Assembly (NCBI GenBank): GCA_017882645.1
Contig: JADGPC010000103.1
Span: 1 to 36,650 of the forward strand
Source: Streptosporangiales bacterium
GTDB lineage: Bacteria > Actinomycetota > Actinomycetes > Streptosporangiales > Streptosporangiaceae
Length of the DNA stretch: 36,650 nucleotides
Reading direction: 5' to 3'
The notes under the pieces are model-generated. The model saw only the letters and a list, made by a program, of their open reading frames with translations, was not told the DNA's origin and searched no databases. Within the stretch, counting starts at the first letter, position 1. Each line of letters begins with the position of its first letter. A program made the position numbers and the translations under genes. Of this stretch, positions 1 to 36,650 are shown one piece after another.

Positions 1-1711
1 GAGCACCTGCGACCTGAGCACGGTGTAGAACAGCCAGGTCCGGATGATCTCGTGCGCCTGCGGCCGCAGGTCCATCGGGTAGACCCTGGCGAACAGGTCA
101 TCGTCGGCCGTCCAGCCGCCGGCGATCTGCGGGGTCAGCGACGACGTCGCCCAGGTGTCCATCACGTCCCGGTCGCCGGTGAACCCGCCGGGCACGTCCC
201 GCTGGCCGGCGCAGTACCCGGGCGGAGTGTCGGCCATCGGGTCGACCGGCAGCGCGTCATCGGCGGCCGTGACGGGAGAGCCGTAGTCGGGCGCCCCGTC
301 CGCGCCGAGCGGGTACCAGACCGGGATCGGGACGCCGAAGTACCGCTGGCGGCTGATCAGCCAGTCTCCGGTCAGGCCGTTGACCCAGTTCTCGTACCGG
401 ACGCGCATGTGCGGCGGGTGCCAGGTCAGCTCGCGACCCCGGTCGAGCAGCTTCTGGCGGAGCGCGGGATCGCTGCTGCCGTTGGTCACGTACCACTGCC
501 GGGCGCTGATGATCTCGAGCGGCGCATCCCCTTTCTCGTAGAACTTCACTGGGTGGCGCACCGGCTCGGCGGGCCCGCGCAGCGCGCCGGCGGCTTCGAG
601 CAGCTCGGCGGCCCGCTTCCTGGCCGCCCGCGCGGTCAGCCCGGCAAGCTCCGCGTAGGCGGCTCGCCCCGCAGGAGAGGTGATCGCCTCGGGTGGCTCG
701 GCCAGCAGGCGGCCGTCCTGGCCGAGCGCCGGCCTGGTCGCCAGCCCGAGATCCCGCCACCAGGTCACGTCGGTCGTGTCGCCGAACGTGCAGACCATGG
801 CAATGCCGGTGCCCTTGGCCGGGTCGGCCAGGTGGTGTCCGAGGATGGGCACGCTGACCCCGAACAGCGGTGTCGTGGCCGTGGTTCCGATCAGGTCGCG
901 GTACCGCTCGTCCTGCGGGTGCGCGACCAGCGCCACGCAGGCCGGCAGCAGCTCGGGCCTGGTCGTCGCGACGACGATGTCGGTGCTGGCCCCGGTGCCG
1001 GGCAGGCCGAAGGCGAGCCGCCAGTAACTGCCGGGCAGCTCGCGGTCCTCGATCTCGGCCTGGGCCACCGCGGTGCCGAAGGTCACGTCCCACAGCACCG
1101 GCGCCTGCGCCTGGTAGGCGTCACCGCTGGCCAGTGCCCGCAGGAACGCGCGCTGGGAGACCGCCGCGGGAGCGTCATCGATCGTGCGGTAGCTGGTCGA
1201 CCAGTCCACCGACAGCCCGAGCCGGCGCCACGCTTCCTCGTACGCGCGCTCGTCGCGCTCGGTCAGTTCCCGGCACAGCTCGATGAAGTTCCGCCGGGAC
1301 ACCGGCAGCCTCGCGGCTCGGCTTGATGCGGGCCGGTCAGGACCCGGCAGCTCCAGGTCAGGATCGTAGGGGAGTGACGGGTCACAGCTGATCCCGTAGT
1401 AGTTCTGCACCCGCCGCTCGGTGGCCAGGCCGTTGTCGTCCCAGCCGACCGGGTAGAAGACTTCCCTGCCGCACATGCGCTGAAAGCGCGCCACGGTATC
1501 GGTGTGCGTGTATGAGAACGCATGACCCAGGTGCAGCGAACCGCTTGCCGTCAGCGGCGGGGTGTCGATCGAGTAGATCTCGCTGCGGCTCTTGGTTCGG
1601 TCAAACTTGTACTACCCGCCCCATTTCCCACGCCAGCGACCACTTATCCTCGATGCCGTCCAGCGTTGGCTTGGCGGGCACGAGCGGGGCGGCAATGGGA
1701 TCGGAGTTCAT
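1..1711 (-). CDS. valS: Valyl-tRNA synthetase, N-terminal part (runs off the left edge); apparent 1-nt frameshift near 1611-1617
   Basis: Minus-strand reading gives MNSDPIAAPLVPAKPTLDGIEDKWSLAWEMGRV / YKFDRTKSREEIYSIDTPPLTASGSLHLGHAFSYTHTDTVARFQRMCGREVFYPVGWDDNGLATERRVQNYYG ... MDLRPQAHEIIRTWLFYTVLRSQVL. Class I HIGH motif (HLGH) and ValRS-type flanks. Not in the ORF track because it has no stop inside the window. Confidence 0.9.
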
Positions 1712-1764
1712 GCCGCCGATAATAGCGCGCCGGCGCCTACCGGGCACGCCACAGCTTCCCGACG

Positions 1765-1804
1765 GCAACGGCCCCCGCCGCGTTCTCACGGCGGGGGCCG
1801 TTGC
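1765..1804. terminator. Hairpin: 16-bp perfect arms, 8-nt loop
   Basis: GCAACGGCCCCCGCCG - cgttctca - CGGCGGGGGCCGTTGC, just 3' of the minus-strand secreted-protein gene. Confidence 0.75.
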
Positions 1805-1827
1805 AAGCCGGTCAGACCGGCTCGCGC

Positions 1828-3726
1828 CTAGCTCTTGGGCTGGGTGAGCGCCGGGCATCCGCCGGAGATCTCCGGGTTCGCCTTCACGGCCGACGTGACC
1901 GTTCCGCCGAACCGGGCCACATCCGGCGTGCCGTACTGAGCGGCCCGGCCGAAGTTACGGGTGGTAACACCGGAGATGACATTTCCGAAGTTCCACACGC
2001 AGGCGCCGGTCGGGAACAGCCCGGGCCCGACGTTCTGGCCCTTCTTGTTGGTCAGCGTCCAGAACGGATAGAACTTCGCGCCGACCGGCGGGGTCACGCA
2101 CAGGTTCCCGTTGAAGACGTTGCACAAGAACGCCGATCCGGGCGCGTCGGTCTCAAACTGGATCTTCGGGTACGTATGACCGGACTGATCGAACGGGCCG
2201 GCGTACCTGAACGACGTCGGCACGTTCGACGACCCGTTCGGCCACGTGTGCGGCTGGTAGGACATGCCGTCGAAGTCCAGGTCACCGTTCTGGAACCGGT
2301 TGTCGCCGCACAGGTTGACCGGCGAGGTCTCCCTGATGGCCTTGCCGCCGACGATCACCGTCCTAGTGCCCTGCGGCAGGCAGATGCCGTCCGCGTACTC
2401 GCACAGCTGGCCGCTGGCGAAGTTATTGCTCGGGCAGGCGATCGGGCCGGTCGTGCCTTCGGTGGTGGCACCCTTGCAGACCCCGGTGCGCGGGTTGCAG
2501 CCGCCCTCGCCCTTGGCCGGACGGCGATGAGAGCGGCCTTCGTTGCCGCCGACGCAGGTGTCCGAGGTGCTCTTGTCGACGATCAGGCCAGGATCGTTGA
2601 TCGGGTCCTTGTTGGCCAGCGAGGCGCAGACCTCGGAGTGCCCGATCTCCTGCTGCATCAGCACGCCGCCTTCGAGCGCGGCCCACGGAACCTGGTTCTG
2701 CTGCGCAGCGGTGCTGTACTCGGCGTGGAAGGTGTGTGGCGTGCCAGCGCACGTCTTGTAGTTGGTGTTCATGAAGCCATTGCCGGCGCTGGCGGTCATC
2801 CGGCCGGTCTGCCCGGTCGTTAGGTCGCTGACGACCGTAGTGAATCCGGTCGGCGGATCGCTGATCGCTACCTTGATCACGTCACCGGAATTCATGAACA
2901 GCGTGCGCCTGCCGGGCTGGAAGGTGCTCGCGTCTGCCGTCTGCGGCCCAGGCGGACCGCCCGGCTTCCCGTTGGTCGTCAGGTAGGCGAAGTTAACCGG
3001 CTCTTCGCAGTTCGGGTTCAGGTTGACGAAGTTGAACTCCGACTCGAGGCTGTCGATGTTGATCGCCGTGCACCACTTGGTCGCGTTGCAGCTGGCGCTG
3101 TCCAGAAACGGCGCGAAGCCCGGCGGGTAGAACTGAAGCTCCATGAAGGCCGAGCCCGCGTCGGTCGGCAGGCCGGAGCCCGTGTTCGTGTCGCTGTCCG
3201 GCGTGCAGGGATTCTGCGGGTACGAGCCCGGGTCGCAGATGGGCAGGCCGAACCACGGCGCGACGCTCAGCTCCGCGTATTTGACGACCTTGCCGTTATT
3301 GGTCGGCGGCTTGGCCGGGTCCTTCGGCATCTTCATGTAGTACGTCATCGTGTTGCCGGAGCCGGCCGCCGAGGAGATGAACTTCACGCTCGGCTCGTCG
3401 TGGCCGACGTAGTGACGGTTGTCCAAGAAACGGCCGCGATCGTTATAGCTGCTCGCCGGCGCGGCCCACTTCCCGTTCAGCTTCTTCGGGCCGCGCGGAT
3501 CGACACAGGTCTCCCGGTGAGCGAACGCGACCGGCTTGTACTTCGGGCTCCAGCCGTTGCAGTCGACTTCGCTCACTTTCTTGGGAGCGACGGCATGCGG
3601 TGCCCCGGCGGTCACGCGCGCAGTAGCTGGCGCCGCTGCGGCGACGGACAGGCTTGCCAGGGCGAGCACGGGCGCCGCAACCAGCGCCCAGGTCGAACGT
3701 CTCTTGAAGGACCAGCGAAATTGCAC
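1828..3726 (-). CDS. Secreted protein of unknown function, 632 aa, with signal peptide
   Basis: GTG start with GAGAGGAAAT upstream; N-terminal RRSTWALVAAPVLALASLSVAAAAPATA signal sequence; Cys- and Pro/Gly-rich extracellular composition; full-length ORF. Confidence 0.8.
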   Translation of the reverse strand: MQFRWSFKRRSTWALVAAPVLALASLSVAAAAPATARVTAGAPHAVAPKKVSEVDCNGWSPKYKPVAFAHRETCVDPRGPKKLNGKWAAPASSYNDRGRFLDNRHYVGHDEPSVKFISSAAGSGNTMTYYMKMPKDPAKPPTNNGKVVKYAELSVAPWFGLPICDPGSYPQNPCTPDSDTNTGSGLPTDAGSAFMELQFYPPGFAPFLDSASCNATKWCTAINIDSLESEFNFVNLNPNCEEPVNFAYLTTNGKPGGPPGPQTADASTFQPGRRTLFMNSGDVIKVAISDPPTGFTTVVSDLTTGQTGRMTASAGNGFMNTNYKTCAGTPHTFHAEYSTAAQQNQVPWAALEGGVLMQQEIGHSEVCASLANKDPINDPGLIVDKSTSDTCVGGNEGRSHRRPAKGEGGCNPRTGVCKGATTEGTTGPIACPSNNFASGQLCEYADGICLPQGTRTVIVGGKAIRETSPVNLCGDNRFQNGDLDFDGMSYQPHTWPNGSSNVPTSFRYAGPFDQSGHTYPKIQFETDAPGSAFLCNVFNGNLCVTPPVGAKFYPFWTLTNKKGQNVGPGLFPTGACVWNFGNVISGVTTRNFGRAAQYGTPDVARFGGTVTSAVKANPEISGGCPALTQPKS

Positions 3727-3862
3727 GCGATTTCCTCTCGGTTGAGGCTTACTTGTGAAAAGGCGCGACTCATATGTACTACTAGTTAGCCCTCGCCACA
3801 GAGCTCTTGATACGGGCGGAATCTAACAACGCCAGGTAAGGCGGGTCAAGCATCGGGCCGTT

Positions 3863-4783
3863 TTACCGGCCGGGCGCCAGCGCGTCGAGCAAGCCGCCGG
3901 CCCGGTCGGCGGCCGCGGCCGGATCGGCGTCGGGCGAGCCGACCTGCGGATCCCAGTTGAGGTCATGGAAAACCTCCGTCACGCCGTGGTCGGCGAGCCC
4001 GCCGACGTCCGCCCGGATCTGGTCGTGGCTGCCGGACAGGAGCAGCCGGCGCCCGCTGGCATCGCTGGCCGGCTCGCCGGCCCGGACCACGCCGCGGCAG
4101 ATGATCCGCAGCGCGGCGGGATCACGGCCCGCGGCGGCTGCCGCCTCGCGCACGATCGCGATGCTCTCGCCGATCTTCGACAGGTCGGCCCGGCTTGACG
4201 TCACCCAGCCGTCGGCGATCCGGCCGACCCGGCGCAGCGCCACGGGCGCGGCGCCGCCGAGCAGGATCGGCGGGCCGCCCGGCTGGACCGGTCGCGGCAG
4301 CACCGTTCCGCGCGGCACGGCGTAGAACTCGCCGCTGAACTCGGCCGGCTGGTCGCCCCAGATCGTGCGGAGCACCCGGACATACTCGGCGGTCCTGGCC
4401 CCGCGGCGCTCCATCGACGCGCCGGTCATGGTGAATTCCTCGGGCATCCAGCCGAGCCCGAGTCCGAGATCGAGCCGGCCGGAGGACAGCACGTCGACAC
4501 TGGCGGCCTGCTTGGCGAGGTAGCCGGGGGAGACGTAAGGGGCGTTGATGACGGCGACGCCCAGCCTGATGCTGGTCGTGACCGCGGCGGCGTAGGCCAG
4601 CGCCGCGACCGGGTCGAGCACGCTGTGGTAGACGGGGTCCATGGCCGCGCCCTCGGGAATGATCAGTCGCTGGAACGTCCACAGCGAGGCATAACCGGCC
4701 TGCTCGGCGCGGACCGCGAACTGAGAGATGTTCTGCGGGGTGGCCCACGCCCCCGACACCGGCAAGCCGAATCCGATCTTCAT
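3863..4783 (-). CDS. LLM-class (luciferase-like) F420-dependent oxidoreductase
   Basis: MKIGFGLPVSGAWATPQNISQFAVRAEQAGYASLWTFQRL...LGLGLGWMPEEF...PILLGG; luciferase-like monooxygenase family signature. Confidence 0.85.
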   Translation of the reverse strand: MKIGFGLPVSGAWATPQNISQFAVRAEQAGYASLWTFQRLIIPEGAAMDPVYHSVLDPVAALAYAAAVTTSIRLGVAVINAPYVSPGYLAKQAASVDVLSSGRLDLGLGLGWMPEEFTMTGASMERRGARTAEYVRVLRTIWGDQPAEFSGEFYAVPRGTVLPRPVQPGGPPILLGGAAPVALRRVGRIADGWVTSSRADLSKIGESIAIVREAAAAAGRDPAALRIICRGVVRAGEPASDASGRRLLLSGSHDQIRADVGGLADHGVTEVFHDLNWDPQVGSPDADPAAAADRAGGLLDALAPGR

Positions 4784-4829
4784 TGCCCATACCTTAGCGG
4801 CGCCCCGCGCCGGGCCGGAGTAGCGGCCC

Positions 4830-4865
4830 GAGCCGGACGAGCCGGACGAGCCGGACGAGCCGGAC
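4830..4865. repeat. Four tandem copies of the 9-mer GAGCCGGAC
   Basis: Direct reading, between the LLM gene and the DAAO gene. Confidence 0.95.
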
Positions 4866-4872
4866 AGCAGAT

Positions 4873-4901
4873 GGGTCCCTGCCGCGTCGCGGCAGGGACC
4901 C
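4873..4901. terminator. Hairpin: 14-bp perfect arms
   Basis: GGGTCCCTGCCGCG-t-CGCGGCAGGGACCC, 3' of the minus-strand DAAO gene. Confidence 0.75.
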
Positions 4902-4932
4902 TTCCCGGTTACCTAGCGATTTCCGATGAGCG

Positions 4933-6084
4933 TCACTTCGGTTCGGTCAGCGGCGGCCACTGGCCGCAGACCTCAGGATTGGCTCCCACGGTCGAGGTCG
5001 CCGTACCGCCGTACCTGGCGAAGTCCGCCACGCCGTACTCCCCCTGGCCGGTGACTTCCGCCAGGACGCCGCGAGCGCAGCCCCACGACAGCGTGACCCC
5101 GGCCCCGCCGTGCCCGTAGTTGTGCACCAGCTGACGCCCGCCCGGCAGGGTCTGCGCTTCCAGCCGGACCTGGGGCCGAACCGGCCGCAGGCCGACCCGG
5201 TGCGCGAGTACAGGCGCGCCGGCCAGCCGCGGCTCCACGGCGGCACAGCTGGCCAGGATCCGCGCGGCCGTAGCGGGGTCGGGCCGCAGGCTCGCCTCTC
5301 CGCGCTCGTGCGTACCGCCAAGGACGACGGTCGCGCCGTGCGGGAAGATATAGCTGACCTGGTCAGGATCGGCGCCCTCGCCGACGAAGAACTCGGTCAG
5401 CCCCGGGTTGGCCGCGATCACGACCTGCCCTCGCACCGCGGTGAGCGCCGGGTCGGGGACCAGCTCGCGCGCTCCGATCCCGGTGCAGTTCACGATGACC
5501 GGCGCGGCGGAGCGGTCCAGCGCCTCGGCGAGGTCGCGCAGCGGCTGGCCCAGGTGGAACTGGCCGCCCTCGCCGAGCACGAGGTCCATCAGGTAGTCCA
5601 GGTAGGCAGGCATGGCGACCACGGGCGCGGTGTACCGCCAGCCTGACGTGTAGCCGCCTGGCAGGTCAGCCGGATCACAGCGGATCAGGCCGCCCGCATC
5701 GCGGGCGAACGACGGCGGGTCCGGCCCGGCCATTCCAGGCGAGGCCACCAGACCGCGGAGTTCGCTGACGCCCGCCGCCGACTCGGCGCACAGGTCACGG
5801 AACCGGCGCAGGGTCACCTGCGCCCAGTGGTGCACTCGCTGGTCGGCTCCGACGAGGTGGGCGCCCCAGAGCGCTCCGGCCACCGCCGACGTCGTGCGCT
5901 GCGGCGGGTCCGCGGCATACACGGTCACGCTCAGCCCGGCCTCGAGCAGGACCAGCGCCGTGCTGAGGCCGGAGACGCCTGCCCCGATGACGAAGACGTC
6001 GGGGCTGTCCGCTGGCACCTTCGCAACGTATCTGATCGGGCTGCCGCGCGAATCGGCCGATAGCCACCGACCGCCGGCCGACAT
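4933..6084 (-). CDS. D-amino-acid oxidase-like FAD oxidoreductase with an unusual C-terminal extension
   Basis: VFVIGAGVSGLSTALVLLEAGLSVTVYA (FAD-binding GxGxxG), TTSAVAGALWGAH, IVNCTGIGARELVPD, VRGQVV, LVHNYGHGGAGVTLSWGCA (DAAO C-terminal signature). Confidence 0.9.
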   Translation of the reverse strand: MSAGGRWLSADSRGSPIRYVAKVPADSPDVFVIGAGVSGLSTALVLLEAGLSVTVYAADPPQRTTSAVAGALWGAHLVGADQRVHHWAQVTLRRFRDLCAESAAGVSELRGLVASPGMAGPDPPSFARDAGGLIRCDPADLPGGYTSGWRYTAPVVAMPAYLDYLMDLVLGEGGQFHLGQPLRDLAEALDRSAAPVIVNCTGIGARELVPDPALTAVRGQVVIAANPGLTEFFVGEGADPDQVSYIFPHGATVVLGGTHERGEASLRPDPATAARILASCAAVEPRLAGAPVLAHRVGLRPVRPQVRLEAQTLPGGRQLVHNYGHGGAGVTLSWGCARGVLAEVTGQGEYGVADFARYGGTATSTVGANPEVCGQWPPLTEPK

Positions 6085-6115
6085 ATGCTGAGCGCGCGGT
6101 CACAAGGAGGCGGCC

Positions 6116-6396
6116 ATGGGCGCTGCAGTCGGAGTCCTCATCGTGGCGGGGGTGATCGCGTTCTTCACTGCGGTCAACCTGCGGGCAGGCCCGCGACCGG
6201 CCCGGAACAACGCGAATCCCCGTGGGTCGTCGATCCCCAGACCGGGCAGCGGGTTCCGCCCCCTCCTGGCTCGGATCATCACCGCGGTCATCATGGCGGC
6301 GCTGGCGGCGGTCATCACGGCGGCGGCCACATGGGCGGCGGTCACTCGGGCGGCGGTAGCTTCGGCGGCGCGGGCGGCGGCGGTCACCACGGCTGA
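6116..6396 (+). CDS. Small membrane-anchored Gly/His-rich protein; apparent frame change around 6200-6240
   Basis: AGGAGG ribosome-binding site before ATG 6116; frame 1 gives MGAAVGVLIVAGVIAFFTAVNLRAGPRPARNN, then the other frame gives WVVDPQTGQRVPPPPGSDHHRGHHGGAGGGHHGGGHMGGGHSGGGSFGGAGGGGHHG. Confidence 0.5.
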
Positions 6397-6452
6397 GCCG
6401 CTGACCGGCTCAGCCAGCTGTTCCACCTGATCGGCGTCCGCCGTCCGGGCCG

Positions 6453-7229
6453 CTAGCCAGCACGGCCGCCTGCCGCGGAGGTCAGCAGGTCATCAGCGAT
6501 CCGCGGGAGGGCCACGCCGATCGGCTCCCTGATCACCACGGTGGCCCGGTCGTCGTACGGAGTCGGATCCCGGTTGACGACGACCAGGTGCGCGCCCCCG
6601 TCGGCGGCCACACCGCACAGGGACGCGGCCGGCTCGACAGTCAGCGTGCTTCCCACCGCGATCATCAGGTCGCAGCCGGCCGCAGCCCGGACAGCCTCGG
6701 CCAGGACGGCGCGGTCGAGTGGCTGGCCGAACATCACGGTCGCCGACTTCAGGACGCCGCCGCATCGCTCGCACGGCGGATCGGCTTCGCCCGCCCTGAC
6801 CCGGTCGAGCGCCGTCGCCATCTCGGCCCGATCGCCGCAGCCGACGCAGACGGTCCAGAACATGGTCCCGTGCAGCTCGAGCACGCGATCAGCTGGCGTG
6901 CCCGCCCGCTGGTGCAGGCCGTCGATGTTCTGGGTGATCACCCAGGTGTCGACCGCGCCCGCCAGCCTGGCCAGCGCCGTGTGGGCGGCGTTGGGCACCG
7001 CCGACCAGGCCGGGTGCGCGAGCCGGGCCAGCCACGACCGTCGCCGGAGCGCCGGGTCGGTCAGGTAGGCCTGGTAGGTGGAGAGCCGCTCGGCGCCCGG
7101 ATTGCGGGTCCACAGTCCCTGCGGGCCGCGGAAGTCGGGAATGCCGGAGTCAGTGGAGATGCCGGCGCCGGTCAGCACCGCGATTTTGGTAACGCCGCTG
7201 GTCCAGGGCGCGTCGTCCAGCTGACTCAT
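6453..7229 (-). CDS. SIR2-family NAD-dependent protein deacylase
   Basis: VLTGAGISTDSGIPDFRGPQGLW, TQNIDGLHQRAG, LELHGTMF, two CxxC pairs (CVGC, CERC), VGSTLTVEPAASL. Start at MSQLDD (7229). Confidence 0.92.
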   Translation of the reverse strand: MSQLDDAPWTSGVTKIAVLTGAGISTDSGIPDFRGPQGLWTRNPGAERLSTYQAYLTDPALRRRSWLARLAHPAWSAVPNAAHTALARLAGAVDTWVITQNIDGLHQRAGTPADRVLELHGTMFWTVCVGCGDRAEMATALDRVRAGEADPPCERCGGVLKSATVMFGQPLDRAVLAEAVRAAAGCDLMIAVGSTLTVEPAASLCGVAADGGAHLVVVNRDPTPYDDRATVVIREPIGVALPRIADDLLTSAAGGRAG

Positions 7230-7426
7230 CGTCCCATCGTTGTCGAGCGGCAGGCTTTGAAGCAAACCAGCCGGCCGAGAAATAGGCATCCACAATGGCA
7301 AAAGTCGAGACAGCCGGCCGTTTATTACGGTTCAGCCACAATGGGGCGCTGATCTTGCAGCAGCGCGGACGGCGGTGAATCGTGGCGTTGAAGTTTTAGC
7401 ACTGCGAGTGCGAGGACAGGTCGCGG

Positions 7427-8194
7427 GTGGATCGTGATTCCCTGGAAATCAGCGGTCTGACGGTCAGGTTCGAAAGCCTGACCGCGCTCGATGACGTCTC
7501 GCTGACGGCAGCGCAGCATGCGGTCACCGGAATCATCGGCCCGAATGGCGCGGGCAAGACCACGCTGCTCAACGCGATCTGCGGGTTTGTCCGGCCGGAC
7601 AAGGGCCAGATCCTGTTCCGGGGAAACGACCTGACCAGGGTCAGGCCGGACCGGCTGGCGGGACTCGGCATCGCGCGGACGCTGCAGTCCGTCGGGCTGT
7701 TCCGCGGACTTTCGGTCGCCGAGAACGTGATGGTCGGCGCGACACCGCTGGCGAAGGCGGGTTTCTGGTCGGCACTGGCGGGGCTGCCGAGGTCGGACGC
7801 TGACGAGGCTCGGCTGCGGATGATCGCCCTGGAGGCGCTTGACCGGGTGGGTGCCGTCGACCTGGCTGACCGGATGCCGGAGACGCTGGCCCATGGATCG
7901 CGCAAGAGGGTCGCGCTGGCCCGTGCCCTGGCAGGCCTGCCCAGGCTGCTGCTGCTCGATGAGCCGGCCAGCGGGCTCCCGGAGGACGAGCTTCCCGAGC
8001 TTGGCGAGCTGATCACCTCGATCGCTCAGGATGCGGACGTCTTGGTGATCGAGCATCGGATGGACCTGATGATGTCGGTCTGCGACCACATCTTCGTGCT
8101 CGACTTCGGCGTGCTGATCGCCCAGGGCAGCCCGGCTCAGGTTCAGGCCGATCCGCTGGTCACCGAGGCGTACCTGGGCGTGCTCCATGAGTGA
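7427..8194 (+). CDS. livG: Branched-chain amino-acid-type ABC transporter ATPase
   Basis: GPNGAGKTTLLNAICGF, LAHGSRKRVALARALAG, LLLLDEPASGL; LivG-type; GTG start. Confidence 0.88.
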   Translation: MDRDSLEISGLTVRFESLTALDDVSLTAAQHAVTGIIGPNGAGKTTLLNAICGFVRPDKGQILFRGNDLTRVRPDRLAGLGIARTLQSVGLFRGLSVAENVMVGATPLAKAGFWSALAGLPRSDADEARLRMIALEALDRVGAVDLADRMPETLAHGSRKRVALARALAGLPRLLLLDEPASGLPEDELPELGELITSIAQDADVLVIEHRMDLMMSVCDHIFVLDFGVLIAQGSPAQVQADPLVTEAYLGVLHE

Positions 8195-8930
8195 GCCCAT
8201 GGTCGAGCCGGTGCGTGATTCAGCCACCCTGGTCATCGAGGATCTCGTCGCCGGATACGGCGCGGTGCAGGTGCTGCGGGGCGTGTCGGTCACCGCGCCG
8301 GCCGGGACGATCACCGCGGTCCTGGGAGCCAACGGCGCGGGGAAGACCACCCTGCTGCGCGCGATCGACGGCTCGGTCAGGCCGCGCCGCGGCCGGATCC
8401 GGCTGTCCGGGGCGGACGTGGCCGGCCGCCGGCCAGAAGAAGTGGCCAGGGCCGGGATCGCGCACGTTCCCGAGGGTCAGGGGGTGATCACCGAGCTCAC
8501 GGTGGCCGAGAACCTCCAGCTCGGGCTGCTGCTGCGGCCGCGTGCCGACCGCAAGGCCGCCCTGGCCGAGATCTACCGGCGGTTCGCCATCCTCGCTGAC
8601 CGCAGGAACCGGGCCGCGGGGACGCTGTCCGGCGGCGAGCGGCAGATGTTGGTGATCGCCAGGGCACTCGCGACGGCGCCCCGCGTCCTGCTGCTCGACG
8701 AGCCGTCGCTCGGGCTGGCGCCGAAGGTCGTCAGCAACGTGCTCGAGCTGATCAAGGGCCTGCGTGACGAGGCGGGCCTGACGATCGTGCTGGTCGAGCA
8801 GAACGCCCGGAGCGCGCTGGCGATCGCCGATACCGGGATCGTGCTGAATCTCGGTGCCGTGGTGGCCAGTGCGCCGGCCGCCGCGCTGGCCGCCGACGAC
8901 GCCCTCCGCCGTCACTACCTGGGATTTTAG
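8187..8930 (+). CDS. livF: Branched-chain amino-acid-type ABC transporter ATPase
   Basis: GANGAGKTTLLRAIDG, LSGGERQMLVIARALA, LLLDEPSLGLAPKVV; overlaps livG. Confidence 0.9.
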   Translation: MSEPMVEPVRDSATLVIEDLVAGYGAVQVLRGVSVTAPAGTITAVLGANGAGKTTLLRAIDGSVRPRRGRIRLSGADVAGRRPEEVARAGIAHVPEGQGVITELTVAENLQLGLLLRPRADRKAALAEIYRRFAILADRRNRAAGTLSGGERQMLVIARALATAPRVLLLDEPSLGLAPKVVSNVLELIKGLRDEAGLTIVLVEQNARSALAIADTGIVLNLGAVVASAPAAALAADDALRRHYLGF

Positions 8931-8941
8931 GAAGGCAGGGG

Positions 8942-9820
8942 ATGGTCGAGTTCCTGAACTTCACCCTCGAAGGGCTCAGCGCCGGCATGATCTACGCGGC
9001 CATCGGGCTCTCGCTCGTGCTGATCTGGCGCGGCACCAGGGTGCTGAACTACGCGCAGGGCGCGATGGCCATGTTCACGTCATACCTGGCGCTGCTCGTC
9101 ATCAACGCGACGGGCAATTACTGGCTCGGCTTCGCGGTGGCGCTGGCCAGCGGCCTGGTCATCGGAGCGGTCGTCGAGCGGGTCGTGATCAGGCAGGTGA
9201 CCGGCAAGCCGCCGCTGAACGCCGTCATCGTCTCGATCGGGCTGCTGATCGGCATCGAGGGGCTGGCCGGCCTGCTGTTCGGCTCCAACAACAGGTCGTT
9301 TCCGCCCGCTTACTCGATCAACGGGCTGAGCATCGGATCCGTGGCGCTGGGGATCACCTGGAACGACGTGTTCACCGCCGTGGCCGTGCTCGCCGCCGCC
9401 GGCGTGTTCGCCGTCGTGTTCAGGTACACCACGGTCGGCCTGCGGCTGCGGGCGACCGCGTTCAGCCCCGCGGTCGCCAGGCTGCTCGGCGTCCGGGTCG
9501 GGCGGATGCTGACGCTGGGCTGGGCGCTGGCCGGGCTGCTCGGCGCGCTGGCGGGGATGCTGGTCACCCCGTCGACGTTCCTCAGCCCGAACAGCATGGA
9601 CGTGATCTTCGTGCTCGGCTTCACCGCCGCGGTGATCGGCGGCCTGGAGAGCCCGGCCGGCGCGGTGGCCGGCGGCCTGATCCTCGGCGTCGTGCTGAGC
9701 TACGCGGGCGGCTATCTGAACAGCCAGGTAGTCAACCTGTTCGGGCTGGCCGCGCTGCTGCTGGTCCTGATGCTGCGGCCGAACGGCCTGTTCTCCTCGG
9801 CGCCGGCCAGGCGGGTGTAG
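8942..9820 (+). CDS. livH: Branched-chain amino-acid-type ABC transporter permease
   Basis: Polytopic membrane protein; LNYAQGAMAMFTSYLAL and GLESPAGAVAGGLILGV motifs of LivH. Confidence 0.88.
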   Translation: MVEFLNFTLEGLSAGMIYAAIGLSLVLIWRGTRVLNYAQGAMAMFTSYLALLVINATGNYWLGFAVALASGLVIGAVVERVVIRQVTGKPPLNAVIVSIGLLIGIEGLAGLLFGSNNRSFPPAYSINGLSIGSVALGITWNDVFTAVAVLAAAGVFAVVFRYTTVGLRLRATAFSPAVARLLGVRVGRMLTLGWALAGLLGALAGMLVTPSTFLSPNSMDVIFVLGFTAAVIGGLESPAGAVAGGLILGVVLSYAGGYLNSQVVNLFGLAALLLVLMLRPNGLFSSAPARRV

Positions 9821-9824
9821 CCAG

Positions 9825-10979
9825 ATGACCACGACACCCCCGGAGCCGGACCAGACCTCCTCGCCCGATCAGCCGTCGCGGGCCGTTCCGCTCGTCACCA
9901 AGCCGTCGCCCCCGGCGGCCGCGCCCCCCGCTGCCGCGCCGCCTCAGTCAGGACGCTTCCGGGTGCCCACGCTGGCCAGGCACCTGGGAGTCGCGGTGCT
10001 GGCCGCGGTCGTGCTGGCGATCGCTACGACCATGATCGGCGACTACCGTGACTACGAGCTGGCCGAGATAGCGGCCTTCGTCGTCGCCGTGGCCGGGCTT
10101 ACCGTGCTGATCGGGCTGAGCGGCCAGATCTCGATCGGGAACGGCGCGTTCATGGCCGTGGGCGGCTACGCGGCCGCCCTGCTCTTCGTGCACCTGCAAT
10201 GGCCGCTGGCGGCGATCCTGCTCGCCGCGACCGCCGCGGCGGCCCTGGCCGGAGCAATCTTCGGCGTGGCGGCGGCCCGGCTGCGCGGACCGTACCTGGC
10301 CGGGGCGACGCTGATGCTCGCGGTCGCGCTGCCCGCGCTGTCCACCCAGTTCCAGAGCGTGCTCGGCGGCGACCAGGGCCTGGGCTTCTACATCAGCGTG
10401 CCCGGCTTCCTGGGGATCAATTTCTCGCTGTCCCGCTGGCAGGCCTGGTTCAACTGCGCGGTCGCGCTGCTGGTCCTGATCCTGCTGGCCAACCTGACCA
10501 GGAGCAGGGTGGGCCGGAACTGGCGGGCCCTGCGGGACGACGAGGTCGCCGCCTCGCTGGCCGGGCTGAATGTCGCCAGGCTCCAGATCGTCGCCTTCAT
10601 TGTCAGCGCGGCCTGCGCCGGAGCGGGCGGCGTACTGCTCGCCGTCTGGATCGGGACGGTCTCGACCAGCCTGTTCGCCCTCGGCGTGTCGATCCAGCTG
10701 CTGACCGCCGCCGTGCTCGGCGGCCTCGGCAGCCTGGTCGGCGCGATCTGGGGCAGCGCGCTGCTCGTCATCGTGCCCACGTTCCTGGCCAACTTCGCCA
10801 CCAGCCACGGCATGACCCAGACGACCAGTTCAAGCGTGCCGATCCTGGCCTACGGCGTGGTCCTGATCGCGGTCATGGTCGGTTTCCCCGGCGGGATCCA
10901 GGGCGCGCTGGTCCGGTTCTTCAATCTGCGCCGGCGCCGGCCGGCCGATTACCACCAGGAGGAGAAAGGATCGACATGA
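9825..10979 (+). CDS. livM: Branched-chain amino-acid-type ABC transporter permease
   Basis: LIGLSGQISIGNGAFMAVGGYAAALL and GGLGSLVGAIWGSALL LivM motifs. Confidence 0.88.
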   Translation: MTTTPPEPDQTSSPDQPSRAVPLVTKPSPPAAAPPAAAPPQSGRFRVPTLARHLGVAVLAAVVLAIATTMIGDYRDYELAEIAAFVVAVAGLTVLIGLSGQISIGNGAFMAVGGYAAALLFVHLQWPLAAILLAATAAAALAGAIFGVAAARLRGPYLAGATLMLAVALPALSTQFQSVLGGDQGLGFYISVPGFLGINFSLSRWQAWFNCAVALLVLILLANLTRSRVGRNWRALRDDEVAASLAGLNVARLQIVAFIVSAACAGAGGVLLAVWIGTVSTSLFALGVSIQLLTAAVLGGLGSLVGAIWGSALLVIVPTFLANFATSHGMTQTTSSSVPILAYGVVLIAVMVGFPGGIQGALVRFFNLRRRRPADYHQEEKGST

Positions 10980-12319
10980 TCAGATCGCACCAGGTGCGGC
11001 TCGGCGCCCTCGCCAGCCTCGCCGCCCTGAGCCTGCTGGCCGCCGCATGCAGCAGCTCGGGAGGCAGTTCGGGCGGCGGCAGCAAGGGCGGCGGCCGCAC
11101 GGCGTCCGACGTCGGCATCACGCCGACGACGATCACGATCGGCAGCCACCAGCCGCTGACCGGGATCGCCGCCCCCGGCTACAGCGAGATCGCGCCGGCC
11201 GCCAACGCGTACTTCAGCTACGTGAACGCGCACGGCGGCATTTTCGGTCGCAAGATCGTCTACAAGTACCTGAACGACCAGTACAACCCGACGATCACGT
11301 CGACCGTCGTGCATCAGCTGATCCTCCAGGACAAGGTGTTCGCGATCTTCAACGGGCTCGGGACCCCCACTCACCTGGCCGTCGCCCAGTTCATCAACAG
11401 CGAGCACGTTGCCGACGTCTTCGTCGCCTCCGGCTGCGAGTGCTGGAACGCCCCGTCGACGCTGCCCGACACCTTCGGCTGGCAGCTCGACTACGTGCGG
11501 GAGGGCAAGATCCTCGGCAAGTACATCGAGCAGCACTTCCAGGGCAAGAAGATCGGCTTCTTCTACCAGAACGACGAGTTCGGCCAGGACGGCGTCAAGG
11601 GGCTCAGCTACGAGATCCCGAAGTCGCAGATCGTGGCCAAGCAGAGCTATGACCCGACGAACATCAAGATCGGCCCCCAGGTCGCCGCGCTCAAGGCGGC
11701 AGGTGCGCAGGTCGTGGTCTCGTTCACGGTCCCGGCCTTCACCGCGCTGCTGAAGCTCAACATGCTCGGCCTGAAGTTCGCGCCGCAGCTCGTGGTCAGC
11801 GACGTCGGGTCCGACGCGATCACCCTGGCCGGCCTGCTCGCCTCGTTCGCCAAGAACAAGACCGCGGGCTTCGGCAACTCGCTGACCCAGGGCATCATCA
11901 CCGACAGCTACCTGCCGTCGCTTGGTCAGGCCTCCAACAGCTGGATCACCCTGTTCCAGGGCATCTACCAGCAGTACCTCGCGAAGACCATCCCGGCCTT
12001 CGACGGCAACGTGCTCTACGGGATGTCGGTCGGCTACACGTTCGTGCAGGCCATGTTCAAGGCCGGCAAGAACCCGACCCGGGCGGACCTGATCGCCGCG
12101 ATCAACAGGGGCCTGTCGCAGGCAGTCGCGGTGGCCCCGTTCGGGTACTCGTCGACTGACCACAATGGGATCACCGGCGCCTACATCGGGACCATCAAGA
12201 ACGGAGCGCTGGTCTCCGACACCGGCGTGTTCGTGACCGACGACTCGGCGACCGGGGCGATCACCGCCGACTCGACCCCGCAGCCGGCCGCTCCGTCGAC
12301 CGGAATCCCATCCCCGTAG
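10976..12319 (+). CDS. livK: Lipoprotein substrate-binding protein of the liv-type transporter
   Basis: ATGA overlap with livM; lipobox LLAAAC; ITIGSHQPLTGIAAPGYSEIAPAANAYFSYVNAHGGIFGRKI periplasmic-binding fold. The track ORF 10199..12319 starts out of the real reading context. Confidence 0.9.
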   Translation: MIRSHQVRLGALASLAALSLLAAACSSSGGSSGGGSKGGGRTASDVGITPTTITIGSHQPLTGIAAPGYSEIAPAANAYFSYVNAHGGIFGRKIVYKYLNDQYNPTITSTVVHQLILQDKVFAIFNGLGTPTHLAVAQFINSEHVADVFVASGCECWNAPSTLPDTFGWQLDYVREGKILGKYIEQHFQGKKIGFFYQNDEFGQDGVKGLSYEIPKSQIVAKQSYDPTNIKIGPQVAALKAAGAQVVVSFTVPAFTALLKLNMLGLKFAPQLVVSDVGSDAITLAGLLASFAKNKTAGFGNSLTQGIITDSYLPSLGQASNSWITLFQGIYQQYLAKTIPAFDGNVLYGMSVGYTFVQAMFKAGKNPTRADLIAAINRGLSQAVAVAPFGYSSTDHNGITGAYIGTIKNGALVSDTGVFVTDDSATGAITADSTPQPAAPSTGIPSP

Positions 12320-12344
12320 CGCCTCGCGGACGCCGGTCCTGACA

Positions 12345-12396
12345 ACAGCGATGGCCCATCACCGTTGATACATCAACGGTGATGGGCCATCGCTGT
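12345..12396. terminator. Near-perfect palindrome: 25-bp arms, 2-nt centre
   Basis: ACAGCGATGGCCCATCACCGTTGAT-AC-ATCAACGGTGATGGGCCATCGCTGT, 25 nt after the livK stop. Confidence 0.85.
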
Positions 12397-12429
12397 GCCT
12401 GGCGAGGCGGCCCCCGTATTGTCGCAGGC

Positions 12430-14091
12430 ATGACGGGCGCGTTCGGTATGACCGTGGCTGACTACGCGGGGACGATTCCCGGGCTGCTCGAACGGGCGGC
12501 CGAGCGGGATCCCGGCGGGATCTGGCTGCGCACCGACGACCTGCAGCTGACCTTCGCCGAGACTGCAGGCCGGGTTGCTGGCGTAGCGGCCGAGCTCGCC
12601 GAAGCCGGGATCGGCCGCGGCGACCTGGTCATGCTCACGGCCAGGACCACGCCCGAGTACCTGCTCAGCTGGCTGGCGCTGACCGCGCTCGGCGCCGTGA
12701 CGGTGCCGGTCAACCCGGCGAGCGCGCCCGCCGAGCTTGGCGGCCTGCTGCGCCAGGTGCGGCCGCGCGCGGTGCTCTCCGACCCCGGCCTGTACCAGGT
12801 GCTCGACGAGGCTGCCGCAGGAGAGCCGCCCCGAGCCGTTTTCAATGTCAGCCGACTGGGCGCGGGCCGGGCTGGCCGGCCGCTCGCTGACGTGCCGCCT
12901 GCTCAGGTCCGCCCCGATGACCTCGCGGTGCTGATCCCGACGTCCGGCACGACCGGCCGGTCGAAACTGGTCATGCAGACCCACCGGGCCTATGCGATGG
13001 CTGCCGAGGGGTTCCCGTACTGGATGGAGCTGACGGCCGGCGACCGGCTGATGACGTCGCTGCCGCTCTTTCACATCAACGCGCCCATCTACTCGGTGCT
13101 CGGGTCGCTGGTGTGCGGCGCCGGGCTGGTGCTCGTGCCGAGGTTCTCCGCGAGCGGGTTCCTCGACACCGCGCGCCGCCACGGGGCGACCGAGTTCAAC
13201 GCGATCGGGGCGATGCTCGAGATCTTGATGCGGCAGCCGGAGCGGCCGGATGACGCCGACAATCCGCTGCGGCTGTGTTATGCCGGGCCGGCCCCGGAAC
13301 GCGACCGGCACGAGCAGATCGAGCGCCGGTTCGGCATCCGGATCGTGGTCGGCTACGCCATGTCCGAGTCGCCGTACGGGCTGATCTGGCCGCACGGGCA
13401 GCGGCCGTTCGGGACGCTCGGCGCCGTACGGCAGCATCCCTACCTGGGAACCATCAACGAGGCGAAGGTCGTGACGCCCGCGGACGGTGACGTCGCGGCG
13501 GACGGCGAGGTCGGGACTGGCAGCGACATCACTGGCCGCCACGTCGCGACGGGCGGCGAGCGGGCCGGAGCGGGGAGCGGGGCCGCGCTCGGGCCGGGGG
13601 AGACGGGCGAGATCCTGCTGCGCAACCCGGTGATCACGCCCGGGTACTGGGGCATGCCCGAGGAGATGGCGGCGGTCATGACCGCGGACGGGTGGCTGCA
13701 CACCGGTGACCTGGCGACCGTCAACGATGACGGAACCTTCACCTTCGTCGGCAGGCGCAAGGAAGTGCTGCGCCGCCGGGGCGAGAACCTGTCGCCGCTC
13801 GAGGTCGAGGAGGTGCTCGACACGCACCCGGCCGTCCTCGAGTCAGCGGTGGTCGGCGTGGCCTCCGAGCTGACCGAGGAGGAGATCAAGGCGTTCGTCG
13901 TCGCGGTCCCTGGCACCGAGATCGATCTGGGTGACCTGCACCGCTACGCCGCTGAGCGGCTGTCGGCCTTCAAGGTGCCCAGGTTCTGGCAGGTGATCGA
14001 CGAGCTGCCGCGGACGCCGACCGCGCGGATCGCCAAGCACCGGCTGCCCGCCGGGCACCTGCCGGGCGAGTATGACACCTCGGCCAGCTAG
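12430..14091 (+). CDS. AMP-forming acyl-CoA synthetase / ligase
   Basis: IPTSGTTGRSKLVMQTH (AMP-binding motif), GYAMSESPYGL, GWLHTGDLATVNDDGTFTFVGRRKEVLRRRGENLSPLEVEEVL. Confidence 0.92.
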   Translation: MTGAFGMTVADYAGTIPGLLERAAERDPGGIWLRTDDLQLTFAETAGRVAGVAAELAEAGIGRGDLVMLTARTTPEYLLSWLALTALGAVTVPVNPASAPAELGGLLRQVRPRAVLSDPGLYQVLDEAAAGEPPRAVFNVSRLGAGRAGRPLADVPPAQVRPDDLAVLIPTSGTTGRSKLVMQTHRAYAMAAEGFPYWMELTAGDRLMTSLPLFHINAPIYSVLGSLVCGAGLVLVPRFSASGFLDTARRHGATEFNAIGAMLEILMRQPERPDDADNPLRLCYAGPAPERDRHEQIERRFGIRIVVGYAMSESPYGLIWPHGQRPFGTLGAVRQHPYLGTINEAKVVTPADGDVAADGEVGTGSDITGRHVATGGERAGAGSGAALGPGETGEILLRNPVITPGYWGMPEEMAAVMTADGWLHTGDLATVNDDGTFTFVGRRKEVLRRRGENLSPLEVEEVLDTHPAVLESAVVGVASELTEEEIKAFVVAVPGTEIDLGDLHRYAAERLSAFKVPRFWQVIDELPRTPTARIAKHRLPAGHLPGEYDTSAS

Positions 14092-14112
14092 GCCGGGGCG
14101 CCCACCCGGCCG

Positions 14113-14170
14113 GACCATGATCACGGACATCTCTTTGCGAGCCCGTCGACAGGTGTCCGTGATCATGGTC
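14113..14170. terminator. Bidirectional hairpin between convergent genes, 17-bp arms
   Basis: GACCATGATCACGGACA ... TGTCCGTGATCATGGTC. Confidence 0.75.
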
Positions 14171-14189
14171 GCGAGCGGGTCGCGAGCCG

Positions 14190-15008
14190 TTAGATCCAGT
14201 GGAACAGGTTCAGGAAGCGGTCGGCGATGGCCTGGTCGCCGCGGACGGTGCCGCCGCGGATCCGGCCGAACGCGGTCAGCACCATGCTGCCGGCGTCGAA
14301 CTCGATCACCGCAGGCAGGTCATCGACGCTGCCTGGCTCGTAGCTCATCCCGTTCTCGCTGATGGAGACCCTGGTCGTGCCCGCGTTGTGGCCGGTGGTG
14401 ACGTTGATGCCGATCGTGAACGGGGTGCGGTCCGCGTCTGGCCTGATGGTGGACTGCCAGATGATGAACATGAACGGGACCAGCAGGTCGGCCGCGTCGG
14501 CGGAGAGCGCGTGCGCCGTGCCCTGCCCCTCGCGGATGTCCCAGGTGTGGACCCCGTAGTCCATGAGCTGGCCGGCGGCATAGATGAAGGCAGGAACCGG
14601 GCCCATGTAGAAATGCGGGACAATCATCGATGACCACTCGTCGGCGCCGAGTGGCTCGAGAATGCCCATCATCTGGTCCTGGTCGGCGCGAACCCGGCTC
14701 ATCATCTCGGCCTGAGAAAGGTTACGGAACGCCTGGGCCGAGTCACCCGCCCGCTCGTGCATGCCGAGCAGGCCGAACGCATTCTCCGGCGTGGCGCCGG
14801 ACCGCGCTACCTCGAAGGCCTTGAAGTACCCCTCCATGGTGTCCACGAGATGGCCAATGACGTCCCTGACCTCCCAGTTCTCGCAGGCGGTCGGGACCTG
14901 CCACGCATCAGGCTGCTCGGCCAGGGAGAACATCTGGTTCGCCTGGTCACGCACGACGCGAAGGATGGTGTCCTTTCCTTCGTAGGTCATGGCGTTCCAC
15001 TCGCTCAT
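14190..15008 (-). CDS. Maleylpyruvate-isomerase-like / mycothiol-dependent DinB-fold protein (TIGR03086-like)
   Basis: MTYEGKDTILRVVRDQANQMFSLAEQPDAWQVPTACENWEVRDVIGHLVDTMEGYF...; RBS before ATG 15008. Confidence 0.7.
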   Translation of the reverse strand: MSEWNAMTYEGKDTILRVVRDQANQMFSLAEQPDAWQVPTACENWEVRDVIGHLVDTMEGYFKAFEVARSGATPENAFGLLGMHERAGDSAQAFRNLSQAEMMSRVRADQDQMMGILEPLGADEWSSMIVPHFYMGPVPAFIYAAGQLMDYGVHTWDIREGQGTAHALSADAADLLVPFMFIIWQSTIRPDADRTPFTIGINVTTGHNAGTTRVSISENGMSYEPGSVDDLPAVIEFDAGSMVLTAFGRIRGGTVRGDQAIADRFLNLFHWI

Positions 15009-15132
15009 AGCGCCCACCTTTGTGTCGATGTAGCAGAAAGCGGTTGGCCGGTCCCGGGAGGAATTGCTCAGGCACGGCCAGAGCGGCCGGGCGGCACGTA
15101 TACCGAACCTCAGCGCAAACGAGTACCGGCTG

Positions 15133-16110
15133 TCAATGGCTTGCGACGGTGATCCTCGCGAGAGCCTCGCCGTAGCGGACAGCGACGAGCTGGGCAATCG
15201 CGGGATGCGCGCCGAGCGGAGGCGCGCACGGCGCGTCAAGGGCGCCGCTCAGCGAGACGAACTCGGCCGGATCGGTCTCCGGCCCGACGACGCACGGCGA
15301 GAGGGTCAGGTGGGTGGCTCCGGTATCGCGGAGGCGCTGCACCGCCGCGTCGATGCTGGCCGGGTCACCCAGCGAGGCCGGCGCAGCGGGAATCGCCAGC
15401 CGCGCGGCCAGCAGCACCGTCGTGACTCCCACGTCGGCCACGGCCAGCGGCCCCCGGTCGGCGACGACGATGATGCCGGTCGCGCCCGCCGCGATGTTGA
15501 GACCCCGGGCCCGGCTGGCCCTGGCCAGGCCCACTTCGTGCAGCCGGTCGTGCAGGGCACCAGCCAGCAGCGGATGCGGGCCGAGGGCGGTCGCGAGCAT
15601 CACTGGCGCCTTCGCCGCGCTGATGGCCGCCGCTATCGCCGCGTCATGCACCGGATGCGGGCCGGCGAGCAGCGGCACGACCACGGCCTGCGGCCCGTGC
15701 TGCGAGCGCCGTCCGGCATCTGCCGCCAGCGCGTCGGCCAGCGTGTCGGTGCTGCCGCTCAGGAATCCGATCCGGATGTCGACGCCAGGACAGGAATCGA
15801 TCGCTGACTCGGCGATCCGGCTGGCGAGTTCGGCGACGGCTTCCCCCCAGCCGGGAACGGCGAGCACCAGTGCGGGCGCGTCGGACGCGACGCTGATCCG
15901 GTGCAGGCTCCGGTGGCGGCCGACCCGGCTGGGCCTGCCGCCTGACGCGCGGCGCGGGAGGATCGGGCTTCCGTTCTGCTCCTCCGGTGCCCATGGAAAG
16001 CGCTTCGGCAGCCCCGGACTGGTTGCGTTGTCGCCGTTAGCGGCGGCCGGCCTGCGCTGCGGTAGCGGAGACAACGGCGCCGACTCCGGGCTCTGATCAG
16101 TCACGCTCAT
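15133..16110 (-). CDS. Sirohydrochlorin chelatase/CbiX-like protein
   Basis: VDIRIGFLSGSTDTLADALA..., QAVVVPLLAGPHPVHDAAI, THLTLSPCVVGPETDPAEFVSLS. Confidence 0.7.
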   Translation of the reverse strand: MSVTDQSPESAPLSPLPQRRPAAANGDNATSPGLPKRFPWAPEEQNGSPILPRRASGGRPSRVGRHRSLHRISVASDAPALVLAVPGWGEAVAELASRIAESAIDSCPGVDIRIGFLSGSTDTLADALAADAGRRSQHGPQAVVVPLLAGPHPVHDAAIAAAISAAKAPVMLATALGPHPLLAGALHDRLHEVGLARASRARGLNIAAGATGIIVVADRGPLAVADVGVTTVLLAARLAIPAAPASLGDPASIDAAVQRLRDTGATHLTLSPCVVGPETDPAEFVSLSGALDAPCAPPLGAHPAIAQLVAVRYGEALARITVASH

Positions 16111-16183
16111 GTATCGTAATGCTCACCGGACGATGCCGGGCGTCGTTCTGTGATGTTCGCACCGAAAAGTGCGTTGTATTCTC

Positions 16184-16210
16184 GAATCTCATGAATCTCA
16201 TGAATCTCAT
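16184..16210. repeat. Three tandem copies of GAATCTCAT
   Basis: Direct reading. Confidence 0.95.
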
Positions 16211-16287
16211 GGTTTGTGAATCTGTGATTTCCGTGATCCCGGACTCCGTAGTTTGCACGTCACAGCTCATCGGGTCTGCCTGCCGCG

Positions 16288-16659
16288 TCAGTCGGTGGCC
16301 AGCATGCTCCTGTACACCGTGATCAGCGCGGCCTTCTGATGGTCGGACAGTCGGCCGTCGGCCTGGATGGCGTGCTCGACGGTCGTGACGCCGGCTGCCG
16401 CGCCGGGCGTCTCTCCGTCGCCGTGATGCAGCAGGCCGGCATGAGTGAGCAGTGTCTCCGCCGAGACGTTGAGCGCCTCGGAGATCAGCTTGATCACGCG
16501 CATCGACGGCTGATGCAGGCCGCGCTCAACCTGGCTCAGGTACGGGTTAGAGAGCCGGGTCTTATCGGCTAGCTGCCGCAAGGACAGGTTGGCGAGCTTG
16601 CGCTGCCTGCGGATGAAGTCGCCGAGCGCCTCCATCTGGGCATCCCATGGTTCGTTCAT
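16288..16659 (-). CDS. XRE-family helix-turn-helix regulator
   Basis: LGDFIRRQRKLANLSLRQLADKTRLSNPYLSQVERGLHQPSMRVIKLISEALNVSAETLLTHAGLL. Confidence 0.9.
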   Translation of the reverse strand: MNEPWDAQMEALGDFIRRQRKLANLSLRQLADKTRLSNPYLSQVERGLHQPSMRVIKLISEALNVSAETLLTHAGLLHHGDGETPGAAAGVTTVEHAIQADGRLSDHQKAALITVYRSMLATD

Positions 16660-16748
16660 GTCGCTCCTTCCTGACGCGGCGTCGCCACGGCCGACGGGGC
16701 GCGGCCGATGGTCGTGCCATCTGCCGCGCCCCGGTCGTCAGCCGAACC

Positions 16749-17774
16749 TTACTTGGCGGCCGGCTTGGCCTTCTTGGGCGCCGAAGCGGTGCGCCGCGAC
16801 GCTGGCCGTGCTGGCCGGGTCTTCTTCGCCAGCGGCACTGCCTTCTCGGTTGGCACTGCCTGGCTGGCCTTGCTGGCCGGCTTGGCGTGGTGAGCGGCGG
16901 TCGCGCTGGCGGCCTTGCCGTTCTCGCTGGCCGGCTTGACCTCGGCCGCGTCAGCGGTGCCATTGTGCGTCACCGCGGCCGGCGAGGTCTTCGAGGTTGA
17001 TGCGGTGGCCTGGCTGAACGCGGCGGCCGCCTGCTGAGCTAGCGGGGTTGCGACCGTGCGCACCTGGTCAACGACCTGGCGCCGGGCCGAGCGGACCTGA
17101 CCGGCGACATCATGAGCGCCGACCATCAGCTGGTCGCTGCTGGGGAACCTGGCCATGAAGTCAGGCGCCTTCTCGCGAAGCTGGGTGATCTGCTTCTCGG
17201 TGGCGTCGCGCACCTCGGTGATCTGCTTCTCGGTCAGCTCACGCCACTCGGTGATGTGCTTCTCCGTCAGACCGACGAAGTGCTCGGCGTTCGGGATCTT
17301 GCCGATCAGGGCCGGCGCCTTCTCGCGCAGCTGGGCGACCTGCTTGTCGGTCAGCTGGGCAAGATGCTCGGCGTTCGGCAGCTTGATCAGGCCTGGCGCC
17401 TTCTCCCTGAGCTTGGTCAGCTGGCTGAGCTGCTTCTCCCTGAGCTTGGTGAGCTGGCTGAGCTGCTTGTCCCAGAGCTGGGTGAGCTGCTTCTCGGTCA
17501 GACCGACGAAGTGCCCGGCGTTCGGGATCTTGCCGATCAGGGCCGGCGCCTTCTCGCGCAGCTGGGCGACCTGCTTGTCGGTCAGCTGGGCAAGATGCTC
17601 GGCGTTCGGCAGCTTGACGGGGTTGATGGTGGGCATGCTGGGGAGCTGCGGCCGGATCATCTGGGCGGTGGCCGTCACGTTCTTAACTGTGTTAGTCACC
17701 CTCCGGTGTCCCTTGCGGGCAGCGGCGAGAACCTGGTCCTGCAGTTCCTGCCCCACGGCGCGGGTGTCGATCAT
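16749..17774 (-). CDS. Heparin-binding hemagglutinin (HBHA)-like coiled-coil protein with Lys/Ala/Pro-rich C-terminus and internal duplication
   Basis: AGGAGGATCACAATG start; long heptad-like LREK/LTEKQ repeats; C-terminal ...KKTRPARPASRRTASAPKKAKPAAK; adjacent XRE gene (in M. tuberculosis, Rv0474 is an HTH regulator beside hbhA). Confidence 0.65.
   Translation of the reverse strand: MIDTRAVGQELQDQVLAAARKGHRRVTNTVKNVTATAQMIRPQLPSMPTINPVKLPNAEHLAQLTDKQVAQLREKAPALIGKIPNAGHFVGLTEKQLTQLWDKQLSQLTKLREKQLSQLTKLREKAPGLIKLPNAEHLAQLTDKQVAQLREKAPALIGKIPNAEHFVGLTEKHITEWRELTEKQITEVRDATEKQITQLREKAPDFMARFPSSDQLMVGAHDVAGQVRSARRQVVDQVRTVATPLAQQAAAAFSQATASTSKTSPAAVTHNGTADAAEVKPASENGKAASATAAHHAKPASKASQAVPTEKAVPLAKKTRPARPASRRTASAPKKAKPAAK
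17257..17617. repeat. Two 130-bp direct repeats (17257-17386 and 17488-17617), 231-bp offset
   Basis: By eye only 2 mismatches over 130 bp; encodes K-LPNAEHLAQLTDKQVAQLREKAPALIGKIPNA(E/G)HFVGLTEK twice. Confidence 0.92.
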
Positions 17775-17802
17775 TGTGATCCTCCTCCTATGTTCTAAGC
17801 AA

Positions 17803-17831
17803 AGTATAGTTTGCAACGGGAGATATGTCAA
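17803..17831 (-). promoter_or_regulatory. Consensus housekeeping promoter upstream of the HBHA-like gene
   Basis: Minus strand: TTGACA - 17 nt - TATACT. Confidence 0.75.
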
Positions 17832-17867
17832 GCGGGACGGAGGAGGGCGGCGCAGTCGGCCAGGGCG

Positions 17868-18539
17868 TTAACGAGCTGAGCCGCGCGCCTTGACCAGCCC
17901 GGTCTCGTAGGCGAACACGACCGCCTGGACCCGGTCCCGCAGGCCGAGCTTGGCCAGGACGCGCCCGACATGAGTCTTGACGGTGGCCTCGGAGACGAAC
18001 AGGCGCTCGGCGATCTCGGTATTGCTCAGGCCCTGGGCGATCAGGATCAGGACCTCGCGCTCCCTGCTGGTGAGGCCAGCCAGGTCAGGGGGCTCGCCGA
18101 CGGCATCGGTGGGGAACATCGGCGCGAACCTGTCGATGAGCCGGCGCGTCGTGGACGGCGCCACAACGGCGTCCCCTGAATGGACGGACCTGATCCCGAA
18201 CAGCAGTTCTTCCGGCGGCACGTCCTTCAGCAGGAAACCGCTGGCCCCGGCCTTGAGCGCGGCGAACGCGTACTCATCCAGGTCGAACGTCGTGAGCATG
18301 AGCACCCGCGGCCGGTCGCCGGCCTGGCAGATCCGCCTTGTCGCCTCGATCCCGTCGAGCCTGGGCATCCGCACGTCCATCACGACGACATCGGCCGTCG
18401 TGGCGCGGAGCAGGTCCACGGCCGCCAGCCCGTCGCCGGCCTCGCCGACGACGGCCATGTCCCGCTGGGCATCGAGGACCATCCGGAACCCGGTGCGGAC
18501 GAGTTCCTGGTCGTCGACCAGGACGATCCTGATGCTCAC
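17868..18539 (-). CDS. NarL/FixJ-type response regulator
   Basis: GTG start overlapping the kinase stop; IRIVLVDDQELVRTGFRMVLDAQ, DVVVMDVRMPRLDGIEATRRI, LTSREREVLILIAQGLSNTEIAERLFVSEATVKTHVGRVLAKLGLRDR. Confidence 0.93.
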   Translation of the reverse strand: MSIRIVLVDDQELVRTGFRMVLDAQRDMAVVGEAGDGLAAVDLLRATTADVVVMDVRMPRLDGIEATRRICQAGDRPRVLMLTTFDLDEYAFAALKAGASGFLLKDVPPEELLFGIRSVHSGDAVVAPSTTRRLIDRFAPMFPTDAVGEPPDLAGLTSREREVLILIAQGLSNTEIAERLFVSEATVKTHVGRVLAKLGLRDRVQAVVFAYETGLVKARGSAR

Positions 18540-19789
18540 GCGGCGCTTGCCCGCGCGGGCGCGATCGGCAGCCGCGCGGTGACCTGGAAGCCGCCGTTCA
18601 TCCGCGGGCCTGCGTGGACCGTTCCGCCGTACATGGCGGCCCGCTCGCGCATCCCGGTCAGCCCGTGGCCGGCGCCGTCGCTGGCGGCCGCGCCGCCCAG
18701 CCCGTTGTCGGTCACGGCCAGCTCCAGCGCGTCGGTGGTGTAGCGCAGCAGCACGCATGCCCTGGCCCAGGGACCGCCGTGCTTGCGGGTATTGGTGAGC
18801 GACTCCTGGATGATCCGGTACGCGGCCAGCGCCGTTCCGTCGGGCAGCGGCAGCGGCTCGCCCTCGACTGCGCAGGAGACCTGCAGCCCTGCGGCCCTGG
18901 TCTGGTCGAGCAGGTCATCGAGCTGGCCGATGCCGGGTACGGGCGCCAGGGCCGCCCGGCCCGCCGTCTGGCTGACCCCGGCGGAGCCTGCGGTAACGCC
19001 TCCCGGGCCAGCGGCAACGGGACCGGCCTCGCCGATGTCGTCGTTGCTGCGCAGTACTCCGAGCAGGACCCGCATCTCGGCGAGCGCCTGCCTTCCCGTC
19101 GCCGAGATCGCCGCCAGCGCCTCGCGGGCCCGGCCGGGATCGGTTCCGAGCGCGTAGGCGGCTCCGTCGGCCTGGACGACCATCACGCTGACGTTGTGGG
19201 CGACGACGTCGTGCAGCTCGCGGGCGATCCTGGCCCGCTCGGCGGCGGTGGCGATCCGCGCCTGGGCGTCCCGGTCCCGCTCCAGCCTGGCGGCGCGCTC
19301 CTCGAGGTTGGCGTAGTAGGCGCGCCGGTACCGCATCGAGTCGCCGAGCACCCAGGCGATCAGGCACGGCCCGGCGAACAGGATCGAGGCCATGAGCAGC
19401 CAGTCCGTCAGGCTGATGGTGGCTGCGTGCCTGATCCGGCCCAGCTCGGCGGCCGATCCGAGCAGGCAGACCGCGAGGCCGAGCACCGACTGGCGCCTGG
19501 TCGTATAGGCGGCGAGGGTGTACAGCAGGATGAGGATGGCGATGTCGGCGGGCGATGGCCTGATGCCAGCGACCACCTGAGCGGCTCCGGCCGCGATCGC
19601 GGTGCCGAACGCGCCGGCCGGGTGGGCGCGGCGGAAGATCACCGGGACGGTTACTCCGAGAGTGGCCGGGATGAGCAGCCACTGGCGCAGCACGAGGCCG
19701 GTCGCCAGGCCGCCGAAGGCCAGCACCGCGGCGAGGACGCCGTCCACGAGCCGGGGGTGGCGGCGCAGCCATGCGTACAGTGCGGACAC
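18536..19789 (-). CDS. Sensor histidine kinase (HisKA_3 type)
   Basis: RARIARELHDVVAHNVSVMVVQADGA, RIIQESLTNTRKHG, VTDNGLGG, GHGLTGMRERAAMYGG. Confidence 0.92.
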   Translation of the reverse strand: MSALYAWLRRHPRLVDGVLAAVLAFGGLATGLVLRQWLLIPATLGVTVPVIFRRAHPAGAFGTAIAAGAAQVVAGIRPSPADIAILILLYTLAAYTTRRQSVLGLAVCLLGSAAELGRIRHAATISLTDWLLMASILFAGPCLIAWVLGDSMRYRRAYYANLEERAARLERDRDAQARIATAAERARIARELHDVVAHNVSVMVVQADGAAYALGTDPGRAREALAAISATGRQALAEMRVLLGVLRSNDDIGEAGPVAAGPGGVTAGSAGVSQTAGRAALAPVPGIGQLDDLLDQTRAAGLQVSCAVEGEPLPLPDGTALAAYRIIQESLTNTRKHGGPWARACVLLRYTTDALELAVTDNGLGGAAASDGAGHGLTGMRERAAMYGGTVHAGPRMNGGFQVTARLPIAPARASAA

Positions 19790-20390
19790 TGCACCAGGCT
19801 ATCCGCGGGTATCGCTCATTACGTCATACCGCGGGCTTGGCTGCCGCTCATCCCAGGGGATGACGCCGAGTTCAGCGAGCTTCACGCCCTGACCAGGCTC
19901 GAGCCTGCACGGGTGCGCGAGTACGGTCGAATGCCACGGCGCTAATACCGCTTACCGTGGCTGATCACGGCAGCTGCGTACGTTTGTCACTTTCGTTATC
20001 CCGATGATCTTGAGTCTCTCAAGTTGCAATACTGGAGTCTCCGCATAGCGGCAGGGAAGTGCATTCCGATGAGCAATTTCGCTAGACGGCTGGAAGTGAA
20101 GCCCGACGGGGCAGTGTCGGGCTGGCCCGTATCGGTTTCATCAGACCCTCTCAGCCCGGGAAACGGCCGCCCGCACTATGGAATAATGGGAGTTGTCGTC
20201 ATCCCGCCCGTTAACCGAGTGGTCATCGCCACCCTGACAGCCTTCGCGTCAGCTCTTTCACGGCAGGCGTTGGCCGCGGTATGCGCCCGGCGGATGGCAG
20301 CGGATTCCCCTGGTGGATTCAGCGACCGGACATTCCCCGTCTAGCCTTCGGCGACCACGACCGGACCGTCGCACCGGAAGGAGCCATCCC

Positions 20391-20648
20391 ATCTCCTACC
20401 GAGAGCCCGAGAAAAGGCGCGCGGCACAAAGAGCTGCTCACGCTCGGCGCATGATCGATCCCGAGTACCGCCAGCGCTATAACAATTACCATCGTGAATA
20501 TCGCGAGCGGCATCCCCAGGCAAATACGCGACGCGTAGATCATGATCATGTGACCGGTGGCATCCGAGACCTGTTGTGCACTAACTGCAACATGATGTGC
20601 GGTCAGAGCGGCGACAAGCCTGAGCGACTGGACGCGGCCGCGAAATAA
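20391..20648 (+). pseudogene. Phage-type endonuclease VII (HNH) remnant lacking the first Cys pair
   Basis: RVDHDHVTGGIRDLLCTNCNMMCGQSGDKPERLDAAAK matches the EndoVII core DHDHxTGxxRgLLCxxCN; the expected upstream CxxC segment is absent between HPQAN and TRRVDHDH. Confidence 0.6.
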
Positions 20649-20671
20649 CTCAGAGGATGGGAGATCAGCAG

Positions 20672-21466
20672 ATGACAACGCCTGGAAGGCTCAGTGTCGA
20701 CAGTGAAGGCAAGGTTCGTGGCAATGTCGCCATCAATTACAACGACCCGTGGCCGTGCGTCAACGGACGGCTTGGCGTTACGGGGACGATGAGCGGCGTT
20801 CTCGAACACACTATGGTCGCGAACCTGCCATCGTGCATCGCGTCGTTCAATAATCCCAGCCGGCAGGCTTCTGCCCACTTCGGCATCGCCCAGGACGGCA
20901 CGGTGCACCAGTTCGGCCCTCTGGGCAGAGGCTGGGAGGCTTGGCATGCGATGGCCGCGAACGCGACGTGGTACGGCATCGAGCTCGCCGATGACGGCAA
21001 CCCCAACAATCCGCTCACTGACGCGCAGATCGCAGCGTCGGCGCAGGTCGTTGAATGCCTCAGCGCGTTCGCGGGCTTTCCGTTGCAGGTCACCGACAGC
21101 GTCACCGGTCATGGCTACGGGACGCACAGCATGGGCGGCGCGGCGTGGGGCGGCCACACCTGCCCGGACCTGCCGCCGAAGCATGTCCGGTCCGCGCAGC
21201 GACCGGCGATCATCGACTTGGCGAAGCTTATCCGCGCGAGCACCCGGACCCCGCTCCCGTCCGGCCGCTGCCATGCTGATGGGCATACGTCACTAGCCGG
21301 GCTGGCTCAGCGGCAGGGCTGCGGGGTTCCCGACATCTGGTGGTCGACGGCAGCCGGAATGGCTGCGGCCGATAACACGGGGTTCGGCGACTTGCAGCGG
21401 CCATATATGGCGGCCGGTCAGTGGGATGCGCTGATGCCGTCAGGAATGATCCTCTGGCTGCCGTGA
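20672..21466 (+). CDS. N-acetylmuramoyl-L-alanine amidase (Amidase_2-like, endolysin-type)
   Basis: GVLEHTMVANLPSCIASFNNPSRQASAHFGIAQDGTVHQFGPLGRGWEAWHA...WYGIELADDG...GHTCPDLPP; C-terminus resembles a degenerate LysM (…MPSGMILWLP). Confidence 0.8.
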   Translation: MTTPGRLSVDSEGKVRGNVAINYNDPWPCVNGRLGVTGTMSGVLEHTMVANLPSCIASFNNPSRQASAHFGIAQDGTVHQFGPLGRGWEAWHAMAANATWYGIELADDGNPNNPLTDAQIAASAQVVECLSAFAGFPLQVTDSVTGHGYGTHSMGGAAWGGHTCPDLPPKHVRSAQRPAIIDLAKLIRASTRTPLPSGRCHADGHTSLAGLAQRQGCGVPDIWWSTAAGMAAADNTGFGDLQRPYMAAGQWDALMPSGMILWLP

Positions 21467-21666
21467 TCATCAGCCCTCGGGAAGGTCGTCAGGGAGCGTC
21501 CGGCTGATACCTGTCCAGACGTGCCAACGACGTGACCGCGCGCTGCCTTGCCAAGTCACCCTGCTCAAAGCGCACCAGCAGGCCGGCGCGGGTCCATCAA
21601 ATGGATGACACCAGGCTGACGCTCTGGCGGACGCGGCGCCGGTCACGGCCAGCGCACGCTGAGGTC

Positions 21667-21975
21667 ATGACACAGACAGCGAGGGCCGCAGGCCCGCAGA
21701 GCGTCGTCCTGGTCCGCGGGCTGCGCAAGCAGTACCGCGGCTCCGGCGGCTCTCCGGCGGCCAGCGGCGGCGCGCCGACGTGGCCGTCGGCATCGTCGGG
21801 CGGCCTGAGCTGCTCTTCCTGGACGAGCCGACGACGGCTCAGGCTTCGACCCCGAGTTCAGCGGCGGCGGCTACGGCCTGCGCGGCATGCGGGCACGGGT
21901 CAGCGAAATCGGCGGTGAGCCACGGTGCGGAGCGCCCCCGGTGACGGCACGACCGTCAGTGCGGAGCTGCCATGA
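21667..21975 (+). pseudogene. Decayed locus: ABC transporter ATPase fragments fused to a histidine-kinase C-terminal fragment
   Basis: VVLVRGLRKQYRG (ATPase N-terminus); another frame LSGGQRRRADVAVGIVGRPELLFLDEPTT; another frame SGFDPEFSGGGYGLRGMRARVSEIGGE; another frame TVRSAPGDGTTVSAELP* whose TGA overlaps the next gene's ATG. Confidence 0.85.
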
Positions 21976-22616
21976 TCAGGATCCTGCTGGCTGACGACCA
22001 CCCGGTGGTCAGGGAAGGGCTGCGCGGGATGCTGGCCGCCGAGCCGGACATCGACGTCGTCGGTGCGGCCGCGTCCGGCGCCGAGGCGATCGCGCTGTGC
22101 CGGTCGCTGGCGCCAGACGTCATCCTGATGGACCTGCGGATGCCGGACGGCGACGGGGCCGAGGCGATCGGCACGATCAGGGCGGAGCGCGAGGCGGTCA
22201 GGATCATCGTTCTCACCACGTACGACACCGACGCCGACATCCTGCGGGCGGTCGAGTCTGGCGCGTCTGGTTACCTGCTCAAGGACACGCCGCGGGCTGA
22301 CCTGCTCCAGGCCATCAGGGGTGCCGCCCGCGGCGAGACCGTGCTGGCACCTGTCGTGGCCGGACGGCTCGTCTCCCGGGTGCGCGGGCCCCGCCCCGAG
22401 GCCCTGACGGCACGCGAGACCGAGGTGCTGGCCCTGGTGTCGCGCGGGCTGACCAACCTCCAGATCGGCCGGGCGCTGTACGTCAGCGAGGCGACGGTCA
22501 AGACGCACCTCATGCGGGCCTGCGCGAAGCTCGGCGTGGCCGGCCGCACCGCGGCGGTGACCAAGGCGATGGAAATCGGCGCCCTGCCGGCGCCCGGCGG
22601 CCGGGGCGGATCGTGA
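21972..22616 (+). CDS. NarL/FixJ-type response regulator (intact)
   Basis: IRILLADDHPVVREGLRGMLAAEPDIDVVGAA, DVILMDLRMPDGDGAEAI, LTARETEVLALVSRGLTNLQIGRALYVSEATVKTHLMRACAKLGV. Confidence 0.93.
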   Translation: MIRILLADDHPVVREGLRGMLAAEPDIDVVGAAASGAEAIALCRSLAPDVILMDLRMPDGDGAEAIGTIRAEREAVRIIVLTTYDTDADILRAVESGASGYLLKDTPRADLLQAIRGAARGETVLAPVVAGRLVSRVRGPRPEALTARETEVLALVSRGLTNLQIGRALYVSEATVKTHLMRACAKLGVAGRTAAVTKAMEIGALPAPGGRGGS

Positions 22617-22677
22617 TAAGACGCGAGCGGACGGGGTAGCGGACTAGGCATGTCGGCACCGAGCTGGCCGTAGCTAG

Positions 22678-22914
22678 CTAGCTCAGGATCGGGCCGCCCC
22701 GGCTAGCCGAGTCGAAGTCGCCGGTGCCGTCCGGCTCGGCATCGAAGCTGTTGCTCGGGTACACCGTGCGCCCGTGCACCGGGATCTGCTCCGGATGCGC
22801 CCCTGATGCCGATACCTGCTTGATCTTGACGAAGCGCTTGATGTCCTGCCAGCCGTAGGCCAGGGCGAGACCCAGGCCCGCGACGACAAGCAGCTTGAAT
22901 ATGTTCCTGGCCAA
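22678..22914 (-). CDS. Small single-TM protein of unknown function
   Basis: MARNIFKLLVVAGLGLALAYGWQDIKRFVKIKQVS... Confidence 0.55.
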   Translation of the reverse strand: MARNIFKLLVVAGLGLALAYGWQDIKRFVKIKQVSASGAHPEQIPVHGRTVYPSNSFDAEPDGTGDFDSASRGGPILS

Positions 22915-23064
22915 TTGCGCGATCCCCTCATAACGCGGCCTGATCCGGCCGTAGCCGTCGGCTGGCCGGGCCTAGCGCCGACCCCAGCACCTGGCTTCCC
23001 CGCCGCCATCATCGCATGACGGCGCGGACGGCAGCTAGCGCTCAGGGTGGCTAGCCCGGTGCGG

Positions 23065-23436
23065 TCAGCGACGGTCCCCTCGGGCCGGGGTCTGCTCGGT
23101 GACCGGTTCCGTGCGCGGCCCGGGAACCGGCGGCTGGGCGGCTGGCCGGGTCGTCTCTGGCCTGGCCTGTCCCGGGGCGCCCGCCGCCTGCCCGGGAACG
23201 GTCGGTGCCACGTGCTGGTCTGACCAGCCGTCATGGACGATCGGCTCCTCCGGGTCGGGCATCACCTGGCGCCCTCCCCGGCGGGCCGCGAACATGCCGC
23301 CCATGACATCCCGTTTCGGTGCTGCCTCCCGCGGCTGGCCTGCCTGGTGCTTGTCGGCCCTGAAGACGAGCCCGATCCAGACGGCCAGCGTGATCACGAG
23401 GACAACGGCCATAATGCCGAGCCAGTAATTAGGCAT
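23065..23436 (-). CDS. Small N-terminally anchored membrane protein, Pro-rich tail
   Basis: GGGGGAGGTGAGGGCCATG start context; MPNYWLGIMAVVLVITLAVWIGLVFRADKHQ... Confidence 0.6.
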   Translation of the reverse strand: MPNYWLGIMAVVLVITLAVWIGLVFRADKHQAGQPREAAPKRDVMGGMFAARRGGRQVMPDPEEPIVHDGWSDQHVAPTVPGQAAGAPGQARPETTRPAAQPPVPGPRTEPVTEQTPARGDRR

Positions 23437-23470
23437 GGCCCTCACCTCCCCCTGACAGTCATTTCCGCTG

Positions 23471-23508
23471 CTCACGCGGGCAAGCATGAATCTGCTTGCC
23501 CGCGTGAG
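23471..23508. terminator. Hairpin, 15-bp perfect arms, 8-nt loop
   Basis: CTCACGCGGGCAAGC-atgaatct-GCTTGCCCGCGTGAG, 3' of the minus-strand glycosyltransferase. Confidence 0.75.
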
Positions 23509-23533
23509 GCGGGGGAGGGGGGCGGGCGGAGGG

Positions 23534-24796
23534 TTAGGCCGCGCGACGCTGCACGGCGGCTACGGCGGGCCGCCTGGCGGGTGCTGCCGGAGCGGTGCCG
23601 GCCACCTTGGGCGCCGGGGCTGCGAGGCAGCGCTCGTAGGCGGCCACGGTTTCGGCGGCGATCCGCTCCCACGGGTAGCGGGACCTGGCCCGGTCGCCGG
23701 CGGCGATGCCGAAGGCCGTCAGCTTCATCGGCGTGGACAGCAGCTCGCGGATCCGCTTGACGAAGGCCTCAGGGCCGCCAGCGGGCAGCAGCACCCCGGT
23801 CGTGCCGTCGATCACGGCGTCGGCGCAGGCGCCTACCGCGTGCGCCATGACCGGCGTACCGCACGCCATCGCGGTGATCGCCGCGGCGCCGTAGGGCTCG
23901 TAACGCGCCGCGCTGACGAAGATGTCGGCCGAGCGCATCAGGGCCTCGAGGTTCTTGCTGGCGACCTGGCCGGTGAAGGTAACCCGGTCGGCCACGCCGA
24001 GCCCGGCGGCCAGCTTGCCGAGCTTCTTGTAGTTGAGGTCGGAGTCCAGCTCGTCCTGGTCGGGGCCGCCGGCGATGACCAGCTCGGCTCCTGGCAGGTC
24101 AGGGAGGGCCCTGATGAGCTTGTCGAGGCCCTGATGGTCGGCCAGGGAGCCGACGTGCAGCAGCCGGAGCTCACCGTGGCGCTTGGCAGCCGGGCCGTCA
24201 GGGCCGAAGCGGGCGGTGTCCACGCCGCAGGGCACGATCCTGACCCGCGCGCCGGGAACGCCGAGCCCGGCCAGGCCGGCGACTTCATCGGAGCTGTGCG
24301 CCAGCACGCCACTGACGGAGCGGGCGACGAGGGCTTCCATCCGGATCCTGGCGCTGTCCTGCGGGCCTGGTACGCCGTGGCACTGCTCGGCGGTGCCCAG
24401 CGAGCCGAAGCTCTGGATGATCGGGACCGGCACCTCGCGGGCGGCCAGCAGGGCGGCCAGGCCGCTGGTCCAGTGATGCGCGTGGACGATGTCCGGCGTG
24501 TCCTTCTTCCAGCGCGCTGCGAGGTACCTGCCGATCTCTGCGACGTACTGCGGCAGCTGGTCGGCGGGGACGGGCGCTGGCGGCCCGGCCTTGATGTAGC
24601 GCGCGGTGAGGCCGGGAGCAAGCGTCTCGCGGTCGGGCAGTCCCGGAGCGTCCTTGCGGGCGTAGATGACGACGCTGTGATCCTGAGCGGCGAGCGCCCG
24701 GCCGAGACCGGCGACGTGCGCGGCCTGCTCGGCGGCGTACGGGTCAGACGGGGTGGCTGGCGCTGAAACATGCCGTGCGACGAGGGCGATCTTCAT
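23534..24796 (-). CDS. GT4-type glycosyltransferase
   Basis: MKIALVARHVSAPATPSDPYAAEQAAHVAGLGRALAAQ..., IVHAHHWTSGLAAL, RIVPCGVDTARFGP, VSAARYEPYGAAAITAMACGTPVMAHAVGA. Confidence 0.9.
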   Translation of the reverse strand: MKIALVARHVSAPATPSDPYAAEQAAHVAGLGRALAAQDHSVVIYARKDAPGLPDRETLAPGLTARYIKAGPPAPVPADQLPQYVAEIGRYLAARWKKDTPDIVHAHHWTSGLAALLAAREVPVPIIQSFGSLGTAEQCHGVPGPQDSARIRMEALVARSVSGVLAHSSDEVAGLAGLGVPGARVRIVPCGVDTARFGPDGPAAKRHGELRLLHVGSLADHQGLDKLIRALPDLPGAELVIAGGPDQDELDSDLNYKKLGKLAAGLGVADRVTFTGQVASKNLEALMRSADIFVSAARYEPYGAAAITAMACGTPVMAHAVGACADAVIDGTTGVLLPAGGPEAFVKRIRELLSTPMKLTAFGIAAGDRARSRYPWERIAAETVAAYERCLAAPAPKVAGTAPAAPARRPAVAAVQRRAA

Positions 24797-24911
24797 CCCT
24801 TGGATCTCCTTGCGGTGTCAGGCTGAATGTCACCGCGAACGCCGGCTAGGAAAGCCAGTCCTGGAGTTCAGAGCGCTACGAATAGTCGCTAGTCTCGCCG
24901 TGAAAACGGAA

Positions 24912-24955
24912 AGGCACACCCAGCAACGTCACACTGTGACAGATGGGGTGTGCCT
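24912..24955. promoter_or_regulatory. Nested inverted repeat in a divergent intergenic region
   Basis: Outer arms AGGCACACCC / GGGTGTGCCT enclose the palindrome GTCACA-c-TGTGAC. Confidence 0.5.
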
Positions 24956-25189
24956 GCGTCGTAAGCACTGCCCATGAAGCTACACCAGGTTGGCCCCGCT
25001 GTCCAGTTTCTCCTGTCCGGTTACGCGGCCGCCGGCCGCCGGCCGCAGCCTGGTCGGCCTGGGTTGGGGGCTGCTAGTCCTGAACCCCCCGCCCGCATAA
25101 CATGTCCCTGATGCGGCTTCGGTGTTCTGGCTTGGCCCCGGTGCCGAGGTGTCTCGGCCGGCCAACCTGATCCGGATTGGGGGTGCAGC

Positions 25190-25549
25190 GTGCCAGAGTT
25201 CGAGCTCTCGTCCGAGCATCGCGATGGCACTCTCGTCATCAAGCTCGTTGGTGACCTCGACATCGTCACGAGCCGGCAGCTCGACGAGACCCTCGCTGAA
25301 TCAAGCAGGACGCTCGACCATGTCGTGCTCGACCTGGCCGCCGTGGACTTCATGGACACCAGCTCGCTCGCGGTGATCGTCGGCCACTGGAAGGGACTGG
25401 TAGCGGCCGGCGGATCGCTGGCACTCGCCGGAGCGAGGTTCGAGTACACGAGAACCCTGTGGATCACCGGGCTAGCTGACCGGATCCCGATGTACGACAG
25501 CGTCGACCTGGCCATCGCCGCCCAGCAGACGGCAGCTGACGGCAGCTGA
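25190..25549 (+). CDS. STAS-domain anti-sigma factor antagonist
   Basis: LVIKLVGDLDIVTSRQLDETLAESSRTLDHVVLDLAAVDFMDTSSLAVIVGHWKGL; GTG start. Confidence 0.9.
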   Translation: MPEFELSSEHRDGTLVIKLVGDLDIVTSRQLDETLAESSRTLDHVVLDLAAVDFMDTSSLAVIVGHWKGLVAAGGSLALAGARFEYTRTLWITGLADRIPMYDSVDLAIAAQQTAADGS

Positions 25550-25566
25550 CGGGACAGGCTGAAACC

Positions 25567-26394
25567 CTAGTCAGCTTCCGCGCCGGACAGTTCCGGGTCG
25601 GATTCCAGTATCCGGTCGCGCAGGTATGCGAGCGCGTGCGCGAGCAGACGTGAGACGTGCATCTGGGAGATGCCAAGCTGGTCGCCGATCTCGGACTGGG
25701 TCATGTTGCCGTAGAACCGCATCATCAGCAGGCGCTGCTCCCGGTCAGGGAGCTCGCCGAGGTGCCCCCAGACGGCCTCCATGTCCAGCGTGTTCTCGAG
25801 CTGCGGGTCCTCGCCGCCAAGCAGATCCTCCAGCGTCCCCGCGTCGGTGCCGTCGGACAGCGGAGCGCTCAAGGACGAGGCCTGGAACGCGAGATCGGCC
25901 CGCTGGGCATCGAGCAGGTCGCTGGCACTGACTCCGAGGTACTCGGCAAGCTCGGAATCGGTCGGAGTCCGCGACAGCTCCTGCGCCAGGTCGCCTCTGG
26001 CCTTCCTGATCTCCAGCCGCAGCTCCTGCGCGGACCGGCGGACGTGTACCTGCCAGCGCTTGTCACGGAAGTGGCGCTTGATCTCGCCGGTGATGGTCGG
26101 CGTCGCATAAGCCGCCAGGCTCTCGCCGATCTCCGGGTCGAAGTTGTTGATGGCCTTCAGCAGCCCGACGTAGCCGACCTGCATCAGCTCTTCGTGAGGC
26201 TCGGGGCTGTCCCGGTAGCGCAGCACGCACGAGCGGACGAGCCCCTGGTAGCGGCCGACGAGCGCCTCGCAGGCCGCCTCGCGGACCGGGGTCCCGTGCG
26301 GCTCGGACTGAATGGTCTTCAGCAGCTCGTGGTCTGCCTGCTTGCCGAAGTCAGCCGGGTCCGGCGACGTCCGGCGAGCTGTCGGGGGTACCAA
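25567..26394 (-). CDS. RNA polymerase sigma factor, SigB/SigF/SigG family (group 3)
   Basis: LMQVGYVGLLKAINNFDPEIGESLAAYATPTITGEIKRHFRDKRWQVHVRRSAQEL ... MMRFYGNMTQSEIGDQLGISQMHVSRLLAHALAYLR; TTG start. Confidence 0.93.
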   Translation of the reverse strand: MVPPTARRTSPDPADFGKQADHELLKTIQSEPHGTPVREAACEALVGRYQGLVRSCVLRYRDSPEPHEELMQVGYVGLLKAINNFDPEIGESLAAYATPTITGEIKRHFRDKRWQVHVRRSAQELRLEIRKARGDLAQELSRTPTDSELAEYLGVSASDLLDAQRADLAFQASSLSAPLSDGTDAGTLEDLLGGEDPQLENTLDMEAVWGHLGELPDREQRLLMMRFYGNMTQSEIGDQLGISQMHVSRLLAHALAYLRDRILESDPELSGAEAD

Positions 26395-26479
26395 AGCTCG
26401 TCACCTCCACTGGTCGAGCACGAGTAGGCATGCCCCCTGGAGACGCTCCAAACATGGGACTGCCGAGAACCGCACCGAC

Positions 26480-26503
26480 TACCCGGCCCTCGACGGGGTA
26501 AAC
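26480..26503 (-). promoter_or_regulatory. SigF/SigB-type promoter upstream of the sigma gene
   Basis: Minus strand GTTT-ACCCCGTCGAGGGCC(15)-GGGTA. Confidence 0.7.
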
Positions 26504-26513
26504 AGCGCAGCGG

Positions 26514-27479
26514 TCAGCGGCGGTCCTGAGCCTGCGGGTGCTCGCGCTCCCGCTGCCGCTCGCGCAGTCGCTCGCGCTGCGGGACGATCGTGTACCTGGG
26601 GTCGGCGGCCGAATCCAGGCCAGCATGGAAGATTCCCCACCGGGTCGCCGCCGAGGCCGCGAGCAGCGTCGCGCCGGATACCGCGCCGGCCAGCCGGCTG
26701 CGCCGCGCCAGCATCGAGCCGGCGGCTCCGGCCACTGACAGCACCTGGCCGGCCCGCAGGTACGCGCCGCCCCGGCCGCTCCGGTACGGCTCGGCCACCA
26801 TCCCGATCCGCCGCTTCAGCCGGCTCGACGCGGCCAGTTCCGCGGCTATCCCGAAGATCGCCAGGTACCTGGCCGGGTCGGACTGGTCGGCCGGAGCGGC
26901 CAGCAGGCCGAGTCCGCCTGCCGCGGTGGCCGCCGACCCCGCGAAGACGAAAGGAAGCTCCGGGTAACCCTCGTGCCAGGCCGGCACGGCCGTGTCGCTG
27001 ATGAGCGCCGCCGTGTAGGCGGCTACGCCCGGCCCGAGCAGCGCCGCCCCGGCGGTAGCGGCGGCCCCGATCCTGGGCATCCGGCCGGTTGTCGCCGAGA
27101 ACGCGGCCGCTCCGGCGGCCGGCACGTACGCGGACAGCAGCCACGAGCCGACACTGAGCGGGGAGGTGACCTTGAACACGCGCAGCATGTTGAGGAAACG
27201 CGCGGGCCGGCCGAGGTCGTGCACGAGCGCGGCCACCGACACGCAGCCAGCCCCGAAGGCGCCTGCCTTGGCGGCGCGCGCCAGGGCCGGCCGGCCCGTC
27301 ACCTGGGCACCCGCCCCGATCAGCGACGACGCGCCGGCCAGGCCGCCGAGGAAGAGGTAGCCAGGAATCTGCGGCGACTTCCAGACCGGTGCCTTGATCA
27401 CCGGCTTGCCATAGTAGGAATCGAACTGGGCCGGCGGCACCATGACCTGCTCCGCCCGCCGGCGGCGGCCGCCGCTCAC
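26514..27479 (-). CDS. NrfD/PsrC-type membrane subunit of formate dehydrogenase complex
   Basis: DSYYGKPVIKAPVWKSPQIPGYLFLGGLAGASSLIGAGAQ...VHDLGRPARFLNMLRVFKVTSPLSVGSWLLSAY. Confidence 0.88.
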   Translation of the reverse strand: MSGGRRRRAEQVMVPPAQFDSYYGKPVIKAPVWKSPQIPGYLFLGGLAGASSLIGAGAQVTGRPALARAAKAGAFGAGCVSVAALVHDLGRPARFLNMLRVFKVTSPLSVGSWLLSAYVPAAGAAAFSATTGRMPRIGAAATAGAALLGPGVAAYTAALISDTAVPAWHEGYPELPFVFAGSAATAAGGLGLLAAPADQSDPARYLAIFGIAAELAASSRLKRRIGMVAEPYRSGRGGAYLRAGQVLSVAGAAGSMLARRSRLAGAVSGATLLAASAATRWGIFHAGLDSAADPRYTIVPQRERLRERQREREHPQAQDRR

Positions 27480-28333
27480 CTGCGCCGCCCCGAGGCCGCG
27501 AACGCGGCTGCCGCGCCCGCGGCGAGCATGGCCGCCGCGGCAGCGGCGTGCCGCCAGATCGACGGCAGGTCCCTGGTCGTGACCACCGGGTCGGGCGGCA
27601 GCCCGTAGACCTCAGGCTCATCAAGCAGCAGGAAGAACGCGCCGTCCCCGCCGACACCGTCGCCGGGATCCGCGCCGTAGAGCCGTGCGTCACTCACCCC
27701 GGCCTCGTGCAGGTCGGCCAGCCGGCCCGCAGCCCGTTCGCGCAGCTCGTCGAGCGGGCCGAACTGGATGGACTCGGTCGGGCATGCTTTCGCGCAGGCT
27801 GGCTCGAGCCCGGCGCCGAGCCGGTCGTAGCACATGGTGCACTTCCATGCCCGCCCGTCGTCCTTGCGCTGGTCGATAACGCCGTACGGGCAGGCAGGAA
27901 TGCAGTACCCGCATCCGTTGCAGACGTCCTCCTGCACGACGACGGTCCCGAACTCGGTGCGGAACAGCGCGCCGGTCGGGCAGACGTCCAGGCAGGCGGC
28001 GTGCGTGCAGTGCTTGCAGACATCAGAGGACATCAGCCAGCGGAATTCGCCGCCGTCGCCCGTCCCGGCTGGCCCGTTCTCGGCTAGCACCGTCCGGGCT
28101 GGCCTGCGCTGCTCGATGAAGGCCACGTGCCGCCAGGTGTCCGCGCCGAGCCCGACCGAGTTGTCATAGGACATGCCGGTCAGCAGCAGGCCATCCTCCG
28201 GTACGTGATTCCACTCCTTGCAGGCCACCTCGCAGGCCTTGCAGCCGATGCAGACCGAGGTGTCGGTGAAGAAGCCCAGCCGCGGCTGCTGCTCCGCCTG
28301 GCCGGAGCTGGCGGTGGCCTCGGGATCGCTCAT
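27476..28333 (-). CDS. Formate dehydrogenase beta subunit, 4Fe-4S ferredoxin type with C-terminal TM
   Basis: CIGCKACEVACKEW, CKHCTHAACLDVCPTGAL, CNGCGYCIPACPYGV, CTMCYDRLGAGLEPACAKACPTESI. Confidence 0.9.
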   Translation of the reverse strand: MSDPEATASSGQAEQQPRLGFFTDTSVCIGCKACEVACKEWNHVPEDGLLLTGMSYDNSVGLGADTWRHVAFIEQRRPARTVLAENGPAGTGDGGEFRWLMSSDVCKHCTHAACLDVCPTGALFRTEFGTVVVQEDVCNGCGYCIPACPYGVIDQRKDDGRAWKCTMCYDRLGAGLEPACAKACPTESIQFGPLDELRERAAGRLADLHEAGVSDARLYGADPGDGVGGDGAFFLLLDEPEVYGLPPDPVVTTRDLPSIWRHAAAAAAMLAAGAAAAFAASGRRR

Positions 28334-31300
28334 AGTCCCATCCCCGTCTGATCGGTAATGCCCGCTCGCGCCTGGTACTGCCGGACCAGCTCCAGCCTGG
28401 CCGGCCCGCGCGGCCGCCGGCCCGGCCTGATGTCACAGGCGAAGGCCTTGACTTCCTGGATGTGAACGTTCGGGTCGAGGCTCAGCGCGGTCAGGTCGTT
28501 GGCCGAGTCTCCGGTGGTGCAGCCGTTGCTGCCCCAGTGGTAGGGCAGGCCTACCTGATGAAGCGTCCGGCCCTGCACGGTCAGCGGCCTGATCCGCTCG
28601 GTGACCAGTACCCGGGCCTCGATCGCCGCCCGCGCGCTGACGATCGTCGCCCAGCCCAGATGCTCGAGCCCGCGCTCGGCTGCCAGCTGGGGCGATACCT
28701 CGCAGAAGAACTCGGGCTGCAGCTCCGACAGGTACGGCAGGAACCGCGACATCCCGCCCGCGGTGTGGTGCTCGGTCAGCCGGTAGGTCGTCGTCACATA
28801 AGGGAACACATCAGAGCCGGGCTCGTCGCCGCTGGGCTGAAGCCGGTTGTGCTTGTTCCGGAACACCGTCACCTGGCGGACCGGGTTGCGCTGCTGGCCG
28901 TAGAGCAGGTTGCGGAACGGCGAGTCCTGCGGCTCGTAGTGGGTGGGCAGCGGTCCGTCGGTCAGCCCGGCCGGCGCGAACAGCCAGGCTTTACCGTCGG
29001 CCTGCATGATGAAGGGGTCGATTCCGGAGATCGCGTCCACCCCGGTGGCGTCATCGGGCGGCCGGTACGACGGCGCCCGGTCGGGCACGAAGTCGGGGAT
29101 GTCGTGCCCTGTCCAGCTGCCGGTGTCCTGGTCCCACCAGATCAGGGCCTTGCGCTCGCTCCAGGGCTTGCCGTCAGGATCGGCCGAAGCGCGGTTGTAG
29201 AGCACCCGGCGGTTGGCCGGCCAGGCCCAGCCCCACTCGGGCGCCACCCAGCTCTGCTCCCGTCCTGGCTTGCGGCGGGCGGCCTGATTCACGCCGTCCG
29301 CGTAGCAGCCGCAGTAGATCCAGCAGCCGCAGGCCGTGGAGCCGTCGCCGGCGAGCTGCGTATAGGCCGACAGCGGCTTGCCGTCCGCGTCCCAGCCGTT
29401 GATCTCGGCTAGCACCGCCTCGGAGTCCGGCTCGGCGGTCCGGCCCGACGTCGGATAGTCCCAGGTGAGGTCGAGGACGGGCCGGTTCATCTCATCGGCC
29501 GAGCCGGGACCTCGACCCAGCTTTTCCCTGATCTTCCGGCCGAGGTGGTAGGTGAACCACAGCTCGCTCCGCGCATCGCCGGCCGGCTCGACGGCCGTGT
29601 GGTGCCACTGCAGCATCCGCTGAGTGTTGGTGAAGCTGCCGGACTTCTCGGTATGCGCGGCGGCCGGCATGAAGAATACCTCGGTGCGGATGTCCTCGGT
29701 GCGCAGCTCGCCGCTCTCGATCTCCGGGCCGTCCAGCCACCAGGTGGCGCTCTCGATCAGCGAGAAGTCGCGGACCACGAGCCAGTCAAGGTTGGCCATG
29801 GCCAGTCGCTGCATGCGGCCGTTAGCCGACCCGACGGCCGGGTTCTCGCCGAGCAGGAAGTAGCCCTTGCAGTCGCCCGCGAGCTGGGCCAGCACGGTCT
29901 CGTAGGTACTGTGCGAGCCGGTCAGCCTGGGCAGGTAATCGAAGCAGAAGTCGGTCTCCGCCGTCGCGGCCTCGCCCCACCAGGCCTTCAGCAGGCTCAC
30001 CGTGTACGCACGCATGTTGGCCCAGAAGCCGCTGCGCACGGATTCGGCCTGCACGAAGGACTCAAGGTCCTCGCTCGAGTGGGCGTGCGGCATCGGGATA
30101 TACCCCGGCAGGAGGTCGAACAGGGTCGGTATATCGGTGGATCCCTGGATCGACGCGTGGCCGCGCAGCGCCAGGATCCCGCCCCCTGGGCGCCCGATGT
30201 TGCCGAGCAGCGTCTGCAGGATGGACGCGGTCCTGACGTACTGCACGCCGACCGTGTGCTGGGTCCAGCCGACGCTGTAGACGAGCGCGCTGGTCCGGTC
30301 CCGCCCCGAGTTCTCGGTGAGCAGCTCGCAGACCCGGCCGAAGACGTCGGCCGGCACCCCGCAGACCTGCTCCACCAGCTCAGGCGTGTAGCGGGCGAAA
30401 TGGTGCTTCAGCACCTGGAACACGCACCGGGGATGGGTCAGCGTCTCGTCCCGCCTAGGCGTCCCGGTTCCCACGTCGGCGCCGCCCGAGCCGTGCGCCT
30501 CACCGCGGGCGGCCTGCCTGACCGAGGCGCCCGCGTCGCCGGGACGGTCGTCGTATGCCAGGTCCCGCTCGCCCGAGGCGGCCTGGACCTCCATGCCTTC
30601 GTACTGCCAGGCGCGGTAGTCGTAGACGCGATGCTCGGTGTCGAGCCCGGCGAACACGCCGTCGAGGTCCTCGGTGTCGGCGTAGTCCTGGGTCAGGATC
30701 GTCGCCGCGTTGGTGTAGTTCAGCACGTACTCGCGGAAGTACTTCTCCTGGCTCAGCACGTAGTGGACGATGCCGCCGAGGAAGGCGATGTCGGTGCCCG
30801 CGCGGAGCGGCACGTGCAGGTCGGCGAGCGCGCTGGTCCTGGTGAAGCGCGGGTCGATATGCACGATCTTGGCGCCGCGTGCCTTGGCCTCCATCACCCA
30901 CTGGAATCCAACTGGATGGCACTCGGCCATGTTGGAGCCCTGGATGATGATGCAGTCGGAATTCTGCAGGTCCTGCTGGAAGGTCGTCGCGCCGCCGCGA
31001 CCGAAGCTAGTCCCCAGACCGGGAACTGTGGCGGAGTGTCAAATCCGGGCCTGGTTCTCGACCTGGATCGCGCCGAGGGCGGTAAAGAGCTTCTTGATCA
31101 GGTAATTCTCTTCGTTGTCCAGGGTCGCTCCGCCGAGGCTCGCGAAGCCGAGCGTCCGGCGGGTGCGCACGCCGTCGACATCCCACTGCCAGCCCTGGCG
31201 GCGGGCCTCGATGACCCGGTCGGCGATCATGTCCATCGCCGTCTCCAGGTCCAGGCTCTCCCACCGTGTGCCGCCTGGCGAGCGGTACAGCACCCGGTGG

Positions 31301-31605
31301 AGCCGGGCATCACCGGTGGTGAGCTGCAGGCTGGCCGAGCCTTTCGGGCACAGCCGGCCCCGGCTCACGGGCGAGTCAGGATCACCCTCGATCTGCGTCA
31401 CGCGGTCATTGCTGACGTAGACATTCTGGCCGCAGCCGACCGCGCAGTACGGGCAGACTGACTTGACGACCTGGTCCGCGGTGGCGATGCGCGGGGTCAG
31501 GCGCGCGGTCGCCGCGCTCTTGGCCGCCGGGCCGCGCCCGGTCCGGTCGGCGGTGGTCAGCTGCCGGTAGGCCGGCCAGCTCTCGATCCAGGTCCGAACG
31601 CTCAC
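28330..31605 (-). CDS. Formate dehydrogenase alpha subunit, selenoprotein with in-frame UGA(Sec) at 31039-31041
   Basis: Track ORFs 31039..31605 and 28330..30930 are in the same frame and join through a single TGA: ...VKSVCPYCAVGCGQNVYV...GAIQVENQARI-U-HSATVPGLGTSFGRGGATTFQQDLQNSDCIIIQGSNMAECHPVGFQWVMEAKARG... Molybdopterin oxidoreductase throughout; 1092 codons. Confidence 0.93.
31009..31027 (-). promoter_or_regulatory. Bacterial SECIS hairpin
   Basis: 11 nt after the UGA: AGTTCCC-GGTCT-GGGGACT, 7-bp stem (one G-T wobble), 5-nt loop beginning GGT as in E. coli fdhF/fdnG. Confidence 0.88.
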
Positions 31606-31616
31606 CCGCCCCGGAG

Positions 31617-31640
31617 TACCCCAGGTAGCCCTCCCGAAAC
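31617..31640 (-). promoter_or_regulatory. SigF/SigB-type promoter upstream of the formate dehydrogenase operon
   Basis: Minus strand GTTT-CGGGAGGGCTACCTG(15)-GGGTA, -10 ends about 11 nt before the GTG start. Confidence 0.7.
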
Positions 31641-31677
31641 GGCGTAGCGGTTACTCGCGCGCGTGGCCGCAGGTCGG

Positions 31678-31700
31678 GTTTACGGCGGCGGCCCTGGGTA
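31678..31700 (+). promoter_or_regulatory. SigF/SigB-type promoter upstream of the hemerythrin gene
   Basis: GTTT-ACGGCGGCGGCCCT(14)-GGGTA. Confidence 0.65.
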
Positions 31701-31752
31701 GCAGCCTGCGGAGCTCAATCAACGGGGATGCACATCGACGGAGGGAACAGCC

Positions 31753-32220
31753 ATGGCCGACGCGTTCAGCGTCCTGAGGCGCGATCACGAGAAGGTGGAG
31801 CGCACGCTTGCCGCTCTTGAAGACGGCCCGAACGCTGGGAGCGGTGCCGACCAGGGCGAACTGCTAGCACGGCGGAAGCTCACTCAGCAGCTCATCACCG
31901 ACGAGGCCGTTCACGAGGCCATCGAGGAGACGTATTTCTGGCCTGTGGTCAGGGACCGGATGCCGGGCGGCGGCGAGCTGGCCGACGAGGCCATCGGCCA
32001 GGAGCAGGCCGCCAAGCAGGTCCTGCACCTGCTGGAGCAGCTCGGGGCCTGGGATGACGGCTTCGAGAAGCTGCTGCGCGAGTTCATCGCGGCGGCCCGC
32101 GATCACGTGGCGTTCGAGGAGACCAAGGTGTGGCCTGGCCTGCGTGAGGTGCTGAGCACGCAGGAGATCAGCGAGCTCGGCGAGAAGCTGGCGGCGGCGA
32201 AGGAGCACGCCCAGGCGTGA
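31753..32220 (+). CDS. Hemerythrin HHE-domain protein
   Basis: VLRRDHEKVERTLAAL, EAVHEAIEETYFWPVVRD, AARDHVAFEETKVWPGLRE: H/E metal ligand pattern. Confidence 0.9.
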   Translation: MADAFSVLRRDHEKVERTLAALEDGPNAGSGADQGELLARRKLTQQLITDEAVHEAIEETYFWPVVRDRMPGGGELADEAIGQEQAAKQVLHLLEQLGAWDDGFEKLLREFIAAARDHVAFEETKVWPGLREVLSTQEISELGEKLAAAKEHAQA

Positions 32221-32222
32221 GG

Positions 32223-32273
32223 GACAACGCTGAACCCCTGCTGCTATAGCGACAGCAGGGGTTCAGCGTTGTC
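32223..32273. terminator. Hairpin, 21-bp perfect arms, 9-nt loop
   Basis: GACAACGCTGAACCCCTGCTG-ctatagcga-CAGCAGGGGTTCAGCGTTGTC directly after the hemerythrin stop. Confidence 0.85.
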
Positions 32274-32339
32274 GCAGGCCAGTTAGGCGGTGCGGTAGCG
32301 GGCTGCGTCGGGGTGCGGAAAGCGACGCCCAGGCCGGGG

Positions 32340-33279
32340 CCAGGGCTCGCGTGCCCAGCTGAACGGCACCCTGCGGTTCATCACCGAGCGGGTCCTGGCC
32401 GACGGCCCTGACCAGTGCCCGGCGTACACCGTCGCTGGCGAGGCCATCCCGGGCGAGAAGAACCTCAGGCTCCGCGGCTACCCAGGCAGCTCGGTGCGCG
32501 TCGGGAACCGGGTGAACGCCCAGTTCCAGCTGGACAGCATGGGTGAGGTGCCGCAGCTGCTCGCGGCCGCGGCCGAGCTCGGCATGCTCGGCCCTGGCGA
32601 GCTGCGGGCCGCCGAGGTGGTTGCCCGGGCCATCGAGCAGCGATGGACCAGGCCCGATGCCGGCGTATGGGAATTGCACGACGACTTCTGGACGCACTCC
32701 CGGCTCGCGTGTGTCGCCGGGCTCCGCGCTATGGCCGCCGCGACCGCGACTCACGGCGCGCGGCTCGCCGCGAACTGGAGCGGGCCGGCTGTTGCGATCA
32801 TGGCCGCTCTGGATAAGGCCGTTCACCCGACCGGATGGCAGCGCGCGGTAGCCGACGAGCTGGTCGATGCGGCGCTGCTGCCGTCCGTCGTACGGGGCGC
32901 CTTGCCCGCCGGTGACCCGCGCAGCGAGGCGACGGTAGCCGCTGTCGCCCGGGAGCTTGCTGACGACGGCTTTGTCTACCGGTTCCGCCACGACAACCGG
33001 CCGCTGCACGAGGCCGAGGGCGCCTTCCTGCTCTGCGGCTTCTGGATGGCGCTCACGGCTCACGTCCGGGGCAACGACATGGAGGCGGCGCACTGGTTCG
33101 AGCGCAACCGGGCTGCCTGCGGCCCGGCCGGACTTTACACCGAGGAGTACGACGTGCATCAGCGCCAGCTGCGCGGCAACCTGCCGCAGGCGTTCGTTCA
33201 CGCGGGCATGCTGGAGTGCGCCGTCCGGCTGTCTGGCTTCGCCAATCTGGGCGGGATCGGGTCATCGGGAGCTCAGTGA
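32340..33279 (+). pseudogene. GH15 glucoamylase/trehalase-like, 5'-truncated
   Basis: In-frame homology starts mid-protein (LNGTLRFITERVLADGPDQCPAYTVAGEAIPGEKNLRLRGYPGSSVRVGNRVNAQFQLDSMGEV...DDFWTHSRLACVAGLRAM...FRHDNRPLHEAEGAFLLCGFWMALTAHVRG...LYTEEYDVHQRQLRGNLPQAFVHAGML); in-frame TAG at 32296, no start with RBS. Confidence 0.8.
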
Positions 33280-33381
33280 GCTGCCGCATGTACGGCGCGG
33301 GCACGGGTAGCTGTCGCGTGCAAGGCAGCTCCGGCCGGACAGCTCCGGCCGAAACATCACCGATAGCGGGAGTGGTTGGTC

Positions 33382-33705
33382 ATGCCGAGAGGCTCAAGTC
33401 CGAAACGAGAGCGGCAGTACGAGCACATCAAGGACAGCGAGCGGGCGCGCGGCGAGAGCCCGAAGCGGGCGAGCCAGATCGCCGCCGCCACCGTCAACAA
33501 GGAGCGGGCCAGGTCGGGGGAGTCGAAGACGGCGAGCCGTTCGTCGACGAACGACATCTCGTCCGCGCGCCGCGGCGGGCTGCGCTCGCACAGCGGCGCC
33601 GCCGGGCCGACTTACGCGCAGCTCTACAACGAGGCACGCCAGCGCGGCATCAAGGGCCGGTCGTCAATGAACAAGTCGCAGCTGGCCCGCGCGCTGGGCC
33701 GCTGA
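33382..33705 (+). CDS. Small basic protein with C-terminal Rho-N/SAP-like motif
   Basis: MPRGSSPKRERQYEHIKDSERARGESPKRASQIAAATVNKERARSGESK...LYNEARQRGIKGRSSMNKSQLARALGR. Confidence 0.8.
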   Translation: MPRGSSPKRERQYEHIKDSERARGESPKRASQIAAATVNKERARSGESKTASRSSTNDISSARRGGLRSHSGAAGPTYAQLYNEARQRGIKGRSSMNKSQLARALGR

Positions 33706-33868
33706 CTCCGCTGACTGTGCTGACCTCGCTGGCTCCGCTGCTGCCAGGGTGCCGCTGACGGTCGGCTGGCAGGGACCGGTGATCACCGGGAGTTAATGGC
33801 CTGGGCCGCGGGGTAGGCAACGGACTTCCGGGCACATCGGAGCGAGCCAGGGAAGGACGCCGATAAGA

Positions 33869-34138
33869 ATGGCAACCACCAAGCAGGCACAGGCGGCCAG
33901 GAGCAACGTGAAGAAGGCGCAGCGGGCAGCGTCGGCCAAGAAGACGATCGCGCACCTGCCGGCGAAAACCAAGACCGCGCTTGGCAAGCAGGGAGCGGCG
34001 GTGGCCCAGCGCAAGCGGACTGGTGCCGCCGCTCCCAAGACGCGCGTGGAGCTCTACGAGATCGCCAAGCGCAAGGATCTGCCTGGCCGGTCGAAGATGG
34101 GCCGCGACGAGCTAGCCAGGAAGCTCGGCGAGCGCTGA
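33869..34138 (+). CDS. Small Lys/Ala-rich protein with C-terminal Rho-N/SAP-like motif
   Basis: MATTKQAQAARSNVKKAQRAASAKKTIAHLPAKTKTALGKQGAAVAQRKRTGAAAPKTRVELYEIAKRKDLPGRSKMGRDELARKLGER; GGGTA promoter-like element at 33811. Confidence 0.8.
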   Translation: MATTKQAQAARSNVKKAQRAASAKKTIAHLPAKTKTALGKQGAAVAQRKRTGAAAPKTRVELYEIAKRKDLPGRSKMGRDELARKLGER

Positions 34139-34147
34139 CCAGCCACG

Positions 34148-34177
34148 CCCGGGGCCGGTGAGGGCCACGGCCCCGGG
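34148..34177. terminator. Hairpin, 10-bp arms
   Basis: CCCGGGGCCG ... CGGCCCCGGG after the 34138 stop. Confidence 0.5.
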
Positions 34178-34189
34178 CCCCGGCCGGGC

Positions 34190-35968
34190 TTGGCCGGGGT
34201 CCGCCTGGATGGGAAGGTTGGCAGTGTGGCCAGGCGGGGCGAGGATGCCAGGAAGACACCGCGGCGCGGACGGACGGCTGAGGGCACGGAGCGGCGCGGC
34301 CAGGCAGCTGAGGGCGAGCAGCTCGGCCGGTACCGGGCCAAGCGCGACTTCACGCGGACGTCCGAGCCGGCCGGGGCGCCGGACGGGCCGGGGACGCAGG
34401 CGGGAGGTCAGCGCCGTTTCGTCGTGCAGCGGCACCGGGCCCGCAGGCTCCACTACGACCTGCGCTTCGAGATCGACGGCGTGCTGGTGAGCTGGGCAGT
34501 GCCGAATGGTCCCACGCTGGATCCCGCGGTCAAGCGGCTGGCCGTCCACGTCGAGGACCATCCCATCGAGTACCTGGACTTCGAGGGCGTGATCCCGTCG
34601 GGGGAGTACGGCGGCGGCGACGTCATCGTCTGGGACCTCGGCACGTGGGAGCCGCACGCCACCGACGACCCCGCCGCCGCCGTGGCTGCGGGAGAGCTGC
34701 ACGTAGATGTGACCGGCCAGAAGCTGCGGGGCCGGCTCGTGCTGGTGCGCAGCGGCGGCCGGGGGAAACCCCGGGGCCGCTCGGGCGACCGCGAGGACGG
34801 CAGCCGCGAGGCCGGGAATCGGGAGGCCGGCTCCGAGCAATGGCTCCTGCTGCACAAGGACGACGAGGACGCGGTCAAGGGCTGGGATCCTGAGCAGCAT
34901 CCGCGCTCGGTGCTCAGCGGCCGGACCAACGATGAGGTCAAGGCCGACCCCGACCGGCTCTGGCGGTCGGATCTGCCGCCCGCCCAGGCGTCGGTCGCGC
35001 TGCGGCCGCCTGCGGTCACCGGCCCGGACGAGGACGAGCTCGCCGCCCTGGACGAGCTAGGCGCCAGCGGCCGGTGGGAGGTCTACGGCCGTTCGCTACG
35101 GCTGACCAACCTGGACAAGGAGCTGTTCCCCGGCCGGGCGGGCGAGCCGCCGGTGACCAAGCGCGAGCTGATCCGCTACTCGGCCAGGATCGCGCCGGTG
35201 ATCCTGCCGTACCTCGCCGGCCGGCCGCTCAACATGCACCGCTTTCCTGGCGGGGCAGCGGAGCCGGGCTTCTGGCACAAGCAACTGCCCGAGCATGCGC
35301 CGGAGTGGGTTCCCCGCTGGGACAATCCCGAGGCAGAGCGCGGCAGGACGACGACCTACCTGGTCGTCGACGAAGCCGCTGCGCTGGTCTGGGCCGCGAA
35401 TTTCGGTGCGCTCGAATGGCACGCCTGGACCGCGACGACCGCGGACCCGCGCTCGCCGAGCTATGCGCTGATCGACATCGACCCGGGGCCGGCCACCTCC
35501 TGGGAGGACGTGCTCGTGCTGGCCAGGCTGCACAGGACGGCCCTGGAGCACGTGGGCGTGCGGGCCCGGGCCAAGGTCACTGGCCGGCGGGGCATCCAGA
35601 TCTGGATACCGGTCGAGCAGGGCCTGAGCTACGAGCAGACCCGCGGCTGGGTCGAGCAGCTGTCCAAGACGATCGGCTCCGTCGTGCCCGACCTGGTCAG
35701 CTGGAAGTGGGATGTCCGGGAGCGAGGCGGCCTGGCCCGGCTCGACTACACCCAGAACGTCAGCAACAAGACGCTCGTCGCGCCCTACAGCCCGCGGGCC
35801 GAGCCAGGGGCGCCCGTCTCCGCTCCGATTGCCTGGGAGGAACTCGACGATCCGTCCCTGCGGCCGGACGGCTTCACCGTCCGGACCATGCTGGACCGGG
35901 TGCGCAACCGAGGCGACCTGTTCAGCCCGGTGCTCGGCGCCGGCCAGCCGCTTCCGCCGCTGGGCTAG
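34190..35968 (+). CDS. LigD-like protein: 3'-phosphoesterase domain followed by LigD polymerase domain, no ligase domain
   Basis: PE: RRFVVQRHRARRLHYDLRFEIDGVLVSWAVPNGPTLDP...EYLDFEGVIPSGEYGGGDVIVWDLGTW; POL: LTNLDKELFPG...PVTKRELIRYSARIAPVILPYLAGRPLNMHRFPGG...ALIDIDPGPATSWEDV...KVTGRRGIQIWIPV...LDYTQNVSNKTLVAPYSPR. Confidence 0.9.
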   Translation: MAGVRLDGKVGSVARRGEDARKTPRRGRTAEGTERRGQAAEGEQLGRYRAKRDFTRTSEPAGAPDGPGTQAGGQRRFVVQRHRARRLHYDLRFEIDGVLVSWAVPNGPTLDPAVKRLAVHVEDHPIEYLDFEGVIPSGEYGGGDVIVWDLGTWEPHATDDPAAAVAAGELHVDVTGQKLRGRLVLVRSGGRGKPRGRSGDREDGSREAGNREAGSEQWLLLHKDDEDAVKGWDPEQHPRSVLSGRTNDEVKADPDRLWRSDLPPAQASVALRPPAVTGPDEDELAALDELGASGRWEVYGRSLRLTNLDKELFPGRAGEPPVTKRELIRYSARIAPVILPYLAGRPLNMHRFPGGAAEPGFWHKQLPEHAPEWVPRWDNPEAERGRTTTYLVVDEAAALVWAANFGALEWHAWTATTADPRSPSYALIDIDPGPATSWEDVLVLARLHRTALEHVGVRARAKVTGRRGIQIWIPVEQGLSYEQTRGWVEQLSKTIGSVVPDLVSWKWDVRERGGLARLDYTQNVSNKTLVAPYSPRAEPGAPVSAPIAWEELDDPSLRPDGFTVRTMLDRVRNRGDLFSPVLGAGQPLPPLG

Positions 35969-36555
35969 CAGCGCCAGCCGCGCATCGAGGGCGGCGGATC
36001 GCCCACGACGGCCGAATGGGCCCGGCAGACATCGGTGAGCGGGTCGTGCAGTGCCCTGTCGGTGACCGACTTCTGCGGGTAGGCGCAGACCAGCGCGAAC
36101 GGGAACTGGACGCCAAGCTCGTTCCACATCGCCTCGACCTCGATGGCGACGCCGACCCGGCCGGCGTCCCACAGCAGCGAGACCATCTCGCCGAAGATCC
36201 TGACCGGCTTCCCGAGGCTGGCCGCCCGCCGGATAGCCGGCGTGACCTCGGCCCAGAAACTGGCCGCATCGGCCCGGTCACCGATGACGAACCGGTCGAT
36301 CGTCTCGGCCGCATCGAGTTCGGTGTACGAACCCGACGCACGGGCCTCGGCGAGGTCGATGCCAGACTGTGCCAGCCGCCGGCCGAACAAGAGCTGATGG
36401 GCCCACGTGGCGACGACGATTGCGGTGCCGCCCTTGTCGAGGGCATCGATCAGATAACCGCCGACCTTCTGCACGAGCTCGCCGTCGTCGGCGTAGAAGA
36501 GCACGATATGGTCGCGAGGGCCAGCGTTAAGGACCTCGGACTGCGAGTCCGGCAA
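35965..36555 (-). CDS. MEDS (DcmR-type sensory) domain protein
   Basis: PRDHIVLFYADDGELVQKVGGYLIDALDKGGTAIVVATWAHQLLFGRRLAQSGIDLAEARASGSYTELDAAETIDRFVIGDRADAASFW...VRIFGEMVSLLWDAGRVGVAIEVEAMWNELGVQFPFALVCAYP. Confidence 0.82.
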   Translation of the reverse strand: MPDSQSEVLNAGPRDHIVLFYADDGELVQKVGGYLIDALDKGGTAIVVATWAHQLLFGRRLAQSGIDLAEARASGSYTELDAAETIDRFVIGDRADAASFWAEVTPAIRRAASLGKPVRIFGEMVSLLWDAGRVGVAIEVEAMWNELGVQFPFALVCAYPQKSVTDRALHDPLTDVCRAHSAVVGDPPPSMRGWRC

Positions 36556-36597
36556 CTTCTCCGCTTCTCCGTCCGGCTCCGGCTATCTCCAGCTCTC

Positions 36598-36621
36598 TAA
36601 CCTAGTGCGGTAGCTGGAAAC
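36598..36621 (-). promoter_or_regulatory. Near-match SigF/SigB-type promoter upstream of the MEDS gene
   Basis: Minus strand GTTT-CCAGCTACCGCACTA(15)-GGTTA (one mismatch to GGGTA). Confidence 0.4.
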
Positions 36622-36650
36622 ACTCGAGCTGCTACTTACGGCGACGGGCC

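Follow-up and report, generated by a model that had tools for sequence, protein, structure and literature searches.

Why does a D-amino-acid oxidase (DAAO) of an actinomycete end in the same residues as a secreted protein encoded two genes downstream? The question was raised by the window, the whole stretch of 36,650 nucleotides analyzed in this study, which is contig C300 of a draft genome of 4.36 Mb in 536 contigs (78% complete). The DAAO open reading frame (383 aa) occupies positions 4933-6084, and the gene encoding the secreted Cys-rich protein (632 aa) occupies positions 1828-3726, both on the minus strand. The original prediction explained the common ending either as a portable C-terminal tag or domain, or as the product of a fusion between the DAAO and the 3′ end of a secreted-protein paralogue that has since been lost. 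Our results point to the second explanation: the tail on the DAAO is very probably a non-functional fusion scar left by the 3′ end of a secreted-family gene. A literature search yielded nothing specific.

The last 36 residues of the two proteins were identical at 21 positions in an ungapped alignment, compared with a mean of 3.0 and a maximum of 12 identities in 200,000 residue shuffles. When the tail was used as a tblastn query, the other copy was retrieved with an E-value of about 1e-10. Retrieval of one tail by an HMM of the other had been named beforehand as a check, and a profile of 39 positions, for which 11 secreted-family C-termini but not the DAAO tail were used, retrieved the DAAO tail (E = 1.6e-11, 47 bits), confirming that the two proteins share a C-terminal segment. 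The 36-codon tail, GEYGVADFARYGGTATSTVGANPEVCGQWPPLTEPK, lies at 4936..5043 on the minus strand, and its equivalent in the secreted protein lies at 1831..1941 on the same strand. At the DNA level, the two segments were 70% identical, with a dS of about 0.9 over a 22-codon core. The end of the secreted-protein gene was 68% and 77% identical to those of two other species of the genus, G004 and G002, respectively; the DAAO tail was no closer to its neighbor's end than the neighbor is to the ends found in other species. Because this divergence equals that between species, a recent copy of the neighbor's 3′ end was ruled out as the source of the tail.

The secreted family to which the tail belongs was present in 18 of the 150 related genomes searched, with several paralogous branches per genome; G033 has two copies. 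The member in the window had no significant match in Pfam or NCBIfam, and a profile search with this protein found nothing. In a fold search of the PDB, no match was significant (best E 2e-3), the weak ones being to beta-sandwich, lectin, alginate-lyase, and neprosin folds. Members of the closest clade end in the pattern GxDAQYGxPDxARYGGTxxSxVxANPExxxGC, whose first G and subsequent Y, G, D, G, T, S, N, P, and C are invariant, and more distant members have a different C-terminal end. The DAAO tail is this C-terminal segment, carried by a protein that, in contrast to the members of the secreted family, has neither a signal peptide nor the other approximately 595 residues. The tail keeps eight of the nine invariant positions covered, and most of its changes fall outside the invariant sites. 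The dN/dS between the tail and its neighbor, estimated from only 22 codons, was about 0.28, similar to the values for several between-species pairs of secreted-protein genes. This pattern of divergence fits that of the end of a working paralogue that was later fused. The invariant Cys of the family is replaced by Trp in the DAAO tail (TGC to TGG), a loss that would not be surprising after the segment had become part of a cytoplasmic protein.

The DAAO body is encoded at 5044..6084 on the minus strand (start codon as given by the ORF finder) and ends in GHGGAGVTLSWGCARGVLAEVTGQ. It matched the Pfam family DAO (PF01266) with an E-value of 6.7e-38 over profile positions 1-348 of 353, and the solved D-aspartate oxidase 6rkf was matched at 9e-41 over residues 26-338. 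Both the GxGxxG FAD motif and the C-terminal NYGHGG..WG motif are present, and the body was predicted by AlphaFold with pLDDT values mostly above 88. Compared with D-amino-acid and D-aspartate oxidases (PF01266; PDB 6rkf, 2du8), the segment at about residues 26-341 corresponds to the domain over its entire length, with the HNYGHGGAGVTLSWG motif at the C-terminal side, but it is followed by about 36 residues that were found in no other DAAO examined. Both DNA and protein alignments of DAAO 3′ ends placed the fusion junction at 5035..5058 on the minus strand, where the likeness to relatives fades within approximately the last two codons of the relatives' reading frame; the window has EVTGQ|GEYG where G002 and G003 have QVTRLLG-stop and EAARLHG-stop, respectively. 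The tail therefore starts just past the normal DAAO end, as predicted. No stop codon occurs in the assembly between body and tail, and our own reading of the bases showed no stop in the other two frames at the junction either, so that a sequencing error hiding a stop codon was rejected.

The distribution of the tail was then determined with the tail profile, as the original prediction had advised. Among 343 genomes of the bacterial family, there were 15 clear matches (the next match had an E-value of 0.015), consisting of 13 secreted-family C-termini, one stranded tail in G039, and the DAAO of the window. The same 15 matches were obtained from 347 genomes of the order, and no further genome with the tail was found among 395 genomes sampled from the class; these three sets overlap. 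The window DAAO was thus the only unrelated carrier in these sets. Weak matches within the source genome itself, on contigs C202, C330, and C417 (E 0.2-1.2; internal stops in two of them), were attributed to chance because they were absent from the profile results at E-values up to 0.1. None of the 26 other DAAOs that were aligned, including four of the same genus, carried the tail. The DAAOs of G004, G006, and G031 have extra C-terminal residues of their own that are unrelated to it; that of G004 (locus L067, G004:C91, around 5500-5571) is a Pro/Gly/Arg-rich extension. As the G004 extension illustrates, the DAAO end may tolerate additions.

Comparison of the locus with its relatives revealed that a gene is missing at the site of the junction. 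In G003 and G004, the genes are arranged as sir2, DAAO, an oppositely oriented DinB/TIGR03083-like gene (identified by inspection), a luciferase-like gene, and the secreted-protein gene, and G001 and G002 agree with this arrangement over the part that their contigs cover. The DinB-like gene lies between the DAAO and luciferase-like genes in G003, G004, and G001, and in G002 the two are separated by an equally large gap. At this site the window has no DinB-like gene, and the order of the sir2, DAAO, luciferase-like, and secreted-protein genes is kept; the best DinB-like match elsewhere in the source genome was 50% identical and lay in another context. The conserved neighbor, a luciferase-like (Bac_luciferase) flavin monooxygenase (PF00296, 9.1e-58), is encoded at 3863..4783 on the minus strand, and only 149 bases, containing a hairpin and a 9-bp repeat, separate the DAAO stop codon from its start. 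The part of this interval next to the luciferase-like gene (4784..4872, minus strand) is a short spacer that stands where the relatives have the DinB-like gene of about 0.8 kb. It contains a perfect 9-bp tandem repeat, CGAGCCGGA (4829-4865, 4.1 copies), and a TAAGGT box located 8-13 bases before the luciferase-like gene; a similar box was seen by inspection in several relatives. In G001 (locus L068, G001:C512, 5720-7416), about 1.7 kb of extra genes, comprising an apparent PIN-type toxin/antitoxin pair (by inspection) and a membrane protein, lies between the DAAO and DinB-like genes. Judging from G001, the 3′ flank of the DAAO gene looks prone to insertion and deletion.

Strong hairpins had been predicted closely after both genes that carry the shared ending, and they were found within about 25-30 bases of both stop codons. 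The fused gene is followed by a perfect G+C-rich hairpin with a 13-bp stem (4873..4901, minus strand; -37.4 kcal/mol, z -4.8), and the secreted-protein gene is followed by a stronger one (1766..1804, minus strand; -58.0 kcal/mol, z -9.0). Since there is no T-run in either, neither hairpin was called by a strict intrinsic-terminator pattern. The hairpin at 4873..4901 is probably a terminator, and it may have come along with the tail.

Gene-fusion scars can arise by deletion between adjacent genes on the same strand. Such a scar is recognized by a tail that is homologous to the 3′ end of another family and absent from the orthologues of its carrier, and by the loss of a gene at the junction relative to sister species; both were observed here, the lost gene being the DinB-like gene. 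We propose that an extra copy of the secreted-protein gene would once have stood between the DAAO and luciferase-like genes. A single deletion would then have reached from the DAAO stop codon to a point close to the 3′ end of the extra copy, taking the 5′ part of this copy together with the convergent DinB-like gene and joining the last 36 codons of the copy in frame to an otherwise normal DAAO gene. The DAAO would now end at the stop codon (4933-4935, minus strand) and the hairpin of the extra copy, and its tail would be a floppy, functionless extension. In common with fusion scars made by deletion, the locus shows the loss of the upstream stop codon, an in-frame join, and the absence of an intervening gene; it differs from them in that little of the downstream gene is left, and this short piece probably has no function. 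This particular route is considered less certain than the scar itself, although it is somewhat favored. The intermediate is inferred, since no genome has a secreted-protein copy between the DAAO and luciferase-like genes; tblastn searches of the DAAO loci fetched from the relatives gave no such copy. The complete second copy at the DAAO site could have been confined to the lineage of the window. In keeping with such a history, the family is duplicated in G033, its 3′ end is found stranded in G039, and the DAAO 3′ flank looks unstable in G001.

Alternatively, the 3′ end alone, 36 codons with the hairpin, might have been copied into the 3′ flank of the DAAO gene, in which case a complete second gene would never have existed at the site. 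A parallel case lends some weight to this alternative. In G039 (locus L082, G039:C56, 8650-8763), a tail-only copy lies about 90 bases after the genome's own secreted-protein gene and its hairpins. This stranded copy ends in the same way as the complete gene, with 19 identical bases across the stop codon (GTTCAGCATCTAGCAACCG), and its 5′ border falls at the same protein position (DA|EYG) as the DAAO junction. From G039, it is clear that the 3′ ends of secreted-family genes do become stranded. However, the tail in the window is as diverged from its neighbor as the neighbor is from the genes of other species, its conserved positions are spared, and the loss of the DinB-like gene requires a deletion in any case. 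We therefore consider copying of the 3′ end rather unlikely. The common border in the two cases may be a coincidence; that the 3′ ends of the secreted family act as a recurring small module, always bounded on the 5′ side at DA|EYG and copied next to or onto other genes, has only a very slight chance of being correct.

An assembly chimera was also considered, given that the sequence comes from a metagenome-assembled draft in 536 contigs with 78% completeness, and that a second assembly of the species was sought among the genome contigs and none was found. Against a chimeric join, the gene order on both sides of the junction matches that of the relatives, the only other copy of the tail in the contig differs from it (70% nucleotide identity), and no long shared word that might mislead an assembler was seen at the junction. 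An artificial join is thus quite improbable.

The other explanation in the original prediction, that the DAAO acquired a portable tag or domain with a function of its own in targeting, binding, or stability, was not supported. The open frame, the conserved residues, and the occurrence of the same ending on two proteins of one locus would suit such a tag, but a third unrelated carrier was found in none of the family, order, and class genome sets, DAAOs of the same genus lack the segment, and its invariant Cys has been lost. The structure prediction that had been recommended also counts against a tag. In the AlphaFold model of the secreted protein, the segment had pLDDT values of about 68-89 and consisted of short helices and strands integrated in the larger fold, whereas on the DAAO it was predicted to be disordered, with pLDDT values of 30-40 and no alignment depth. 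The low confidence on the DAAO is due in part to the empty alignment, as no other DAAO has the tail. With this qualification, the models support the view that the segment belongs to the fold of the secreted protein and is disordered when attached to the DAAO. A portable tag is accordingly regarded as highly improbable.

The origin of the tail as a fusion scar therefore agrees with the prediction of a fusion to the 3′ end of a lost paralogue, in view of the gene loss at the site, the junction at the DAAO stop codon, the hairpin, and the stranded tail in G039. A function of the tail has a slight chance, given that its frame remains open and its residues are well conserved. With a full-length DAO domain and no signal peptide detected by inspection, the DAAO should still be a working cytoplasmic flavoenzyme, its activity being predicted. 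Because the secreted protein relies on its N-terminus for export and the DAAO lacks a signal peptide, the tail would not be expected to shift the location of the enzyme.

The family that gave rise to the tail is itself uncharacterized. The case cautions against taking a common C-terminus in a single draft genome as a tag. If read as we propose, the locus would capture clearly how the ending of one gene can pass to another through a deletion.
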